From a virus, in the IMG/VR virus record IMGVR_UViG_3300032323_002905, positions 25,453 through 89,452 of that record: a stretch of DNA of 64,000 nucleotides. The stretch is one strand, 5' to 3'. The notes under the pieces were generated by a model, which had not been told where the DNA came from, did not search any database, and saw nothing but the letters and a program-made list of their open reading frames with translations. Each line of letters opens with the position of its first letter. Within the stretch, counting starts at the first letter, position 1. Of this stretch, positions 1 through 64,000 are shown in pieces. Both the position numbers and the translations under genes were made by a program.

Positions 1-689
1 GAAGAACTGTTCATAATAATACCTTCAGATAATGTAGTTAAAACAAATGCTGGAGTAGTTGAATTTACAATATCTGCCGCTGCTAATGTTACAACTACAT
101 TACCAACAGTTCCAATTGAACCTGATAAGAATGTAAATGTTTCACCAATAGCATATCCTGTTCCTGCTGTAGTAGCAGTAATACTAGTTACTAACGAGCC
201 ACTAGTTTTAGTTATACTAAATACTGCTCCTGATCCTGTTGCGCCTGAATAGGTATAACCACTACCTGTAGCTAAACTACCTGTGGTACCTGTTACTGAA
301 GCTGTTGAGTTAGTAGAAATGTTACTTAAAGCAGAACCTGTAGTTAATACTCCACTTTCTACATTATTTAAAATTGCTGTACTAGTTGCTGGTGTCCAAG
401 TATTACTTGCACTTACTACTCTAGCTACTAATAATGATGTACCACCATTATTAAAATAATTATAAGCAGCAATTGAAGTGAAAAATGATACATTATCACT
501 ACCACTTTGGAATCCTGCACCAAATTTATTTACGTAATCGCTGTATGAGGTAACAACAGTTGGAATTTCAACGGGACCTAAAACTGTAGGACCTATAATT
601 GCTGCACCTACGTTAACTGGTTGTTGTGTGATAAACGATGAATCGTTTTCTCTTGCTAATACACCAGGGGAAATTAATGTTTCTGCCAT
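1..689 (-). CDS. gp18: Tail sheath protein, gp18-like (N-terminal part, runs off window)
   Basis: Forms the contractile outer sheath of the tail. The reading frame opens at an ATG at 687-689 and stays open to the window edge (229 codons, no stop). It begins MAETLISPGVLARENDSS, the typical opening of T4-like sheath proteins (LISPGV followed by an acidic segment), then GAAIIGPTVLGP and SYSDYVNKFG, also characteristic. The rest of what is visible is Ser/Thr/Gly-rich, like the variable inserted domain of sheath proteins. It follows the neck genes and fibres, and an ATATTTAT promoter-like motif lies 30 bases before its start. Identification rests on the N-terminal family pattern; the conserved C-terminal domain is outside the window. 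Confidence 0.85.
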   Translation of the reverse strand, partial: MAETLISPGVLARENDSSFITQQPVNVGAAIIGPTVLGPVEIPTVVTSYSDYVNKFGAGFQSGSDNVSFFTSIAAYNYFNNGGTSLLVARVVSASNTWTPATSTAILNNVESGVLTTGSALSNISTNSTASVTGTTGSLATGSGYTYSGATGSGAVFSITKTSGSLVTSITATTAGTGYAIGETFTFLSGSIGTVGNVVVTLAAADIVNSTTPAFVLTTLSEGIIMNSS

Positions 690-718
690 GTTATTTGTTA
701 ATAAGTTTAATGTTTATT

Positions 719-726
719 ATAAATAT
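719..726 (-). promoter_or_regulatory. ATATTTAT promoter-like motif before tail sheath
   Basis: On the coding strand this reads ATATTTATAAT, 30 bases before the sheath ATG. It is one of about fourteen intergenic copies in the same orientation. A late-promoter role is inferred. Confidence 0.45.
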
Positions 727-743
727 ATTAAGGAGTTTTAAAA

Positions 744-995
744 TCATTCGTTTCCGATGAATTCTCCACTATCTATATTAATAGTTCCTACACCATATTT
801 TGATTGAAGTTCTTGACTTAATTTTAATTCTGTTATTTTAATTTCTTTAAGTTCTTCAGTTACTTCTTGTTTTTGTAATTTTAAATCTTGAATTGACATT
901 TCAATTAATCCGTATTTATCAATTACTTCTGCTCTTAATTTTTGAATTTCTTTTACTGATGAAATTTCTTGTTCTGTTAATTTTTCTATTTTCAT
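744..995 (-). CDS. Small coiled-coil protein
   Basis: An 83-residue, Lys/Glu-rich protein. Residues 5-65 are predicted by eye to be helical and coiled-coil forming (regular Leu/Ile spacing with Glu/Lys). It ends in LQSKYGVGTINIDSGEFIGNE-like sequence, a pattern (LQ-x-x-YG-x-G-x-I-x-x-x-x-GEF) I associate with short conserved proteins of T4-like marine phages of unknown function. It sits between a tail fibre and the tail sheath, so a virion-assembly role is plausible but not shown. The start at 993-995 is the only good ATG; the stop is a TGA. Confidence 0.75.
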   Translation of the reverse strand: MKIEKLTEQEISSVKEIQKLRAEVIDKYGLIEMSIQDLKLQKQEVTEELKEIKITELKLSQELQSKYGVGTINIDSGEFIGNE

Positions 996-1017
996 GACTT
1001 TTATATTATTTTAATTA

Positions 1018-4000
1018 TTATGCTCCACCTGTAGTTACTGTAGTACTTAGAGAGTATATTATACCTTGTACTTCTGTATGGAACCAAATAGTAGTTGTAG
1101 GTGCTGTTCCTGAATTACTTAAACGTAGGGCAAATACACCATTTGAATCTGTTACCGCATGATTAATTGAGCCTGTTGTATTAACCACAACTTGACTTCC
1201 TGATGCTATAGTGTATGTTTGAGCGGCGATAGCTGAAGCTGCTCCAAATTGAGATGTAGATGTCCACCAATGTATTAATTGGCGTGGATTGCTTAAAGCT
1301 GTGCCATCTACTTCTAAAAATGAAGCCGATATCACTCGTGTTGTTGTTGTTCCTGTTGCTGATAAACTACAACTTACAAATCCATCATTTACAATATTTC
1401 TTATAGGTCCTGTCACTATTAATGAACCTGTAATTATAGTATTACCATTAACATCTAATGTAGCGTTTGGAGTTGTGGTTTTATTTATTGCTACTCTACT
1501 TCCTGTAGTGTATAATTGAACATTTCCATCACCGTCTGATAAAACCACTGTATTAGTTAAATTAGAAGTACCTGCGTAAGCACCTATAATAGTGTTTTTA
1601 TTTCCTGTTGTGATTTGAGTTCCTGCATTATATCCTATAAGTGTATTATTATTTCCTGTAGTTAAAATATATCCTGCTATATTTCCTAATGCTGTATTAT
1701 ATGTTCCTGTTGAAGCTGATACTAAAGCTTGATATCCTATAGCTGTATTTCCTAAACCAGTGTTATTAGTTGGGGTAGCTCCTCCTCTTAAAGCTTCAAA
1801 TCCTATAGCTGTATTATCACTAGAAGTCATAAAATACATTGAATACCAACCTACTGCTGTGTTATTAGATGTAGCTGTACTTGATCTTAAAGCATTTGTT
1901 CCTATACCAATATTAAAACTTCCAGATGTATTAGAAAGCATGGGTGCTACACCTATAGCTATATTATCATTTCCTACTGAATTGTTTTGTAATGCTCCTG
2001 AACCTAAAGCTGTGTTACCATCTCCAATAGTGTTTGCATTCAATGCTGCATTTCCTATTGCTGTATTAGCTAAGCCACCGGCGGCGTTATTAGTAAGAGT
2101 ATTTTTACCAAAAGCTGTATTTCCATCTACTGCTCCTCCTCCTCTACTAGCTGTTATACCATTTATATATAAAGCAGAACCATCAAAGGTTAAATTAGAT
2201 TCTACAGTCGCGTTAGGCGCAGTTCCATTTAATGTTATAACACCATTATCTGTTGTTCCTGTTAAAGTTAAAGTTCCAGCTGTACCTGAAAGACCTGAAC
2301 GACCTGATAAACCTGATAGGCCTGAAATGCCTGATAAACCTGAAATACCTGATAAACCAGAGATACCTGAAATGCCTGATAAACCTGAAATACCAGAAAT
2401 ACCTGATAAACCAGAGATACCTGATAAACCTGAAATCCCTGAAGTTCCTTGTTCACCCATAGGTCCAAATCCCACATTAGTGATACCTTCTCCACTTGTG
2501 TCATAATTTGAAGAAAAATATAATGGATTACCTATTGATCTAGCTACAGTTCTTTCTAAATTACTATTTTTGTAATATCTTATATTATAACCATCATATG
2601 TTATATAAAAAATATCACTTGTAGTATAAGATAAAGCTGCGCCTACTGTTGAGCCTAATTCATATATATAAACATCTCCTCCACTATTAGTAAATTGAAA
2701 TCCATAATTTATAGTGTTTGGATTATTACTAGATGGTGTTTCAGTTAAACCAAAAACTGTATCTATGTTACCATTTGTAGCTTTAGCATTTACATAAGCT
2801 CCTCTTATATAGCCTTGAGTTGAAGATACATAAGGTTGATAACTACTACCTCCTGTTTGTATAAATGTTGAAGAATCAACTCCATAAGAAGTATTTGAAA
2901 ATATAGGTGTAAATACTGGTATGCCTATAAGACCTGAAATACCTGATAATCCTTCTAAACCTGAGATACCACTTATGCCTGAAAGTCCTGAGATACCTGA
3001 TAAACCTGAGATACCACTTATACCTGAAAGTCCTGAGATACCTGATAAACCTGAGATACCACTTATGCCTGATAAACCTGATATTCCTGAAATACCGCTT
3101 GTGCCTGATAAACCTGAAATTCCTGAAATGCCTGAAAGACCTGATATACCACTTAAGCCTGATATACCTGATAAACCTGATATTCCTGAAATACCTGAAG
3201 TACCACTTAAACCTGATATACCTGATATACCGCTTAAACCTGATGAGCCACTTAAGCCACTTAAACCTGAAATACCTGAAATACCACTTGTACCTGATAA
3301 ACCTGAAATACCACTAATTCCACTTAATCCTGAGGTACCTAATAGACCTGATATGCCACTTAAACCTGAAATACCGCTTAGACCTGAAATTCCTGAAATA
3401 CCACTTAAACCAGAGATACCTGATAAACTTAAATTAGTTCTATAAGCTATATTACCTGAAGTATCAGAAACTAATATTCTATCTTCAGTTGTACCTGCTA
3501 CTAAAGTAGGTAAGGTTAAACTTCCTGAAAGTGAAGTACTACCTGTTACTTGTAAACTACCTGATATTTTAGTAGTTCCTATTAATAATTGAATATCATC
3601 TGTAGCATCACCAAATTGATTAGAACCAGATGAATATATTACAGATGCTGTTTCGTATATTGTATTTAAATATGTTATACTACCAGTTCCATTAACTGTT
3701 AAATTACCTGTTACTGTTAATGTTGTTCCATCATAAGTAAAATTAGCTGAACCTGCTGGGTTATTGGATCCATCTTTATAAACTACCTGATTAGCTGAAC
3801 CAGCTACAGGTCCTATTATTCCTGAAAGACCTGAAATACCGCTTAGGCCTGATATACCACTTAAACCTGAAATACCACTTAGACCTGATATACCTGATAA
3901 GCCACTTAAACCAGAAATACCAGATAATCCTGATGTACCACTTAGGCCTGAGATACCTGAGATGCCACTTAAACCTGAGATACCTGATATGCCACTTAGA

Positions 4001-4563
4001 CCAGATATACCTGATATACCACTTAGACCAGACACACCACTCAAACCAGAAATACCTAATGTACCACTTAAACCTGATAAACCAGATAAACCACTTAAAC
4101 CTGATAAACCACTTAAACCTGATAAACCAGAAATACCACTTAGACCAGAAATACCAGAAATACCACTTAGGCCAGAGATACCAGATAGGCCACTTAAACC
4201 TGAACGACCAGATAAACCACTAATCCCTGATAATCCACTTATGCCTGAAATACCGGATAAACCACTTATACCTGAGATACCACTTAAACCTGAAATACCT
4301 GAAGTACCGCTCAAACCTGAAACAGTAGGTGTAATTGCATATGATGCTGTTACAGCATAAGATGAACTTAAAGCTTGTATAGCATAAGAAGAAGTAGCAG
4401 TTAATGCACCACTTATATCTACTGAACCTGTAACTGTTAAGGAACCACTTATAGTTATATCGTAAGCCGCGTTACCGGTTAAGGCATCAATTGATTGAGA
4501 TATTTGTTGAGCTTGTACGGTTGCACCTGTTACTATGCCCGCATTAGACAGTACTTGAGCCAT
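1018..4563 (-). CDS. Collagen-like tail fibre with YadA-type head repeats
   Basis: Probable host-recognition fibre of 1181 residues. After a short N-terminal region (1-82) come three proline-free collagen-like blocks of Gly-X-Y triplets, mostly GLS and GIS (about 82-249, 378-545 and 703-762). Between blocks 2 and 3 is a globular segment with aromatic strands (about 545-702). Residues 805-1020 carry repeats such as NTAIGNAAL and NTALGSGAL, the 14-15-residue beta-roll repeat of YadA/Hep_Hag trimeric adhesin heads. The last 160 residues are Ser/Thr-rich beta structure. Gly-X-Y repeats and YadA heads both imply a homotrimer. Unlike the 2176-residue fibre it has no S74 chaperone end. A terminator and then an ATATTTAT motif lie just upstream. 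Confidence 0.85.
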   Translation of the reverse strand: MAQVLSNAGIVTGATVQAQQISQSIDALTGNAAYDITISGSLTVTGSVDISGALTATSSYAIQALSSSYAVTASYAITPTVSGLSGTSGISGLSGISGISGLSGISGISGLSGISGLSGRSGLSGLSGISGLSGISGISGLSGISGLSGLSGLSGLSGLSGLSGLSGTLGISGLSGVSGLSGISGISGLSGISGISGLSGISGISGLSGTSGLSGISGLSGLSGISGLSGISGLSGISGLSGISGLSGIIGPVAGSANQVVYKDGSNNPAGSANFTYDGTTLTVTGNLTVNGTGSITYLNTIYETASVIYSSGSNQFGDATDDIQLLIGTTKISGSLQVTGSTSLSGSLTLPTLVAGTTEDRILVSDTSGNIAYRTNLSLSGISGLSGISGISGLSGISGLSGISGLLGTSGLSGISGISGLSGTSGISGISGLSGLSGSSGLSGISGISGLSGTSGISGISGLSGISGLSGISGLSGISGISGLSGTSGISGISGLSGISGISGLSGISGLSGISGISGLSGISGLSGISGISGLEGLSGISGLIGIPVFTPIFSNTSYGVDSSTFIQTGGSSYQPYVSSTQGYIRGAYVNAKATNGNIDTVFGLTETPSSNNPNTINYGFQFTNSGGDVYIYELGSTVGAALSYTTSDIFYITYDGYNIRYYKNSNLERTVARSIGNPLYFSSNYDTSGEGITNVGFGPMGEQGTSGISGLSGISGLSGISGISGLSGISGISGLSGISGLSGISGLSGLSGRSGLSGTAGTLTLTGTTDNGVITLNGTAPNATVESNLTFDGSALYINGITASRGGGAVDGNTAFGKNTLTNNAAGGLANTAIGNAALNANTIGDGNTALGSGALQNNSVGNDNIAIGVAPMLSNTSGSFNIGIGTNALRSSTATSNNTAVGWYSMYFMTSSDNTAIGFEALRGGATPTNNTGLGNTAIGYQALVSASTGTYNTALGNIAGYILTTGNNNTLIGYNAGTQITTGNKNTIIGAYAGTSNLTNTVVLSDGDGNVQLYTTGSRVAINKTTTPNATLDVNGNTIITGSLIVTGPIRNIVNDGFVSCSLSATGTTTTRVISASFLEVDGTALSNPRQLIHWWTSTSQFGAASAIAAQTYTIASGSQVVVNTTGSINHAVTDSNGVFALRLSNSGTAPTTTIWFHTEVQGIIYSLSTTVTTGGA
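2279..2453 (-). repeat. Gly-X-Y coding repeat block, fibre 1 block 3
   Basis: Degenerate tandem 9-base units encoding GLS/GIS triplets on the minus strand, residues about 703-762 of the 1181-residue fibre. Confidence 0.9.
2929..3429 (-). repeat. Gly-X-Y coding repeat block, fibre 1 block 2
   Basis: About 500 bases of degenerate 9-base units encoding collagen-like triplets (GLS, GIS, GTS), residues about 378-545. Confidence 0.9.
3818..4322 (-). repeat. Gly-X-Y coding repeat block, fibre 1 block 1
   Basis: About 505 bases of 9-base units encoding GLS/GIS triplets with occasional GRS, GTS and GVS, residues about 82-249. Confidence 0.9.
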
Positions 4564-4578
4564 TTAATAATTTTTATT

Positions 4579-4586
4579 ATAAATAT
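4579..4586 (-). promoter_or_regulatory. ATATTTAT promoter-like motif before fibre 1
   Basis: Coding strand CATATTTATAATAAAAATT, 16 bases before the fibre ATG and directly after the terminator at 4596-4623. A terminator followed at once by this motif is what a new transcription start would look like. A further copy of the octamer lies at 4624-4631, on the far side of the terminator. Confidence 0.5.
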
Positions 4587-4595
4587 GGAAAGATA

Positions 4596-4623
4596 AGAGA
4601 AAAACCGCTACTGCTAGCGGTTT
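4596..4623 (-). terminator. Rho-independent terminator
   Basis: On the minus strand a perfect 8-bp stem, AAACCGCT/AGCGGTTT with a 6-base loop (4602-4609 with 4616-4623), is followed by TTCTCTTATC. It lies after the stop of the 144-residue gene and before the fibre gene. Confidence 0.75.
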
Positions 4624-4653
4624 ATAAATATCATATTATAAAGGGATAATATA

Positions 4654-5088
4654 TTAATCTATTTGAATTAATTTATAAAATACAATATAATTATCTGATG
4701 TTTTAACATCTTTGAATTCTTCTAATTTAAATTCATGATATTCAATTTCTTTTACTTCTTGCAATAAACTATTGAATTCTTCTTGAAATTGTATGTATGA
4801 TGAATTAAAATTTGTTTTAGTATCATCAGTCCATACAAGAATTTCAAAATTATTATTTTTATCTTTAGAGCCGTATTTTACAATTAAATTTTCTTTTAAT
4901 TGGTCAATAATTAATTTTTCAATTGATGTTTTTTTAGCTAAATCAGTCAACCAATATTTAGTGGGTAAACTTAAATTTTCGCTTAATAATCCTAATGATA
5001 AAATTTCACCGGTTTCTTGATTTATAAAACCATTAAGTTCTGAGTCAAGTTTATAGATTTCTCTTAATGATAATTTAATATTAGCCAT
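4654..5088 (-). CDS. Conserved phage protein of unknown function
   Basis: 144 residues, mixed alpha/beta, no membrane segment or cysteine cluster. It opens MANIKLSLREIYKLDSELNG and contains the phrase FINQETGEILSLGLL, a pattern I have met in uncharacterised phage proteins, where it precedes a mostly helical core. The central part (residues 40-75) is helical, and the C-terminal 40 residues are acidic. It starts at base 5088, overlapping the stop of the preceding small membrane-protein gene, so the two are probably translated together. It is followed by a strong terminator, making it the last gene of its transcription unit. No function is assigned. Confidence 0.65.
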   Translation of the reverse strand: MANIKLSLREIYKLDSELNGFINQETGEILSLGLLSENLSLPTKYWLTDLAKKTSIEKLIIDQLKENLIVKYGSKDKNNNFEILVWTDDTKTNFNSSYIQFQEEFNSLLQEVKEIEYHEFKLEEFKDVKTSDNYIVFYKLIQID

Positions 5089-5354
5089 TATTGATCAGCT
5101 TTAACTTGTTTTGGCTTTTTTGTTGATTTTGTTTTATTACTATAATAATGTTTTTTCTTTTTAGCTGACTGAGTATGCTCAGTAAATGGTTTTTCTTCTG
5201 CTACTGGAGCATCTTCAAATGAAGGATAATCTTCAACAGGAAAGAAAGAATTTGGTTTTTTTTCTGTAGGTGTGTTTTCTTTTTTTACAACTACAAATCC
5301 GATACCAATTGCTACTAGTAACGCGATTACAACAAAGATTAAAAGTGTTGACAT
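5088..5354 (-). CDS. Small single-pass membrane protein
   Basis: 88 residues. Residues 4-23 (LLIFVVIALLVAIGIGFVVV) form one strong transmembrane helix right after the start. The remainder is a soluble tail: an acidic, Pro-rich stretch (30-60), then a very Lys-rich end. With so short an N-terminal flank and a Lys-rich C-terminus, a cytoplasmic tail is likely. It lies between the glycosyltransferases and a phage hypothetical gene. Possible roles include membrane anchoring of an assembly or modification step, or a lysis-related function; nothing in the sequence decides. A TTTGGA-N17-TATATT promoter-like element lies upstream. Confidence 0.7.
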   Translation of the reverse strand: MSTLLIFVVIALLVAIGIGFVVVKKENTPTEKKPNSFFPVEDYPSFEDAPVAEEKPFTEHTQSAKKKKHYYSNKTKSTKKPKQVKADQ

Positions 5355-5390
5355 AATTTTTTAATGGGTTTTATGGGTTAAGTTTATATA

Positions 5391-5423
5391 TATAAATATA
5401 TAATAATATTTTAAAGATCCAAA
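5391..5423 (-). promoter_or_regulatory. TTTGGA-N17-TATATT promoter-like element
   Basis: Coding strand TTTGGA (5418-5423), a 17-base spacer, then TATATTTATA (5391-5400), about 37 bases before the 88-residue membrane protein. The -35-like hexamer directly follows the TAA stop of the glycosyltransferase gene. It is one of five such elements with identical spacing. Confidence 0.6.
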
Positions 5424-8078
5424 TTAAAATTTATTTTTTCTTAATTCTTTTAACTCTTCTAAAGTATATTCATTTTCTTCTACAGGCCAATCATACATTG
5501 TACTGTCTATACCTTTGTGTAATACACCTCCAGGTACGCATAGTACAAAGTTTTGTTTACCTTGTGCACCTGGTGATTTTGGATTCCAATATGTTAATTC
5601 CCAGTCTAAACCAGCATTCCATGATGAATTTACATATGAATTGTTATGCATTCTATCTAAATGAATAGGCATCATATTTTTAATATCTTTAGCTCGCATA
5701 ACCATATGTCCTGCTCTACAAGCTCTTTTTTCATTTAAACGTCCAAATTTAGTTTCAATCCAACCTAATTCTTCATGTTCTTTACTCATGTAACCTGTAG
5801 CAACATATTTGTCTGGGAATTGGTTTAATATGTTACAATATGTACTTATAGGCTCATTAAATAGATTATCTTGATCTGTAAATTGAATAAAATCATAATT
5901 ATCAATATCCATGTCATCAAACATTTGAAGCATTGCTGCTCTTTGACCCATATTAAATTCTGAGTTGTGGATTTTAAATCGACTATCAATATTTTCTTTG
6001 ATAGTTTTTAATGCTTCTGCTTTATATTCAGGGTGTGAATTTTCAACAATATAAATATCATTTATAATACCTGGTTCTTGAATATCTTTTAATGAATTAA
6101 TAACATTTTTAATATGATGAGGTCTATCATATGATGTTAATAATGTAAGTACTTTAGTTGGTTTAATTAATTTAGGTAAAATATCATTTTCAAAATTATT
6201 AGCTATTTTTTCCCAAGAATAATTTTCAATAATATAATCAGAATTTTCTTTTAGTACCCCACTTTCAATAATTGAATCATAATTATCATAAACATGTTTC
6301 ATATGTTTAATTAAATCTTTAAGATTTGGTTCTCCCCAATTACCTAAAAACCATGGATGATTTTTAACTGGTACTGACTTAGAAGAAACATTATAGTATT
6401 TTCCTTTAATTAATTCTGTAGCACCTGGTTCTGAAGTTGCTATTGTTGGTAATCCACAAGCTATAGCTTCTAATAATGTCATCCCAAATGAATCTCCTCT
6501 TGATGGATAAACATAAGCGTGACAACTTCTATATAAGTCCATTACTTTATCATGTCCATCATCACTAATATACCAAAATATATTATTGTGTTTTTCTATA
6601 ATACTTTTTACATCTCGACTATTATAAAACAACATATCACTATTTGATTTAATATGTAATTCTACATTATTATTATTTTTAAATAAATCAATAAATGCAT
6701 CTAAAGTATGAAATATACCTTTTCTATCTGAACATTCTCCAACATATAAAAATTTAAATTTATCTCCTTTTATTCTAGGAGTATAATTAAATACTTTAGG
6801 ATCAATTCCATGTGGTAATACAAATATAGGTTTAGTAATACCCATATTTTTTATTCTATTTTTTGATATATTAGACGGTGTTAAGAAAAAATCAGCTTTA
6901 TTTCCATTAATTACAAATTGACCAGCTTCACCTGTTGTATCAACTCCAGTATAAATTACTTTAGTTTTAAATTTATCTAAATGTCCTATTGAATCTGGGT
7001 AAGCAAACATGATACCTAATTCATTAGATGATTGTTTATTTAAAAAAGAATGAATTAATGGATTTGTTGTTGTTGTGTTTCCAATAATAGGTTTACAAAA
7101 TAAATCTATAGTTTTATCTAATTGTTCTAACATTCTTTGAGACAAAATCCCCATTGAAGAAAAATCATCAAATTTAGCTAACCAAGTTAATTTAGTTGTT
7201 TTACCATTAATTGATTTTCCTTTAGTTATAGAACTAATAAGAACATCTATATTCATTTCTGGTAGACATTCAAATATGTGTGCTTTAGCTATAATATCAT
7301 TATCAAATCTTATTTTTTCAAATTCATCTCCTGATTTGTTTACAACTACATACACTTCATTTCCTTGTACTATTTTTTTAACTTCATCATATAGTAAGTC
7401 TTTTAAAACTATAACATTTGAAGCTTGTAAAAATTTATGATGTTTTTGTTTATTAGTAGAAATTAAATTATCTAAATTTTCTTTTTTAAGATCATAAAAT
7501 GAAACTCCTTGAATATGTCTAATAGGAAATCCAGTGTCCAAACTTTTTCCTAAATCATCTTTATAAAAATCGTAACCTAAATTATATCCATTATTTTTTA
7601 TTCTATAAGAAAATTCAACATCTTCTTCATATCCTAAACCAAATCCTTCATTTAATAAACCTACTTTATTTAAAACAGATTTTCTAGCTATAAAACAACA
7701 ACCTAAAATGAAGTCATCTGACATAACTGGACCAATTAATCCATTTTCTTCTTTATCACATAATACTTGTAAACGTTCTTCCCAGTTATGTTCTAAATAA
7801 ACATCACTACTTATGCAAAACATATATTCATTTTTACATAATTTAAAACCCTCATTTACTGCTTTAGCAAATCCTATACCTTCTTTACGAATATATAATT
7901 CAACTAATGGATTTGATTTAGCATATTGTTTTAATTTTTTATTACCTTCATCTGTAGTACCATTAGAATAAAGAATAATTTGGTCTATTGATGTTGCTGT
8001 AGATAAAGTTATATCTAAGTATTCTATAGCCATATCTACATTATTATAGATAGGCATTATTAATGATAATGGCTTCAT
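5424..8078 (-). CDS. Three-domain glycosyltransferase (GT2-GT4-GT2)
   Basis: 884 residues with three apparent glycosyltransferase modules. Residues 1-215 are GT2-like (SLIMPIYNN start, a DxD-like SSDVYLEHNW, GLGYEEDVEFSYR acceptor-side motif). Residues about 285-650 are GT4-like, GT-B fold, with FVLPHGIDPKVF, FLYVGECSDRKG and the EX7E region SFGMTLLEAIACGLPTIATS. Residues about 655-884 form a second GT2-like unit (LLTSYDRPHH, then TDQDN as the metal-binding DxD). It overlaps the stop of the upstream GT9 gene by one base (TAATG), so the two are co-translated. Position between two Ser-rich fibre genes suggests glycosylation of fibres or of the host surface; the acceptor cannot be read from sequence. 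Confidence 0.85.
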   Translation of the reverse strand: MKPLSLIMPIYNNVDMAIEYLDITLSTATSIDQIILYSNGTTDEGNKKLKQYAKSNPLVELYIRKEGIGFAKAVNEGFKLCKNEYMFCISSDVYLEHNWEERLQVLCDKEENGLIGPVMSDDFILGCCFIARKSVLNKVGLLNEGFGLGYEEDVEFSYRIKNNGYNLGYDFYKDDLGKSLDTGFPIRHIQGVSFYDLKKENLDNLISTNKQKHHKFLQASNVIVLKDLLYDEVKKIVQGNEVYVVVNKSGDEFEKIRFDNDIIAKAHIFECLPEMNIDVLISSITKGKSINGKTTKLTWLAKFDDFSSMGILSQRMLEQLDKTIDLFCKPIIGNTTTTNPLIHSFLNKQSSNELGIMFAYPDSIGHLDKFKTKVIYTGVDTTGEAGQFVINGNKADFFLTPSNISKNRIKNMGITKPIFVLPHGIDPKVFNYTPRIKGDKFKFLYVGECSDRKGIFHTLDAFIDLFKNNNNVELHIKSNSDMLFYNSRDVKSIIEKHNNIFWYISDDGHDKVMDLYRSCHAYVYPSRGDSFGMTLLEAIACGLPTIATSEPGATELIKGKYYNVSSKSVPVKNHPWFLGNWGEPNLKDLIKHMKHVYDNYDSIIESGVLKENSDYIIENYSWEKIANNFENDILPKLIKPTKVLTLLTSYDRPHHIKNVINSLKDIQEPGIINDIYIVENSHPEYKAEALKTIKENIDSRFKIHNSEFNMGQRAAMLQMFDDMDIDNYDFIQFTDQDNLFNEPISTYCNILNQFPDKYVATGYMSKEHEELGWIETKFGRLNEKRACRAGHMVMRAKDIKNMMPIHLDRMHNNSYVNSSWNAGLDWELTYWNPKSPGAQGKQNFVLCVPGGVLHKGIDSTMYDWPVEENEYTLEELKELRKNKF

Positions 8079-9391
8079 TATTTTATTTTATTTTTAATAA
8101 CATTTAATACATCATCTAATTTAATTAGATTCATACATTCTTTTCTTTCTGGTTGTTGTAAATCTAACCACCATCTTCTGTCATAATAATTTTTGCCACA
8201 GTTTTTTTCAATATACTTTACACCTGGATGTTTAGCATGATTATTATAGAATGGAGTTAAACAAATTCCAGAATGTGGGTTTACAGAAGCTGCAAAATGG
8301 TGAACAAATGTATCTACACTTATCCATAGTTTAGCTTCATCAATTAATCCTGCTAATTCAGGAATAGATTTATCTAAAAATTTACCATCAACTCCGGCTG
8401 GAGCTGGTGTAAGAGGAATTTGATCATCTTTATGAGAACCTACTTGTATAACATAAAAACCTAATTTTTTTAATTCAAAAATTAATCTAAACCATCTAAC
8501 ATCAACCCAGTCTTTATTTGAGTCTTGGTTCTGGATTTTAGCGGCTGTTGTACTTATTAAAGCTAATGGTTTACCTGTTGTATTTTCAAATTTAGTTTTA
8601 TCTCCTGTATATTTTAAAATATCAGTGATATGTCTTTTTTCTCCATACATTTCAAAAAATGCATCTATAATTGTAGGAGAATTATTAGTTGAACCATAAG
8701 TATAAACAAATCGTTTATAACCTCCAAATAATTCATCAGACCAGTCAATAAATCCTTTAATATTAATATGATTTATAGAAAAAGGATAAATAGAACAAAC
8801 ATAACACTCACTTCCTATTTTTTCTAATAGTGGATATGCCATGACATGATCACCTAATCCACCATCAATATAAATAATTCGTTCATAAAATATAGGATTA
8901 ATTATTTTTTTACTATATCTTTCTGAGTCTGATGTGTTGTCAGGAATAAAGGATTGTTTAGTTTTTTGAGTAATTAAATCCGCTATAAACCATGTTATAG
9001 ATTGGTAATTAGTATCCCAATTAAGGCGTAATAAATCACTTGTTTGTGCTAATAAATAGGTATTATTAAGTATATCCCATTCTTTAACATTAAAGTGTGT
9101 ATTAGATTCATCTATAATTAAACTATATTCAGTTTTAGTTTTAGATATAAGTTCTACAATTGAAGATACAGGTTGATGTTGAGTAGGAGTAATAACATAA
9201 TTTTGATAAGCAAGTGTTGTTAACTTGTTTAACATATTTGACTCTAACCAAGGAGTAATATCTTTACAATTAACTTGTAGAGTTTGAAATTGAGATTTTA
9301 AGGGATGTTGATGTAGTTGATCTAATAAAATTGATAACTTAGTTTCATCTTTAGTGTGAATGATAACAGTTATTTTATCATTTTGGGTCAT
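8078..9391 (-). CDS. Glycosyltransferase family 9-like protein
   Basis: 437 residues. Residues about 165-435 match the heptosyltransferase (GT9) pattern: IIYIDGGLGDHVMAYPLLEK as the glycine-rich N-terminal signature, VIQVGSHKD in the middle and WISVDTFVHHFAAS, which corresponds to the sugar-nucleotide binding region D-x(3)-HHAA. The first 160 residues are a separate domain that I do not recognise, beginning ITVIIHTKDETKLS, perhaps a degenerate GT2 fold. It acts with the adjacent three-domain glycosyltransferase, with which it overlaps by one base. The donor sugar is unknown. Its own TTTGGC-N17-TTATATT promoter-like element lies upstream. Confidence 0.8.
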   Translation of the reverse strand: MTQNDKITVIIHTKDETKLSILLDQLHQHPLKSQFQTLQVNCKDITPWLESNMLNKLTTLAYQNYVITPTQHQPVSSIVELISKTKTEYSLIIDESNTHFNVKEWDILNNTYLLAQTSDLLRLNWDTNYQSITWFIADLITQKTKQSFIPDNTSDSERYSKKIINPIFYERIIYIDGGLGDHVMAYPLLEKIGSECYVCSIYPFSINHINIKGFIDWSDELFGGYKRFVYTYGSTNNSPTIIDAFFEMYGEKRHITDILKYTGDKTKFENTTGKPLALISTTAAKIQNQDSNKDWVDVRWFRLIFELKKLGFYVIQVGSHKDDQIPLTPAPAGVDGKFLDKSIPELAGLIDEAKLWISVDTFVHHFAASVNPHSGICLTPFYNNHAKHPGVKYIEKNCGKNYYDRRWWLDLQQPERKECMNLIKLDDVLNVIKNKIK

Positions 9392-9410
9392 AACTTAATT
9401 GTATTTACTA

Positions 9411-9443
9411 ATAAATATAATAACTTGATTTTAAAAAGCCAAA
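9411..9443 (-). promoter_or_regulatory. TTTGGC-N17-TTATATT promoter-like element
   Basis: TTTGGC (9438-9443) begins right after the TAA of the 131-residue gene, followed by 17 bases and TTATATTTAT (9411-9420). It drives the GT9 gene, whose ATG is 19 bases further on. Confidence 0.6.
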
Positions 9444-9839
9444 TTATATAGAACTTGAGAGATCAACTATAGTAAAGTCTACTGTTGGATTTTGTATTAA
9501 TGATTGAGATATAATATATTCATGTCCTGCTAGTAAAATATTACCTTGAACATCTGTCTCAATACTACCATAATTTAAATTAGCTATTGTTACCGCACCA
9601 TTATAAACTATTGGAGGTTGGGAGCCTGATGCTGAGCCTGAAGGTAATGAACCTGTAATATATCCTGGTTTTTTATCGTATAAATTAGCAGTAACTGAAA
9701 CTGATGTTCCATTATTTATAGAACATAAAACAAATAAATAAGTTCCATCATAAAACTGAGGGATAGCATTAGACATAGGAGCCGTATTAGATTGAACGCA
9801 TGTCCAAACAGGATTAAAATTTGAAATTTCTATTGCCAT
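9444..9839 (-). CDS. Small virion-type protein
   Basis: 131 residues, rich in Ser, Thr, Asn and aromatic residues with alternating beta-strand pattern and no catalytic motif. It begins MAIEISNFNPVWTCVQSN and ends FTIVDLSSSI. Composition and its place between the 192-residue fibre-like protein and the glycosyltransferases suggest a small fibre-associated or decoration protein. I do not recognise the family. An ATATTTAT motif lies only 12 bases before the ATG. Confidence 0.65.
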   Translation of the reverse strand: MAIEISNFNPVWTCVQSNTAPMSNAIPQFYDGTYLFVLCSINNGTSVSVTANLYDKKPGYITGSLPSGSASGSQPPIVYNGAVTIANLNYGSIETDVQGNILLAGHEYIISQSLIQNPTVDFTIVDLSSSI

Positions 9840-9850
9840 TTTGTTTTATT

Positions 9851-9858
9851 ATAAATAT
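9851..9858 (-). promoter_or_regulatory. ATATTTAT promoter-like motif
   Basis: Coding strand AATATTTATAATAAAACAAA directly before the ATG of the 131-residue gene (12 bases). Confidence 0.4.
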
Positions 9859-9860
9859 TA

Positions 9861-10439
9861 TTAATCATAAAAAGTCATATTAAATTGCATTCTTTGGTAT
9901 CCATATAATGTAGCTAAAATAGTATCAGGGTAATTAGCTGGATCATCACCTGTGACTGAATATATAGTGGCTGATGTATCTGGGTCTGTGACTGATATAT
10001 CTACAAAATTAATAGTACCAGAAGTTAGTTTTAATGTTAATATTAAATCAGCTCCTGTACCTGCTGATGTCGCGGTATCAATATAACCTCCTGAGGAATC
10101 TGTAGTACCATTAGCTAATGTTTGGAAACCATATATTGAAGTTCCTCCAATATTAATTTTTATATCAAGACTATTTGCCGCGTTATTAGTAAATGTATAA
10201 TCCCAATAATTGTATTCTAAATCATTATAATCATAAAATGTATTTAACGCAAAATCTTGACTTGCAACATTTGTTGCATATATATTTTGTCCAGCGGTAG
10301 TATTTCTATTTATAGCTCCATATTGAGCAAAAACACCAGCAAATGATTGAGAAAATGTAAGTGATAATGTTGTAGATGTTCTTCCAAACTCTGTATTTAA
10401 ATCACTCATCAAAATTGCTCCTGAACCTGTTATAGTCAT
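9861..10439 (-). CDS. Short tail-fibre or tip-like protein
   Basis: 192 residues. The N-terminus carries GAILMSDLNTEFGRTSTTLS, the (I/M)SDLNTEFG pattern commonly seen at the start of small phage tail and adhesin proteins. The remainder is beta-rich, with many Asn, Thr and Tyr residues and a final MQFNMTFYD strand. It starts two bases after the stop of the giant S74 fibre, so the two are likely translated from the same message and may work together, for example as a fibre tip or as a partner protein. Function is inferred from motif and context only. Confidence 0.65.
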   Translation of the reverse strand: MTITGSGAILMSDLNTEFGRTSTTLSLTFSQSFAGVFAQYGAINRNTTAGQNIYATNVASQDFALNTFYDYNDLEYNYWDYTFTNNAANSLDIKINIGGTSIYGFQTLANGTTDSSGGYIDTATSAGTGADLILTLKLTSGTINFVDISVTDPDTSATIYSVTGDDPANYPDTILATLYGYQRMQFNMTFYD

Positions 10440-10441
10440 AA

Positions 10442-13400
10442 CTATTTATTTTTAAGTTGTTCTTCTAAATTAATTACTTTATCATTTAGTTCTTGAATAG
10501 CAGCAATTAACAATGGTACTACCTTTTCATATTGTACTGTTAAATAATTTTCTCCTGTTTTACTTACTATATTATTGTTCTCATCTTTAGTAACATCAAA
10601 TGGAGCTGGTTTTACTGCTTCTGGTAATATTTTTTGTATATCTTGAGCTATAACTCCAACTTGTCTTTCTGTATTAGATTCAAAATAAATATCTGCTAAT
10701 TCATTTTGATAATAAGTTACCGCTCTTAATGAATTAACTTTATTTAAAGCACTTTTAATTGGTTCTAATCCTTTTTTAAGTCTTTCATCTGAGTAATATG
10801 CTGTTATATTTCCTGTTGCATTTATAGAACCACTAACATCTAATGCTACTGCTGGGGCTGTAATACCAATACCTACATTACCACCATTAACCATAGACAT
10901 AACTTCATTTCCTCCACCATCAACAAATCTTAATCTATCTGTTGTACCACCATAATATATTTGAAAAGCATTAGTGTTATTACCTAATCTTATTCCAGAT
11001 CTAGATGTTGTATTGTTACCATTTGAAGCGTCTCTTTTTATATCTAAAAAAGTACCCTCTTGTGAAGCATACATTGTAGCTCCATTAGAAATAGATAATT
11101 TACTTGTTGGACTAGTAGTACCAATACCTACGTTACCTGAACCAGACATAACCACAGTTTGACCACTTGTACTTCCTCCAGGATAAAATGCTAAAAAGGA
11201 ACTAGCACCTGAGTTAGCTGCTATTGTTGGTATATTAGCTCCATAGGCTCCACCCCAAGTTAAATTATTTCCACTTGCTAAGTTAACAGAACCATTAATA
11301 TCCAATTTAACCACAGGTGATGTTGTTCCAATACCTACATCACCTCCACTAAGTATAGCTAATCTTGTTGCACCAGCAGTTCCTAATCGTAAACTAGCTA
11401 CAGCTTCACCCATCATTACTAAGTTACCTCCACCACCAGCATTGTATTGTAAATATCCAGTACGAGTATTATTAGCTGTGTTATAAAAAGATATATAAGC
11501 AGCATCATTTTGTAAACGTAATAATTCCGCTGCTCCTGCTATTTGTAATAATGAACCATCAAATGTTAGATTAGATTCTCCATTAAATGGAGTTCCAGAA
11601 TCTCCTGTAGCTGTTACTACATAATTATTAACATTATTAGATATTGAGGTTGCCGCTGCTAAACCTGAAATACCTGAAGTACCTACTTGTCCAGAAGCAC
11701 CACTTGCTCCTGAAGCGCCGCTAGCACCGGATAAACCTGAAATACCAGATGTACCAACTTGTCCTGATGCACCTGATGCTCCTGAAGCACCACTAGCACC
11801 TGAAGCACCACTTGCACCTGATAATCCTGAAATACCACTTGTACCTACTTGGCCTGAAGCACCTGATGCTCCGCTTGCCCCTGAAGCACCTGAGGCACCA
11901 CTTAGTCCTGAAATACCTGAAGTACCAACCTGTCCTGAAGCGCCACTTGCGCCTGAAGCTCCTGAAGCGCCACTTGCACCTGAAGCACCTGATAATCCTG
12001 AAATACCAGATGTACCAACTTGTCCTGAAGCACCACTAGCACCTGATAGACCAGAAATACCTGATGTTCCTACTTGTCCAGAAGCACCGCTTGCGCCTGA
12101 AGCACCTGAGGCACCACTTAGTCCTGAAATACCTGAAGTACCTACTTGGCCTGATGCACCTGAAGCGCCACTTAAACCTGAAATACCACTTGTACCTACT
12201 TGACCTGAAGCTCCTGATGCTCCGCTTGCTCCTGAAAGTCCTGAGATACCTGAAGTACCTACTTGGCCTGATGCACCACTAGCCCCTGAAGCTCCTGATG
12301 CTCCACTTGCGCCTGAAAGTCCTGAGATACCTGAAGTACCTACTTGGCCTGAAGCTCCTGAAGCACCGCTTGCACCTGAAGCTCCTGATAAACCTGAAAG
12401 TCCTGAAATACCTACTTGGCCTGATGCACCACTAGCACCTGATGCTCCTGATAAACCTGATATACCACTTAATCCTGAAATACCACTTGTTCCTACTTGG
12501 CCTGAAGCCCCACTAGCACCTGAAGCACCTGAAGCGCCACTTAAGCCTGAAATACCTGATATACCAACTTGGCCTGAAGCACCACTCGCTCCTGAGGCTC
12601 CTGATAAACCACTTATACCTGAAGTACCTACAGTACCACTTAAGCCTGAAATACCTGAAGTACCTACTTGGCCTGATGCACCACTAGCACCTGATGCTCC
12701 TGATAAACCTGATATACCTGATAAACCTGATGTTCCTGCTGCTGTTGTTGTAATAACATCACCAGTTGTAGTAACAGCTAATAACGCCGCTACAGATCCG
12801 GGAAATGCTCCTGAACCTGTGTACGCAGCTAAGTTCATCTGTCTAGAACCTAAACTCCATGATGCTACAGAAGCATTTGATGTAGTTGAAGTACCTCTTA
12901 ATATTCTGATAGTATTTTGCCAGTTATCAATCATTGAACCTGATGTCCAAGATGTACCTGGTTGTAATGTTAATTGACCGCCTTCATCTGGTCCTAATGG
13001 ACCTAAATATAAATTAGATTCTGTACTTGTATTTGTAGTACCAATAGCAACTACACCATCTTTTGTTATATTAAATACACTACCTGTTGCACTACCTGAA
13101 GCAGTAACACTAATATAATTTGCTGTTTGTCCTGCTGCTCCTCTAACTTGTAAACCACCAACTGAAGATGTAATATTAATTACTTCTACAGCATGGGTAG
13201 GTACAGGTGTTAAACCATAAGCACCATTTATAAAACTTGTATAATAAGAAGCAAACTGTAATCTATTAAAAGGAGCATCAGCTCCATATGTACCACCTTG
13301 GAATGTGACGTTATTATTAGACCCACCTGAGCCTGAATTTTTTATTTGGAAATAAGCTGTTTGTAAATTGTCTGCCCACCCTCCAACATTAGAAGTAATT

Positions 13401-16400
13401 CTAAGTTGAGCTGAATCAGTAGAATTTCCTCCGGCATTACCTTCTAATATTAATGAACTAGCTAAAGTTTTAATATTAGGAGAAGCATTATTAGGTCCGT
13501 TTAATACTAAACTACCTGTAAGGTTTAATATACTACCATCAAATTGTAAATTAGCTTCTCCATTAAATGGAGTAGTTGAGTTTCCTGTTGCTGTTACAAC
13601 ATAGTTATTTACATTATTAGTAATTGCTGTTGCTGCTGCTAAACCTGAAATACCTGAAGTACCAGATAATCCACTTATACCAGATGTTCCTGATAAACCT
13701 GAGATACCTGAAGTACCACTTAAGCCTGAAATACCTGACGCACCTGATAAACCACTTATACCAGATGTACCAACTTGTCCTGAAGCACCACTTGCGCCTG
13801 ATGCTCCTGAAAGTCCTGAAATACCTGATATTCCACTTAAACCAGATATACCTGATATACCACTAGTACCTGAAGCTCCGCTTGCTCCTGATGTACCACT
13901 TAATCCTGAAATACCTGAAGTACCACTTAAGCCTGAAATACCGCTTAAACCTGATAAACCTAAGGTACCACTTAAACCTGATAGGCCTGAAATACCAGAT
14001 AGACCTGATGAACCTGATAGACCTGATAGACCTGATTCTCCTGAAAGTCCTGAGATGCCTGATAAACCTGATATACCTGATAAACCACTTATACCTGACA
14101 AACCTGATAATCCAGAAAGTCCTGAAAGACCTGAATTACCTATAGAACCTACTGTTGTTATAACAAATGAATAGTAAGCGCTACCTTCTGTATAATATAC
14201 AACTGAATGTGATGTTGAGTCATCATTATTTAAATACAATCTAACAATCATTCTGTTAGTTGGATCTATAGTTGTTGTAGGTAATACTATATCAACATTA
14301 GTTTCAACTGGTGTTGAAGCATTTACCCATCCAATTAAAGCATCACTAGATGTTATAGCAGGACCAATAGGAGTACCTGATGAATTAGCTAATTGTATTT
14401 CACAATAAGCATTAATTTGATCATTAGATGCTTGTTTTAAATAATTAAAATGGAATCTTTGAATACCTGCTGGTATTACCGCGAATCCTAATTGTGGAGT
14501 TATATAATCTGAAACAAGAACTCCTTGCTGATTTCCTGTTAAATTTGTTGTTAATGTTTGTTGAGAAGCTGTTGATGGAGTAGCAGCTAATACTTTGTAT
14601 CCTGAAACATCTGAATTTTGACTTTCATTAAAATAATATGTTTGACCTGCTGTTATACCAGTTGCTCCACTTAAACCTGATATACCTGATAAACCAGAAA
14701 ATCCTGATAATCCAGAGATACCTGAAAGACCGGATAAACCAGAGATACCTGATAAACCTGAAATCCCTGATAAGCCTGATATACCACTTAAGCCTGATAT
14801 ACCTGATATGCCTGAAAGTCCTGAGATACCAGATAAGCCACTTAAACCAGATTCACCTGATAAACCTGAAATACCTGATAAGCCTGATATACCACTTAGA
14901 CCTAAAAGTCCTGAAATACCAGATGTACCTGAAAGTCCTGATAGACCTGATAGACCTGAAATACCACTTAAACCTGATAGACCTGAGATACCTGATAAAC
15001 CACTTAGACCTGATAAACCACTTAGACCTGAAGTAGCTGTAACTCCTAATGTAGTTACTAAATATGAATAATGTTGTGTGCCTTGAGTATAAAAATTAAC
15101 AGTTTTAGGTGAAGGTTGATTATTATTAACATATATTTTATAAACTAATCTATCTGTTGGGTCTAATATAGCTGTTGTAGCTACAGCATTATTTTTAACT
15201 TCAACAGGTGTTGTGTTATTTGTATCCCAACCTAATTGTATAGTATCTGATGTGAATAACAAGGTTTCGACACTACCTGTAGTATATTTAGATATAGTGT
15301 AGTAAGAAGTAATATTATCATTTACAGCAGGTTTAGTAAAATAACTATATGAATGCCATATTCCATTTGGAATTACAGATACACCAGGAACATCATTATC
15401 TGTTATCCATCCTGAATCAACTATAGCATTTTGTTGACTCGCTGATAAATTTACTGGGATAACTTGTTCAGATGCTGATACTGTGAATTTACTTAATTGA
15501 AAGTAAGGAGATGAACTACCTGAAGCTGAAGAATTTACAAAGAAATTTTGACCTCCTGAGTTTCCATTTTCTCCACTTAATCCTGATATACCTGAAAGTC
15601 CTGATAAACCTGATATACCTGAAATACCACTTATACCTGATAATCCTGAAAGACCAGAATCACCATTAGTCCCTGATAAACCACTTAAACCAGAATTACC
15701 TGATAAACCACTTAAACCAGAAATACCAATTCCACTTAAGCCTGAAATACCTGTACCACTTAAACCTGAAATACCTGAATTTCCTTCTAAACCACTTAAA
15801 CCAGATAGACCTGAAACTCCAAAGCCATTTAAACCAGAAATACCTTCTAAACCTGATATACCACTTAGACCTGATAAGCCAGTTCCACTTAAACCTGATA
15901 TACCAGAATTACCTGATAAACCACTTAAACCAGATGTACCAAATAAACCAGAGATACCTTCTAAACCACTTAAACCTGAGAGACCAGATAAACCAATACC
16001 ACTTATACCTGATATACCACTTAAGCCTGAAGTACCTTCTAAGCCACTTAAACCAGATATACCACTTATACCAGATATACCTGATATACCTGAAAGTCCT
16101 GAAATACCTGATTGACCAGATAAACCTGAAGTACCTATACCACTTAATCCTGATAAACCGCTTGTTCCTATTATACCTGATATACCACTTAAGCCTGATA
16201 TACCTGATAAACCTGAAATACCTTCTAAACCACTTAAACCTGAGAGACCAGAGTCACCACTTAAACCTGAAATACCTTCTAAGCCTGAAAGACCTGAAAG
16301 TCCTGATATACCTAAAGTACCACTTAAACCAGAGATACCTGAAATACCTGAAGTGCCAATAGTTCCACTTAAACCTGAAATACCTGAAGTACCACTTAGT

Positions 16401-16972
16401 CCACTTATACCAGATATACCTAATGTTCCTGAAAGTCCTGAAATACCTGAAATACCACTTAGACCTGATATACCACTTATACCTGATAAGCCTGATAAGC
16501 CTGACAAACCTGAGCGACCACTTAAGCCTGAAATACCTGATAAACCAGATGTACCAATTCCACTTAAGCCTGACAAACCTGAGCGACCACTTAAGCCTGA
16601 AATACCACTTGTACCTAATAAACCTGATATTCCACTTATACCTGAAAGTCCTGAAGTACTATTTCCACTTAAGCCTGAAAGTCCTGAAAGTCCTATTCCG
16701 CTTAAACCTGAAAGACCAGATAAGCCAATACCACTTAAGCCTGAAATACCACTTAAACCAGATAATCCTGATAAACCAGATAAACCAGATTGACCATTTA
16801 AACCTGATAAACCTGATAATCCTGATAAACCAGATTGGCCATCTAAACCTGATAAACCAGATACTCCTCCTCCACCTCCACTACCTGAAGTAGGTACTTG
16901 AAAGGAAGCTAAAGATACTTGATCTAAAAATCTTACATTGTTTCTTGGTATAGAGTTATTTATTCTGGCCAT
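10442..16972 (-). CDS. Giant collagen-like tail fibre with S74 chaperone domain
   Basis: 2176 residues. Four proline-free Gly-X-Y blocks (about 36-472, 648-771, 943-1111 and 1414-1771) alternate with globular domains. The two globular domains after blocks A and B are diverged copies of each other (for example YTQGTQHYSYLVTTLG against YTEGSAYYSFVITTVG). The segments after blocks C and D share NNVNNYVVTATG and FNGE-NL-FDGS. The last 116 residues are a peptidase S74 intramolecular chaperone: YYSDERLKKGLEPI, with the predicted nucleophile Ser near residue 2061 and the following Lys residues, then VGVIAQDIQKILPEAV and a final coiled coil. By family knowledge the chaperone trimerises the fibre and cuts itself off. 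Its start abuts the gp15 stop. Probably a receptor-binding long fibre. Confidence 0.9.
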   Translation of the reverse strand: MARINNSIPRNNVRFLDQVSLASFQVPTSGSGGGGGVSGLSGLDGQSGLSGLSGLSGLNGQSGLSGLSGLSGLSGISGLSGIGLSGLSGLSGIGLSGLSGLSGNSTSGLSGISGISGLLGTSGISGLSGRSGLSGLSGIGTSGLSGISGLSGRSGLSGLSGLSGISGISGLSGISGISGLSGTLGISGISGLSGTSGISGLSGTIGTSGISGISGLSGTLGISGLSGLSGLEGISGLSGDSGLSGLSGLEGISGLSGISGLSGISGIIGTSGLSGLSGIGTSGLSGQSGISGLSGISGISGISGISGLSGLEGTSGLSGISGISGIGLSGLSGLSGLEGISGLFGTSGLSGLSGNSGISGLSGTGLSGLSGISGLEGISGLNGFGVSGLSGLSGLEGNSGISGLSGTGISGLSGIGISGLSGLSGNSGLSGLSGTNGDSGLSGLSGISGISGISGLSGLSGISGLSGENGNSGGQNFFVNSSASGSSSPYFQLSKFTVSASEQVIPVNLSASQQNAIVDSGWITDNDVPGVSVIPNGIWHSYSYFTKPAVNDNITSYYTISKYTTGSVETLLFTSDTIQLGWDTNNTTPVEVKNNAVATTAILDPTDRLVYKIYVNNNQPSPKTVNFYTQGTQHYSYLVTTLGVTATSGLSGLSGLSGLSGISGLSGLSGISGLSGLSGLSGTSGISGLLGLSGISGLSGISGLSGESGLSGLSGISGLSGISGISGLSGISGLSGISGLSGISGLSGLSGISGLSGFSGLSGISGLSGATGITAGQTYYFNESQNSDVSGYKVLAATPSTASQQTLTTNLTGNQQGVLVSDYITPQLGFAVIPAGIQRFHFNYLKQASNDQINAYCEIQLANSSGTPIGPAITSSDALIGWVNASTPVETNVDIVLPTTTIDPTNRMIVRLYLNNDDSTSHSVVYYTEGSAYYSFVITTVGSIGNSGLSGLSGLSGLSGISGLSGISGLSGISGLSGESGLSGLSGSSGLSGISGLSGLSGTLGLSGLSGISGLSGTSGISGLSGTSGASGASGTSGISGISGLSGISGISGLSGASGASGASGQVGTSGISGLSGASGISGLSGTSGISGLSGTSGISGLSGTSGISGLAAATAITNNVNNYVVTATGNSTTPFNGEANLQFDGSILNLTGSLVLNGPNNASPNIKTLASSLILEGNAGGNSTDSAQLRITSNVGGWADNLQTAYFQIKNSGSGGSNNNVTFQGGTYGADAPFNRLQFASYYTSFINGAYGLTPVPTHAVEVINITSSVGGLQVRGAAGQTANYISVTASGSATGSVFNITKDGVVAIGTTNTSTESNLYLGPLGPDEGGQLTLQPGTSWTSGSMIDNWQNTIRILRGTSTTSNASVASWSLGSRQMNLAAYTGSGAFPGSVAALLAVTTTGDVITTTAAGTSGLSGISGLSGASGASGASGQVGTSGISGLSGTVGTSGISGLSGASGASGASGQVGISGISGLSGASGASGASGASGQVGTSGISGLSGISGLSGASGASGASGQVGISGLSGLSGASGASGASGASGQVGTSGISGLSGASGASGASGASGASGQVGTSGISGLSGASGASGASGQVGTSGISGLSGASGASGQVGTSGISGLSGASGASGASGASGQVGTSGISGLSGASGASGQVGTSGISGLSGASGASGASGASGASGASGQVGTSGISGLSGASGASGASGASGASGQVGTSGISGLSGASGASGASGASGASGASGQVGTSGISGLSGASGASGASGASGQVGTSGISGLAAATSISNNVNNYVVTATGDSGTPFNGESNLTFDGSLLQIAGAAELLRLQNDAAYISFYNTANNTRTGYLQYNAGGGGNLVMMGEAVASLRLGTAGATRLAILSGGDVGIGTTSPVVKLDINGSVNLASGNNLTWGGAYGANIPTIAANSGASSFLAFYPGGSTSGQTVVMSGSGNVGIGTTSPTSKLSISNGATMYASQEGTFLDIKRDASNGNNTTSRSGIRLGNNTNAFQIYYGGTTDRLRFVDGGGNEVMSMVNGGNVGIGITAPAVALDVSGSINATGNITAYYSDERLKKGLEPIKSALNKVNSLRAVTYYQNELADIYFESNTERQVGVIAQDIQKILPEAVKPAPFDVTKDENNNIVSKTGENYLTVQYEKVVPLLIAAIQELNDKVINLEEQLKNK
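11661..12734 (-). repeat. Gly-X-Y coding repeat block D, fibre 2
   Basis: Higher-order tandem repeat: about fourteen modules of (GAS)2-6 GQVGTSGISGLSG. The number of GAS triplets varies between modules, as expected from repeat slippage or unequal recombination. Confidence 0.9.
13641..14146 (-). repeat. Gly-X-Y coding repeat block C, fibre 2
   Basis: About 505 bases of 9-base units for GLS/GIS/GTS triplets, with one GASGASGQV module like those of block D. Confidence 0.9.
14662..15031 (-). repeat. Gly-X-Y coding repeat block B, fibre 2
   Basis: About 370 bases encoding GLS/GIS triplets between the two duplicated globular domains. Confidence 0.9.
15557..16866 (-). repeat. Gly-X-Y coding repeat block A, fibre 2
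   Basis: The longest block, about 1.3 kb, encoding over 140 Gly-X-Y triplets near the fibre N-terminus. Mostly GLS/GIS, interrupted by GLE, GTS, GNS and several short breaks such as GIGLSG. Confidence 0.9.
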
Positions 16973-16973
16973 G

Positions 16974-17870
16974 TTATAATTCGTTTGCTATTATTATAGT
17001 AGAAGGTTTTGCTTGAGCTGGGATTAATGGTATGTCTGACAAGGTTGATTCTATTCCTACAATAATCTTGCTTTTACTTGAAAATTTCTTAATAGAGTTT
17101 AAATCTTTTTGTAACACTTCTGGAACTATATAGCCATATACTTTAATATTAAAAGTACTTCTAACTAATCGTTCAGCAGTATTTTGTAATTCTGTTACTG
17201 TATTAAATGTATCAATACGAGTTTGGAATTGGAATTGTTCTGGGTTGCCCCAGTATGCATCAGAAGCGTATTCAATTGCTTCTACTATTTTGTTTAATTG
17301 TTCTACATAGTAAGTAAATACTACACAACTATAAGTTAATGTTAAATAATCAGGTACTACTGAAGCATAATATGTAGTAACTGGTCTTCTGTTAGTTAAA
17401 ACATTAAAATTACTATATACATTATTTGGAGAATATTGTTTTTCTGTTACTGTATAGTTATTAGGTTTATTAGCGTCTAATTTGTTAGCTATAGTTCTAT
17501 TTTTTTCTATACTATCTCTTTTAAACATAATAAGTGGAGCCATAATAGCGCCATTTACATCTCTATAATATCCATCTTTTTGATATGATTTCCATTTTTC
17601 AGGTGAACCATATATAACAGGAACTTCTATTCTTTCTTCATTTTGTACTACATAAGGTCTAATAACATTTTGAAAGTAATACATAATAGCTCCATCAATA
17701 TCTTCAAGACCAATACTAAAAGGTTTAGTATCATCATTCCTAAATGAAGTTTGTGTACCTCTATTAGGATTATTAGATTTATTAGGGTTACCTCTTTCAA
17801 CATCAAAAGGTACTTGTTGATCTACAAGTATTTGTTTTTGTGTTTTAGGTATAGGTATTCTTCCAGCCAT
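16974..17870 (-). CDS. gp15: Tail sheath stabiliser and completion protein, gp15-like
   Basis: 298 residues. By T4 knowledge gp15 caps the finished tail and joins it to the neck. The match is by pattern and position: an N-terminal YYFQNVIRPYVV, then VPVIYGSPEKW and PLIMFKRDSI (T4-like gp15 proteins have VP-x-x-YG-P-x-x-K/W and a following P-x-x-x-F segment), YYVEQLNKIVEAI, and ERLVRSTFNIKVYGYIVPE near the end. It starts at base 17870, one base overlapping the gp14-like stop, in the order 13-14-15 seen in T4. The first 45 residues are a charged, Asn-rich tail. Confidence 0.75.
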   Translation of the reverse strand: MAGRIPIPKTQKQILVDQQVPFDVERGNPNKSNNPNRGTQTSFRNDDTKPFSIGLEDIDGAIMYYFQNVIRPYVVQNEERIEVPVIYGSPEKWKSYQKDGYYRDVNGAIMAPLIMFKRDSIEKNRTIANKLDANKPNNYTVTEKQYSPNNVYSNFNVLTNRRPVTTYYASVVPDYLTLTYSCVVFTYYVEQLNKIVEAIEYASDAYWGNPEQFQFQTRIDTFNTVTELQNTAERLVRSTFNIKVYGYIVPEVLQKDLNSIKKFSSKSKIIVGIESTLSDIPLIPAQAKPSTIIIANEL

Positions 17871-18418
17871 TATAATCTTGCTTTAGTTATATTTACTCTA
17901 TCTTGTGGTACATAATGACAATCACAAACAACTGATTGATCCCAACCAAAGTTTTGTAATCCTGGGTTTAAAGGATTTACATCATATGGATAATCAGGAT
18001 CTTTACCTACAAATTGTTGATTCATAATTACATTATCTACTTCAAAATAACCATTTTGGAATAAAATAATATCTCCTACTTGTGGTACTAAATTAGCTCC
18101 ATAAAATTCAGTATCAATATTATAATCATAATTTTTATTTAATAAATCATCTTTTAAGAATGCTGCTTTTATACCCCAAACTAAATCAGGACCTAAATCA
18201 CTTGTAGGGAATGCTTGGTCATTTCTTTCAATTAAACAATTTAATAAAACAGGTCCTATATAAAATTTACCTTCTACATTTTCACCATACATATTAACTC
18301 TAGTTTGACCTAAGTTATACTTATAGTAAGCAACCTGTTGAGTAATAACATTACCCATTAATTCTCTATTAATATATCTTAAAGCTGAAACATCTCTTGT
18401 ACTTCCAAATAATGCCAT
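17870..18418 (-). CDS. gp14: Neck protein, gp14-like
   Basis: 182 residues. Contains PQVGDIILFQNGYFEVDNVIM (residues about 112-132), resembling the central GD-x-x-x-F-x-x-x-x-F-E-I motif of T4-like gp14 head-completion proteins, preceded by a strand-rich region with YGENVEGKFY. It lies between gp13-like and gp15-like genes in T4 order, separated from the former by only three bases. The family fold is not otherwise visible, so the assignment leans on synteny. Confidence 0.65.
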   Translation of the reverse strand: MALFGSTRDVSALRYINRELMGNVITQQVAYYKYNLGQTRVNMYGENVEGKFYIGPVLLNCLIERNDQAFPTSDLGPDLVWGIKAAFLKDDLLNKNYDYNIDTEFYGANLVPQVGDIILFQNGYFEVDNVIMNQQFVGKDPDYPYDVNPLNPGLQNFGWDQSVVCDCHYVPQDRVNITKARL

Positions 18419-18421
18419 TTT

Positions 18422-19642
18422 TTATGCTATATAAATTACCATTGGTACTTGATTTATTTCTGTTACACGTGCAGCTGATTCAGCTGCTCTTCTTTCAAGT
18501 AATGCTTGACGAGAAGTTTGATCAAAATATTCTCTTAATCTTAAAATTAAAGCGTCTTTAGTTGCTGTAGCTGAAGCTAATAAATCTTGTTGATTTAAAG
18601 TTACTTCAGCATTAGGAATAGGAACAGTACTATATTTTCCTCTAACATATCCTAATATTTCTTTAGTTAATGCTAAAGTGTATTCATATATCCAACTTCT
18701 ACCTACTGAATTAAGTTTATTATAATTTGGATTAGTGTAAGGTACATTTGATGTATTAGTAATTTTATTTGTACCATCTCCAAAAGCTGAATCTAATCTT
18801 TCTTGTAATACAATGTATTCAAAATTTAAATACATTCCATAATCTAAACTAGGGTCAATTTCTTCATTGAAAAATCCAGTTCCTGGTACTGGGAATACAG
18901 ATATTACATTGTTTGTAATTTCAAAGGTATAATTAGATAATGTTATAGTATTTTGCATCTCAATAGCTTGGATAGTTTGAGCTGTAAAACTTGTAGGCAT
19001 CATTAAATAATTTGTATAACCCATTCCTAAACCATAAGCACCTGCTGCTGGTACACCACCTAAACCTCCTGCTAATGTCCCTAAGAAAGGAGCAAACATT
19101 TGAGATACTGCTGGTGGTGGTTGATAGAATACTCTTTTAATTTCAATTCCACCTACAATACCTTGAGATTCAGCCCAAGCCTTTAAATCATATCTTTGTA
19201 CTCCAGGAGTTAAAGTTAATCTACCTTTTCTCCAAGTTACATTACCTCCTGAACCAGCTTCTTCTCCATATTGTTCAGATAATCTAACAATATTAGCCAT
19301 TGATGGTGTAATTAAAGCATTATCAGCATCAATAGATGTTGAAGCTCCTTCAAATGAAAGATAATTATCTCTAGTTAAAAAAGCATATAATTCATTTCCA
19401 TATGTAGTAACTGCTTCTTCAAAAGCAGCATATATGTTAATATCTTGAAGTTCAATACCCATAATAGGATATCCTAATCTACGAGTAACAAACATAGCTA
19501 CACTATCAGCATCTGTTTTAAATTGAGCTTCATTATCATAAAATCCAAACGGAGTAGGAGGGATTCCTGATGATGGAGTAGTATAATAAGATGCTGATAC
19601 TTGAGCAAATGAACTAGAACCAGGCCAAATAGGTATATTCAT
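18422..19642 (-). CDS. gp13: Neck protein, gp13-like
   Basis: 406 residues, longer than T4 gp13. Residues about 45-85 read FVTRRLGYPIMGIELQDINI then AFEEAVTTYGNELY, corresponding to the RRKLG-P---IE-x-D-x-x-x-x-x-x-DAV-x-Y pattern of gp13 neck proteins. A Gly/Ala/Pro-rich middle (about 170-210) looks like an insertion. The C-terminal 60 residues are helical and end with an Arg/Ala-rich stretch. First of the 13-14-15 group; by family knowledge it helps close the filled head at the portal. Confidence 0.65.
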   Translation of the reverse strand: MNIPIWPGSSSFAQVSASYYTTPSSGIPPTPFGFYDNEAQFKTDADSVAMFVTRRLGYPIMGIELQDINIYAAFEEAVTTYGNELYAFLTRDNYLSFEGASTSIDADNALITPSMANIVRLSEQYGEEAGSGGNVTWRKGRLTLTPGVQRYDLKAWAESQGIVGGIEIKRVFYQPPPAVSQMFAPFLGTLAGGLGGVPAAGAYGLGMGYTNYLMMPTSFTAQTIQAIEMQNTITLSNYTFEITNNVISVFPVPGTGFFNEEIDPSLDYGMYLNFEYIVLQERLDSAFGDGTNKITNTSNVPYTNPNYNKLNSVGRSWIYEYTLALTKEILGYVRGKYSTVPIPNAEVTLNQQDLLASATATKDALILRLREYFDQTSRQALLERRAAESAARVTEINQVPMVIYIA

Positions 19643-19651
19643 ATTATTTTA

Positions 19652-20074
19652 TTAAGTAGTTACAATGTAATATTCTATTGATGCAGCACTTCCTGTAGGT
19701 TGAGCTTTCACAGATTTAATATCACTAAAATTAAAACCACTTTCACTACCAGTCATTTTACTTGTTGATATCATATATGAACTACCAGTAGAAATTAAAT
19801 AACTCATTGCTTCTGTTGAAGAAGATATGATTAATTTAACTGGAGCTACAGTTGAATTATTAGTTACTCTAATGTATTGAATACTACTTGTTACAAATGT
19901 TCCAGCACCAGGTACTGAGTCCATTGAGAATAATGTAGTAACTGAACCTGTAGGTATACTAAGAATTCTGTTATCTACAAAATTAACATTGTTAATAGTG
20001 TTAGTAACAGAAGATCCTACATTATCTCCATTTAAAGTTAAAATTTCAAATATTTGGGAAGTGAAAGTTGCCAT
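19652..20074 (-). CDS. Small beta-rich virion protein
   Basis: 140 residues, Ser/Thr/Val-rich, with no Cys and no catalytic signature. Alternating hydrophobic strands run throughout (IQYIRVTNNSTVAPVKLIIS; final SIEYYIVTT). Composition resembles the two 87-residue duplicated proteins further upstream, suggesting a capsid decoration or neck-associated role. It sits between phoH and the gp13-like gene with an ATATTTAT motif 12 bases before its ATG. No family recognised. Confidence 0.65.
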   Translation of the reverse strand: MATFTSQIFEILTLNGDNVGSSVTNTINNVNFVDNRILSIPTGSVTTLFSMDSVPGAGTFVTSSIQYIRVTNNSTVAPVKLIISSSTEAMSYLISTGSSYMISTSKMTGSESGFNFSDIKSVKAQPTGSAASIEYYIVTT

Positions 20075-20085
20075 GCCTTTTAATT

Positions 20086-20093
20086 ATAAATAT
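20086..20093 (-). promoter_or_regulatory. ATATTTAT promoter-like motif
   Basis: Coding strand GATATTTATAATTAAAAGGC before the 140-residue gene, 12 bases from the ATG. Confidence 0.4.
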
Positions 20094-20112
20094 CGAAAAA
20101 ATATGGTTCCTA

Positions 20113-20826
20113 TTATTTAAGTTTAATATTAGTCATACCTCTTTCGTAAGCATCATTATATAATTCAATTAAATCTTCAACTATCGGATTTCTATGATTA
20201 GTAGTTAATTTAATACCAATCAAATTTTTAATTTTTGAAGCAGCTGTATATAAGAATTTAAATCCAGAGTCACGTTTATTTTTTAAATCTACTTGATTAT
20301 CATCACCACATATTATCATTTTAGAATCAATACCAATACGAGTAACTATCATTTCCATTTGTTCATGTGTTACGTTTTGAGCTTCATCTACAATAACAAT
20401 TGAGTTAACAAATGTTCTACCACGCATAAATGATACAGGTACAATTTCTATATTACCTTCATTAATATGTTTTTCTATAGCAACTTTATCATATAATAAA
20501 AACATGTTTTGATAAATTGGTTGAACCCAAGGATCCATTTTTTCTCTTAAGTCACCTGGTAAAAAGCCAATTTCTTCTTTTGATACTGTAGGTCTAGTAA
20601 TAATTACTTTTTCTACTTCTTTTATAAATAGCTTTTCTAATGCTATTTGGCATGCTAATAAGGTTTTACCTGAACCGGCTGAACCAGCTAATAATGTAAC
20701 TGTATTATTTAAAATTTTTTCCTTTGCTTGTTTCTGTTCTTCGTTTAATTGAATTTTAAATTTAATTGGATTTTTGGGTTTGCGTTTTTCCGTGAAGATC
20801 TCGTCCTCATGATGATTTGAACTCAT
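20113..20826 (-). CDS. phoH: PhoH-like ATPase
   Basis: 237 residues. Walker A is GSAGSGKT at residues 48-55, Walker B is IVIVDEAQN, and NPIVEDLIELYNDAY near the end fits PhoH proteins. Residues 1-25 are a charged tail. PhoH-like NTPases are common auxiliary genes in T4-like aquatic phages; suggested roles include RNA metabolism and nucleoside triphosphate hydrolysis, but the phage function is not established. It lies in the middle of the head and neck module, downstream of the terminator that follows the capsid gene. Confidence 0.9.
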   Translation of the reverse strand: MSSNHHEDEIFTEKRKPKNPIKFKIQLNEEQKQAKEKILNNTVTLLAGSAGSGKTLLACQIALEKLFIKEVEKVIITRPTVSKEEIGFLPGDLREKMDPWVQPIYQNMFLLYDKVAIEKHINEGNIEIVPVSFMRGRTFVNSIVIVDEAQNVTHEQMEMIVTRIGIDSKMIICGDDNQVDLKNKRDSGFKFLYTAASKIKNLIGIKLTTNHRNPIVEDLIELYNDAYERGMTNIKLK

Positions 20827-20983
20827 AATACAGTTGTTTAGTAAATAAAATTGTTGATTTGTTGATTAGCCCGTCTAATACAGCGGGTAAATAAGAGATA
20901 ATATAATTGTATATATTAATATTAAAATTGATATTAAGCGGTATTATTGTGAATTTTCCACTCATAAAACTTATTAGTTTCTA

Positions 20984-20991
20984 ATAAATAT
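20984..20991 (-). promoter_or_regulatory. ATATTTAT promoter-like motif after capsid terminator
   Basis: Coding strand TTTATATTTATTAG, right after the U-tract of the capsid terminator and about 160 bases before the phoH start. The gap 20827-21047 otherwise holds an A/T-rich leader with a weak CCCG/CGGG hairpin near 20870-20887. Confidence 0.45.
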
Positions 20992-20995
20992 AAAC

Positions 20996-21022
20996 AAAAA
21001 AAGGACTCGCTATGCGAGTCCC
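20996..21022 (-). terminator. Rho-independent terminator after major capsid gene
   Basis: Minus strand GGACTCGC, ATA loop, GCGAGTCC (21014-21021 with 21003-21010), then seven T. It lies 26 bases after the capsid stop. The plus-strand side also has a short T-run, so it may work both ways. Confidence 0.9.
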
Positions 21023-21047
21023 TTCTTTTTATTCTATTAATTTAGAA

Positions 21048-22724
21048 TTAGATAGTGTTTAATCCTTGGATGTAGATCTTACCATAAAATTCTGGTCTTA
21101 ACATTTTCTTAGCGTAACGAGTCAATAGACCTTTACGTGGTGTAAATGTATCTGGGTCGTACACAAGTGGAGTCATAATTAATGGAACATATGGAGCAAA
21201 TACAGCACCAGCTTCTAAGAATTGTGAACCTCTGTAACCTAATAACATGATGTTTTCAGTCATGTAAGGGTTTTTGTAAACTGTGTAACGGCCATTTAAT
21301 TGACCTGCTTTTTGTACACCGAAAGCGTATTCCATTTGAGCAGCATCACCATTGTTAGTAGAAGCAAATCCTGGGATTGATTCTAATACTGTAGCTACAG
21401 TTGGAGATGTAACAATAAAGTTAGCACCACCTCTTAAAGTTAATTGGTGAATTTTGTTGCTTAATTTTTGGATTTTAGTTCCTAAAGTTTGGAACCATTG
21501 GCCTTGTGTGTTGTAGAACGCTGAACCACCAGTTGAGAAAGTACCTGTACCTGGATTGTAAACGTTGTTGTTGATTGTTGACCAATATTCAGTACCTGCT
21601 GCTGCGTCTTCGATCAACATATCTAAGATTTCAAGGTCAATTTCCATTGAAATGTACTCAGACATGATGTTTGTTACTTCAGCTTCAGCATCGATATTTT
21701 GGTAAGCAGCTAAATCTTGTGAGAATTCAGGTGTCCATACTGCTTTCAATTTCTTGGTTTTAGCAGTGATGGCTTGTGATTGCATTTTCACGTTGATCTC
21801 AGGGATAACGATAGTAGTGTTTGATGCCGCGTTTGGAACTGCGAATGAAGACGAATCTTCAAAATCACCTACATTATACGGACTCATTTGAGTAGCTTTG
21901 TTATACTCAATTGTATAAGCACCTGCTGGAGCGATTGTAGCTGTTGAAGCACTTACAAAGAATGTAATTGTATTGTTAGTGTAATCAAATGTAGTAAATT
22001 GTTGTAAGTTGTTAGCAGCTGTAATTGCTGAACCTGACAAGATAATGAAACCTCTAACAGCATCCATATCAAAGTTAGGGATGTTTGTAGAAGCACTAAC
22101 TAAAGTAATTGCTTTGATTTGACCTGCAGCAACTGAAGCTGAGTAATCTGAATCAAAGTTAGTTGTAGCTAATGTACCTGAAACAATAAGTGAACCAGTT
22201 TGGATTGTAATAGCTGATGATGAGAATTGGTTGGTAGAGTAAGTAAAACGACCTGTTCCGTACAAACCACCTGCTGGAGCTGGAGTAGCAAACGGGAATT
22301 CACCTGTTGCGTTTCTGTTACCATACAATGAACCACCTACTGAAAATGGATCTTTAGCTGTTCCGTATTGGAAATCTAAGAAGAACACAAGACCTGAAGG
22401 CATTGACATTGGCTGAACTGAAACAAATTCTTTTGCTGCAATTTGAGCAAATACTTTACGTACTAAAGGTAAAGCGATACCAGCCCAGTTTTCTGATTGA
22501 CCAACAGAGAATGAACCTGCTGATGAACCACCACCTGTATCTGATTGTTCCATAACTAATTGCTTAGCTTGGTTTTCTAATAATAAAGACATGTTGTTTG
22601 CCTCTACATTTGTTAAGCCTTCTAATAGACCCGTTTTGTTCCATTTAGAAGACAATTTAGCTGCATCGCTTTGGAGTGATTTCCAAGGATTAGCTGATTC
22701 TAATAATGATTGAATTGTACTCAT
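21048..22724 (-). CDS. gp23: Major capsid protein, gp23-like
   Basis: 558 residues. N-terminal propeptide region about 1-59 is helical and rich in possible gp21 sites; KQLVME at 54-59 followed by QSDTGGGSSAGSFS is the best candidate cleavage point, near the position used in T4 gp23 (after residue 65). Then ENWAGIALPLVRKVFAQIAAKEFVSVQPM and PSGLVFFLDFQYG, and near the C-terminus PYVPLIMTPLVYDPDTFTPRKGLLTRYAKKMLRPEFYG, all typical of T4-like capsid proteins. Between scaffold and phoH, with its own terminator, consistent with high expression. Confidence 0.95.
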   Translation of the reverse strand: MSTIQSLLESANPWKSLQSDAAKLSSKWNKTGLLEGLTNVEANNMSLLLENQAKQLVMEQSDTGGGSSAGSFSVGQSENWAGIALPLVRKVFAQIAAKEFVSVQPMSMPSGLVFFLDFQYGTAKDPFSVGGSLYGNRNATGEFPFATPAPAGGLYGTGRFTYSTNQFSSSAITIQTGSLIVSGTLATTNFDSDYSASVAAGQIKAITLVSASTNIPNFDMDAVRGFIILSGSAITAANNLQQFTTFDYTNNTITFFVSASTATIAPAGAYTIEYNKATQMSPYNVGDFEDSSSFAVPNAASNTTIVIPEINVKMQSQAITAKTKKLKAVWTPEFSQDLAAYQNIDAEAEVTNIMSEYISMEIDLEILDMLIEDAAAGTEYWSTINNNVYNPGTGTFSTGGSAFYNTQGQWFQTLGTKIQKLSNKIHQLTLRGGANFIVTSPTVATVLESIPGFASTNNGDAAQMEYAFGVQKAGQLNGRYTVYKNPYMTENIMLLGYRGSQFLEAGAVFAPYVPLIMTPLVYDPDTFTPRKGLLTRYAKKMLRPEFYGKIYIQGLNTI

Positions 22725-22749
22725 TTTTTTAAAATTTTTTTTAAATTGA

Positions 22750-23820
22750 TTATTTAATAATTCCTGCTATTTTTTGCATTCTTGTGAATGTGTCATTAAC
22801 TTCTACAATAGATGTTTTTGCTGTTGGCATAATACCTGTTGTTTTAGATGCTAAACTAGTTTTTAATGATTCGTTAACATGTGATTTAGAAGTTTCTTTT
22901 AAACCTTCTGATAATGTTTCGAATACTAATTTAGTTTCTTTTACTGTTGATGCTTTATCAAATGCATTTAAAACCTTTACTTTTTGTGATTCGGTTAAGT
23001 TTTTAGCTTTGAAAATTTTGTTAGTGTAAAGTAATTTTGCATTTAACAAATTAACTTCATTGATGTCAGTTCTCATAGTAGCAATAGTTGACATAGCTTC
23101 TTCTAACTCTTTTTTAAGTTTAGTTATTTCTTCTTTGTCTTTTTTGTCTTCTTTGTCACCTTTTTTCTTAGCTTCATCTAATTCGATTTCAGCTAAAATT
23201 TCATCAATTGAAATTTCTTCTTCTTCACTTTCCATTTCTTCGCCTTCTTCTTCACCTTCCATGCCTTCACCAGCTTCTAATTCACCAGCTTCAACCATGT
23301 CTTTAATTACGTCCTCAATAAATGATTTTAATTCTTCTTCAGTCATGTCTTCGATGTTGATTTCTTCTTCAGTTTCAACTTCTTCTTCACCTTCAGCTTC
23401 ATTAAGATCTTTTTTGTCTTCGTCTTCTTTAGCCTCATTCATGTCTTCATCTTTTGATTCTTCCATGTCTGCTTCTAACTCAGCTAATAATTCATCAAGA
23501 TTAAGTTCATCTAATTCTTCTTCAGCTACATTACCATGAGCTGTTGGACCTTTAGGGTCATTAATTAAACCTTCTTCTTCTTTGACTTCTTTGTAGCCCA
23601 TTAAGTTTTCTTGTTCTTTAGAATACATTTCTTCCATATCTTCCATTTCTGCTTCTTCCATATCCATTTCTTCCATTTCTGCAAGTTTAGCTGATAGCAT
23701 AGATTTTAATTGTGGAGTAAAATGTTCTTCAAGAGCAGCTTTTGCGCTTGCTATTGCTGTTTCTTTAACAACTTTAGCATCTTCGATTGCTTCTTTAAGC
23801 AAATCTCTGTTTTTACTCAT
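22750..23820 (-). CDS. gp22: Prohead scaffold (core) protein, gp22-like
   Basis: About 356 residues from the ATG at 23818-23820 (MSKNRDLLKEAIEDAKVV); a GTG at 23850 would add ten residues but falls in a hairpin. Extremely acidic middle (Glu-rich, residues about 60-220) followed by a Lys-rich linker and a helical C-terminal third, typical of the T4 core protein that is degraded by gp21 after assembly. Many L-x-E and I-x-E sites. The extreme C-terminus, TFTRMQKIAGIIK, matches a peptide near the N-terminus of two other proteins in this window (LARMQKLAGII). Lies between gp21 and gp23 as in T4. Confidence 0.9.
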   Translation of the reverse strand: MSKNRDLLKEAIEDAKVVKETAIASAKAALEEHFTPQLKSMLSAKLAEMEEMDMEEAEMEDMEEMYSKEQENLMGYKEVKEEEGLINDPKGPTAHGNVAEEELDELNLDELLAELEADMEESKDEDMNEAKEDEDKKDLNEAEGEEEVETEEEINIEDMTEEELKSFIEDVIKDMVEAGELEAGEGMEGEEEGEEMESEEEEISIDEILAEIELDEAKKKGDKEDKKDKEEITKLKKELEEAMSTIATMRTDINEVNLLNAKLLYTNKIFKAKNLTESQKVKVLNAFDKASTVKETKLVFETLSEGLKETSKSHVNESLKTSLASKTTGIMPTAKTSIVEVNDTFTRMQKIAGIIK

Positions 23821-23846
23821 TTGTCCTAAAATTTTGTTTGGGAAAT

Positions 23847-23863
23847 ACACTTATTTGAAGTGT
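23847..23863 (-). other. Hairpin in scaffold leader
   Basis: Perfect 6-bp inverted repeat ACACTT/AAGTGT with a 5-base loop, 27 bases before the preferred ATG of the scaffold gene. The rest of the gap 23821-24021 holds the gp21 terminator and A/T-rich sequence with no other feature that I can support. Confidence 0.4.
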
Positions 23864-23956
23864 AATAGAATTGTTAATTATAGATACTGCAAATGCGATT
23901 GCGGGCAGTATATTCTAATATACATATGTCCGGATTTTCTTAAAATACACAGAAGT

Positions 23957-23988
23957 AAAAAAGAAATGCCTCTTTTTTAGAGAGGCAT
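23957..23988 (-). terminator. Rho-independent terminator after gp21
   Basis: Minus strand ATGCCTCT, 7-base loop, AGAGGCAT (23981-23988 with 23966-23973), followed by TTCTTTTTTACTT. It separates the protease gene from the scaffold and capsid genes. Confidence 0.85.
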
Positions 23989-24021
23989 CGGTCTAATAAT
24001 ACTATTAATAGAGGGGTTTAT

Positions 24022-24627
24022 TTAAAATAAAGGACATGACCCGTTAGCACATAAAATATCAGTAATAATTGAATTAATTTTACCATATTGATTTGTACTA
24101 GGAATATATGATTCATTTAAGTTAGTTGGTTGCATCCATGAACCTGGGTTAGAAGGTGTTGAAACAAAATCCCAACATAGTAATTCAAAGTCTTCTTGTA
24201 CTTCCATTACATTACCTCTTTGTTCTAATGAACCCATTCCTCTTGATGATACACCTACTGTGATGCCACTTTCAATTAATGCTTTTAAAATGTTGCCTGA
24301 TGGAGTAGGTAAAATTTCAATTAAACCCATTACATTATCTCCATCCCACCAGCATTTTTTAATATTATGTGAAACATTTTTTAAGTTGATAACTGAAGAA
24401 TCCGGATGATCTAATTCGCCTAATGCTCTGTTTTCACGAACAGATTCCATATAGCGATTCATTTCACGTTCCCATAATTCTTTAGCGTAATATCTACCAT
24501 TACCGTTTTTTACTTCGGCGGTAGCTAATACACCTTCTACTAATATGTTACCTCCAGGATTAGTTCCTTCAGTTAACCTAACAGCTTTAGGAGAAAATAA
24601 TTGTGTTTCAATTAATACTTGTCTCAT
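24022..24627 (-). CDS. gp21: Prohead core protease, gp21-like
   Basis: 201 residues, close to T4 gp21 length. Catalytic pattern: ALGELDHPDSS supplies the His, and GITVGVSSRGMGSL supplies the Ser, the arrangement of T4-type prohead serine proteases. NGNGRYYAKELWEREM near residue 40 and FVSTPSNPGSWM towards the end are also family-typical. By T4 knowledge it cuts scaffold, capsid and internal proteins after (L/I)-x-E. The protein itself has such sites near its N-terminus (VLIE, RLTE). It is the presumed processing enzyme for the tagged cargo proteins in this window. Confidence 0.92.
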   Translation of the reverse strand: MRQVLIETQLFSPKAVRLTEGTNPGGNILVEGVLATAEVKNGNGRYYAKELWEREMNRYMESVRENRALGELDHPDSSVINLKNVSHNIKKCWWDGDNVMGLIEILPTPSGNILKALIESGITVGVSSRGMGSLEQRGNVMEVQEDFELLCWDFVSTPSNPGSWMQPTNLNESYIPSTNQYGKINSIITDILCANGSCPLF

Positions 24628-24631
24628 TATT

Positions 24632-25450
24632 TTATTTTTTATCTAAATCACCGTATCCACTTGATTTATATTTACCTTTAGGGGTAATTGTTTCTTTTTC
24701 AGTTTTAAATCCTACTCCTTTAGTTCCAAACATAGCATTTTTAGCATAATAGTTTATGTCTTTAACCATGTTTTTAAGTACAATTTGTTTTAATTCATCA
24801 ACTGATTTGTCTTTATTTTTAGGATCTTTCATTTCAGCATAATAACCATTTAAGAAAGAGGTACCATAAACATTATCAATATTTTTCTTATCTTCATTAT
24901 CATATTGATGAGCTAAAGCATCAGCTACTTCTTTAGATGGTTTTTCAAACTCATCATAATCACCATATGTTTTTTTCTTTTTAACACCAATAACTTCTGA
25001 TAAAGTTTCTTCTTTAACTGGTCTTAACAACATTGGTTTAGTTACAAATAACTCTCTACCATCTTCTGTTTCGCCTTTAATTTGTTTAATTTTACCATTT
25101 ACTTTATCAACTAAAGTAATAGTTACTTTATCATCACCTATCATAGCTTCATCACCAACTTTAACTTTAGAACCAAATGATAAATCACTCATTGGAGTTC
25201 CTAATATGTTAGCTTCTTCATTTGTGTTTTCTCTAAATATTTCTAACCATGATGGTGATGGTTTATGATTAATAAATCCACCAATACCTTCACTTAAAAT
25301 ACTTTTTGATTTAAGTACTTTAACAGTTGTATTGTAATCAGAATATTGATTGATATATTCTGGAAATAAAGTTTTAGCTTGTTTTAAGAAATGATCTTTA
25401 TTTCCTTTTCCTTCTTTAATAAGAATGTATTGTTCTTGTAATGTTTTCAT
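24632..25450 (-). CDS. Head-associated protein with possible targeting peptide
   Basis: 272 residues, Lys/Glu-rich. It opens MKTLQEQYILIKEGKG, with the form of T4 capsid-targeting peptides (T4 internal proteins start MKTYQEF) and an L-I-K-E site at residues 10-13. Residues about 80-150 contain small beta strands (GSKVKVGDEAMIGDDKVTI) like a KOW or SH3-type fold. The C-terminal part is helical (YDNEDKKNIDNVYGTSFLNGYYAEMKD), then GFKTEKETITPKGKYKSSGY. It lies directly before gp21, within the prohead gene block. Probably a core or internal head protein; family unknown. Confidence 0.65.
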   Translation of the reverse strand: MKTLQEQYILIKEGKGNKDHFLKQAKTLFPEYINQYSDYNTTVKVLKSKSILSEGIGGFINHKPSPSWLEIFRENTNEEANILGTPMSDLSFGSKVKVGDEAMIGDDKVTITLVDKVNGKIKQIKGETEDGRELFVTKPMLLRPVKEETLSEVIGVKKKKTYGDYDEFEKPSKEVADALAHQYDNEDKKNIDNVYGTSFLNGYYAEMKDPKNKDKSVDELKQIVLKNMVKDINYYAKNAMFGTKGVGFKTEKETITPKGKYKSSGYGDLDKK

Positions 25451-25463
25451 TTATAATGAGTTA

Positions 25464-25727
25464 TTATGTGTAAAATAAAACGTTAGCACTAGCAGCTGCT
25501 AATGAAGCACTAGTTACGAATATAGGATAAGTTGCTCCTTCAAGAAATCTTAATGTAGCTGGTGAACCAGATATACATAATTCTACTCCATTTGCGTCTT
25601 TAAGACCTGTAAAAACAGCATATGATCCTGCTGTGGTTGCTGCTACTGTGAATCCAGCAAAAGAACCAGTCACTGATTGACCTTGTCTTATAGATACTAC
25701 TGTTGGGTTTGCGGGTATATTTGCCAT
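25464..25727 (-). CDS. Small beta-rich head protein, copy 2 of a tandem pair
   Basis: 87 residues, about two-thirds identical to the neighbouring upstream gene; both share MANIPAN, TGSFAGF, LKDANGVEL, SGSPA and YPIFVTSASL. Hydrophobic strands and small residues dominate, with no catalytic motif. Location among the portal, protease and scaffold genes suggests capsid decoration or another structural role. The pair arose by tandem duplication. Confidence 0.75.
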   Translation of the reverse strand: MANIPANPTVVSIRQGQSVTGSFAGFTVAATTAGSYAVFTGLKDANGVELCISGSPATLRFLEGATYPIFVTSASLAAASANVLFYT

Positions 25728-25738
25728 TATTATAATTT

Positions 25739-26002
25739 TTATGTAAAGAAAACGACGTTAGCACTTGTAGCATCTAATGAGGCACTAGTAACAAATATTG
25801 GATATACAACACCTTCTTTAAGATATAAAGCTGCTGGTGATCCTGAAACTACTAACTCTACTCCATTAGCATCTTTAAGACTTGTAAAGTGAATATAATT
25901 ATTTACAGTATTTGAACATCCAACAAAACCAGCAAATGAGCCTGTTATTGTTTGTCCTGCTTGTCTTGATACAGCGGTTGCATTAGCTGGTATATTTGCC
26001 AT
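25739..26002 (-). CDS. Small beta-rich head protein, copy 1 of a tandem pair
   Basis: 87 residues, the upstream member of the duplicated pair. It differs mainly in residues 8-16 and 27-40 (a GCSNTVNNYIHF segment with a Cys), so the copies have diverged in a surface-like patch while keeping the core. Eleven bases separate the genes. Structural role inferred from context. Confidence 0.75.
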   Translation of the reverse strand: MANIPANATAVSRQAGQTITGSFAGFVGCSNTVNNYIHFTSLKDANGVELVVSGSPAALYLKEGVVYPIFVTSASLDATSANVVFFT

Positions 26003-26003
26003 A

Positions 26004-26537
26004 TTAGTTTTTAAATAAGCTTATTAAGTCGTTTAAATAATCGTTTGCTAAATCAGTACCATATAACACACTAAAATTAGGTTTATTTTTATAATAATCT
26101 AATGTTCTTTGTTTTGCGTTTTGTAATAATGGTAATAATTCGTTTAATTTTTGTTCTAAAGTATCAAATCCTTCTAATCTAGATTTGATAAATGTTTTTA
26201 ATTCTGGTTTATCTATGTTTAAAGAATCAATATAAGCGTCAACATCTAATTGTGCTTCGTTTACATTCTCTTTCCACATTTGTTTAACTATAATTCCTTT
26301 TGCCTGTTTATTCAGTTTTTTTTGATTAACAGGTTTGTAACCTAGTTTATAATAATAATTATTTGTTGTACCTTTAGAATTAGTATTTTTTTTATAAGCA
26401 GCATCTGTTCCTGCTTTTGTTGCTGTTTGTGGCCCTTCACCTGGACTAAAAGCTCCAGCTGATGCTCCACCTCCTGTACCTGATTCTTCAGATATTTTTT
26501 TTAATGTATCTTTAATAATACTTTTTAACTTATCCAT
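26004..26537 (-). CDS. Probable gp21-processed internal head protein
   Basis: 177 residues. N-terminus MDKLKSIIKDTLKKISEE is amphipathic with an I-S-E site at residues 15-17. What follows, ESGTGGGASAGAFSPGEG, closely resembles the capsid protein just after its presumed cleavage site (QSDTGGGSSAGSFSVGQ). The remainder is a Tyr/Asn/Lys-rich linker and a helical C-terminal half (about 95-177). It overlaps the upstream 284-residue gene by 8 bases. The shared post-cleavage sequence argues that both are gp21 substrates; the molecular role is unknown. Confidence 0.65.
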   Translation of the reverse strand: MDKLKSIIKDTLKKISEESGTGGGASAGAFSPGEGPQTATKAGTDAAYKKNTNSKGTTNNYYYKLGYKPVNQKKLNKQAKGIIVKQMWKENVNEAQLDVDAYIDSLNIDKPELKTFIKSRLEGFDTLEQKLNELLPLLQNAKQRTLDYYKNKPNFSVLYGTDLANDYLNDLISLFKN

Positions 26538-27384
26538 TTACTTTACGTAATTCTTCTAATAATTCATAGTAATGAAGTAAATTAGTCATATCATCATTAC
26601 TAATTTTATCATTTTTATCTAATGTAACTAAAATATTAGACACCTCATTAATTTTAATTTGAGTTGTCTTGTCTTTAACTTTTTTATTTAATTTAGTTAA
26701 GTCAGATTTAATTTCTGTTATTTTAGTATTGTAAAAATCTTTTAATTTAGATGGATTATCAACACTGTTGATAAATTCTTTTAATACTGATTTTTGTCCT
26801 TCATTTAAATTAGCATATTTAGAATTAAATTTTTCTAATAATGATCTATAAGTTAACATACGAATATCTTTATCGTATGACTTAAATTCTTCCATTAATG
26901 TATCTTTAGCAACTGTTGTAATTGGTGCTGAAGTTAGATATTCTAATATAATTAATTTATTTGAGATTACTTGATTGGGTTCTGGTTGGTTAACACCATC
27001 ATACATTTCTAATAATGTATAGAACGCGGCTTGGGTTTTGTAGTTAGGTAATTTAGTTTTGAAAAATTCATCAACATCATAATTTGCTTTAATTTCTTTA
27101 ATTAAATTATATTTTTGACGACGTAATGCTGATTTGTTTAAGTATTTAGCACTTTCTAATAAAGTATTGATAATAATATCAGCTTTACCTTCGCTTAACT
27201 TAATGTTGTTTAACAATGTTTCGTATAACTTATACTCTTTTCCTAACTCTGTTTTAACAAAGTGTTTTTTTAAAATAGTTGCTGCCTTTGAGTCTACACC
27301 TGACAATGTATCAGACGTAATTTGTCTGACTAAAAGTTCAAATAAAATGCCAGTATTCTTGTATTTTGAATGTTTAACAATCAT
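26530..27384 (-). CDS. Conserved head-module protein of unknown function
   Basis: 284 residues, almost wholly alpha-helical and Lys-rich. It opens HSKYKNTGILFELLVRQITSDTLSG and continues LKKHFVKTELGKEYKLYE, phrases I associate with an uncharacterised protein encoded beside the portal in T4-like marine phages. C-terminal part has coiled-coil character (LTKLNKKVKDKTTQIKINEV). The ATG lies 36 bases after the portal stop, with an ATATTTAT motif in that gap. A role in prohead assembly is likely from position. Confidence 0.65.
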   Translation of the reverse strand: MIVKHSKYKNTGILFELLVRQITSDTLSGVDSKAATILKKHFVKTELGKEYKLYETLLNNIKLSEGKADIIINTLLESAKYLNKSALRRQKYNLIKEIKANYDVDEFFKTKLPNYKTQAAFYTLLEMYDGVNQPEPNQVISNKLIILEYLTSAPITTVAKDTLMEEFKSYDKDIRMLTYRSLLEKFNSKYANLNEGQKSVLKEFINSVDNPSKLKDFYNTKITEIKSDLTKLNKKVKDKTTQIKINEVSNILVTLDKNDKISNDDMTNLLHYYELLEELRKVNG

Positions 27385-27401
27385 TCCTAAAGTGTTTTAT
27401 T

Positions 27402-27409
27402 ATAAATAT
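27402..27409 (-). promoter_or_regulatory. ATATTTAT promoter-like motif
   Basis: Coding strand TATATTTATAATAAAACACTT between the portal stop and the 284-residue gene, 18 bases before the ATG. Confidence 0.45.
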
Positions 27410-27419
27410 ATAAGGATTA

Positions 27420-29297
27420 TTACTCTCTAATTTGGGATTCATCTAATAGCGAATCTCCTGGTTTTTCTTGACTAAATACTAATTTTTTATCAACTTGTTC
27501 AAACAAACGTTTATTTCTTGCAAAAGCTGATTTAGCGTTTTCTAAAGCAAACGGTTTAGATGTTGACTTACCATATCCTGGTTGGTCATCAGATTTCATA
27601 TCTTTAACACCTAATCTATCACGACCTAACGCGCTGTCTTGTGTATTAATATTAGATACTTTTTCTTTTGGACGACCTAATTGTGTGTCATTATTATATC
27701 CTGGTGGCAATTCACCTTCTGGTCCACCGTTTTTACTATATAAACTAGCTAAATCATGTGGTGTACCGTATGATTTACCTGTTTCTACTGGATCATTACC
27801 TTCTTCTCTAATTTGAGCGATTCTAAATTCACGTTTTGCATCTTCAATCATCATATCTCTATATTCATCATATGAATCTTCAGAGAATCTGAATACATTG
27901 TCATAAACCCAATCAGTAGGCATTAATTTAGTTTCAATAATATTTTTAGCTAAATCAACTTTTTCCTTCATTAACATGATACGTTCTTGATCGTATATAA
28001 TAGACGGTGTAGTTAATGATAACTCAAAGTTAGTTAATTCTTCGTTAGTATAACCTTGAACATATAAATGTACTAATGCAATTTTATATAATTCTGATAA
28101 TGTAATACGTTGAATACGATCAATTGTACGAGCAAAACGAATATCTTCTGCTGCTAATGTTGCTTTACCTTGTAAGTCTTTATCATAACCTAAAAATGCT
28201 TTAGGTACTTTTAATGCTGCAAATAACTTATCTCTTAAATATGCGACATCTTGAATACCATCATAATCTAAACCTTTAGTATTTTCAATACGTGTTGCTT
28301 GGTCATTACCTCTTACTGGAATGTAAAAATCTTCTAGTAAGTTTTGCATGTTATATTTAACATTATATTCACCTGTCTTTTGATCCATTAACGGAGTACG
28401 TTTCATTGAACTAATAGTTTTCTGCATAAATGCTTCAACTTCATTAGGTGGAATAGAACCAACATTAATAAAGAAAGTACGTTTTTCTGGTGAACGAACT
28501 ACACGATGGATTAACATCGCATCTTCCATTAAAGCGTATTGTTTATATAAACGACGAGCTGGTTCTAGATAAGATCTACCATATGGTAAATAGTTAACAT
28601 CTGTAATTAATCTAAAGTGAGCCACCTCATAATTTTCAAAGAAAATACCTGGTTCGTTTTGACGACCTAAATTAGGTGTGTTATAATAACCATCACCTGA
28701 TAAAAATCCTTCTGGTCTAAATTGGAAACGAACTGAAGCTGGTTTGTCTTTATCATAATTTTCTTGTCTTTCAATATGATATGCTGTATATGGAATAACA
28801 TTATATACACCAAATTTTTCAGCGATTTCTAATCTTAAGAAAAAGTCACCATATTTACACATTTGACGAATCCAAGACCATAAATTAAATTCAATGTTTA
28901 ATACATCATAAAATAAATTATATAAAATTCTTTGAATATTTTCGTCTGATGAACGAATAGATAATACTTCACCCATATCATCTTTTAATGTAGATTCATC
29001 AGCTACAATATCTAATGCTGAACCCACAATTGCATCCTGATCCATGATATCATAGTCTGAATATAATTGGGTACGTAAGTATTGGTAATTTAAATTTAAT
29101 TGTTGTCCATAAAGTGATGATGCATTAGTTGAATAAATTCTATTGTATCTATCCATTAATGAGTTAGTAGCGATATCACCAGTTTGTTGAATGGTGTTAA
29201 CGTCCATCACTTTTAATTGATTACCACCCTGATTTCTCATCACTACATCAGTAGAGAACAGTCGTTGTAATCGTGAAAATAAGCCTTTGTCTGCCAT
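27420..29297 (-). CDS. gp20: Portal vertex protein, gp20-like
   Basis: 625 residues. The N-terminus SRLQRLFSTDVVMRNQGGNQ is diagnostic of T4-type portal proteins, followed by DQDAIVGSALDIVADE, MCKYGDFFLRLE and the stem/crown motif LPYGRSYLEPARRLYKQYALMEDAMLIHRVVRSPEKR. C-terminal 120 residues are charged and disordered. Forms the dodecameric ring for DNA entry at the unique vertex and the site of prohead initiation. Located after the large terminase as in many T4-like phages that lack intervening tail genes here. Confidence 0.95.
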   Translation of the reverse strand: MADKGLFSRLQRLFSTDVVMRNQGGNQLKVMDVNTIQQTGDIATNSLMDRYNRIYSTNASSLYGQQLNLNYQYLRTQLYSDYDIMDQDAIVGSALDIVADESTLKDDMGEVLSIRSSDENIQRILYNLFYDVLNIEFNLWSWIRQMCKYGDFFLRLEIAEKFGVYNVIPYTAYHIERQENYDKDKPASVRFQFRPEGFLSGDGYYNTPNLGRQNEPGIFFENYEVAHFRLITDVNYLPYGRSYLEPARRLYKQYALMEDAMLIHRVVRSPEKRTFFINVGSIPPNEVEAFMQKTISSMKRTPLMDQKTGEYNVKYNMQNLLEDFYIPVRGNDQATRIENTKGLDYDGIQDVAYLRDKLFAALKVPKAFLGYDKDLQGKATLAAEDIRFARTIDRIQRITLSELYKIALVHLYVQGYTNEELTNFELSLTTPSIIYDQERIMLMKEKVDLAKNIIETKLMPTDWVYDNVFRFSEDSYDEYRDMMIEDAKREFRIAQIREEGNDPVETGKSYGTPHDLASLYSKNGGPEGELPPGYNNDTQLGRPKEKVSNINTQDSALGRDRLGVKDMKSDDQPGYGKSTSKPFALENAKSAFARNKRLFEQVDKKLVFSQEKPGDSLLDESQIRE

Positions 29298-29317
29298 TTT
29301 ATTATATGTTATTAATT

Positions 29318-29325
29318 ATAAATAT
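29318..29325 (-). promoter_or_regulatory. ATATTTAT promoter-like motif
   Basis: Coding strand ATAATATTTATAATTAATAAC in the terminase-portal gap, 21 bases before the portal ATG. Confidence 0.45.
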
Positions 29326-30902
29326 TATCGTATTAACCAACTAATATCTTCGTTTCCACCCATTCCGTTTTGTATACTATATGGGTTAGGAACACTAGAA
29401 CCATAAGCACCTGTAAATCCTGTTCTGTTAACAGTCATATTACTTAATGTAGCTCTAGACATTTCTAGATTTTGTGATTTAAATCTTAATGATGTATCTC
29501 TTAAATACATTCCAATTGCAAAACTCATAATTAAGTCGTCATTGTATCCTGATTGTGCTTCAGCACGACCATTTTTCCAAATGAATACTTTCATTTCTTC
29601 TAGTAAACGTTTAGATTGAATAACAACACTTTTATCGCCTATGTACTCTCTAAATTTATTAATTACTAAAGGACGAGTTTTCATTGATGTTGTAAAACCA
29701 GGTACTAATTTTGAATTGTCCATATACTGGTCAAAATAAGCATCTGAATTATTTCCGGCTTCACTTTTAGGTGAGTAATATAAATTTTTATATCCACGTT
29801 CTTGAATTGCATCTAATGCTGACCAACCAATATTAGCATTTTCTACTACTAATAAGGCTTGATTATATTCTGTGGCTAAACCAACTAAGAAAAATCCGAA
29901 TTCTTTAGGTGGTAATTGACCTTTATATTCTGCAACTTGTGTATTTGATTCAATATGAATAACATGAGCTGCTGAGAAATCCTTGCCGTCACCTCGCGCT
30001 ACATCGGCTATAACCATATATGATTGAGTATAGTCCGCCGGTTCCCATATCCATAAGTTACGGTCAACTCCACGGCGTTCTAGCGGTTCTTTTATTGTAG
30101 TTTGAGATATAAATTCAATCCATTCTGAATAGAATACTGTATCACCTGATGTACTAAAATCGCAATCACACTCTTGTGCTGCTAATCTAGGATCACCTAA
30201 TAAATCATCTTGTCGTTTTCTCCATGCTTCATTTCTTTCAGGATGGACATACCAAGGTAATTTAATAGGCAAGAAATCATTTTGATTAGCTTCAGCCTTA
30301 ACCCATGTTTGATGAAACCAGTTACCCGTACCATAAGGAGTAGATAATACAATAGCACCACCACCCGTAGCTAAGGTTTGTTGAGCAGAAGCCCAAATTG
30401 TATCAATACCGTCAATAAAAGCAGCCTCGTCAATTAATAGCAAAGATACTGCTTCAGATCTACCAGCATCACCTGCTGCTGATACTGCTTTGATCTGAGA
30501 TCCGTTATTTAATCGTAATGTAAGTTTATTATTTTCTTCAGCATTTACTTTTAACCATGATGGTAAATTTTCATACATGAATTTTACCTTAGTTACCATG
30601 TTTTTAGCGGTTTCTTGCTTTGTAGCGATACATAACACGTTTTTATCTTTATGGAATAACATTAACCATAAAGAATAACCAGCTGATAGTGTTGAAATAC
30701 CTAATTGTCTTGATTTAAGTACTATACTGTATGGATTATCTTTCCATAAATTTAATACTTTATCCTGGAATGGATATAGATTGAATATGATTCTTCCTCT
30801 TTGAGGATGTTGAATATGACAGTATTTCTTCATAAAATGAGCCGGATCAGAGGCACATTTTACATATTCCTGTCTTATAACTTCACGTAAGTCTTGACTC
30901 AT
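29325..30902 (-). CDS. gp17: Terminase large subunit, gp17-like
   Basis: 525 residues. ATPase domain: adenine-side YPFQDKVL, Walker A variant SRQLGIST at 64-71, Walker B LLLIDEA at 154-160 and the coupling STPYGTGNWF. RNase H-like nuclease domain: MVIADVARGDGKDFSAA (first Asp), VVENANIGWSALD (central acid) and NDDLIMSFAIG (last Asp). Packages DNA through the portal and cuts headful lengths. No gp16-like small terminase was recognised nearby. Its ATG overlaps the stop of the upstream spanin-like gene by four bases. Confidence 0.95.
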   Translation of the reverse strand: MSQDLREVIRQEYVKCASDPAHFMKKYCHIQHPQRGRIIFNLYPFQDKVLNLWKDNPYSIVLKSRQLGISTLSAGYSLWLMLFHKDKNVLCIATKQETAKNMVTKVKFMYENLPSWLKVNAEENNKLTLRLNNGSQIKAVSAAGDAGRSEAVSLLLIDEAAFIDGIDTIWASAQQTLATGGGAIVLSTPYGTGNWFHQTWVKAEANQNDFLPIKLPWYVHPERNEAWRKRQDDLLGDPRLAAQECDCDFSTSGDTVFYSEWIEFISQTTIKEPLERRGVDRNLWIWEPADYTQSYMVIADVARGDGKDFSAAHVIHIESNTQVAEYKGQLPPKEFGFFLVGLATEYNQALLVVENANIGWSALDAIQERGYKNLYYSPKSEAGNNSDAYFDQYMDNSKLVPGFTTSMKTRPLVINKFREYIGDKSVVIQSKRLLEEMKVFIWKNGRAEAQSGYNDDLIMSFAIGMYLRDTSLRFKSQNLEMSRATLSNMTVNRTGFTGAYGSSVPNPYSIQNGMGGNEDISWLIR

Positions 30903-31288
30903 ATAACTAGTAAAATACCAATTAAAGCAACAGAACTAACTATAAACTTTAATTTGATTTTTTTTATTTGTTTTTGGTAATTATTGATAATACTATCTTT
31001 ATACTCTAATTGTTTTTGACGATCTATATCAATTTTTTTATATAATGAAATAGATGTGTCTTGAGTTTTTATAATAGAATCTTGATTATTTGCTATTGTA
31101 ACTAAAATATTAACTGAATCTCTAACTACTGTAATTTGATTTTTAAGAAAATCACGTTCATTTTTTACAATTAAAGCGTTTTTTAATGTTTTAGAAGGAA
31201 CTGTGACTAAATCCTCAGTCGAAAGCATTTGTGAACTCACTAACAAGGGCATCATTAGACAAGTTAGTAATACGATTATGTTCTTCAT
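30899..31288 (-). CDS. Spanin-like exported protein with C-terminal membrane helix
   Basis: 129 residues. N-terminal signal sequence (about 1-20) ending LLVSSQ, a cleavage style frequent in Bacteroidota. The middle is a Lys/Asp/Gln-rich coiled coil (about 35-105), and the C-terminus is a transmembrane helix, FIVSSVALIGILLVI. The gene starts inside the preceding 116-residue gene in another frame (74-base overlap). A signal at one end, a helix at the other and a rod between resembles unimolecular spanins, though the Cys at residue 10 is too early for a convincing lipobox. Overlap with a membrane-anchored coiled-coil gene also recalls Rz/Rz1 pairs. A lysis role is inferred. Confidence 0.6.
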   Translation of the reverse strand: MKNIIVLLTCLMMPLLVSSQMLSTEDLVTVPSKTLKNALIVKNERDFLKNQITVVRDSVNILVTIANNQDSIIKTQDTSISLYKKIDIDRQKQLEYKDSIINNYQKQIKKIKLKFIVSSVALIGILLVI

Positions 31289-31565
31289 TGTATTTAGTTT
31301 TATATAAATCGGCTTTATGTTTTAAACCTGATAATTTAATTTTATCTTCTGCTACTTGTTTTTTATAAACAGTAGCAACTGAATCTAATTGGGTGATTTT
31401 AATTTTAGTAGAGTCAATATTTGCTTGTAATGAATCTATTTTATTATTTAAAGCTTCATTTTCTTTACCCAAACGGAAATTAGGATTAATGTTAAGAATA
31501 TTTACAATTAATAACACTAATCCTACGTATCCTAGAAACTTTATAATTTCTTTATACCACATCAA
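31215..31565 (-). CDS. Spanin-like membrane-anchored coiled-coil protein
   Basis: 116 residues. One N-terminal transmembrane helix (LGYVGLVLLIVNILNI, about 11-26) followed by a long coiled coil (about 33-100), the layout of inner-membrane spanins such as Rz. Its 3' end overlaps the next gene, also an exported coiled-coil protein, by 74 bases in a different frame. Its start overlaps the stop of the 278-residue gene by 14 bases. No endolysin or holin was recognised nearby, so the lysis assignment rests on topology and gene nesting. Confidence 0.6.
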   Translation of the reverse strand: MMWYKEIIKFLGYVGLVLLIVNILNINPNFRLGKENEALNNKIDSLQANIDSTKIKITQLDSVATVYKKQVAEDKIKLSGLKHKADLYKTKYNEEHNRITNLSNDALVSEFTNAFD

Positions 31566-32388
31566 ATTCGAATTTATCTTTTAATGCTTCTAATTCTTTC
31601 TTTTGTGCTGTTTTTTCTTTTAATTTAGCAATGATATTTGCTTTTTCTTCACCTTCAGCATTTTTATATTCACCAGCTAATTCTTTCATTTCTTTTTCTA
31701 CTTGAATTAAACCTTTTAATACTTTATCTAATTTAGAAGTACGTTTAGTTAATTTAGTAGCTGCTTTAGCTGCTTGTTTATCAATATCTGATTCTTCTGG
31801 TGCTGAATCTTCGTCACCTGCTTTATAGTAGTCATCTGCTTCTTCTTCACCTGTCTCCATATCTTTTTCTACCGCTTTAACTGCTTTTTCTATTTTTTCT
31901 TTAGATGGTTTTGCAGTAGCTGCTTTAGGTGCTGTTGGTATTCCAGCCATTGATACTACACCTTTATCTTTTAACATACCCATTAATTCTCTGAATTTAG
32001 GATTGTTAATACTAGCTGTATCAGCTAAACCAAATTCTTTAGCTACATCAGCAACTGACATTTCACCTTTATCTAAAAGATATTCTAATGCTTTTTTAAC
32101 ATTACCTTTAGCTTTTTCGATTAATGAAGCTAATTCATCTTTCATTTCTTTATTTAAGATATAAGATACTTTAGCACGAGCCATTTCATCTAATTCTTCT
32201 TCAACAAAATCAACAGGATTTGATGGTGTCCCTAATGAAGGATTTTTTGTTTTAGTTTTAGCAGTATTAATTAAAGTCCGTTTTTGATCAGGAGTCAATG
32301 TATTTGGATTAGGTACATCAATTGTATCTTCAGATAATGTAGCGATAATTTCCTCACGTATAAAAGATTTAAATTCTTTGATTTTCAT
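31552..32388 (-). CDS. Tagged internal protein with winged-helix-like segment
   Basis: 278 residues. N-terminus MKIKEFKSFIREEI resembles the T4 capsid-targeting peptide, with an I-R-E site at residues 10-12 and a second, LSE, at 18-20. Residues about 85-150 hold a helix-turn-helix-like stretch (GEMSVADVAKEFGL then KFRELMGMLKDKGVVSM) suggestive of DNA binding. The rest is Ala/Lys/Glu-rich with a C-terminal coiled coil. A basic and helical DNA-binding protein carried in the head would fit, but this is inference. An ATATTTAT motif lies 15 bases upstream. Confidence 0.6.
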   Translation of the reverse strand: MKIKEFKSFIREEIIATLSEDTIDVPNPNTLTPDQKRTLINTAKTKTKNPSLGTPSNPVDFVEEELDEMARAKVSYILNKEMKDELASLIEKAKGNVKKALEYLLDKGEMSVADVAKEFGLADTASINNPKFRELMGMLKDKGVVSMAGIPTAPKAATAKPSKEKIEKAVKAVEKDMETGEEEADDYYKAGDEDSAPEESDIDKQAAKAATKLTKRTSKLDKVLKGLIQVEKEMKELAGEYKNAEGEEKANIIAKLKEKTAQKKELEALKDKFEFDVV

Positions 32389-32402
32389 GTTATATTTTTC
32401 TG

Positions 32403-32410
32403 ATAAATAT
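32403..32410 (-). promoter_or_regulatory. ATATTTAT promoter-like motif
   Basis: Coding strand ATAATATTTATCAGAAAAAT before the 278-residue gene, 15 bases from the ATG. Confidence 0.4.
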
Positions 32411-32940
32411 TATGAAAATATTGTCTCTTTAATTTTTTTAATACGTTCTTCGTTAGAACCGCTAATTTCTACAAATTTTTTCATACGATATGAATATCTA
32501 TCAGCAATTCTTTGAATAAAGAAATCAATTGTTGATCTAAACTCAACATCAGTTTCACGTACACCATTATCTTCCATCATAGTTCCAATAGGATTTACAT
32601 AAAATATATAATCATATTGACTAATAAACAACTTAGCATAATCTTCAAATGCTTCTTTATCTAAAACATTAATAGATTTAGCACATTTAGCAAATGCTAT
32701 AACATCAATAACTGTTCTATCAGTAATTAATTTAGGACGCATTAATTCACTAACACGTTCTGCTAAAAATATAGTTTGACCATTTAAAGTACTATCAGTA
32801 TTTAATGGAATACCTAAATCCTTTAAATATTTACTACGTTCAGTTGTAACATAGTAGTCTTTAAATTCAGGTAATTCACCTAATGATTTTACTAATGTTG
32901 TTTTACCAACACTCATTGTTCCACAAAAACCTATTTTCAT
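32410..32940 (-). CDS. NadR/AAA_28-like P-loop kinase
   Basis: 176 residues. It opens MKIGFCGTMSVGKTTLVKSL with Walker A GTMSVGKT at 7-14, followed by TTERSKYLKDLG, then LITDRTVIDVIAFA, where Asp and Arg fit the DR-x-x-x-D motif of NadR-type ribosylnicotinamide kinases and related nucleoside kinases, and YDYIFYVNP before the lid. The substrate is not certain: nicotinamide riboside or a deoxynucleoside are both possible. It has no targeting peptide. In the same genome region is a nucleotidyltransferase of the NMN adenylyltransferase superfamily, so NAD salvage is one hypothesis. A near-perfect TATAAT lies just before the ATG. Confidence 0.75.
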   Translation of the reverse strand: MKIGFCGTMSVGKTTLVKSLGELPEFKDYYVTTERSKYLKDLGIPLNTDSTLNGQTIFLAERVSELMRPKLITDRTVIDVIAFAKCAKSINVLDKEAFEDYAKLFISQYDYIFYVNPIGTMMEDNGVRETDVEFRSTIDFFIQRIADRYSYRMKKFVEISGSNEERIKKIKETIFS

Positions 32941-32992
32941 ATATTATAATGTATATAAAGTCTCTAACAAGACCAAGTTGTAATTAATTTGT

Positions 32993-33244
32993 TTAAACTC
33001 TAGCACCTGCTGCTTTACCGGCTGGTGATTTGAACCATGGTAAACCTTCACGTTGTTTACAATGTTCTTTCCATGATTTTTCAGTGTACTTAATACCATA
33101 TAAATAATACTCACGTTTTTTTCTTTCACCTTGAGGTATTAACGCTGGTCCATCCCAGTTATGATACTTACCTTCCCAAACGTATGCGATTGTTCCGTCT
33201 GCTTTAGTTAATTTTTTAGTTGGTTCAAATTTTTTATTTTCCAT
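32993..33244 (-). CDS. Small MORN-like protein of unknown function
   Basis: 83 residues. The centre, WEGKYHNWDGPALIP then YYLYGIKYTEKSWKEH, follows a pattern (G-x-x-HN-x-DGPA, then Y-x-x-G-x-x-x-x-x-x-W) seen in short MORN-repeat-like phage and bacterial proteins. It ends in a small Gly/Ala/Lys segment. Function unknown. It has its own TTTGAC-N17-TTATATT promoter-like element ending seven bases before the ATG. Confidence 0.65.
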   Translation of the reverse strand: MENKKFEPTKKLTKADGTIAYVWEGKYHNWDGPALIPQGERKKREYYLYGIKYTEKSWKEHCKQREGLPWFKSPAGKAAGARV

Positions 33245-33248
33245 ATAA

Positions 33249-33281
33249 TTAAATATAACATCAAATCAGCGGGAGGTCAAA
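33249..33281 (-). promoter_or_regulatory. TTTGAC-N17-TTATATT promoter-like element
   Basis: TTTGAC (33276-33281), 17 bases, TTATATTT (33251-33258), then seven bases from TTATATT to the ATG of the 83-residue gene. The predicted transcript would be nearly leaderless. Confidence 0.6.
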
Positions 33282-33282
33282 C

Positions 33283-33978
33283 TTATTTGTACAATTTTAA
33301 TGTTCCACTACCTATTTCATAATTAGATAATTCATATATTACATATGATTGGTTTTCAATCCAATCACCTGTGTTGATATATCTAATACCATCTATAGTT
33401 TTGTCTATTGGTGTATGAATATGTCCACAAATAACAGTATGGCAGTTTCGTTTTTTAGCTTGTCTAACCATTTCCTGTTCAAAATCAATCATAAATGAAA
33501 CAGCAGCTTTAACATTATCTTTTAAATACTTAGATAAACTTGTTTTCTTATTAATTTTTTTTAATAGTCTATCAATAACAATAGCAGCATCATAACCAAT
33601 TGAACCTAACATACCTAACCAATGCATTTTAACAATACCATCATATTTGTCTCCATGACAAAACCAAATACCACCTTCAGTAAATTCATCTACTATTTTA
33701 ATATTACCTAATTGCATAGGTGTATATTTTCTTAAGAATTCATCATGATTACCTGATATCCAAATAATTTCTTTTTCTTTAGATATTTTAAATAAGTTAC
33801 GTATTACTCTGTTATGATCCTCACTAAACTTCTTATATCGTTGAAATAACCAACCATCAATAATATCGCCTACTAATATTAAGCGATCATATTCCTCAGT
33901 TTTAAGTAGATTTATGATGGCTTTAGTATTACAACCTTTAGAACCTATATGTAGGTCAGATATTACTAATGTTTTCAT
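33283..33978 (-). CDS. LpxH-like metallophosphoesterase
   Basis: 231 residues with a complete calcineurin-like metal site: SDLHIGS (D8, H10), VGDIIDGW (D38, D41), SGNHDE (N77, H78), FCHGDKYD and CGHIHTP. The GD-x-x-DGW and H-x-HTP forms are those of UDP-2,3-diacylglucosamine diphosphatases (LpxH family), enzymes of lipid A synthesis. The phage version could act on a lipid A precursor or on another phosphodiester; sequence alone does not decide. Two bases separate it from the FAD oxidoreductase gene, so they are co-transcribed. Confidence 0.8.
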   Translation of the reverse strand: MKTLVISDLHIGSKGCNTKAIINLLKTEEYDRLILVGDIIDGWLFQRYKKFSEDHNRVIRNLFKISKEKEIIWISGNHDEFLRKYTPMQLGNIKIVDEFTEGGIWFCHGDKYDGIVKMHWLGMLGSIGYDAAIVIDRLLKKINKKTSLSKYLKDNVKAAVSFMIDFEQEMVRQAKKRNCHTVICGHIHTPIDKTIDGIRYINTGDWIENQSYVIYELSNYEIGSGTLKLYK

Positions 33979-33979
33979 A

Positions 33980-35293
33980 TTATTTTAATAACGATTCAGC
34001 AACATATATTCCATGAGCACCACTAACTGTTATACCTCTTGCACTTAATGCGTCTCCAACAAAATGTACATTTGGGTATTTAGTTAATGCTAAATTAGTA
34101 TAATCAACTAATGGTTCTGGTGATAAATACTTTACTTCAGGAATATATATACCCCAATCATCACCTAATGTTGGGAATACTTTTTTCATATCTACTATAA
34201 AATCTTCAATATATTTAAAATATCCTTCCATAACTGGTTTAACAACATTAGTTAATGTATCTAAACTAATTGGAGTTGAACTTACTACATTTTTTTCTGA
34301 TGTATCAGATGGTGTACGAGATGGACTATAATACAAACCAGTTCCATTTGATTGTAATTTATTTACAACATCCCTAGACCAAGTAAATGGATCTTCAATA
34401 TCCTTAATTTCCATAATAATACCAAAATTAGTCATTCCATTTAGATATTTAGGATCTTTTTTAGCGTGACCATTATAAGTAACATCACCATATGTTTCTT
34501 CTACAGCAACATAAGCTGCATTATTATTTGTACAAAACGAACGTAATGAAACACCTTTATCATCAAATTTTCTATATAACTTAAAGTCATATGAAATGTC
34601 AATTAGTTTTTGGAAGTGGTGTTGTGGTGCCTCGAACCTACAGCCTATTTGAACTGATTTAGGTTCGTCTGGGAGTTCATATTGGTTGGCTAATTCTTGA
34701 GCAAAATCAATACCTGATTTACCTACAGCAAAAATAAGTTCATCATATGATAATACTTTTACTATCTCACTAATTGGAGGACCTTCATACTTTAATTCAT
34801 TAATATCAAAATCTATACTTGTAACTTTAGATTTCCAAATAAATTTAACACCTTTCTCAACTAAATAATCGTACCAATTTTTAGCAATTTCAGATAGATA
34901 ATCTGTACCTACGTGCCATACAGGAAATAAACGTAAACCAAAATATGGTTTAATAAAATCAGGTTCAGCTTCTGGATTTGAACATTGTACTTCTTCAGGT
35001 TTAGGATGGAAACGTTTAAAATTGGTAATAACTTGATCCATTAATTCCATTGCTTTTTCCTCACCTGTATACTTAGATAACTGACCACCAATAGCTGTAT
35101 GGTAAGTTAGTTTGCCGTCTGACCAACCTCCCGCACCTAACATTCCTGTCATTACTTCTTCAGGTAAGCGGTTATATGGATCTTTACCCATATCAATAAT
35201 AGTAATTAAATTACCATCATACCCATTATCTACTAATTTAGTTGCAGCATTAATGCCTGCTACTCCGGCTCCAACGATTACAATTTTTTTCAT
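33980..35293 (-). CDS. FAD-dependent oxidoreductase (COG2509-like)
   Basis: 437 residues. Dinucleotide-binding motif VIVGAGVAGINAATKL at 5-20, then GAGGWSDGKLTYHTAIGGQL, a form typical of the uncharacterised NAD(FAD)-utilising dehydrogenases (COG2509), and near the C-terminus VHFVGDALSARGITVSGAHGIYVAE, the second FAD contact. Substrate unknown. Full length for the family, without signal peptide or targeting peptide, so a host-cytoplasm enzyme of the infected cell is likely. It forms a pair with the phosphoesterase and starts seven bases after a TTTGGC-N17-TTATATT promoter-like element. Confidence 0.8.
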   Translation of the reverse strand: MKKIVIVGAGVAGINAATKLVDNGYDGNLITIIDMGKDPYNRLPEEVMTGMLGAGGWSDGKLTYHTAIGGQLSKYTGEEKAMELMDQVITNFKRFHPKPEEVQCSNPEAEPDFIKPYFGLRLFPVWHVGTDYLSEIAKNWYDYLVEKGVKFIWKSKVTSIDFDINELKYEGPPISEIVKVLSYDELIFAVGKSGIDFAQELANQYELPDEPKSVQIGCRFEAPQHHFQKLIDISYDFKLYRKFDDKGVSLRSFCTNNNAAYVAVEETYGDVTYNGHAKKDPKYLNGMTNFGIIMEIKDIEDPFTWSRDVVNKLQSNGTGLYYSPSRTPSDTSEKNVVSSTPISLDTLTNVVKPVMEGYFKYIEDFIVDMKKVFPTLGDDWGIYIPEVKYLSPEPLVDYTNLALTKYPNVHFVGDALSARGITVSGAHGIYVAESLLK

Positions 35294-35297
35294 ATAT

Positions 35298-35330
35298 TTT
35301 AATATAATTAATTTTTATTTAAAGGCCAAA
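35298..35330 (-). promoter_or_regulatory. TTTGGC-N17-TTATATT promoter-like element
   Basis: TTTGGC (35325-35330), 17 bases, TTATATT (35301-35307), then seven bases to the ATG of the FAD oxidoreductase. Lies just after the hairpin at 35336-35364. Confidence 0.6.
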
Positions 35331-35335
35331 CTAAG

Positions 35336-35364
35336 GTGGCCCACCTTTTTTTAGGGTGAGCCAC
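35336..35364 (-). other. Strong hairpin, possible terminator
   Basis: 10-bp stem GTGGCTCACC/GGTGGGCCAC with a 9-base A-rich loop on the minus strand; one pair is G-U on this strand and a mismatch on the other. It is not followed by a T-run here, while a shorter nested stem on the plus strand is. It separates the 156-residue gene from the FAD oxidoreductase promoter. Confidence 0.5.
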
Positions 35365-35425
35365 TACTTCACAATATTTTTATTAGTCGACAGGCAATGA
35401 ATCTGTCTATATGTTAAAAAATTTT

Positions 35426-35896
35426 TTAGATTTTTTTAAATGCTTCACCTTCTCTATATTGAGGGTAATATGTTTTTCTACCATCTACATCTGAAATTTC
35501 CCATGCTGGAATATTATTAGGTTCTACATTTCCATTATACATAAAATTTCCTTCTAATTTAGTTGCTTTTACAATTTTACCTGGGATGAATTTTTGTTTC
35601 ATTCTATCAAATACTTCAACTTTATCACCTGGTTTTACAGTTGGCCCTGATGCTTGTAACATATCAAAATATGCTTCACTATCTTCTAAGTATTCTTGAT
35701 GTTCTTCATTACCAAATTCTTCGTCAGGATCAACTTCATTTTTTACCATATCCATAACTTTTTCTCTATTCCATCCTGGGTTAGCAGACATCATACTTTG
35801 GTAAAATGAGTTTGATTCTTTATTGATTTGGTTTTCAGTAATAATACCCGCTAATTTTTGCATGCGAGCTAATTGTTCGTTTAATATTGGTTTCAT
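35426..35896 (-). CDS. Class-2 tagged internal protein
   Basis: 156 residues. Starts MKP then LNEQLARMQKLAGIITEN, nearly identical to the start of the 293-residue protein at 42414-43295 and matching the scaffold C-terminus (RMQKIAGII). An I-T-E site at residues 20-22 would allow gp21 trimming. The rest has an acidic helical part (about 45-85) and a small beta barrel (VKPGDKVEVFDRMKQKFIPGKIV, then WEISDVDGRKTYYPQYREG) like an SH3 or Tudor fold. Probably prohead cargo; function unknown. It overlaps the 86-residue gene by four bases. Confidence 0.65.
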   Translation of the reverse strand: MKPILNEQLARMQKLAGIITENQINKESNSFYQSMMSANPGWNREKVMDMVKNEVDPDEEFGNEEHQEYLEDSEAYFDMLQASGPTVKPGDKVEVFDRMKQKFIPGKIVKATKLEGNFMYNGNVEPNNIPAWEISDVDGRKTYYPQYREGEAFKKI

Positions 35897-36153
35897 TTTT
35901 TATATATCTTTAATTTTAAAGTACCTGTACCTTTAATGGCTCTATGCCATTCATGTCTTGGTATAAATATTGGTTGGTTTATAGAAGTTGGCAATTGGTT
36001 TTCAAGTTGTAATTGCCAATTTGTTTTACCTATTACTTCAACTGTTCTATCTTCATCATCACGATGCCACATTAGTTCAATTGGGTCTATATTTTCGTTA
36101 AATTCACGAATAATATATTTGTCTGTAACTTCTATATCTTTATATGGCCTCAT
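35893..36153 (-). CDS. Small conserved phage protein
   Basis: 86 residues, no targeting peptide. Contains ELMWHRDDEDRTVEVIGKTNWQLQLENQLP, then IFIPRHEWHRAIKGTG. The pattern WHRD-x-E-x-R and the later RHEWHR resemble short cupin-like proteins that I have seen in T4-like phages. His and acidic residues could bind a metal, but no function is established. It overlaps the genes on both sides (4 and 14 bases), so expression is translationally coupled. Confidence 0.6.
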   Translation of the reverse strand: MRPYKDIEVTDKYIIREFNENIDPIELMWHRDDEDRTVEVIGKTNWQLQLENQLPTSINQPIFIPRHEWHRAIKGTGTLKLKIYKK

Positions 36154-36757
36154 TCATATCATAATAAAATGAATCTCCATCTTCAGTTACCCATCTATCA
36201 GATTGGTTTTCAACTGATGGTAATTCAGTGTCTACTTTAAATTGTTTTAAATCTTCAGGTAATTTTTTAGTTACCCAATTTGAATCTTTCCAAAATAATC
36301 TATTATTTGGTTGACACAATAAATATCCATCATCTGCCTTAAATATATGTCCACATTTATAGTCTGATGGTTCATCACTATATGGATTATCATACCAATC
36401 TACAGTAAACATATAAGTTCCCCAAACTTTGCTTCCGTCTCTTAAGACAATTTGAGCTCTATGATATAATAAAAAATCATATTCTATAACTGATACATTA
36501 ACTGAAAAACAATCCCATAATTGTTTAAAATTAAATGGAATATCATTTTCTGGAATTTTAGTGTAGATTTCAGATATTGGAACTCTATTTCTAACCATTC
36601 CATCATCAGTCATAACATGAAATGTTAATATTTTTCCGGAACATGATTGTAGTCCAAAAACATAAACATTTAAAAATACTTCTGAATCTTTTTTATTTTT
36701 AGTAAAATATGATTTACGAACTAAAGCTTTAAAACTTGGAATATCCGCGTTTAACAT
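36140..36757 (-). CDS. Conserved phage protein of unknown function
   Basis: 205 residues of mixed alpha/beta. Beginning MLNADIPSFKALVRKSYF and containing LNVYVFGLQSCSGKILTFHVMTDDGMVRNRVPISEIY and WGTYMFTVDWYDNPYSDEPSDYKCGHIF. The many Trp, Tyr and Asp residues and a conserved-looking DNPYS-EP-DYKCGH segment look like a compact enzyme or binding domain that I do not recognise. No targeting peptide. It overlaps the following 86-residue gene by 14 bases. Confidence 0.6.
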   Translation of the reverse strand: MLNADIPSFKALVRKSYFTKNKKDSEVFLNVYVFGLQSCSGKILTFHVMTDDGMVRNRVPISEIYTKIPENDIPFNFKQLWDCFSVNVSVIEYDFLLYHRAQIVLRDGSKVWGTYMFTVDWYDNPYSDEPSDYKCGHIFKADDGYLLCQPNNRLFWKDSNWVTKKLPEDLKQFKVDTELPSVENQSDRWVTEDGDSFYYDMNEAI

Positions 36758-36772
36758 ATTATTTTTTATTAA

Positions 36773-37429
36773 TTATTTATTTTGTATTTCTAATCTCTCT
36801 TCCGCGGTTTTGTAATCTACTACTCTAAAAAAATCATTAATATAATTTTTTCTTTGAGATTTGTGTTTTAAATAATAAGCATGTTCCCAAACATCCATAG
36901 CAATTAAAATTTTACCTTTAAAATCTTTATTAAGATATGGATTATCTTGATTAGCATAAGATTCTATAACTAATTTATTTCCTTTTTGGATTAAAAATAC
37001 CCAACCTGAACCAAATTGTTTTAAACCAGCTTCTTTAAATTTTTCTTTAAATTCGGAAAATGAGTTAAAGTTTTTTTCTAATAGGTTTTTAAAATTTGTT
37101 GAAGGTGCTTTGTAATCAGGTGTCATATTTTCAAAATACAAAATATGATTATAAAAACCACCACCATTATTTCTAATAATATCATTTTTAGGATATTTAC
37201 CTAATATAATTTGGATAGCTTGAATTTGATCTTCGGCATTTACTTTAATAGATTTTTTATCTAATTCATCATTAAGTTTATCTGTGTATCCTTTAAAATG
37301 TTTATCAAAATGCTCTTCCATAGTTTCCTTATCTATGTAAGGTTGAAGAGAAGTGTATGAATAACTTAATTTAGGTACTTTAAATTTTGTATCTTTTGCT
37401 TCAGTTAGTAATTGAATAAGATTAATCAT
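36773..37429 (-). CDS. Mn-type superoxide dismutase with capsid-targeting leader
   Basis: 218 residues. Converts superoxide to peroxide and oxygen. All four metal ligands of Fe/Mn SODs are visible: H40 (EEHFDKH), H95 (FYNHILYF), D179 and H183 (MDVWEHAYY), with gateway Tyr48. GGG at 89-91 before the second ligand and Gln161 in ANQDNP are Mn-type signatures. Residues 1-16 (MINLIQLLTEAKDTKF) extend beyond the normal SOD start and match the leader of the kinase at 48211-48966 (MISLVQLLTEASS), with an L-T-E site at 8-10 for gp21. This suggests packaging in the head and possible injection. Overlaps the upstream tagged gene by 8 bases. Confidence 0.88.
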   Translation of the reverse strand: MINLIQLLTEAKDTKFKVPKLSYSYTSLQPYIDKETMEEHFDKHFKGYTDKLNDELDKKSIKVNAEDQIQAIQIILGKYPKNDIIRNNGGGFYNHILYFENMTPDYKAPSTNFKNLLEKNFNSFSEFKEKFKEAGLKQFGSGWVFLIQKGNKLVIESYANQDNPYLNKDFKGKILIAMDVWEHAYYLKHKSQRKNYINDFFRVVDYKTAEERLEIQNK

Positions 37430-38072
37430 TTTTCATTTTTTTAAATGGGGCATATCCTGAACCATATGGTGCTGATCTGCCAGATTGTGGATCTGATGTT
37501 TCTTGTGTTAAATCTCTATAGTTTTGAGATGGAGGAAATGTTCCCATCTTTTTTTTAGCTTGTTCCTTAGTTTTATAAGGTCCAAATTCTTGTCTAATAC
37601 CTGGAGCAAATGGATTATCTTGAATATAATAGTATTTGTCTCCTCTTTTTTCAATAGCTCTATATCTACTTTGACCTCCAAAACCATTTTTTTCATTTAC
37701 ATCTTTAAATTCTTTTAATTTATTCAAGCGTTCTGTTTTCTTTTTAGATGCTTCTTTTTTAGCTGTGATGTATTCTAATCCTTTTTTTAAGCGTGCTTTT
37801 ACTTCAGGATCTTTTGCTTTACCATAAGCGGCTCTAACACGTTGATGAATTAAATTAATAATTTGTGATTGTCTTTTATGTGGTTTTGATTGAAATGATG
37901 ATTTAGATAAAGTATCTTTTATATCTTGAACAGTTTTAAATTTTATACTAACAGTATCATTTGGATTTTCATCAGTATATAAACGACGACCTGATCCTTT
38001 AGGTTTTTTACCTGTACCTACTTTAGGATCACCTTCAGTTATTTCTTTTAATATATCAACTAACTTAATCAT
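37422..38072 (-). CDS. Tagged basic internal protein
   Basis: 216 residues, strongly basic. Leader MIKLVDILKEITEGDPK is of the same type as the SOD and kinase leaders, with gp21-type sites LKE (8-10) and ITE (11-13). The rest includes GKKPKGSGRRLYTDENPNDT, a Lys-rich helical middle with RQSQIINLIHQRVRAAYGKAKD, and a C-terminal YYIQDNPFAPGIRQEFGPYKTKEQAKKKM that looks like a short domain. A nucleic-acid-binding cargo protein is plausible from charge. The ATG overlaps the stop of the preceding 122-residue gene. Confidence 0.6.
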   Translation of the reverse strand: MIKLVDILKEITEGDPKVGTGKKPKGSGRRLYTDENPNDTVSIKFKTVQDIKDTLSKSSFQSKPHKRQSQIINLIHQRVRAAYGKAKDPEVKARLKKGLEYITAKKEASKKKTERLNKLKEFKDVNEKNGFGGQSRYRAIEKRGDKYYYIQDNPFAPGIRQEFGPYKTKEQAKKKMGTFPPSQNYRDLTQETSDPQSGRSAPYGSGYAPFKKMKND

Positions 38073-38440
38073 TATGATATAGTCCAGGTTTTAACATCAC
38101 GTGCTTTTTCTTTTAATTTAAAAGTAACTACACCACGAATTGATTTAATATCTTTTTCTACTTTAGTTACAATATTAGCTGTATCATTTAATCCTTTAGG
38201 GAATGGTGATGGATCAATTTTAATATCTAAATAAGCGTATTCATATTTTGATGATGGATTACCTGATTGATATTCTTTATTATTAACAATAGTAACACCT
38301 AAAACAGCTCTAACGTCAGATAAAATGTATTTCATTTTAGCAACTTGAGGATTGATAACTAATACACCACCAATGGCTAATACCTTTTTTGATGATGCGT
38401 ATTCTTCTTTAATAAGTTGTTTTAGTTCTGATTTTTTCAT
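38072..38440 (-). CDS. Tagged small protein (MKKSEL family, member 3)
   Basis: 122 residues. Leader MKKSELKQLIKEEY with an I-K-E site, shared almost exactly with the next two genes upstream. After the leader comes a compact alpha/beta domain (VLAIGGVLVINPQVAKMKYILSDVRAVLGVTIVN, then YAYLDIKIDPSPF and VEKDIKSIRGVVTFKLKEK), with the look of a ferredoxin-like fold. Function unknown; inferred prohead cargo. Confidence 0.65.
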   Translation of the reverse strand: MKKSELKQLIKEEYASSKKVLAIGGVLVINPQVAKMKYILSDVRAVLGVTIVNNKEYQSGNPSSKYEYAYLDIKIDPSPFPKGLNDTANIVTKVEKDIKSIRGVVTFKLKEKARDVKTWTIS

Positions 38441-38442
38441 AA

Positions 38443-38718
38443 TTATTTTAAATCATCTATTAAATTCTGCATCTCTTCATCTGCAGGTCCACGATAACTA
38501 AAAGTATATGTTCCTTTTAAGCTTTTATCATCATAATAATTATTATTAGATACTAACTTAAAATCTAAATTTGGGTAATTGTTTTTAATATACTTTATTT
38601 TATCTTCTATTTCAGGGGTAAGTTTTTGAATTAAAATATTACCTGAAGTTCTAGTATTTTCTTTTAATATGTTAGATATTTCTTCTCTAATAAGTTGTTT
38701 TAGTTCTGATTTTTTCAT
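38443..38718 (-). CDS. Tagged small protein (MKKSEL family, member 2)
   Basis: 91 residues. Leader MKKSELKQLIREEISNILKEN with sites IRE and LKE. The remaining 65 residues form a beta-alpha-beta type domain (KLTPEIEDKIKYIKNNYPN, FKLVSNNNYYDDKSLKGTYTFSYRG) with an acidic end. Two bases separate it from each neighbour of the trio. Function unknown. Confidence 0.65.
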   Translation of the reverse strand: MKKSELKQLIREEISNILKENTRTSGNILIQKLTPEIEDKIKYIKNNYPNLDFKLVSNNNYYDDKSLKGTYTFSYRGPADEEMQNLIDDLK

Positions 38719-38720
38719 AA

Positions 38721-38993
38721 TTATTTTATTTTAAATACTACTACGTCTTCTTCAGAACGCATTTTAGCTAATTTACCAAGGTATTTAGTTCTAACTACTT
38801 TATTAATTATATTTATTTCTTTGTTAGGTTCATCGTCTAAATAAATTTTAATTTTATCATTTCCGTCTGCATTAACATGAGCATATTTTACTCCTGCTGC
38901 TTCAACATCTTTTCTAAAATCATCTACTATAGATTCTTTTAATATTTTACTTATTTCTTCTTTAATAAGTTGTCTTAGTTCTGATTTTTTCAT
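38721..38993 (-). CDS. Tagged small protein (MKKSEL family, member 1)
   Basis: About 90 residues from the ATG at 38991-38993 (MKKSELRQLIKEEISKILKE); a TTG six codons upstream (39011) is less likely because the other family members begin at this methionine. gp21-type sites IKE and LKE lie in the leader. The mature part is a short alpha/beta domain (FRKDVEAAGVKYAHVNADGNDKIKIYLDD). First of three tandem genes with the same leader but different bodies. Confidence 0.65.
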   Translation of the reverse strand: MKKSELRQLIKEEISKILKESIVDDFRKDVEAAGVKYAHVNADGNDKIKIYLDDEPNKEINIINKVVRTKYLGKLAKMRSEEDVVVFKIK

Positions 38994-39004
38994 AATTATA
39001 AGTA

Positions 39005-39796
39005 TTACCAAAAACCGGTAAAAGTAGTTTTAAATCCTAACAAGTTTGCATAACGAGGCAATCTACATGACCAGTAACGTGCTGTTGTTTTATCTTTAGC
39101 TTGTGGGCAATTCATTCTATCTGAAAATGCTTTACGTGCCTTAGGATTGTTTAGTTTTGCTCTTAAAGCTCCACCAGCCATACCAAATGATACCTTTTTA
39201 ACTTTTTTAGTTTTAGGATCTTTAACATAAACATAGAATTTTTTAGAACCACCACGTTTTGGTTTTCCTAAATCTACATCTTTACCTTGATATTTAGCTT
39301 CATATACTTGGTCAAATTCATCTCCTAAACCTTCATAATCAGTTGACCAATTATTATCTCCACAATTAGTACAAGGTCTATCTAAATCTTCATCATACCC
39401 ATGTTCACCACAAGTTGCACAAACTGCATCTCTTCCTTCAGTTAATATTTCCATTAATGGTAAATCTAAAGGTACAAATTCACCTTCATATTTTGCCCAT
39501 TTTCCGATATCTGTAGTTTCGTATAATTTTTTATCAGTACCTTGTAACTCAATAATATTGTTATTCCACAACATTCTTGCTTCAGTCAATAATTTTTGAT
39601 GAGCAAAACTACCCGGACGGTATATATTCTCAGTAAGCTGTATTTTACTGTCTATATGGTAACGCATTGCCTCAGATATAGCCATGTTATACTGCTTAGA
39701 CTCAATGAGTAAAGGCGGTGTATTGCAAGATTTACATGAGTCAGTTACTTTGTAATTTTGTAAAGTTTCTGAGATAAGTTGTTTTAGTTTATTCAT
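39005..39796 (-). CDS. Tagged zinc-ribbon protein with DUF5872-like C-terminus
   Basis: 263 residues. Leader MNKLKQLISETLQ with I-S-E at 8-10. Possible zinc site: CATCGEHGYDEDLDRPCTNCGDN (two CxxC pairs, residues about 125-147). The last 95 residues are a basic domain (KKFYVYVKDPKTKKVKKVSFG, KARKAFSDRMNC, KTTARYWSCRLPRYA) that I recognise as a small Cys-containing domain common in T4-like phages (DUF5872-like). Zinc and basic character suggest nucleic-acid binding inside the head. The ATATTTAT motif lies only five bases before the ATG. Confidence 0.7.
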   Translation of the reverse strand: MNKLKQLISETLQNYKVTDSCKSCNTPPLLIESKQYNMAISEAMRYHIDSKIQLTENIYRPGSFAHQKLLTEARMLWNNNIIELQGTDKKLYETTDIGKWAKYEGEFVPLDLPLMEILTEGRDAVCATCGEHGYDEDLDRPCTNCGDNNWSTDYEGLGDEFDQVYEAKYQGKDVDLGKPKRGGSKKFYVYVKDPKTKKVKKVSFGMAGGALRAKLNNPKARKAFSDRMNCPQAKDKTTARYWSCRLPRYANLLGFKTTFTGFW

Positions 39797-39800
39797 GATT

Positions 39801-39808
39801 ATAAATAT
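39801..39808 (-). promoter_or_regulatory. ATATTTAT promoter-like motif
   Basis: Coding strand TTAATATTTATAATC, five bases before the ATG of the 263-residue gene; as a promoter for that gene it would give a leaderless message. Confidence 0.3.
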
Positions 39809-40776
39809 TAACCAAATATAGCTTCAGGATCTATAATGATAGCTCCTTGATTAATAGCTGAGTTATCTAATATTGTTTTAGAGTCTGCTTTTGATAATTT
39901 ATCTTGAGTAATTTGAGTATATTTAATATCACCATTTTCAGTGACATTAACTATATAACCACCATCACCTGGTTTTTCTTTAATTTTAGTAGATATGATT
40001 TTTTTAATCATGTTAGCTGACGCGTCATCTACTGAGAAATCACTAGATAAATTTAATTTGTTTATAAGTTCATCTACTTTATCAAATATATTTTTAATTA
40101 ATTGATATCTAGATGATAATTCTCTTAATTCTGAACTTGCGCTAAAATCTCTAAGACTTTCAAATGCGTCAATGATATCAGATCTAGTAAAACTTAATGG
40201 ATTAGATTTTTTAGATTTAGCACTATCTTTTTCTAAAGATGATACTAATGAATTTAATCCAAATAATGTATTTAATAAACTTAAATTATTAGCGTCTGAA
40301 CTAAATCTACCTAAAGTAATTTTTTTAGCATTGTATGCTTTAACTTCTACTCCAATACCATCAGCGTATAAATCAGGACTACCACCTCCACGACCATCAA
40401 CTACATTATAATTTTTGCTTAATAACCAATACATGGCTATTTCACCATTACCTGATCCTTTAGTACCTACTTCAGAGTCTTCTTGTCCTTTTTTTGGTGG
40501 TGATATTGGATATAATTCTTTAAAAATTTTACCATCTTCACCACTTAAATTAACATTAACCCCTAGTCTATAATTTCCTTCAGGAAGAGGAAAAGAACCT
40601 AATTTTTTTTCTATTATTTTATTGTAAATTTCAGAAGAACCAGCTTCATTTAAATTTACGTTTAATTCTTTTAATATTTTTTCCATTAATAAAATATCCT
40701 GTTCATTTTTCATGTCAGGATATCCTTTAGGAAATTTATAAGAATATTGTTTTAAAAATTTATCGATTGGATCCAT
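39808..40776 (-). CDS. PD-(D/E)XK-like nuclease with internal processing site
   Basis: 322 residues. Residues 112-146 read GEIAMYWLLS, then GGGSPDLYADG and IGVEVKAY, giving E112, D135 and E144-x-K146, the layout of a PD-(D/E)XK nuclease or restriction-enzyme fold. Residues 1-45 form an unusual leader (FLKQYSYKFPKGYPD, then MEKILKELNVNLNEAG) with LKE and LNE sites, so gp21 could remove about 44 residues. The C-terminal half is helical, with a long coiled region. If packaged and injected it could cut host DNA or shape DNA in the head; substrate unknown. Confidence 0.6.
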   Translation of the reverse strand: MDPIDKFLKQYSYKFPKGYPDMKNEQDILLMEKILKELNVNLNEAGSSEIYNKIIEKKLGSFPLPEGNYRLGVNVNLSGEDGKIFKELYPISPPKKGQEDSEVGTKGSGNGEIAMYWLLSKNYNVVDGRGGGSPDLYADGIGVEVKAYNAKKITLGRFSSDANNLSLLNTLFGLNSLVSSLEKDSAKSKKSNPLSFTRSDIIDAFESLRDFSASSELRELSSRYQLIKNIFDKVDELINKLNLSSDFSVDDASANMIKKIISTKIKEKPGDGGYIVNVTENGDIKYTQITQDKLSKADSKTILDNSAINQGAIIIDPEAIFG

Positions 40777-40778
40777 AA

Positions 40779-41246
40779 TTATACAGTTGGTTCTTCAGCA
40801 GGAGCTTCTGTAGCTGCTTCATCACCTGAATCTTTAAATGATGCGTTTGCATCTTTTGAAGCGCCATATGATAATAATCTAGCTATAGATTCTGTTGCTC
40901 TACCTTCGTCCTTTATATCATTTAACCAATATTTTTTACCTTCTGATTTACAAATCCAAGTAACATCATCATATAGTAAGTAAAAGAATTGATTATTTGC
41001 TAATAATATTTTAAATGTTGTTGGTTTAGGTGCTATCCATTGTATTTCACTAACAAAATCTTTATATTGAACTGTTAGTAATTGAATAATAGCATCACGT
41101 AATGATGGGAATTTAGCTAAAATAGGGAACTTATCCAAATCTAAAGAAATATCTGTTTTAGGAACATCTAAATCTATTTTAGATTGGGCTTTGTAAACTT
41201 GTTTTACAATAGCACGTATTCTATTTTTAAAATCTTCTTTAACCAT
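40779..41246 (-). CDS. Conserved phage protein of unknown function
   Basis: 155 residues. Contains LDKFPILAKFPSLRDAIIQLLTVQYKDFVSEIQWIAPKPTTFKILLANNQFFYLLYD, a segment that I recognise as conserved among T4-like aquatic phages, with alternating helices and strands. The N-terminal helix (MVKEDFKNRIRAIVKQVY) resembles the tag helices but lacks an acidic cleavage site. The C-terminal 25 residues are Ala/Glu-rich and disordered. ATG overlaps the stop of the upstream gene. Likely virion or head-related by company. Confidence 0.65.
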   Translation of the reverse strand: MVKEDFKNRIRAIVKQVYKAQSKIDLDVPKTDISLDLDKFPILAKFPSLRDAIIQLLTVQYKDFVSEIQWIAPKPTTFKILLANNQFFYLLYDDVTWICKSEGKKYWLNDIKDEGRATESIARLLSYGASKDANASFKDSGDEAATEAPAEEPTV

Positions 41247-42412
41247 TATAGTCCTCTTTCTTCTTTTAAACGAGCTGCTTGTTTAGCTGTTGGACCTTTA
41301 CCTCCACCTTTAGCTTTATATTGTGATACAGCACCTGCAATTGCAGTTGCTACTTTTTCAGATTTGCCTTGTTTTTTTAGTTTATTAACTAATTTTTCAA
41401 ATGTTTCATCTAATTTAGCTGTTTCTTTTTTCCAAAATCCTTTAGGTAAACCTTCATCCATTGGTTCTTCCATTGCCGGGACAATATCTTCATAGTCCTG
41501 CATTGACAATGTTTCTTTACTTTTGTTAATTTCAATAGCTTTTTCAGCTACATCATGTAAATCAACATCTGCTTTAGCGTCTTCACGAGCAAATTCTAAC
41601 ATACGGATAAATAAAGGTACATCCATAGTAACTGTATCTACCGCGTCTTTAGCTTCTGCTTCTTCTTCGTTTACTTCTTCTTTAACTAAACCAGCTTTAA
41701 GAACCTGCATAATAGCAAAATAAGCATCATCAACACCGTAACCGTAATCTTGAGCTACTTCTCTAATAAAGTCTTCTACTTTTTGTACTAATTCAGGATT
41801 AATATTTGCTTTTGATGCAAAAAATTTAGATTCTTCTTGAATCATAGCATCTAATGCTGGTTGTTTTTCTTCAAATTCTAAATAATGTTTAGCTTTATCC
41901 ATATAATCAGCAGCTAGATGAATTTTTTCTTGCCACCAATCAGGAAAATCAACTTCTTGATCCATTTGATCATACTTATCTAGCATTTTATATAAACCAG
42001 CAGCGTATTGAGCTATACGATAAACAGATGCTTTTAACATATCTGGTTCATCATCTTGATGACCTAAATCAATATCTTCATTTGCTGATTTTTTGATAAT
42101 GGCTTTTTGTAAAGCATCAGGTAAAGATTTTTGTTTACCTTTTAAAGCAGGATCATTATCAAATTCTTTTGAAAATTTCTCATCTACTGGACTCATAAGA
42201 GTCTTCTTAATCATTTCACGTACTTTATCTTTATTCATGTTTTCTGCTGTTTTTTTAGCTATATTAGTAGCACGTCCATACATTACTTTTTCAGCATCTT
42301 TACCATAGCGTTTAACTAATGATGATTTTTCTGATTTAAGTTGTTTAACAACTTCCTCACGTTTTTTTAATTCCGCCGGAGTTAATGTTTTTTCAGTGAT
42401 ACTTTGTTTCAT
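41246..42412 (-). CDS. Large acidic helical protein, probable head-core or cargo
   Basis: 388 residues, highly charged. Residues about 130-200 contain DDEPDMLKASVYRIAQYAAGLYKMLDKY, DFPDWWQEKIHLAADYMDKAKHYLEFE, a module conserved in T4-like aquatic phages. Acidic linkers follow, and the C-terminus LVNKLKKQGKSEKVATAIAGAVSQYKAKGGGKGP is a second recurring phage module. Several L-x-E sites but no clear N-terminal tag. Probably an internal or core protein. Function unknown. Confidence 0.65.
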   Translation of the reverse strand: MKQSITEKTLTPAELKKREEVVKQLKSEKSSLVKRYGKDAEKVMYGRATNIAKKTAENMNKDKVREMIKKTLMSPVDEKFSKEFDNDPALKGKQKSLPDALQKAIIKKSANEDIDLGHQDDEPDMLKASVYRIAQYAAGLYKMLDKYDQMDQEVDFPDWWQEKIHLAADYMDKAKHYLEFEEKQPALDAMIQEESKFFASKANINPELVQKVEDFIREVAQDYGYGVDDAYFAIMQVLKAGLVKEEVNEEEAEAKDAVDTVTMDVPLFIRMLEFAREDAKADVDLHDVAEKAIEINKSKETLSMQDYEDIVPAMEEPMDEGLPKGFWKKETAKLDETFEKLVNKLKKQGKSEKVATAIAGAVSQYKAKGGGKGPTAKQAARLKEERGL

Positions 42413-42413
42413 A

Positions 42414-43295
42414 TTAGATATTATCTATAAAGTTTGATATATATTCTTTTACATCTTCTTTTTCAAATCCTTCTGTCATCCATTCTGTTCCTAAGATACG
42501 TAATGAATCATGTAACATTTTTAAAAGTCTTATATTAGCTAATCCTTCCATTCTATCAATAGCTTCAGGACTTATTTGTTCATTAATTGGAGCTGTATCT
42601 AAGATATGGGCTTTAGTAAAATAAGTAATTGTATTAGCAATTTGAGTGATTAATTTTTCATCACCTAATGCTTTTGCTTCAGCATATGCTGCTTGTAAGT
42701 TAGATTGAATACCTGATATTTCAGCTGATTCACCAGCCATCATATCTGATGCAGGCGCGTCAACTACTTCAGTATCATCTACTGTTATGTCTTCAACTTC
42801 TTTATCTTTTTTAGCTTCAGCTAATGGATCATAAGCACTGTCTGCGTCTGTTATATTTACATCTTTGTCTGAATCTTCATTTAATTCAGCTAAAATCATT
42901 TCTTTGATTTTTGCTTTTAAATCAGATTTAGTCATTTTACCTTCACTAGTTTTTTTAGCGTCATCTTTCATATCTTTTTCTAAAGCATCGATATGTGCCG
43001 CGTCATCTTTTTCAGCGTCTTTGTAATATGATTCTTTATTTTCTTTAAGTGGGCCATACCATTGATCTTCAAACTCATCAAGTTTAAATCCATTTGTAAA
43101 AGCAAGTTCTACCCAATCTTCATAATCATCATCTACACTTAAGTAACTTTTTACCTCTTCTTTAGAATATGGAGATAGTCCTTTAAATTTTTTATCTTTA
43201 AATAATGACTTAAATAATGACTCTGTTTGATTTTCTTTAATTATACCCGCTAATTTTTGCATGCGAGCTAATTGTTCATTTAATGTTGGTTTCAT
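42414..43295 (-). CDS. Class-2 tagged acidic internal protein
   Basis: 293 residues, acidic. Leader MKP-T then LNEQLARMQKLAGIIKEN, matching the 156-residue protein and the scaffold C-terminus, with I-K-E at 20-22. A second tag-like stretch, MTKSDLKAKIKEMILAELNED, lies inside (about residues 122-142) and resembles the MKKSEL leaders. Sequence between is disordered and charged; the C-terminal 100 residues are helical (SGIQSNLQAAYAEAKALGDEKLITQIANTITYF). Several predicted gp21 sites suggest a multiply processed core protein. An ATATTTAT motif lies 21 bases upstream. Confidence 0.65.
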   Translation of the reverse strand: MKPTLNEQLARMQKLAGIIKENQTESLFKSLFKDKKFKGLSPYSKEEVKSYLSVDDDYEDWVELAFTNGFKLDEFEDQWYGPLKENKESYYKDAEKDDAAHIDALEKDMKDDAKKTSEGKMTKSDLKAKIKEMILAELNEDSDKDVNITDADSAYDPLAEAKKDKEVEDITVDDTEVVDAPASDMMAGESAEISGIQSNLQAAYAEAKALGDEKLITQIANTITYFTKAHILDTAPINEQISPEAIDRMEGLANIRLLKMLHDSLRILGTEWMTEGFEKEDVKEYISNFIDNI

Positions 43296-43315
43296 GTTTT
43301 ATATAGTTATATATT

Positions 43316-43323
43316 ATAAATAT
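43316..43323 (-). promoter_or_regulatory. ATATTTAT promoter-like motif
   Basis: Coding strand CATATATTTATAATATATAAC before the 293-residue gene, 21 bases from the ATG. Confidence 0.4.
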
Positions 43324-43326
43324 ATG

Positions 43327-43599
43327 TTATTTGTTAAACTTAACTTTTGCTTTTTCTGTGTTAGGTACAAATTGTTTACCTTTTTTATCTCCCTCGATTT
43401 TTTTGCGAGTTGTTGCGGCACGTTCAGCTTTAGTTAAGCGTTTCGCTTTAGCTAATGGTAAGCAACGTTGTGTTGCTTTACCTTTAGGCATTGTACCACA
43501 GTCACCTGCGATGTTACCCTGTGTATCTATACGGACCCATTTTTCTTTTTTAAACCAGTCACGTAGTGATTCTTGTACTAAGCGTTTTAAGTTATCCAT
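43327..43599 (-). CDS. Tagged small basic protein (DUF6321-like)
   Basis: 90 residues, very basic. Leader MDNLKRLVQESLRDWF with V-Q-E at 8-10. The body, KWVRIDTQGNIAGDCGTM, KATQRCLPLAKAKRLT and AATTRKKIEGDKKGK, matches a short Cys-containing basic domain I know from T4-like phages (DUF6321-like). The charge suggests DNA binding, fitting a head-packaged protein. ATG overlaps the stop of the 116-residue gene. Confidence 0.7.
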   Translation of the reverse strand: MDNLKRLVQESLRDWFKKEKWVRIDTQGNIAGDCGTMPKGKATQRCLPLAKAKRLTKAERAATTRKKIEGDKKGKQFVPNTEKAKVKFNK

Positions 43600-43949
43600 T
43601 ATTTTTTCTTGCCTGACATTAATCCTTTACATACCTTAACAGCTCGACCTGACAAATAAGCTGAAGACTTTTCGCCAGCTGCCATTCTACGTTGACGATA
43701 TGCTTCGCCTTTAGGGCAAAGTTTTTCAATTAATAATTCATTTAATATATTATCAATGCGTTCTTTTAATCGAGGTGTGTTAAATATTTTATTAATAATA
43801 ACAAAATCAGTCATTGGATCTAATTCATCCACTGTTTTGCCATTAGCATAAAGTTTTAAGAAATATTTTACTGTAGGTGTATTGTAAGTATCAATTTTAT
43901 CTTTGATAATTTCTAATTTTCTTTCAGCTTCTTTTTGAATTGCATCCAT
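43599..43949 (-). CDS. Small basic phage protein
   Basis: 116 residues. An acidic helical first half (IQKEAERKLEIIKDKIDTYNTPTVKYFLKLYANGKTVDEL) is followed by a basic C-terminus, LIEKLCPKGEAYRQRRMAAGEKSSAYLSGRAVKVCKGLM, a motif that recurs in T4-like phage proteins near the DUF6321-type genes and contains two Cys. No clear tag. Function unknown; nucleic-acid contact is possible. Confidence 0.65.
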   Translation of the reverse strand: MDAIQKEAERKLEIIKDKIDTYNTPTVKYFLKLYANGKTVDELDPMTDFVIINKIFNTPRLKERIDNILNELLIEKLCPKGEAYRQRRMAAGEKSSAYLSGRAVKVCKGLMSGKKK

Positions 43950-43950
43950 G

Positions 43951-44154
43951 TTATTTACTTAATAAGTCATTAATTCTAATATGAAATTGTGACATACTAG
44001 TATCTAGTAAGTCTGGGTTATCCTTTAATATTTTATATAGTTTTTCACTAATATCAAATTTAATTATAGGATTTAATATATCTTCTTCCATCATTTCATT
44101 ATTTTCAACTAAACGACGGTTATTAAAATATTTGTATACATTGAAATTGCTCAT
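43951..44154 (-). CDS. Very small protein of unknown function
   Basis: 67 residues (MSNFNVYKYFNNRRLVENNEMMEEDIL...). N-terminal 20 residues end in LVE, a possible gp21 site at 15-17, then an acidic patch; the rest is helical (ISEKLYKILKDNPDLLD). Tight one-base overlap with the upstream gene and short distance downstream support a real gene. No family recognised. Confidence 0.55.
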   Translation of the reverse strand: MSNFNVYKYFNNRRLVENNEMMEEDILNPIIKFDISEKLYKILKDNPDLLDTSMSQFHIRINDLLSK

Positions 44155-44759
44155 TATTTTTTATTTTTTAAATAATTACTTAGTAGTGTACCTATAGCAC
44201 CTACCTTCTGTCTTATAAATATCCATTCTTCTAGTGTTAATGTATGATTTTCATTAACATAATCAATAACTAACACACCTATAAACTGATCTTGTAAATC
44301 ATGTATAGCAAGAGCATAAAATGATTTAGTACCACATGATTTATCCACAGGGAATAAATTTTGAGCTTTATCAGCATCATAATGAGGTAAATTAATTTCA
44401 CCTTCTCTATATAATGTAGAAAATGCTTTACTAAATAATGATGTAGGAATATTTTGGTATACTTCTTTAACAGATGCTACATCAACTCCTACACGTTCAT
44501 ATAATATTGAAAATTTTTGTAGTGATTTACCCGTAGGATATAAATGTCCACCATTATGGAATTGTGATATCCATATGCGATCACAATCTAATTGATCAAA
44601 TAAACTATCAACTTGATGATCAATTAAAGCGTTATGTTCAATAGCTTCAGCTAATGGATCATGCTTTTTTCTTTCTAATTTAGTTTTAACCCATGTCATT
44701 ACTACAGGTCCAATTACTGCTGTTATAAACGCGACTATTACTGCGGTTAATATATCCAT
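44154..44759 (-). CDS. Membrane-anchored GAF-like sensor-type protein
   Basis: 201 residues. Residues 1-24 form one transmembrane helix (ILTAVIVAFITAVIGPVVMTW) followed by a basic linker. The remainder has a GAF-like pattern: DRIWISQFHNGGHLYPTGKS, YERVGVDVASVKEVYQNIP, KSFYALAIHDLQDQFIGVLVIDYVNE and a final helix. Ligand unknown. I associate this architecture with uncharacterised proteins of T4-like marine phages. It may be placed in the host membrane during infection, but no partner is visible. Confidence 0.65.
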   Translation of the reverse strand: MDILTAVIVAFITAVIGPVVMTWVKTKLERKKHDPLAEAIEHNALIDHQVDSLFDQLDCDRIWISQFHNGGHLYPTGKSLQKFSILYERVGVDVASVKEVYQNIPTSLFSKAFSTLYREGEINLPHYDADKAQNLFPVDKSCGTKSFYALAIHDLQDQFIGVLVIDYVNENHTLTLEEWIFIRQKVGAIGTLLSNYLKNKK

Positions 44760-45328
44760 TACTTTTTTAAACTTTGTAGATATTCTATTGTTTGTTCTTT
44801 ACTTTTTAATAATTGTGCTTTATCTGAACCATTCCATGATTCTACATCTCCTGCCTCTGTAATATAAGATTCCATTTTGGTATCTATTTTTTCATCAATC
44901 CAAATATTGAAATCTTTAATTATACTATCAATATCAGAATTTAATATATTTTTTTCATATTCAACCCATAATCCTTTTGCTTTTATCGCGCCTTCAAATT
45001 CTATCTGGCAGTCAAAGCATCTGTTATATTGAATATAAAATTGTTTATCATAACGATGTTTCATTACTTTAGAGCATTCAGGGCAAAATAATGGTAAATG
45101 GATTTGAGCTTTCGCTTTATCCAATTTTGTAACATTTTGTTTTATACCATTTTTAATGGTCCATTTACGACCATCTTCTTCCCATACATCTCCTTCATCA
45201 TGAAACTCTTGTTGTTTGGTGTAACCAATACTAGTACTAGTTTTTTCACCATATTTACCTTGAACTAAATTACGAAGACGTTGTACATCTTTTTCTTTAA
45301 ATTCTTTTTTTAAAACTGATTCTGACAT
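44759..45328 (-). CDS. Zinc-ribbon-like conserved phage protein
   Basis: 189 residues. Cys pairs CPECSKVM and CFDCQIEF (about residues 94-97 and 115-118) make a probable zinc ribbon, flanked by YDKQFYIQYNR and AKGLWVEYEKNI. Preceding part contains EFHDEGDVWEEDGRKWTIKNGIKQNVTKLDKAK. C-terminal end is acidic and helical. The whole pattern is conserved among T4-like phages in my experience, without known function. Overlaps the GAF-like gene by one base. Confidence 0.65.
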   Translation of the reverse strand: MSESVLKKEFKEKDVQRLRNLVQGKYGEKTSTSIGYTKQQEFHDEGDVWEEDGRKWTIKNGIKQNVTKLDKAKAQIHLPLFCPECSKVMKHRYDKQFYIQYNRCFDCQIEFEGAIKAKGLWVEYEKNILNSDIDSIIKDFNIWIDEKIDTKMESYITEAGDVESWNGSDKAQLLKSKEQTIEYLQSLKK

Positions 45329-45331
45329 TTA

Positions 45332-45976
45332 TTATTTTGTTAGATTTTTTATTTGTTCTCTAATGACTTCTTTTAATTCTTTTTTAGTCATTTTGATTTT
45401 CATATATTCAGCTTTAGGATCTTTAGGTAATTCTTTAATTTTACCTTGTTTAACTTGTTGCATAAAATATATTTTTGCTTCTTGATCTAATTTATTTATT
45501 GATTCATCAACTGACTCTTTATCAACTACTGAGTAGTCAATTTTAGCACTTTTCATTACCACATCAATAATTTTTTTAGTTAAGTCTTTAGCTGGATTTC
45601 CTGACTTAGGGAAAACAATAGTATCGTCTTTAACTTTATATTTTAATAATGTAGGTCTAGAAGTAAGTGACTTAACAAAATCATCAATTGCTGTTTTAGT
45701 TTTAACAGGAAAAGGAAAACCTTGATCTTTTTCCATTTTCTTGCGTTTAGCAGGAATAACAGGACCAAAGTGATCTTCTAATGCTTTTTGAATTGATTGT
45801 TTATTACGCATGTTAGAAATATACATTCCGTAGTTATCTAATGTCTCTAAAGCTTTAACTGTATCTTCTACAGAAACGCCTTTAGGAGTAACTACAACAT
45901 CGTAATTTACTTGTTCACGATTTGAAGGTGAAACTTCTGCTCCCTCTTCTTCTCTTAATTTGTATTTATAAGCCAT
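45332..45976 (-). CDS. Phage protein with tag-like C-terminus
   Basis: 214 residues. N-terminus MAYKYKLREEEG has an L-R-E site; the C-terminus MTKKELKEVIREQIKNLTK is strikingly like the MKKSEL leaders, but at the opposite end. Body: helical (VEDTVKALETLDNYGMYISNM), a basic GPVIPAKRKKMEKDQGFPFPVKT, then a C-terminal helical region. If the leader peptides bind the core, this protein may use a C-terminal equivalent as the scaffold does. Overlaps the HAD gene by 11 bases. Confidence 0.6.
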   Translation of the reverse strand: MAYKYKLREEEGAEVSPSNREQVNYDVVVTPKGVSVEDTVKALETLDNYGMYISNMRNKQSIQKALEDHFGPVIPAKRKKMEKDQGFPFPVKTKTAIDDFVKSLTSRPTLLKYKVKDDTIVFPKSGNPAKDLTKKIIDVVMKSAKIDYSVVDKESVDESINKLDQEAKIYFMQQVKQGKIKELPKDPKAEYMKIKMTKKELKEVIREQIKNLTK

Positions 45977-46496
45977 ATTGTTTTAATTCGTCTATTACTT
46001 GATCAGTTGATTTAAATAAAATACCTATTCCTCCTTTTGATTTCCATTGTTCAATATTATCTTCTCTATCGTCAATCAAAATTTTATTTTTACCTGAATA
46101 GTTTTGTTTAGCTGTCGCGTTAGCTAATACTAATTTAGTTCCAGGTATATTATTTTTAACCCACAAACGTTTACCTAAACGTGATTCGTTTTGGCGTGAT
46201 GGAGCTGATAGTAAAGTTGGGTTATGTGGTTTAATGTAGTCCCATAGTTTTTGTCCTTCAGGCATCCATTCCATACCTACCCAAAATCTTACTCCTATTT
46301 GTCTGTCAATTAAATCCCAAAATTTTTCTTTACCATACTTACTTTCGTAAGCACGAGGATCCATATTACCAAAGTATCTAAAACGAGCATCAAAATCAGT
46401 TAATACACCATCCATATCACAGTAGATTTTGTATAGTGATTGAGTTGATTCTTCTTCTTCTTTTAATTGTTTATATAAGTCTGTTAATTTATACAT
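45966..46496 (-). CDS. Tagged HAD-type 5'-nucleotidase
   Basis: 176 residues. Catalytic DMDGVLTDFD (D27 nucleophile, D29 acid) as in the deoxyribonucleotidase (NT5C) branch of the HAD family, with LLSAPS as the motif II Ser and ILIDDREDNIEQW as motif IV. The first 20 residues (MYKLTDLYKQLKEEEESTQS) are an extra leader with an L-K-E site at 11-13, of the capsid-targeting type. Expected to dephosphorylate nucleoside monophosphates; if injected it could act on nucleotide pools early in infection. Follows the nucleotidyltransferase fusion with an 8-base overlap. Confidence 0.8.
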   Translation of the reverse strand: MYKLTDLYKQLKEEEESTQSLYKIYCDMDGVLTDFDARFRYFGNMDPRAYESKYGKEKFWDLIDRQIGVRFWVGMEWMPEGQKLWDYIKPHNPTLLSAPSRQNESRLGKRLWVKNNIPGTKLVLANATAKQNYSGKNKILIDDREDNIEQWKSKGGIGILFKSTDQVIDELKQYGL

Positions 46497-47646
46497 TTTT
46501 TATTTTTACGTCTGAATTTTGAAGAAATTGTCCTTTAGGAGTAGGAGCAGGAGTTGAAGATACTAATGAACCTTCTTTGATACTGTCTTCCCAATTTCTA
46601 AACATCATATTACCTTTTTCGTAAGCTTCTCTTTCAATTTCAGGTAAATCTCCGTCTTCGTTTGTGTTTGTTGTACTGATATTATTTAATCTATTATCTA
46701 AATTTTGTTCATGATGTATCATTTCATGAGAAAATGAACGTAAAACATCTTTAGGATGTCTATTCATAGTAAATAAAGTAATTGATTTTTCTTCTGGGTT
46801 GTAAAATGCTGTTTTGCCGAATACGTTTTCAGCATTTGCTTTATCATTGTTAATGAATTTAACAACAGGTAATGGTTTAATATTCATACCTTGATTAACC
46901 ATATATTTAGTTAATTCAGGAATATATTTTTTATAGTCATTAGTTTTGTTTAAAGACTCATTTAAAGTAGGGTTATTATCATGTCCGCATTTATGACAGA
47001 TATATAAATCTTTACCACCATCTGCTATTTTCCATTCCCAACCACAATTGTCACAAATAACTTCTGTGTTTGTTACTAGTTCTTGAACAATAGTAGATAA
47101 AGTATTAAATACTTCTGTTTTTTCTTTTACTTTTTCAGGGATAAAAGATAAAAATGCTTCTTGTCCTTTTTTTAAGGCTTGACGAGCGTCAGTTCCGCTT
47201 GTATCTAATTGAGTAACTATAGGAGCTAACTCAACATTTTCATACTTACCTATACCTTTTGTTCTTGAAGCCATATCTATAAAATCATCATCTTTACCTT
47301 CTCTAGCTCCAATAACCCATATTACATTCTCGTCTTGATGATTTTTAATATAATCATAGATAGCTGTAATTGGTGAGTTAGTTGGTTCTACTTTTACTTT
47401 TAAAGGTAAGTATTTTTTATAGATATCCCAAACTAAAAGTGATTCAGCTTGAGTAATTCCATCTCTTGTTCCTGAGCCAACATAAATAATAAATTCATCT
47501 ATTTGTGGATATTTTTCTAATGCTGTTTCAACAACTTCAAAGTGACCCTTGTGAGGCGGTTTAAAACCACCCCCATACAAAGCTACAGTTTTAGTTTGTT
47601 CTTGTTCTAAAATAGAATCAGCTAAAAATTTACCTAATGGATTCAT
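46489..47646 (-). CDS. Nucleotidyltransferase-Zn ribbon-HExxH fusion, tagged
   Basis: 385 residues, three parts. Leader MNPLGKFLADSILEQEQ with ILE at 12-14. Residues 19-185: HIGH-superfamily nucleotidyltransferase (ALYGGGFKPPHKGHF with HKGH at 32-35; TSGTDARQAL in place of the usual ISSTxIR), as in NMN adenylyltransferases and cytidylyltransferases. Residues about 197-225: zinc ribbon, CDNCGWEWK to CHKCGHDN. Residues about 235-385: gluzincin-like segment SFSHEMIHHEQ (H307, E308, H311) with a downstream EREAYEKG that could supply the third ligand. This combination is unusual. Substrate specificity cannot be read. Confidence 0.75.
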   Translation of the reverse strand: MNPLGKFLADSILEQEQTKTVALYGGGFKPPHKGHFEVVETALEKYPQIDEFIIYVGSGTRDGITQAESLLVWDIYKKYLPLKVKVEPTNSPITAIYDYIKNHQDENVIWVIGAREGKDDDFIDMASRTKGIGKYENVELAPIVTQLDTSGTDARQALKKGQEAFLSFIPEKVKEKTEVFNTLSTIVQELVTNTEVICDNCGWEWKIADGGKDLYICHKCGHDNNPTLNESLNKTNDYKKYIPELTKYMVNQGMNIKPLPVVKFINNDKANAENVFGKTAFYNPEEKSITLFTMNRHPKDVLRSFSHEMIHHEQNLDNRLNNISTTNTNEDGDLPEIEREAYEKGNMMFRNWEDSIKEGSLVSSTPAPTPKGQFLQNSDVKIKNV

Positions 47647-48209
47647 TAACTAAGTTTCATTTTTTTAATATACGCACTATTACGAGATCCTCTCATTCCT
47701 AAATCATAATTAGCTTCTTTTTTTAATTCTTCAGCTTTAGCCATATCTAATGTAGCGTCATGTAACTCACCACCATTATCAGCGATAATGTAAACTACAT
47801 TAGTTTGATTTTCATTAAGTTTTAACTTTTGAATTAATTCTTTAGCTTTAACTTTTTTCTCATCAATATCTTTTTTAGAAGTTCTAAATTCTTCCATTGA
47901 TGCTTTTAATTCATCTAATTGTGTATCACGAGCTTTTAACGCCTCAGTAGCAATTCTACTTGCATCTGATTTGTTTTTGTACATACCCATAATGTTTTCA
48001 TATGTTAAACCGTTTTTAATTCTTTCAGCTAGTGAAAAAGGATCGGCCTCAAACATTATTTCTTCTTTTGTTGATTTAGTACCTGGTTTAGATACTACAA
48101 AGAATTTACCTACTTCATCAACTACATCGTAGTTTTTAGTAATGGCTTCTTTTACTTCCATTGTTTCTTCTTCCAAATTTTCTCTTAAAAGGTCAATTAA
48201 TTTTTTCAT
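47646..48209 (-). CDS. Tagged helical internal protein
   Basis: 187 residues, Lys/Glu-rich. Leader MKKLIDLLRENLEEE with L-R-E at 8-10, closely related to the SOD and kinase leaders. Then TKNYDVVDEVGKFFVVSKPGTKSTKEEIMFEADPFSLAERIKNG, a helical coiled-coil stretch (about 95-135), and VVYIIADNGGELHDATLDMAKAEELKKEANYDLGMRGSRNSAYIKKM. Function unknown; inferred head cargo. The start follows the kinase stop by one base. Confidence 0.6.
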   Translation of the reverse strand: MKKLIDLLRENLEEETMEVKEAITKNYDVVDEVGKFFVVSKPGTKSTKEEIMFEADPFSLAERIKNGLTYENIMGMYKNKSDASRIATEALKARDTQLDELKASMEEFRTSKKDIDEKKVKAKELIQKLKLNENQTNVVYIIADNGGELHDATLDMAKAEELKKEANYDLGMRGSRNSAYIKKMKLS

Positions 48210-48210
48210 G

Positions 48211-48966
48211 TTATATGAATTGGTTTATTTTTTGTTTTGCTTGATCTAGTGTATCAAAACTACGATCTACAGAAAGTAAATCTTTTATATCTTGGTTTAT
48301 TTGTTCTTTTTCTCTAGCTGATTTAGCTATTTCTTCTGGTGTTTTAGGTTTACCTACTGATTTAGTAGTATCAAAGAAACGTTTTTTAATTTCTTCAGGA
48401 TTATAATCAGTTTCAGCATCTTTAGGATCGTTATTAACTAATATAAAATTATCACCAAATGCTTCTTTATATGTGTCTATATTTTTAGTATAATCACGCC
48501 ATGTTCTTACTACAATAGATGGTAACAAGTTTCTATCACGTTGTAAATTGCGTTCTAATGAAGTAATAGGCGAAACATATAATGCTAACATCAATGTATT
48601 GTATCCTAGTGCTTCAAGTTCCGCTTTTTTCTTAAGTAATGGTTTACTTGCACCTCCTGTACCGTCAACTACCACATCTTTTAGATCTTTAGTTAACTCA
48701 TCATATTTTTCTCTAGTAATTTTTTGCGCTTGTCCCATTAATTTAGCAGCCTGAGATAATTCTTCAGGTCCGAAATCTTTTTGAGACATACCTAAACCTG
48801 ATTTCTTTAATAATTCTTCATAAGAATCATCAATATTAATGACATTAAATGAAGGAGGTATTAATTGTTTAGATATATATGACTTACCAGAACCAGCAGG
48901 ACCAGCTAAAAATATAGCTTTAGGCGCAGATGATGCTTCTGTTAATAATTGAACTAGAGAAATCAT
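48211..48966 (-). CDS. Tagged zeta-toxin-like P-loop kinase
   Basis: 251 residues. Leader MISLVQLLTEASS matches the SOD leader (MINLIQLLTEAKD) with L-T-E at 8-10. Then FLAGPAGSGKSYISKQL (Walker A 22-29), NVINIDDSYEE (Asp pair as in zeta/AAA_33 kinases), VVVDGTGG (second acid) and ERNLQRDRNLLPSIVVRTW with the lid Arg residues. Zeta-type kinases phosphorylate UDP-N-acetylglucosamine or other small substrates; this substrate is unknown. Packaging in the head would make it an enzyme delivered at infection onset. ATATTTAT motif 16 bases upstream. Confidence 0.75.
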   Translation of the reverse strand: MISLVQLLTEASSAPKAIFLAGPAGSGKSYISKQLIPPSFNVINIDDSYEELLKKSGLGMSQKDFGPEELSQAAKLMGQAQKITREKYDELTKDLKDVVVDGTGGASKPLLKKKAELEALGYNTLMLALYVSPITSLERNLQRDRNLLPSIVVRTWRDYTKNIDTYKEAFGDNFILVNNDPKDAETDYNPEEIKKRFFDTTKSVGKPKTPEEIAKSAREKEQINQDIKDLLSVDRSFDTLDQAKQKINQFI

Positions 48967-48981
48967 AAATATATGTTTGAT

Positions 48982-48989
48982 ATAAATAT
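48982..48989 (-). promoter_or_regulatory. ATATTTAT promoter-like motif
   Basis: Coding strand GTAATATTTATATCAAAC before the kinase gene, 16 bases from the ATG; a further copy of the octamer overlaps the start codon at 48965-48972. Confidence 0.4.
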
Positions 48990-49762
48990 TACAGTTCTCT
49001 TTTTACTGTAGTTTTAAATTCAGTAAATACCGGAGCATCATTAGGATGTTCAAGATCAAATAAACGGCGTACAGTACGGAAAATATCAAGATTTTCTTCA
49101 TGTGTACGAGTTGGTAATACCATTTCCCAACCTTTACCTTGCATTTTATCTTTAGCTGGTTTGCGTTTAGTTGATTTTAACCATAGAATACCATAGTTAT
49201 CAACTTCCTTACCATAACATTCTTTGTAACATTGGCCATAAACTGCTGTTTGTAACTCATAAGTAGTTTGAACATGGTTAGATGTTTTATAATCAATTAA
49301 CCATAGTTTACCATCAATTTCACATAACATATCGCAAGTACCCGCTACTCTTAATTCATCCGAAAATAAATGTACTTCGGATTCAATTAATTTAGGATTA
49401 TAAGTTTCCCAAAAATCAACAAAACGTAAAAACATTTGCCATACATCAGGATTATATTGTGGATAACCAGCAGGACTAAGGAAATTCATTTCTTTACCTT
49501 CTAAGTACTCTTCAATCATTTCGTGAGTTTGTGTACCTTCTTCAGCGGCTTTTTTAACAATGTACTCTGAAGCGTAACCTACTTTTTTTAACCAATCTTC
49601 AAAAAATTTACCTTTTGGATACATACTTAAAACATATGTCACTGATGGGTAGTAATTGGTATTGCGTCTATAATATCTGGAATCGGGTAATGTAATTTGT
49701 TTGTGGTCTTCAGAAATTTCTAGAATTCTGTTGTAAGAATGCTTGATGTTTTTATTTATCAT
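48989..49762 (-). CDS. RecB/Cas4-like PD-(D/E)XK exonuclease
   Basis: 257 residues. EGTQTHEMIEEYLEG gives the upstream His (H80), then AGTCDMLCEIDGKLWLIDYKTS with D144 and D157-x-K159, and a final QTAVYGQCYKECYG helix: the motif series of RecB-family nucleases. Expected to act on DNA ends in replication, recombination or host DNA degradation. No targeting peptide. Its ATG overlaps the primase stop by four bases, linking it to replication. Confidence 0.85.
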   Translation of the reverse strand: MINKNIKHSYNRILEISEDHKQITLPDSRYYRRNTNYYPSVTYVLSMYPKGKFFEDWLKKVGYASEYIVKKAAEEGTQTHEMIEEYLEGKEMNFLSPAGYPQYNPDVWQMFLRFVDFWETYNPKLIESEVHLFSDELRVAGTCDMLCEIDGKLWLIDYKTSNHVQTTYELQTAVYGQCYKECYGKEVDNYGILWLKSTKRKPAKDKMQGKGWEMVLPTRTHEENLDIFRTVRRLFDLEHPNDAPVFTEFKTTVKREL

Positions 49763-50691
49763 AATAGATATAGTTTTTTCTCAAGTAAACCTGAGAAAGT
49801 TAGGGGATAGGTGTTCTGTATTATTTCTGTAAAATGTCTGAATCCTAATTCACTTGGATCTTTACCATCTAAATCTACTAAATATACTTCTTTACCTTCA
49901 TTTATTAATTGTTCACAAAATTGTAATGCTTCTTTTAAAGCATCTTTATCTAATGCTATATAAATTTTCTTAACAGATGATGCTACTAGCTTTAACATCA
50001 ATGTAGACTGTATATTCTTGCCTAATAACGGTATAGCATTTCGTTTAATAGCAATGGCGTCAAACATTCCTTCGCACAGTATAATCGGTGTATCCCAGTT
50101 TATAAACAGCTCAAATGGTATAATATTACGTGACACATCTGGGTTCTTATATTTAAGACTTGATGTTTTATCAAAATTACGAGCTGTAAAATAATTTAAT
50201 TTACCTGTAGCATCATATGATGGTAAAATAATCATTTTATTAAATTTACCACCCTCACAATAACCTATATTATATTTTAATATATCGTCTTCTGTTATAC
50301 CTCGTTTTTTAATATAATTTAAAGCATGTTTACCTATGATATCACTATCAGGTATATTAACTAATGGTTTAAATTCTTGAGGTAATTTTAAAATAGTTGT
50401 AGTTTGTACTATTTTTTCGCCTGATGTATATTTAACTAATGGTTTTAGTTCTGCTAACTTATCAGGATCAGCATGTATTGCTTTAAATAGATTAACTAAT
50501 GATTTACCTTTTTTATTACAACTCCAACAATGCCATGGATTTTCACCTTTATCTGACTCAGTAAAATTGATTTCTAATTTAGGTTTATGGTGATTACAAA
50601 AGGGACAATGATATGCATAATTACCTTTTGATGTAGATTTACTAATGCCTAAAACCGAATTTACTAAATTTACAAGTAGTTGATTTACCAT
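49759..50691 (-). CDS. DnaG-type DNA primase, gp61-like
   Basis: 310 residues. N-terminal zinc-binding domain YHCPFCNHHKP and WHCWSCNKKG (cysteines about 29, 32, 55, 58). Then a linker and core, and a TOPRIM domain: IILCEGMFDAI, IYIALDKDALKE and YLVDLDGKDPSELG with the acidic metal ligands. It makes RNA primers for lagging-strand synthesis with a DnaB-type helicase, not seen in this window. Its promoter TTTGGC-N17-GTATAAT ends seven bases before the ATG. Confidence 0.9.
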   Translation of the reverse strand: MVNQLLVNLVNSVLGISKSTSKGNYAYHCPFCNHHKPKLEINFTESDKGENPWHCWSCNKKGKSLVNLFKAIHADPDKLAELKPLVKYTSGEKIVQTTTILKLPQEFKPLVNIPDSDIIGKHALNYIKKRGITEDDILKYNIGYCEGGKFNKMIILPSYDATGKLNYFTARNFDKTSSLKYKNPDVSRNIIPFELFINWDTPIILCEGMFDAIAIKRNAIPLLGKNIQSTLMLKLVASSVKKIYIALDKDALKEALQFCEQLINEGKEVYLVDLDGKDPSELGFRHFTEIIQNTYPLTFSGLLEKKLYLL

Positions 50692-50695
50692 ACCT

Positions 50696-50728
50696 CATAT
50701 TATACAAAGGATAGGTTAAAAAGCCAAA
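50696..50728 (-). promoter_or_regulatory. TTTGGC-N17-GTATAAT promoter-like element
   Basis: TTTGGC (50723-50728) immediately after the TAG stop of the GIY-YIG gene, 17 bases, GTATAATATG; TATAAT at 50699-50704. Seven bases then lead to the primase ATG, so the transcript would be nearly leaderless. Confidence 0.65.
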
Positions 50729-51187
50729 CTATAATGTGAAGTCCTTAGTAAAGAACTTACCTAATATATTATCATTATAGAATGATTCTGGGTGTTCTAG
50801 TACTTTATAGGTAAATAGAGCTTGTGTTTCGTAGTAAGTTAGTAATTTTTTATTAGGAGCTAATTTAATTATAGTACGAGTAAACAATGATTGTTTACCT
50901 TCCTTAATTAATTGCATTACTTCTTTATTAGAACCATAATATGTTTCCCAATCTGATTCTTTAGTTACTATCTTAGTAGTTGGTTTACGACCAACACCTG
51001 TTAGTTCAGCTACTTCTTTTTTACCTAATTTTACTTTTTTATTATGGTATAATACTTTTTTACCTATATAAGATTTATTAGTATCAGTATTTTTAACTAT
51101 ATAAATAAATCCAAATGTATCTTTAGGAAAATCATTGAGGTTAGTGATGGGTTTACTATTGTAAACCCAAGTTGGTAATGTTAACAT
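50729..51187 (-). CDS. GIY-YIG-like endonuclease
   Basis: 152 residues. FGFIYIVKNTDTNKSYIGKK gives the FIY...YIG pair (27-29 and 40-42), and YYETQALFTYKVLEHPESFYNDNILGKFF supplies the catalytic Glu near residue 119 and the terminal Asn motif. Between is DWETYYGSNKEV, as in Seg-like phage endonucleases. It may be a free-standing homing endonuclease or a phage-encoded repair-type nuclease. It sits between tail genes and primase, starting right at the stop of a tail gene, with no intron seen. Confidence 0.8.
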   Translation of the reverse strand: MLTLPTWVYNSKPITNLNDFPKDTFGFIYIVKNTDTNKSYIGKKVLYHNKKVKLGKKEVAELTGVGRKPTTKIVTKESDWETYYGSNKEVMQLIKEGKQSLFTRTIIKLAPNKKLLTYYETQALFTYKVLEHPESFYNDNILGKFFTKDFTL

Positions 51188-52191
51188 TATCTGTCTAAAT
51201 TAATTAATATTGTTGTATCTGTAGTAGGCGATACAGGTAGGGGTTGGGATAATTTTCCTACTGCTAATAAGTTTTGATTTTCATCATATAAACCTACTGT
51301 TGTTACATAAGGTGAAAAATAAGAACCGGTTACATTATCTGTTAAATATTGTCCTGGAGTAAAGAAAATACCCATTGAACTTGATATTAATGTACTACCT
51401 GAAGATAAACTTGGGTTTTGAGAAAAGTTAAATTCATTTTCTCTGATAGTACATTTGTATTGTGTTTCATATATTTTATATGAACTAGAGAATGAACAAG
51501 TTATATTACTACCAGTGACATATTCTAAAATTGAAACATTATCTCCTTCTTGACCCCCATAAAGTGTATTACCATAAGTTACAAATCCATATCCCATAGG
51601 ATTAGAAGTGGTAATAGTTATAAGTCCTTGATAATAAAATATATTACCTACAATTTCTAAATTTGGATCTATTATATTACCTTCTCCATCATCTGTTAAA
51701 CTACCACTAGGTGTGGTATAAACAAATGATTTAGGTTGAATATAATCTCCAAATAAACGTGAAGGAATAGATATAACACCTATAATATCTCCTGAACCTG
51801 TAGGAAAATATCTTTGGTAAGTTAATGTAGTTTGTAAATAATTGAAATAGTTAGGTGTTTGAGTAGTACCAACATATCTATCTCCAGCTTCATCAGCGCC
51901 AGGAATTAAACTAGCTGTGGTTACATTATCACTGTAACTTGAACTTAAGTAATTAGTGTAATATAATTCTTTAATTGAATTATATATTAAACTTTGATAT
52001 TGAGTTGATACCTGTCCTGTTGTAGGAGCTGTAGTTGGATTAAAGGCACCTGTTATATTTGTACCTAAAAATCTATCAATTCCAACACCAGAAGCAGTTA
52101 ATGCGGCCGCTCCCTCGAAGTAAAATGCTTTATTTACTTCGAAGGGAGTAACTACGATATCAGATGCTAAAAATTGTTTGTAAGCGCCCAT
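51187..52191 (-). CDS. Virion structural protein, paralogue of the next gene upstream
   Basis: 334 residues, Ser/Thr/Tyr-rich beta protein. The C-terminal third (FNFSQNPSLSSGSTL, PYVTTVGLYDENQNLLAVGKLSQPL) aligns with the end of the 344-residue protein. By location downstream of gp6 and other large tail genes it is probably a baseplate or tail-periphery protein. No enzymatic motif. Confidence 0.7.
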   Translation of the reverse strand: MGAYKQFLASDIVVTPFEVNKAFYFEGAAALTASGVGIDRFLGTNITGAFNPTTAPTTGQVSTQYQSLIYNSIKELYYTNYLSSSYSDNVTTASLIPGADEAGDRYVGTTQTPNYFNYLQTTLTYQRYFPTGSGDIIGVISIPSRLFGDYIQPKSFVYTTPSGSLTDDGEGNIIDPNLEIVGNIFYYQGLITITTSNPMGYGFVTYGNTLYGGQEGDNVSILEYVTGSNITCSFSSSYKIYETQYKCTIRENEFNFSQNPSLSSGSTLISSSMGIFFTPGQYLTDNVTGSYFSPYVTTVGLYDENQNLLAVGKLSQPLPVSPTTDTTILINLDR

Positions 52192-52194
52192 TCA

Positions 52195-53229
52195 TTAGAA
52201 ATCTAATTTTACTCTAATAAGAGCTTCTTTTGTAAAATCTTTTAATAATGGTCTAGATAATTTTGCTACCGCTAATAATTCGTTAGTATCATTATATAAA
52301 CCTACTGTTGTAATGTATGTTTGTGGATTATTAATAAATGAAGGATATAATACTTCACCTGTTGAACCTGAGATAAATGATGGATTTTCTGAGTAGTTAA
52401 ATTCAGCACTTCTAGGTCTTACAAAGATAAAATCTGAAGTAATTGTTTCTTGAGAATTAATTGTAAATGTTGCTGCTGTTGAACCACTTATAGCTCTATA
52501 TAATCTTTGATTATTATTTCCTGCTGCGTTTGATACTACACTGTAATTTAATCCAATACCTCCTGAAGCTAATGAACCACTTAAAGCAAATGGATTTAAT
52601 AAAATAGTTCCAATATCTGGCAATAGCCAGCCATATGAACCTGAATTTAGGCTATATCCATCAGTTGTTGTAGCTGCTGTGGTTACTTTAACACCAGCTG
52701 AGCCTGAAATTAATTGAAATACTCTACCTGCTTCTGTAAATGTTTGAGAAGCTACATAGTTACTATTATCTGTTAGTGATATAACTCCTAAACTACCTGA
52801 TAATTCTAATGTTAAAGAACCAGGAAATAATGATTGTTTATATCTTGCTCTTTCAAATGATATAGCCCAAAATTGTGAAGATGTAAAGGCACCAAATACA
52901 AAATCTGTATTTTCATCTCCTAATACTATATTTTGGTATTGACCATAAATAGTAGAAGTAGGTGATAATCCTAGTACTGCTGAGTTATATAATGGGCTTC
53001 CACTTCCTGATGCATTACCATAAGCTATAGCAAATTGAATTGAAGCTGTAGATGATGTTTGAGGATTAGATTGGAAAACATTTAAATAATAATCTCCACT
53101 TGAACCAGCTTCTTGAACTGATGATGTGAAAAAAGTAGTTAATGTAGGTAAAGCACCAGTCCATAACGTTGCTGTTATTGAATCTGAGCTTACTACAAAA
53201 TCTGAGGGGTCTAATCTATTAAAAGACAT
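52195..53229 (-). CDS. Virion structural protein, paralogue of the next gene downstream
   Basis: 344 residues, Ser/Gly/Leu-rich beta protein opening MSFNRLDPSDFVVSSDSITA. The C-terminus (EFNYSENPSFISGSTG, YITTVGLYNDTNELLAVAKLSRPL) matches its 334-residue neighbour; the two genes probably arose by duplication and then diverged in their N-terminal two-thirds. Baseplate or tail-associated by context. Separated by three bases from its neighbour. Confidence 0.7.
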   Translation of the reverse strand: MSFNRLDPSDFVVSSDSITATLWTGALPTLTTFFTSSVQEAGSSGDYYLNVFQSNPQTSSTASIQFAIAYGNASGSGSPLYNSAVLGLSPTSTIYGQYQNIVLGDENTDFVFGAFTSSQFWAISFERARYKQSLFPGSLTLELSGSLGVISLTDNSNYVASQTFTEAGRVFQLISGSAGVKVTTAATTTDGYSLNSGSYGWLLPDIGTILLNPFALSGSLASGGIGLNYSVVSNAAGNNNQRLYRAISGSTAATFTINSQETITSDFIFVRPRSAEFNYSENPSFISGSTGEVLYPSFINNPQTYITTVGLYNDTNELLAVAKLSRPLLKDFTKEALIRVKLDF

Positions 53230-53239
53230 ATGTTATATA

Positions 53240-53899
53240 TTAAGATACTTTAGTTACTGTTACTGGGATTGTTTGTCTTGCTCCACTATCTCTACCTACT
53301 ATTGTTAATGTAGCTTGTAATTGAGTATAAGTTTGGAATAATGTATTTACTGTTGTAGCTCTTAAATTAAGTACTGTTCCTACTACTGTTTGAGATACTG
53401 TTGTACCTAATGTTGTAGTTGAATTAGATACATTTAATGCTGTTACTGCTGGTGTATTAACACCTACACCTTCAAATGTACTCATTAATCTAACATCAGA
53501 AATTGTAAATGTATATCCTGATGGTTCAACTGTATTAGCTCCTAAATAATTTAATGTTTGAGGAGAAATTGCTTGTGATGCACCTTGTTTTAAAATAATT
53601 GAAGGAGGTACTGATAATATAGGTAATCTAGCTGTACCACGAGGTAAAGTTACTAACTTATATTTCATAGTTTGAGTAGTTTCAGCAAATGCCTCTAATA
53701 AAGGCATATTTTCAATTGCTTGACCATAGTAAGCTGAACCTGATGGATTAGTTGGATTATATAAAGTATAATCAATTTCATCATCAGCTAAAGCAAATTG
53801 TGTGATTCTAAATGAACCGTCATTTTGAGCTAGTAACTGACGACCTGTTGTTGTTAATATCGCGTCAACTGTTACTATAGTATTATTTAAATATCCCAT
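53240..53899 (-). CDS. Virion structural protein
   Basis: 219 residues. The N-terminus MGYLNNTIVTVDAILTTTGRQLLA followed by FRITQFALADDEIDY is a pattern that recurs in T4-like aquatic phage structural proteins. The last 100 residues are a beta domain of Thr/Val-rich strands (possible Ig-like fold). It is preceded by an ATATTTAT motif. Tail-periphery role inferred. Confidence 0.7.
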   Translation of the reverse strand: MGYLNNTIVTVDAILTTTGRQLLAQNDGSFRITQFALADDEIDYTLYNPTNPSGSAYYGQAIENMPLLEAFAETTQTMKYKLVTLPRGTARLPILSVPPSIILKQGASQAISPQTLNYLGANTVEPSGYTFTISDVRLMSTFEGVGVNTPAVTALNVSNSTTTLGTTVSQTVVGTVLNLRATTVNTLFQTYTQLQATLTIVGRDSGARQTIPVTVTKVS

Positions 53900-53920
53900 T
53901 GGTTATTGTTTATTTTTGTT

Positions 53921-53928
53921 ATAAATAT
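53921..53928 (-). promoter_or_regulatory. ATATTTAT promoter-like motif
   Basis: Coding strand GTATATATTTATAACAAAAAT before the 219-residue structural gene, 22 bases from the ATG. Confidence 0.45.
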
Positions 53929-53942
53929 ATACAAGTTTAATT

Positions 53943-56342
53943 TTATATTAGATTTTGAGTTATTATATTTTGAATTATTGTATCTACTTCTTTAGTAACA
54001 TACTGTGGTTTTAAAATACCATTACCTGTACTATTAGCACTACCACTTTTATCTTGTAATGGAAAATTTGTATTAATTAAAATACTTGATGGATCATCTA
54101 CATATCGTCTTAATAAGAAATAATCTAAATTAACACCATTTGGTATTTCTTGATCTAAATTAAGTATCATTTGATTATTAGCTGATGAAGTAACAGCGGT
54201 GATAATAAATGATAATTGTTCTAATCCTTCAAATCTAATTTCATCATATATTTGTGGTTCAAAATCTAAATTAATAGGTTTAAATCCACTATTTTCTATA
54301 TCTTTTTGTTTTTGAGTTCTATAATTATTTAAACCATCAGATGCTGTACTAGCTAATAATATATTAGCTGATGAACCTGTTGTCCAAAATGGTGCTTTAC
54401 ATGTTCCTACTCCAGGATTAGGATATTGAGTTACCCAGAAATAAGATTTATTAGTTAGATATACTGAGGTGTTACCAGTTTGACCTGGATATGGTCCAAT
54501 ATTAACCGCTGCTACTCTATATAAAGAAGAAGTTGTAGCATCTTTATCTTGATAAAAAATAGGAGTATATTTACCACTAATATATTGAGTTTGAACTTTT
54601 GTTAAATCAGTCCATGTTGCCCCACCATTTATTGATTTTTGTAAAGCCCAATCAATAATAACTGCTGCTCTTCTATCATTTGGATCATCTAATGTGGTAG
54701 CAGCTAAATAAATATGAAAATCTAAAATATATCCATCTGTTTTTAAATTAGTTAAAGATCCTGTAGGTTTATAAATACCATCTATAGTAAATGAACCATT
54801 ATCAGCTGTAAAACTAGCAGAAGATCCTATAAAAGTAGGAGAAGAAAAATGAAGAACCGCGGGTAATGTCATTCCTAAAGTTAGAATATCATTGACACCA
54901 GGGGCATACATCATGTAATTATTTTTAGTAGTATTTGGGCCTTGTTCTCCTTGAACAAAGATTATACTACCTGTATATCCAAACCCAGTTATGTCACCAT
55001 TAGTATCATAACTTGCTGTTTGTGTATAAATAATAGGTTCAATTCTATAACCACTTTTATAAATAGGCCACTGACCATTTAATGTTGATATATCAGAACC
55101 TGATACTTCTACATTATTTAAGAAAATAGTAGCATTAGATGGAATATACTTTAATCTATTATCATCAGGTGAAGATATAATAAGAGCATCAGAAAATGTT
55201 TGACGGATTGTATTTAAATTTATATTATCAGTATCATTAATAGGTTTTGTAAGATTATTATTATTATCAATAATATATTCAATATTAACTTGAGTTAAAT
55301 CAACATTATTATTACCCCATTGAGGAGATGTACCATTTAAACTTTTAAATGAAATAAAATTTACTTCTGGGTTGCTTATATTAGGTGTTTTTCCATAAGA
55401 TATATCACCATCAGTCCATTCATTAAATTTAGCTGAGTTTAATTCTTGACCAATATATCTAGGACTAATATGAGCAAATGTTGTATAATTTGAATCTTGT
55501 ACCGCTGCTCTAGTTGCTGTACCATCTATAATTGATGCTGAATTTACAGCTTGTATAGTGTTAGTAGAATAATCTACATCCATATAAAGTTCACTAAAAC
55601 GAGGTATAACAGCATTTCCTGCTAATACATTATAATCACTAACAAAAAAATCTTCATCAATATATGGTTGTAAAACAACTAAATCTGAAGATGATACAGT
55701 AGGATTTATTGATTGAGTAACAAAAAAACTACTTGTTACTTGGGTAGTATTATCAGTAAAAATAACTATACCTATTTGATTATTTTCTGTTAATACACCT
55801 GAAAAAGATGCTGATACTATTTGAGTACTATTATTAGTTGAGACAATAGAACTAGATGCTATATTAAGACCTGTAGTTGTATTTACTATTTGTAATTGAG
55901 AAAATACATTTCCTCCAGTATTAGATGATATAGATGCTGTTGATGTTATAGTTATAGGAATATTAGGTTGATTACCTAAAATATATTGACCTGATGAAGT
56001 ATTAAAATAATTTAAATTATCATAACTTACTGATCCTGATAAATTGTAAGCCGTTAATGTAGCAGATGTGTTTAAACTTCCTGTCCATCCTGCTTTAAAT
56101 CTATAATCTAATATATAATTATCAGTTGATGATGTAGCATTAGTAGTTGCTACCCCAAATAAGAAATAATCATCATATTTTGAAATTGAAGTGATAGGAT
56201 ATTCTATTATATTAGTATCACTATAATCAATTCTTATACTATTTAATTCTTGTAGTGATAAAGTATTATCCTTACCTTGCTTATCTATACGAGCAATTTT
56301 AATAAATTTAACACCTTGTGAAAAAACGGGAGTATATGGCAT
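53943..56342 (-). CDS. Large baseplate or tail structural protein
   Basis: 799 residues, rich in Ser, Thr, Asn and Ile, beta-sheet throughout. It opens MPYTPVFSQGVKFIKIARID; the middle includes several repeated beta-sandwich-like stretches with Thr/Ser/Asn strands, and the C-terminal 60 residues become mixed (LDYFLLRRYVDDPSSILINTNFP, then a helix). No catalytic motif. Between the 1419-residue protein and the 219-residue protein in the tail block. Probably a baseplate wedge or peripheral component; T4 counterpart not recognised. Confidence 0.7.
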   Translation of the reverse strand: MPYTPVFSQGVKFIKIARIDKQGKDNTLSLQELNSIRIDYSDTNIIEYPITSISKYDDYFLFGVATTNATSSTDNYILDYRFKAGWTGSLNTSATLTAYNLSGSVSYDNLNYFNTSSGQYILGNQPNIPITITSTASISSNTGGNVFSQLQIVNTTTGLNIASSSIVSTNNSTQIVSASFSGVLTENNQIGIVIFTDNTTQVTSSFFVTQSINPTVSSSDLVVLQPYIDEDFFVSDYNVLAGNAVIPRFSELYMDVDYSTNTIQAVNSASIIDGTATRAAVQDSNYTTFAHISPRYIGQELNSAKFNEWTDGDISYGKTPNISNPEVNFISFKSLNGTSPQWGNNNVDLTQVNIEYIIDNNNNLTKPINDTDNINLNTIRQTFSDALIISSPDDNRLKYIPSNATIFLNNVEVSGSDISTLNGQWPIYKSGYRIEPIIYTQTASYDTNGDITGFGYTGSIIFVQGEQGPNTTKNNYMMYAPGVNDILTLGMTLPAVLHFSSPTFIGSSASFTADNGSFTIDGIYKPTGSLTNLKTDGYILDFHIYLAATTLDDPNDRRAAVIIDWALQKSINGGATWTDLTKVQTQYISGKYTPIFYQDKDATTSSLYRVAAVNIGPYPGQTGNTSVYLTNKSYFWVTQYPNPGVGTCKAPFWTTGSSANILLASTASDGLNNYRTQKQKDIENSGFKPINLDFEPQIYDEIRFEGLEQLSFIITAVTSSANNQMILNLDQEIPNGVNLDYFLLRRYVDDPSSILINTNFPLQDKSGSANSTGNGILKPQYVTKEVDTIIQNIITQNLI

Positions 56343-56347
56343 ATATG

Positions 56348-59300
56348 TTAATCTGGAAATAAAGTAGAACCGGTATCATAAAATAAATATATTTCACCTT
56401 GTTCTGGTATTGTTGTACTTAATAAAAATATGTTCGCTGATACTGTATTTGAATTATAAAGTGTAGGGACATAATTAGTTGGTGTTTTAGGATATTGTAA
56501 AAAGGTATTATTTCCATTTAAATCACCATCTGTTACTTCTAAATTTGTACCTTCTAATTCACCATTAAAATCAAATTCATTAGTTATTAATTGTTCAAAA
56601 TCACCTACTGGTGTTACATTTATTGTATAATAATCTGGCTCAGAATATATTGTAAAATCTGAAAATGTAATTTTTGCTGTATCACTACTATTAAATATTG
56701 TTAAATATCCACTTGTTATATTAAAAGTTTCATTTAATGTATAATTTAACGTTCCTGCTTCTGAATATACTATATTTTGAGTTGTTGGAGAATTATATAA
56801 AGCTACACCTACACTACCTCCTATATTATTTGATGATGATATACTACTAACAATACGAACTGGTCCTGTTAATCCCAAATTAAAAGTTAAAGAATTTGAA
56901 GCACTTATAGTAAATGAAGTAGTAGATGTAGGTAAAGCAGATTGTGTTACTCTAAATTGAAAATCAAGTAAGGAATTTACTTGAGGATCAAAAGTAAGAT
57001 AAAATGTTTGACCTTGTAATGGTGTTGTTGTATATGAAAAATTTAATGTAGCATTAGTAATCATTGAAGTTGGAGATAATAAACTAGAAGTACCAACTGC
57101 TACTAAATTATTTCCTGTTCCTGTATTTGTATATAATTTGATATAATCATTTCCTGTAAGAACTCCAGAACCAGTGATTGATGCTGATATTATAAAAGTA
57201 ATAGGTACTTCAAATTCACTTCCTGCTGTATATATTCCAGTAGTAGGATTAAAATATCCTAAAGTATCTGAAAATTCACTATATAAAGTATCTAAAGGAT
57301 ATTCTGTTCCCGCTGTAAATACATTATCATTGCTGTAAGAAGCAGAAACAAAATAGTTTAATACTCTGTCTGAAGGATATATTAATATTTCAGAATTACG
57401 AATTGATCCACCTTCACTTCCTTCAATATAACCCATCTGAACTGATGAACCAGTAACTAATATATTTTCAGTTAAATAAGGGATATTAGTTGATCCACTA
57501 CCTACAAAAGCAATTGATGAAGTAATATTAGGTTGAGGTAAAGGATATTTATTACGTTCTAAAACATGTTGTTTTACAACAATACCAGCTGCTAAACTTG
57601 TTCTAGCAGGAACCCAATCTTGTAACATTTTAAATAATGAGTTATCAAAAAACTTAATAAGTCTTATGTAATCCCATTCATCATAGTTACTAGTATATTT
57701 TTCAAAATAAGCATCTCTTAAATCATCTAAAAGAGGATATGATTCTTCTTTAGTAGGTACTAATCTTGGATCACCAATATATTCTCCAATATTAAAGTAA
57801 CCTAATTGATCGTAAATATCAATATTAATTTCATCTTGAGGAGAAAATGCTACTTCAACATAATCAATATCCTTAGTAATACTTTGTGATATTGGAGGAT
57901 TTTGTTGTATTGAAATATAAGGAGATAAAGTACTACCTGTAGGCATTATCATACTCGCTACTTTAATCTTATCAGTAATAGGATTTTGAATACCTACTGC
58001 TGGTTGATTATAGTAAGAATATTCTGTATTAGAAGTAAATACTGGAGATGATAAAAAACTAAAACTATTACTACCTGAGAATGAAGATGTAGTAATCCAA
58101 GATCCAGTTACTTTAGGATGTATAGATAATGACGCTGTATATAATTCTCCTCCTAATGAAGCTCTAAATGCTAAAGTATCAGGGGCTGTGTTGATTCCAT
58201 TAACATCAATAGACTGAGGGTTCATTACATAATCATTAAATGCACTTTGGTTTAATGGACTAATGTAATATCTAATTTCTTGAAGTGAACCTGTAAATAT
58301 TTTTCCTGATAAAGATGAAGATATACCAAAATATGATATTGAACTAGAACTCCAAGATGTAGCAGATGATGTGATAGATGATGTTGACTCAAAACCAATA
58401 GTATTACCTTCAAATCCTTGGTAAATATTATTAGCTGCATATAAAGTATAAAGATTTCCTACTTTATTAACTAATACAGACCACCATCCACCATCATAAA
58501 ATGGTAAATAAACACTAGTTGATACACTAGAAGATGCTTGGTTAGGAATAAAATCTAATAACGCGTATTGGTTATAAGGATTAGTAGTTGATCCTGAGTA
58601 TGAACCACTTGTATATCCAGATCCTGTATATCTTAATGTGACATTAACACCAGTATTAGTTGACCATAAAGGAACAGAAGCAATACTCGCTGTATTATAA
58701 GGTAAACCATCTGTTTTAAATCTAAATTCTACAGCTGATGGGCGATTACTTGTAGCGTTCCATGATGAATTTAATACAAATGAAGATGATATAATATTAT
58801 TTCCTTGAGTATCAAAAGTATAATTGTAAACTTGTTTGAAATAATCCCAAGTATTATTGTTTTTATCTTTACCACCATATTCACTTATACTTAATATAGT
58901 TTCAGGAATACCATAAGTAGTAATTAATGCTCTTAAACCCTCATATGAACCTTTTTTCTTTAATAAGTAAGGTAAATTATGGTAAATACGCTTATAAGTT
59001 TCTTTATTAATATCATCTGTACCTACTAGAGATGCTGTGTTAGAGGCGGTTACTATAAGGTTAATGTACTCTAAACCAGTTGGAGCTGGTAATGTAGTTG
59101 TAATATTAGGTATATTATATAAACTTCCTGAATTAGTTAATCCTAAGAAAGCAGTATATAAATTATCTACTGAAAAATTATTTTGGTAAATTTTAACACC
59201 TAGATCTCTTAATATTTGAGCTACTAAGTCTTTAGATACACCATAATTTAATCTATTATCAGCATTATATTTGTTAGTAACATCTTTAATATAAACCCAA

Positions 59301-60607
59301 ATATCATCAAAATATTGACCAATCATCTCAATGAATAACTCATACTGAGCGTTTGCTGGGTCATCTAATAGATAACTAGGGATACTATAAATTAAGTTAT
59401 TACTATTTTCTAAATCATATTCTTCTGCCTCTACTAATTTAACATTTAACCAAGCCTGTGAAGCTGAAGCGTTTGTAGATAAGTTATTGTAAGGAGGAGC
59501 ACTATTAGACTTAGGCCATGAATTACTTCCTGAATCATAATATAAAAAATATTCATAACCATCAAAATTAGTTATAATATCATTTATTTTACTATCCCAA
59601 ATAGTTTGACTACCTGATGTATAATAGTTTGTTGTACCTGAGGTATAACTACTACTAACACTATATTGTTCAATTAATACTAATTTATAGTAAAAATTCT
59701 CTATACGGGTTTGAGCTGAAGAAAAATTACAAAAATTATTAAAATCATTATAATCTATATTAATTTGAATTCCTTTTTCAGCAAGTAAACTATTTAGTTG
59801 ATATTTTAAACTTGATGAATTATTTACTGATGTTGTAGCTTTTAATGAGTTATAATTAACATAATCTGTTGAATTATTAATTTGATCACTAACATTTAAA
59901 TTAGTATTAGGACCACGTAATTGTATAAACTCATCTAATGGTTGAAATACTTGAGTTATTTCAATTTGGTAAGCTAAAGGTTCAGTTATTGTTTCTACTA
60001 CCCAACATTGAGATTGTAAATCAAAATCTAAAGGAAGTGGATCATATAATTTAATTAATATTGTAGGATCATTTGGATTACTATTATCTAATAAAACATT
60101 ATTAGCAATAATAAGTTGATTTGATCCAAAATCTAAATAGAAATCTTTATAACCTCCAAAAGATTGACTAATTTGAAGTTGTAACTCTAATGAAGAATTA
60201 ACAACATCAATATTAGGTATTTGAGTAGTATTTAATCTAATTTCTGTTCTATTAGAACTAATTTGATCAATATAATATCTATTAAGAGCACTAGAGGATA
60301 ATAACGGATTTAAAAAATTATAAACTGTATAATATTGTCCTTCTGTATATCCTTGAGTTTCTAAATCAGTTTGAGGATCAATAGTTAATACATTAGCTCC
60401 TTGAAATGAATAACCGTTATATCCAATTTCATTACTATATAAAATAGTATTATTTAAATCATAAATAAAATACTCTATATAACTAGAAGAAACGTTAAAA
60501 TTATTAGTAACTTCAAAACTAGATATTAAAGATTCATCCTGAGGTGAATATGTTTGGTATTCAAATGTTATAGGATTAATTGGTTGTATATTAACTATTT
60601 TGCTCAT
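56348..60607 (-). CDS. Very large tail or baseplate structural protein
   Basis: 1419 residues. First 400 residues are Ser/Asn/Tyr-rich beta. About 400-560 is a helical region with NKETYKRIYHNLPYLLKKKG and SYEGLRALITTYGIPETILSI. About 600-790 resembles a concanavalin/LamG-like fold (alternating strands, WWSVLVNKVGNLYTLYAANN). About 930-1010 is again helical (YDEWDYIRLIKFFDNSLFKMLQDWVPARTSLAAGIVV), then beta to the end. Probably a baseplate wedge-type protein in the position of T4 gp7, but the family is not proven. Confidence 0.7.
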   Translation of the reverse strand: MSKIVNIQPINPITFEYQTYSPQDESLISSFEVTNNFNVSSSYIEYFIYDLNNTILYSNEIGYNGYSFQGANVLTIDPQTDLETQGYTEGQYYTVYNFLNPLLSSSALNRYYIDQISSNRTEIRLNTTQIPNIDVVNSSLELQLQISQSFGGYKDFYLDFGSNQLIIANNVLLDNSNPNDPTILIKLYDPLPLDFDLQSQCWVVETITEPLAYQIEITQVFQPLDEFIQLRGPNTNLNVSDQINNSTDYVNYNSLKATTSVNNSSSLKYQLNSLLAEKGIQINIDYNDFNNFCNFSSAQTRIENFYYKLVLIEQYSVSSSYTSGTTNYYTSGSQTIWDSKINDIITNFDGYEYFLYYDSGSNSWPKSNSAPPYNNLSTNASASQAWLNVKLVEAEEYDLENSNNLIYSIPSYLLDDPANAQYELFIEMIGQYFDDIWVYIKDVTNKYNADNRLNYGVSKDLVAQILRDLGVKIYQNNFSVDNLYTAFLGLTNSGSLYNIPNITTTLPAPTGLEYINLIVTASNTASLVGTDDINKETYKRIYHNLPYLLKKKGSYEGLRALITTYGIPETILSISEYGGKDKNNNTWDYFKQVYNYTFDTQGNNIISSSFVLNSSWNATSNRPSAVEFRFKTDGLPYNTASIASVPLWSTNTGVNVTLRYTGSGYTSGSYSGSTTNPYNQYALLDFIPNQASSSVSTSVYLPFYDGGWWSVLVNKVGNLYTLYAANNIYQGFEGNTIGFESTSSITSSATSWSSSSISYFGISSSLSGKIFTGSLQEIRYYISPLNQSAFNDYVMNPQSIDVNGINTAPDTLAFRASLGGELYTASLSIHPKVTGSWITTSSFSGSNSFSFLSSPVFTSNTEYSYYNQPAVGIQNPITDKIKVASMIMPTGSTLSPYISIQQNPPISQSITKDIDYVEVAFSPQDEINIDIYDQLGYFNIGEYIGDPRLVPTKEESYPLLDDLRDAYFEKYTSNYDEWDYIRLIKFFDNSLFKMLQDWVPARTSLAAGIVVKQHVLERNKYPLPQPNITSSIAFVGSGSTNIPYLTENILVTGSSVQMGYIEGSEGGSIRNSEILIYPSDRVLNYFVSASYSNDNVFTAGTEYPLDTLYSEFSDTLGYFNPTTGIYTAGSEFEVPITFIISASITGSGVLTGNDYIKLYTNTGTGNNLVAVGTSSLLSPTSMITNATLNFSYTTTPLQGQTFYLTFDPQVNSLLDFQFRVTQSALPTSTTSFTISASNSLTFNLGLTGPVRIVSSISSSNNIGGSVGVALYNSPTTQNIVYSEAGTLNYTLNETFNITSGYLTIFNSSDTAKITFSDFTIYSEPDYYTINVTPVGDFEQLITNEFDFNGELEGTNLEVTDGDLNGNNTFLQYPKTPTNYVPTLYNSNTVSANIFLLSTTIPEQGEIYLFYDTGSTLFPD

Positions 60608-60963
60608 TATCGATTAATGCTAGCTGTAGTGGTATTTAATATTTGTTCTTGTAAAGTTAAATTTTCTTGTCTTAATTGAGTTACTTCTTCAATTAATGCT
60701 TGAATAGTATCATCACTGTTACTAAAATCACCAGCATAAGCTTGACTTGTTTTAATTAAATATTCATGTGAATTTGTATTACCATATTTAGGTATTTCAA
60801 AAAATAAAGTTTGATAATTAGTAAAAAATTCAGCTATTGAAATAGATGGTGGAACAACTGAACTAGTAGCGGCGGGCTGAACTAGTTGAGTAAATGAAGT
60901 ATCAATAACTTTTTCATATTGATCCTTTAAAAAAACAGTTTTATTTAAATTTACTTGTTCCAT
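60607..60963 (-). CDS. Small structural protein with C-terminal coiled coil
   Basis: 118 residues. Residues about 85-110 (DDTIQALIEEVTQLRQENLTLQEQIL) form a clear coiled coil; the first part has the Pro/Ser-rich VQPAATSSVVPPSISIAEFFTNYQTLFFEIPKYG. It starts at the base where the 368-residue gene ends (one-base overlap) and likewise overlaps the 1419-residue gene. It may link or trimerise larger tail proteins. Family unknown. Confidence 0.7.
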   Translation of the reverse strand: MEQVNLNKTVFLKDQYEKVIDTSFTQLVQPAATSSVVPPSISIAEFFTNYQTLFFEIPKYGNTNSHEYLIKTSQAYAGDFSNSDDTIQALIEEVTQLRQENLTLQEQILNTTTASINR

Positions 60964-62069
60964 TATCCATTAACTACTTTAAAGTAATAATTATCATCAA
61001 AAATAAGTACTGAGCCACTAAAAATAGTTTTAATTAATATTTGGTAATTTCTTTCTGGTTCTAAACCATTCATATACATTGTAAAGAAACTACCTGAAAT
61101 GTCTGTACTTAATTTAGTATATGGATCACTATAATTTATAATTACTTCATTAGTAGATAAATCTTTTAATGACCAATATGATTCAGCAGGTAAATAATAG
61201 TTTTCAAGATAAATTGATGCTGTTTGAAATACTACTGGTGGATATGTTGGTCTACAATTTACTCTAAATTTATTAACACTACCACTATAAAAAGTACCTG
61301 GATTTTCTCCTAGTACAACAGTCATTTGAGGTGTATTAATAGTAGTAACTGAAGATGAACCAGAAAAATTAACTGTATCATCCCATCTAAACTCTAATTG
61401 AGGAGGATATATAGTATTAGTATCAATTGAGAAAAACTTAAATTCTACTTGAACATTAGGATTATCTATAAATTCATCTTGATTAGCTTGTTTAACTATA
61501 AATCCATTATTTGGAATACTTGAACTATACCAAGCACTTACCATGTTTTTAACACTAACATTTAAATCAATATTATCTGAATATTGAAATAATTGAGAAG
61601 CTGAGTAAGCAGTTAGCCATACTCCTCCTCCAGGTGTTGTACTATATGAACCTGTAGAACCAGCATTATAAGAAGCTGTAGTCCATTGTTTAGAACCTGA
61701 ATAATCAGTCCATACCCAAGAAACTCCATCTGTAGTGATAGGTTGATCTAAATATTTTCCTGTACCATTATTCCAGCTTTGTGAAGATGGAAAAACATTT
61801 ATTGTTGTAGGTTCATTTAAACCTGTTACAACAGCGGCATAACACTGTAAGTAAGCATCCCATGGTCTTGTTCCTATTTTAGTATTAATAATATCTCTCA
61901 TTTCGTTTGAATCGAATTGAATTAAAAATCTACTAACTTGAGGATTTGGAACAAATGGACCAAATGTTGTTGTTGTTGCTTCTATGATCTCATCAATACC
62001 TGTATTCATCTGTGGGAACATAGAATACATAGTTGCATCTTGAGTAGGAAATATTTTATATACTGCCAT
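60963..62069 (-). CDS. Tail structural protein
   Basis: 368 residues. Begins MAVYKIFPTQDATMYSMFPQMNTGIDEI, then a region FPSSQSWNNGTGKYLDQP and GVSWVWTDY resembling beta-sandwich (DNRLRE/CBM-like) modules, and further Ser/Thr-rich strands. The C-terminal part (EPERNYQILIKTIFSGSVLIFDDNYYFKV) is also beta. It immediately follows gp6, so a baseplate role is likely, but T4 identity is uncertain. Confidence 0.7.
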   Translation of the reverse strand: MAVYKIFPTQDATMYSMFPQMNTGIDEIIEATTTTFGPFVPNPQVSRFLIQFDSNEMRDIINTKIGTRPWDAYLQCYAAVVTGLNEPTTINVFPSSQSWNNGTGKYLDQPITTDGVSWVWTDYSGSKQWTTASYNAGSTGSYSTTPGGGVWLTAYSASQLFQYSDNIDLNVSVKNMVSAWYSSSIPNNGFIVKQANQDEFIDNPNVQVEFKFFSIDTNTIYPPQLEFRWDDTVNFSGSSSVTTINTPQMTVVLGENPGTFYSGSVNKFRVNCRPTYPPVVFQTASIYLENYYLPAESYWSLKDLSTNEVIINYSDPYTKLSTDISGSFFTMYMNGLEPERNYQILIKTIFSGSVLIFDDNYYFKVVNG

Positions 62070-62079
62070 TATTTAATTA

Positions 62080-63936
62080 TTATAAAGGTACTACTTTACC
62101 TTGAATGTCTGTGTCTAAGTATTTTACTTCAAATATAGATGGATCTAAACTAGGATAGATAACATTATTAGCTGTTGCACCGGTAATGTCATAAGCATAT
62201 GGTGAATATCCTAAATTAGTACCTACTTTATTTACAATATCTACTGTTTTTACTGTTTGAACTCCTTCAATCCTATCTAAAATTATATACACATTACGTA
62301 ATATAATAGGTTGATTAATTTGCCAATTACTAACTTTAAAATAGTCTTGTAAAGCTAATATACAAGCAGTTAATACTTGATTATTATTATAGTTAGGTAA
62401 AATTATAATTTCAAAATTAACACCTATATTAATAATAAATCCATCTTTAATATTAATAGAATCGTTAACCATTCTATACTGTGATAAATAGGTAATTATA
62501 TTTTGTTTTAAAGCTAAAGAACCTGTAGTTAATTGGCCTTGAGCATTATTACTTAAAATATATAAATCTAATATTGAATTTGATTCACCTGCTGAAATGG
62601 TTTGTGCTTTAGTAGGTTCAATATATGCTTTAGCTACTGTACCATATTTAGCTGGCATGGCTAATGTTCTAACTAAATAATCATCTTGAGTAACAGTACG
62701 TTGTTGTGAAGCAAAGTTAGCTGATGCGTTTTGTCTAATTTCTTCTTCTGTATCTCCACTACCTCCTCCACTAGCTGCTTCTGGGTTTGAAACTGCTAAT
62801 GAATTAAATATTGTATTAGCGGTAGTAGTATTTAAATTACTATTTAAAAATTGAACATTTCCATTTAATTGAGTTAAATCATTAGATGGTACGTTTGCTG
62901 TAACTCCACCTCCAGTTAAGTAATTAAAAGTTAATTGAGTACTAGATGGGGCTATACCATATGTACGAGTAAAAGTAAAGTTATTAGGAGAATAAGCTGC
63001 TGTTAATCTATCTTTTTCAAATGGTAAACCTAAACCAACATTATCTGGGTTAGGGATAATTTCTTCATCTTTATCAGTAGCAGTACCTGCTCCAAATTGA
63101 ATTTGTAATGAACCTGAATCAATAAAACGAGTAACAAATCTTCTTTGTACTTGTTCTAATTGTAATAAATAAGGTGTATCACCTTGATATTGTGATAAAT
63201 AAGGATCATTAGTATTAGTATTTTTAATTGACTTATAAATAGTATCTTGAGCTAAATAATCAACTTCATACCATTGATTACTATCACTATCAAAACAATC
63301 TAGTATACCAATAATATTTTCATCAGTTAATTCAATAGTTGCAAATTGAACTGGATCACCAAAAGTATAAGTTTTAGATTTAAGAGTCGCTGAAATAGCT
63401 TTACGAGTTTTCTTTAGTAAGAACGATTGAGGCGTTGATCCTGCTATTTGATATATAGTAACTTCTGTTGGGTCTCCAGAACTTGACACTGAAAAATCAA
63501 CTGGATCACCAACTAAAAATGAAATATTTGAATTAAGATTAGATGTTACTCTAGAATTAGGTTCAATATATAAAGCATAATTAAAATCAGGTACATAAGT
63601 TGAACCTGATAATTTAGCAGGTACTTGTTGATAAAAATTAATATCAGCTAATGCTACTCCTGTTACATTTGGTTTATAACCAAACATGTAAGCTAACTCA
63701 TATAAGTTATTTGTTTGACGAGCATATTGTAAAAATGTTTCTTGGAATTGATTATCTAAATAGAATGATAAAACATCACCTACATAAGCTGCCATTTCCA
63801 TAAACATCATACCTGGTGATGCTGGAGTAAAATCGTTATACGTAGTTGGAAAATACGTTTTAGCGTAATTAACTAAACTAGATCTTAACTCTGTAAAATC
63901 TTTATTTAGGTACTTTATATCTTTAATTGTTGCCAT
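62080..63936 (-). CDS. gp6: Baseplate wedge protein, gp6-like
   Basis: 618 residues. The N-terminus carries YLNKDFTELRSSLVNYAKTYFP then NDFTPASPGMMFMEMAAYVGDVLSFYLDNQFQETFL and NLYELAYMFGYKP, diagnostic of T4-type gp6/baseplate J-like wedge proteins. GGGSGDTEEEIRQNASANFASQQRTVTQDDYLVRTLAMP is the conserved central region of this superfamily. By T4 knowledge gp6 dimers make the inner ring of the baseplate wedges. First complete gene of the window in transcription order. Confidence 0.9.
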   Translation of the reverse strand: MATIKDIKYLNKDFTELRSSLVNYAKTYFPTTYNDFTPASPGMMFMEMAAYVGDVLSFYLDNQFQETFLQYARQTNNLYELAYMFGYKPNVTGVALADINFYQQVPAKLSGSTYVPDFNYALYIEPNSRVTSNLNSNISFLVGDPVDFSVSSSGDPTEVTIYQIAGSTPQSFLLKKTRKAISATLKSKTYTFGDPVQFATIELTDENIIGILDCFDSDSNQWYEVDYLAQDTIYKSIKNTNTNDPYLSQYQGDTPYLLQLEQVQRRFVTRFIDSGSLQIQFGAGTATDKDEEIIPNPDNVGLGLPFEKDRLTAAYSPNNFTFTRTYGIAPSSTQLTFNYLTGGGVTANVPSNDLTQLNGNVQFLNSNLNTTTANTIFNSLAVSNPEAASGGGSGDTEEEIRQNASANFASQQRTVTQDDYLVRTLAMPAKYGTVAKAYIEPTKAQTISAGESNSILDLYILSNNAQGQLTTGSLALKQNIITYLSQYRMVNDSINIKDGFIINIGVNFEIIILPNYNNNQVLTACILALQDYFKVSNWQINQPIILRNVYIILDRIEGVQTVKTVDIVNKVGTNLGYSPYAYDITGATANNVIYPSLDPSIFEVKYLDTDIQGKVVPL

Positions 63937-64000
63937 TAATTGAATGCTATATCTAATTGATCACTTATATTAGTGTCTGCTATTGTATATTTTAATGTTA
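63936..64000 (-). CDS. gp25: C-terminal end of gp25-like baseplate protein (partial)
   Basis: Only the last 20 codons are present, ending in TAA that overlaps the gp6 ATG. They read TLKYTIADTNISDQLDIAFN. The pattern (L-x-Y-x-I-x-x-TN-x-x-x-x-L-x-x-x-F) fits the end of GPW/gp25 lysozyme-like baseplate proteins, and gp25 commonly precedes gp6. Assignment is tentative because so little is visible. Confidence 0.4.
   Translation of the reverse strand, partial: TLKYTIADTNISDQLDIAFN

Follow-up and report, generated by a model that had tools for sequence, protein, structure and literature searches.

A tagged modular protein in a T4-like phage lineage, probably a capsid-targeted effector polyprotein divided by the prohead protease

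The window analysed here is a stretch of 64,000 nucleotides (positions 25,453 to 89,452 of IMG/VR virus record IMGVR_UViG_3300032323_002905). At positions 46489..47646 (-) it carries an open reading frame of 385 aa with an ATG start and zero internal stops. The parts of this frame, all on the minus strand, are an N-terminal tag (MNPLGKFLADSILE/QEQ, the slash marking the predicted cut; residues 1-14, 47605..47646), a nucleotidyltransferase module (NT; residues 19-185, 47092..47592), a four-Cys zinc ribbon (ZR; residues 190-230, 46957..47079; C198, C201, C217 and C220), an HExxH module (HE; residues 231-358, 46573..46956) and a short C-terminal tail predicted to be disordered (residues 359-385, 46492..46572; pLDDT ~31). 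In the AF2 model the tag forms a capsid-targeting-like helix at residues 3-12, and it ends at residue 14 with a gp21-type L/I-x-E site, ILE/Q (ILE being residues 12-14). Beyond the tag, three more L/V/I-x-E sites are predicted to be processed: VQE189/L at the NT/ZR border (47080..47088), LNE230/S at the ZR/HE border (46957..46965) and IKE358/G at the end of HE (46573..46581), where relatives attach other modules at the same point (ITE/G). These sites lie in or beside the lowest-confidence segments of the model, namely the linkers 186-195 and 226-234 (pLDDT<50) and the tail. Six further matches to the motif are found within the folded modules of the protein. The sequence-only reading had described a HIGH-superfamily nucleotidyltransferase, a four-Cys zinc ribbon and an HExxH segment with a later Glu, all in one 385-residue chain behind an ILE-type site, and each of these elements was recovered.

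The NT module matches Pfam CTP_transf_like (PF01467) at aa 23-154 with 22.4 bits, just above the cutoff of 21, and its closest PDB structures are NadD and CoaD (E 7e-7, Foldseek with the AF2 model). It has the HIGH-superfamily fold and the HxGH and STxxR-type motifs of the NMN/NaMN adenylyltransferases (NadD/NadM/NadR), here a HIGH-type KGH and an STxxR-type T152..R155, which are nearly invariant in 40 relatives. The phage NAD-salvage nucleotidyltransferases NadM and NadR (PMC9503650) share this fold and these motifs, whereas the window protein is without a Nudix or kinase partner, misses every NAD-enzyme equivalog cutoff by far (best 28.9 bits vs 127; TIGR00482 26.2 vs 112.45) and belongs to an 89-kb contig in which no NadV-type or NAPRTase partner was found. 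Assignment to any named family of NAD enzymes was rejected on the basis of these cutoffs, and the earlier suggestion of NAD synthesis is left unproven. The NT piece probably serves in nucleotide or cofactor metabolism. Matches in Lak phages consisted of a single NT-like ORF, which is unfused.

In the HE module, the HExxH motif (HEMIH, residues 307-311, 46714..46728) lies on one helix, and E338 and E340 (46627..46635), candidates for the third zinc ligand, lie on the next, as in zincins. No substitution of H307, E308, H311, E338 or E340 was seen in 40 full-length relatives or in 46 HE sequences. When HE was modelled alone (pLDDT 89, pTM 0.86), the order of elements was helix, three strands, HExxH helix and Glu helix, which is the zincin layout. 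The top Foldseek matches were mostly HExxH zinc peptidases (IrrE, selecase and BepA), none of them significant (best E 0.05). Profile matches were weak (MPTase-PolyVal PF18818, best E 0.011, below cutoff; DUF6782; Peptidase_M91), and a PDB sequence search by the HE profile gave no match. HE is probably a zincin-like metallopeptidase, with a probable role as a host-directed or auxiliary protease. In the case of ZR, its frequent location between other modules might suggest, as a guess, a packing or binding role.

The window also encodes a prohead core serine protease of the T4 gp21 type (24022..24627 (-); PF03420 Peptidase_S77, E 4e-32; phrog_207, E 3.7e-57), which is the proposed cutter, and a gp23-type major capsid protein (21048..22724 (-); PF07068, E 1e-73) with the propeptide sites LLE/N and VME/Q upstream of its conserved region. 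In T4, gp21 cleaves after L/I-x-E (PMC9026906), and internal proteins enter the prohead by means of short N-terminal capsid-targeting sequence (CTS) tags, which are removed at the gp21 motif (PMC9026906; PMC7411985). The tag of the window protein has the form of a T4-type CTS, an N-terminal propeptide of 10-20 aa ending in L/I-x-E, in a phage with both the gp21-type protease and the gp23-type capsid protein. Among relatives, 89 of 102 distinct N-terminal regions have a tag of at least 10 aa holding [LIVM]x[ED], a loose form of the CTS criterion. The tag is absent in L049-L052, L064, L065, L129 and L207 (numbered loci of this analysis), where NT begins at residue 1-3; some of these have tag-like helices deeper inside.

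Between 35 and 49 kb of the window, many small genes begin with the same kind of tag. They include an Fe/Mn superoxide dismutase (MINLIQLLTE/AK..., 36773-37429 (-); PF02777, E 1e-30), a candidate for a head-packaged and injected enzyme, and a P-loop kinase of the zeta-toxin type (MISLVQLLTE/ASSAP, 48211-48966 (-); PF06414, E 4e-9). Two others correspond to partner modules of relatives, a 5'-3' deoxyribonucleotidase (N5; 45966..46496 (-); phrog_2643, E 8e-27) and GR (37422..38072 (-)). Another large group of modular proteins with a tag (MKDIQKIKEFFSKPLNE/...) was observed at L069:11035-13215, L200:7481-9694, L053:9357-11186 and other loci; its members are 480-975 aa long and rich in homology breakpoints. 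A recurring peptide of ~25 aa, SDPQAG..APYGSGFAPVKE, is found at the C-terminus of the GR gene product (window 37422-38072 (-)) and in L030, L072, L106 and L081, between modules of different proteins and often flanked by the same L-x-E-type motif; a second recurring peptide is GTCGYDTDVKTGKKLDTPGGLEE. Two structural proteins (window 1018-4563 and 10442-16972 (-)) contain very long collagen-like repeats of the SGLSGISG type. PADLOC gave weak matches only, which were judged to be due to chance.

In viral contigs, a first scan gave 79 loci, many of them with all three domains in the same order, and a second scan by the HE alignment gave at least 600 rows. Overall, relatives were found at ~100 viral loci and in the cultured Flavobacterium phage immuto (host Flavobacterium sp. 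LMO8), whose 907-aa relative, gp88, is annotated as NadR/NMN adenylyltransferase; immuto likewise encodes a gp21-type protease and a gp23 capsid protein. As the NT-ZR-HE order recurs across many independent contigs, the ORF is neither a chance product nor an artefact or frame fusion, and the concern that the fusion might not be found elsewhere falls away. HE-module relatives were also observed in bacterial and archaeal MAG contigs (L205-L213), which are probably phage contigs that ended up in the bins of cellular genomes.

Among the relatives, NT, ZR and HE are mixed with ~12 other modules placed before, between and after them, giving 2 to 9 modules per chain and lengths of up to 1312 aa. The partners include an ART-like module (PF15633, 20.7 bits, below the cutoff of 25), a putative Pol-beta nucleotidyltransferase (PF01909, 20.6 bits, below the cutoff of 21), a second HExxH family (H2), N5, a GNAT-like module labelled by eye, and VG, GR, TM, CX and YG, which are labels coined in this analysis for modules of no known kind. 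Observed orders are NT-ZR-HE, NT-HE, NT-HE-H2, N5-ZR-HE, NT-HE-ZR-H2, NT-TM-VG-ZR-GR-HE-CX and more. HE is present in nearly all chains and occurs together with NT in most relatives, each is also found without the other, and several modules can stand between the two. By its sequence, the window gene is a short, compact form of this large family of swappable-module chains.

Close relatives (NT 84-96% and HE 89-98% identical to the window protein) form an insertion series. L004 has NT-VTE/G-HE, the window protein has NT-VQE/ZR-LNE/HE, and L006 adds an ART-like module between LNE/G and LKE/G, exactly at the ZR/HE site. Relatives insert modules at these sites, which therefore serve as borders between modules. 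A module that is encoded as a tagged gene of its own in one phage may be internal in another, with the tag site matching the position of the internal site. For example, HE is separate in L067 (LLSE/IYAEPSKF) and fused in L035 (PIEE/MYAEPSKF). In L012 and L048, N5 is fused at the C-terminal end of the chain, and GR is an internal module in L023, L046, L056, L069, L072 and others.

The motif at the module junctions, [L/I/V]-x-E, is at the level of sequence the T4 gp21 prohead-protease motif. Since the module borders were set manually with the motif in view and the junctions are partly homologous, the following counts are not fully independent: of the 140 short junctions counted in nonredundant chains, 139 contained [LIVMF]xE (expected 19.2 from same-length windows inside modules and 67.7 from shuffled linkers), as did 101 of 106 junctions of held-out chains that were fetched later (expected 16.1 and 43.4, respectively), leaving five held-out junctions without it. 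A count by pair type was made to lessen the repeated counting of one inherited joint, and in each of the 56 distinct ordered module pairs more than half of the linkers held the motif (mean expectation after shuffling, 0.46). The motif Glu also lies at a constant distance from the downstream module, in 21/21 cases for VG (7 upstream partners) and 38/41 for H2 (9 upstream partners), and it is found 4 residues ahead of the ZR start in 62/65 copies with 11 upstream module kinds. The pair-type and fixed-position tests answer the problem of independence only partly. The residue at P2 is mainly N/K/E/T/Q at junctions and mostly P or D in motif matches within modules. The motif is short and is also found inside folded modules; this counts against reading the chain as a polyprotein, as do the motif-free held-out junctions and the relatives that have no tag ahead of NT.

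Homology breakpoints served as an independent test. LxE ranked first of 400 a-x-b patterns (404/745 vs 189 by chance), a result which alone is not specific, as other protein clusters of the same loci, used as control, were 1.5-2-fold enriched and one enriched cluster is structural and non-tagged. The enrichment of the control is partly explained by its largest cluster, which consists of other tagged modular proteins. We therefore relied on the junction, pair-type and fixed-position tests.

Given the module order and shuffling, the junction motif and its constant position, the protease and capsid genes and the conserved catalytic residues, we consider it likely that the window protein is a capsid-targeted effector polyprotein, which would be split into individual effectors as the prohead matures. 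We infer packaging, cleavage and injection, as well as the role of each piece. By means of its N-terminal tag the entire chain would enter the prohead core, where the gp21-type protease would cleave it behind [L/I/V]-x-E, both at the tag and in every inter-module linker. NT, ZR and HE would be freed as separate proteins inside the head and injected together with the DNA, and relatives would enlarge this cargo by further modules inserted at the cut sites.

Three other explanations were weighed. A classic polyvalent protein, in which processing of the chain, inside either the head or the host, would fall to HE itself and only removal of the tag to the prohead protease, is rather unlikely. The polyvalent protein survey proposes that zincin-like peptidases autoprocess such proteins (PMC5512222), and the presence of HE in nearly all chains and its weak matches to PF18818, DUF6782 and Peptidase_M91 agree with this. 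However, the junction motif is of the gp21 type and common to the N-terminal tags of HE-less proteins in the window (the superoxide dismutase, the kinase and others), and it is also found at the junctions of HE-less chains such as GR-ZR in L106, L123 and L124; this speaks against HE being the sole cutter.

It is distinctly improbable that the internal L-x-E motifs are scars of in-frame fusion of separate tagged genes, the chain working uncut as a multi-domain protein. The N5 fusions in L012 and L048 do retain a whole tag-like stretch at the junction (YKLKKVMKEEE), as expected of such scars, and modules are also found as separate tagged genes. At most junctions, however, just the three-residue site is kept and the rest of the tag is gone; sites are also found C-terminal to modules and at either end of ZR, and they are retained across very diverged chains.

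The bifunctional injected enzyme proposed earlier remains sensible as far as a capsid-targeted, injected protein is concerned, whereas the single dual enzyme is unsupported, since variable order, separate tagged genes and the motif at junctions fit a polyprotein better. That NT and HE act together in one enzyme is very improbable: the two co-occur in most relatives, and an HE-like gene adjoins a tagged cytidyltransferase gene in S-SRM01, but each module also occurs without the other, their order varies, several modules may part them, and their linkers are predicted to be disordered and carry the motif. The S-SRM01 pair (cyanophage; L082:2890-4843), in which the HE-like gene lies directly upstream of the cytidyltransferase gene (MKNFHQFITE/A), is an unfused counterpart of the NT-HE pair.

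The proposed effector polyprotein was compared with known systems. The T4 CTS internal proteins (IPI, IPII, IPIII and Alt) likewise have a short N-terminal tag ending in L/I-x-E with diverse cargo behind it, and in their genome, too, genes for a gp21-type protease and for a gp23-type capsid protein are present. They differ in that they shed a terminal propeptide (at both ends in Alt), whereas in the window family the motif would also divide a chain of folded modules. Cutting into multiple fragments is described in T4 for the core proteins gp22 and gp67, but their pieces mostly leave the head (PMC9026906). The polyvalent proteins known from phages and conjugative elements (Iyer et al. 2017, PMC5512222) are similar in having many effector-type domains per chain, a zincin-like peptidase hub and expected injection, with ART and Pol-beta nucleotidyltransferase partners, which are sub-threshold matches here. 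In the window family as well, several different effector-type domains are found per chain and are shuffled among relatives. For the polyvalent proteins the embedded peptidase is proposed as processor, and the passages found on them mention neither a capsid-targeting tag nor inter-domain capsid-protease sites. Ejection proteins of the phiKZ/SPN3US type are also head-internal and cut after x-x-E, with long propeptides cut several times (PMC10052503), but 13 of the 14 mapped SPN3US sites serve to remove N-terminal propeptides, not to part several folded effectors from one another (PMC10052503).

By analogy, the family would act like the T4 internal proteins (tag, motif and protease) and resembles the polyvalent proteins (many domains and a peptidase hub). 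We found no description of the union of both kinds, in which capsid-protease sites partition a single tagged chain of effectors; a search of openly accessible literature gave no report of a phage effector polyprotein cut by a capsid protease. On balance we lean towards the view that in a T4-like phage lineage, associated with Bacteroidota and environmental waters, head maturation has become a means of delivery, in which one tag would load an interchangeable chain of effectors, the capsid protease would divide the chain inside the prohead, and modules would be swapped as site-bordered cassettes.

The proteins that phages inject are a large gap in what is understood of early infection. If the proposal is true, a site-to-site rule would predict, in a large group of uncultured phages, which proteins are packaged, where mature effectors start and end, and which domains are effectors. 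Because immuto is cultured (on Flavobacterium sp. LMO8) and carries the family, proteomics could test the prediction. The rule would also tie the maturation of capsids to the evolution of effectors in a way that is open to testing.
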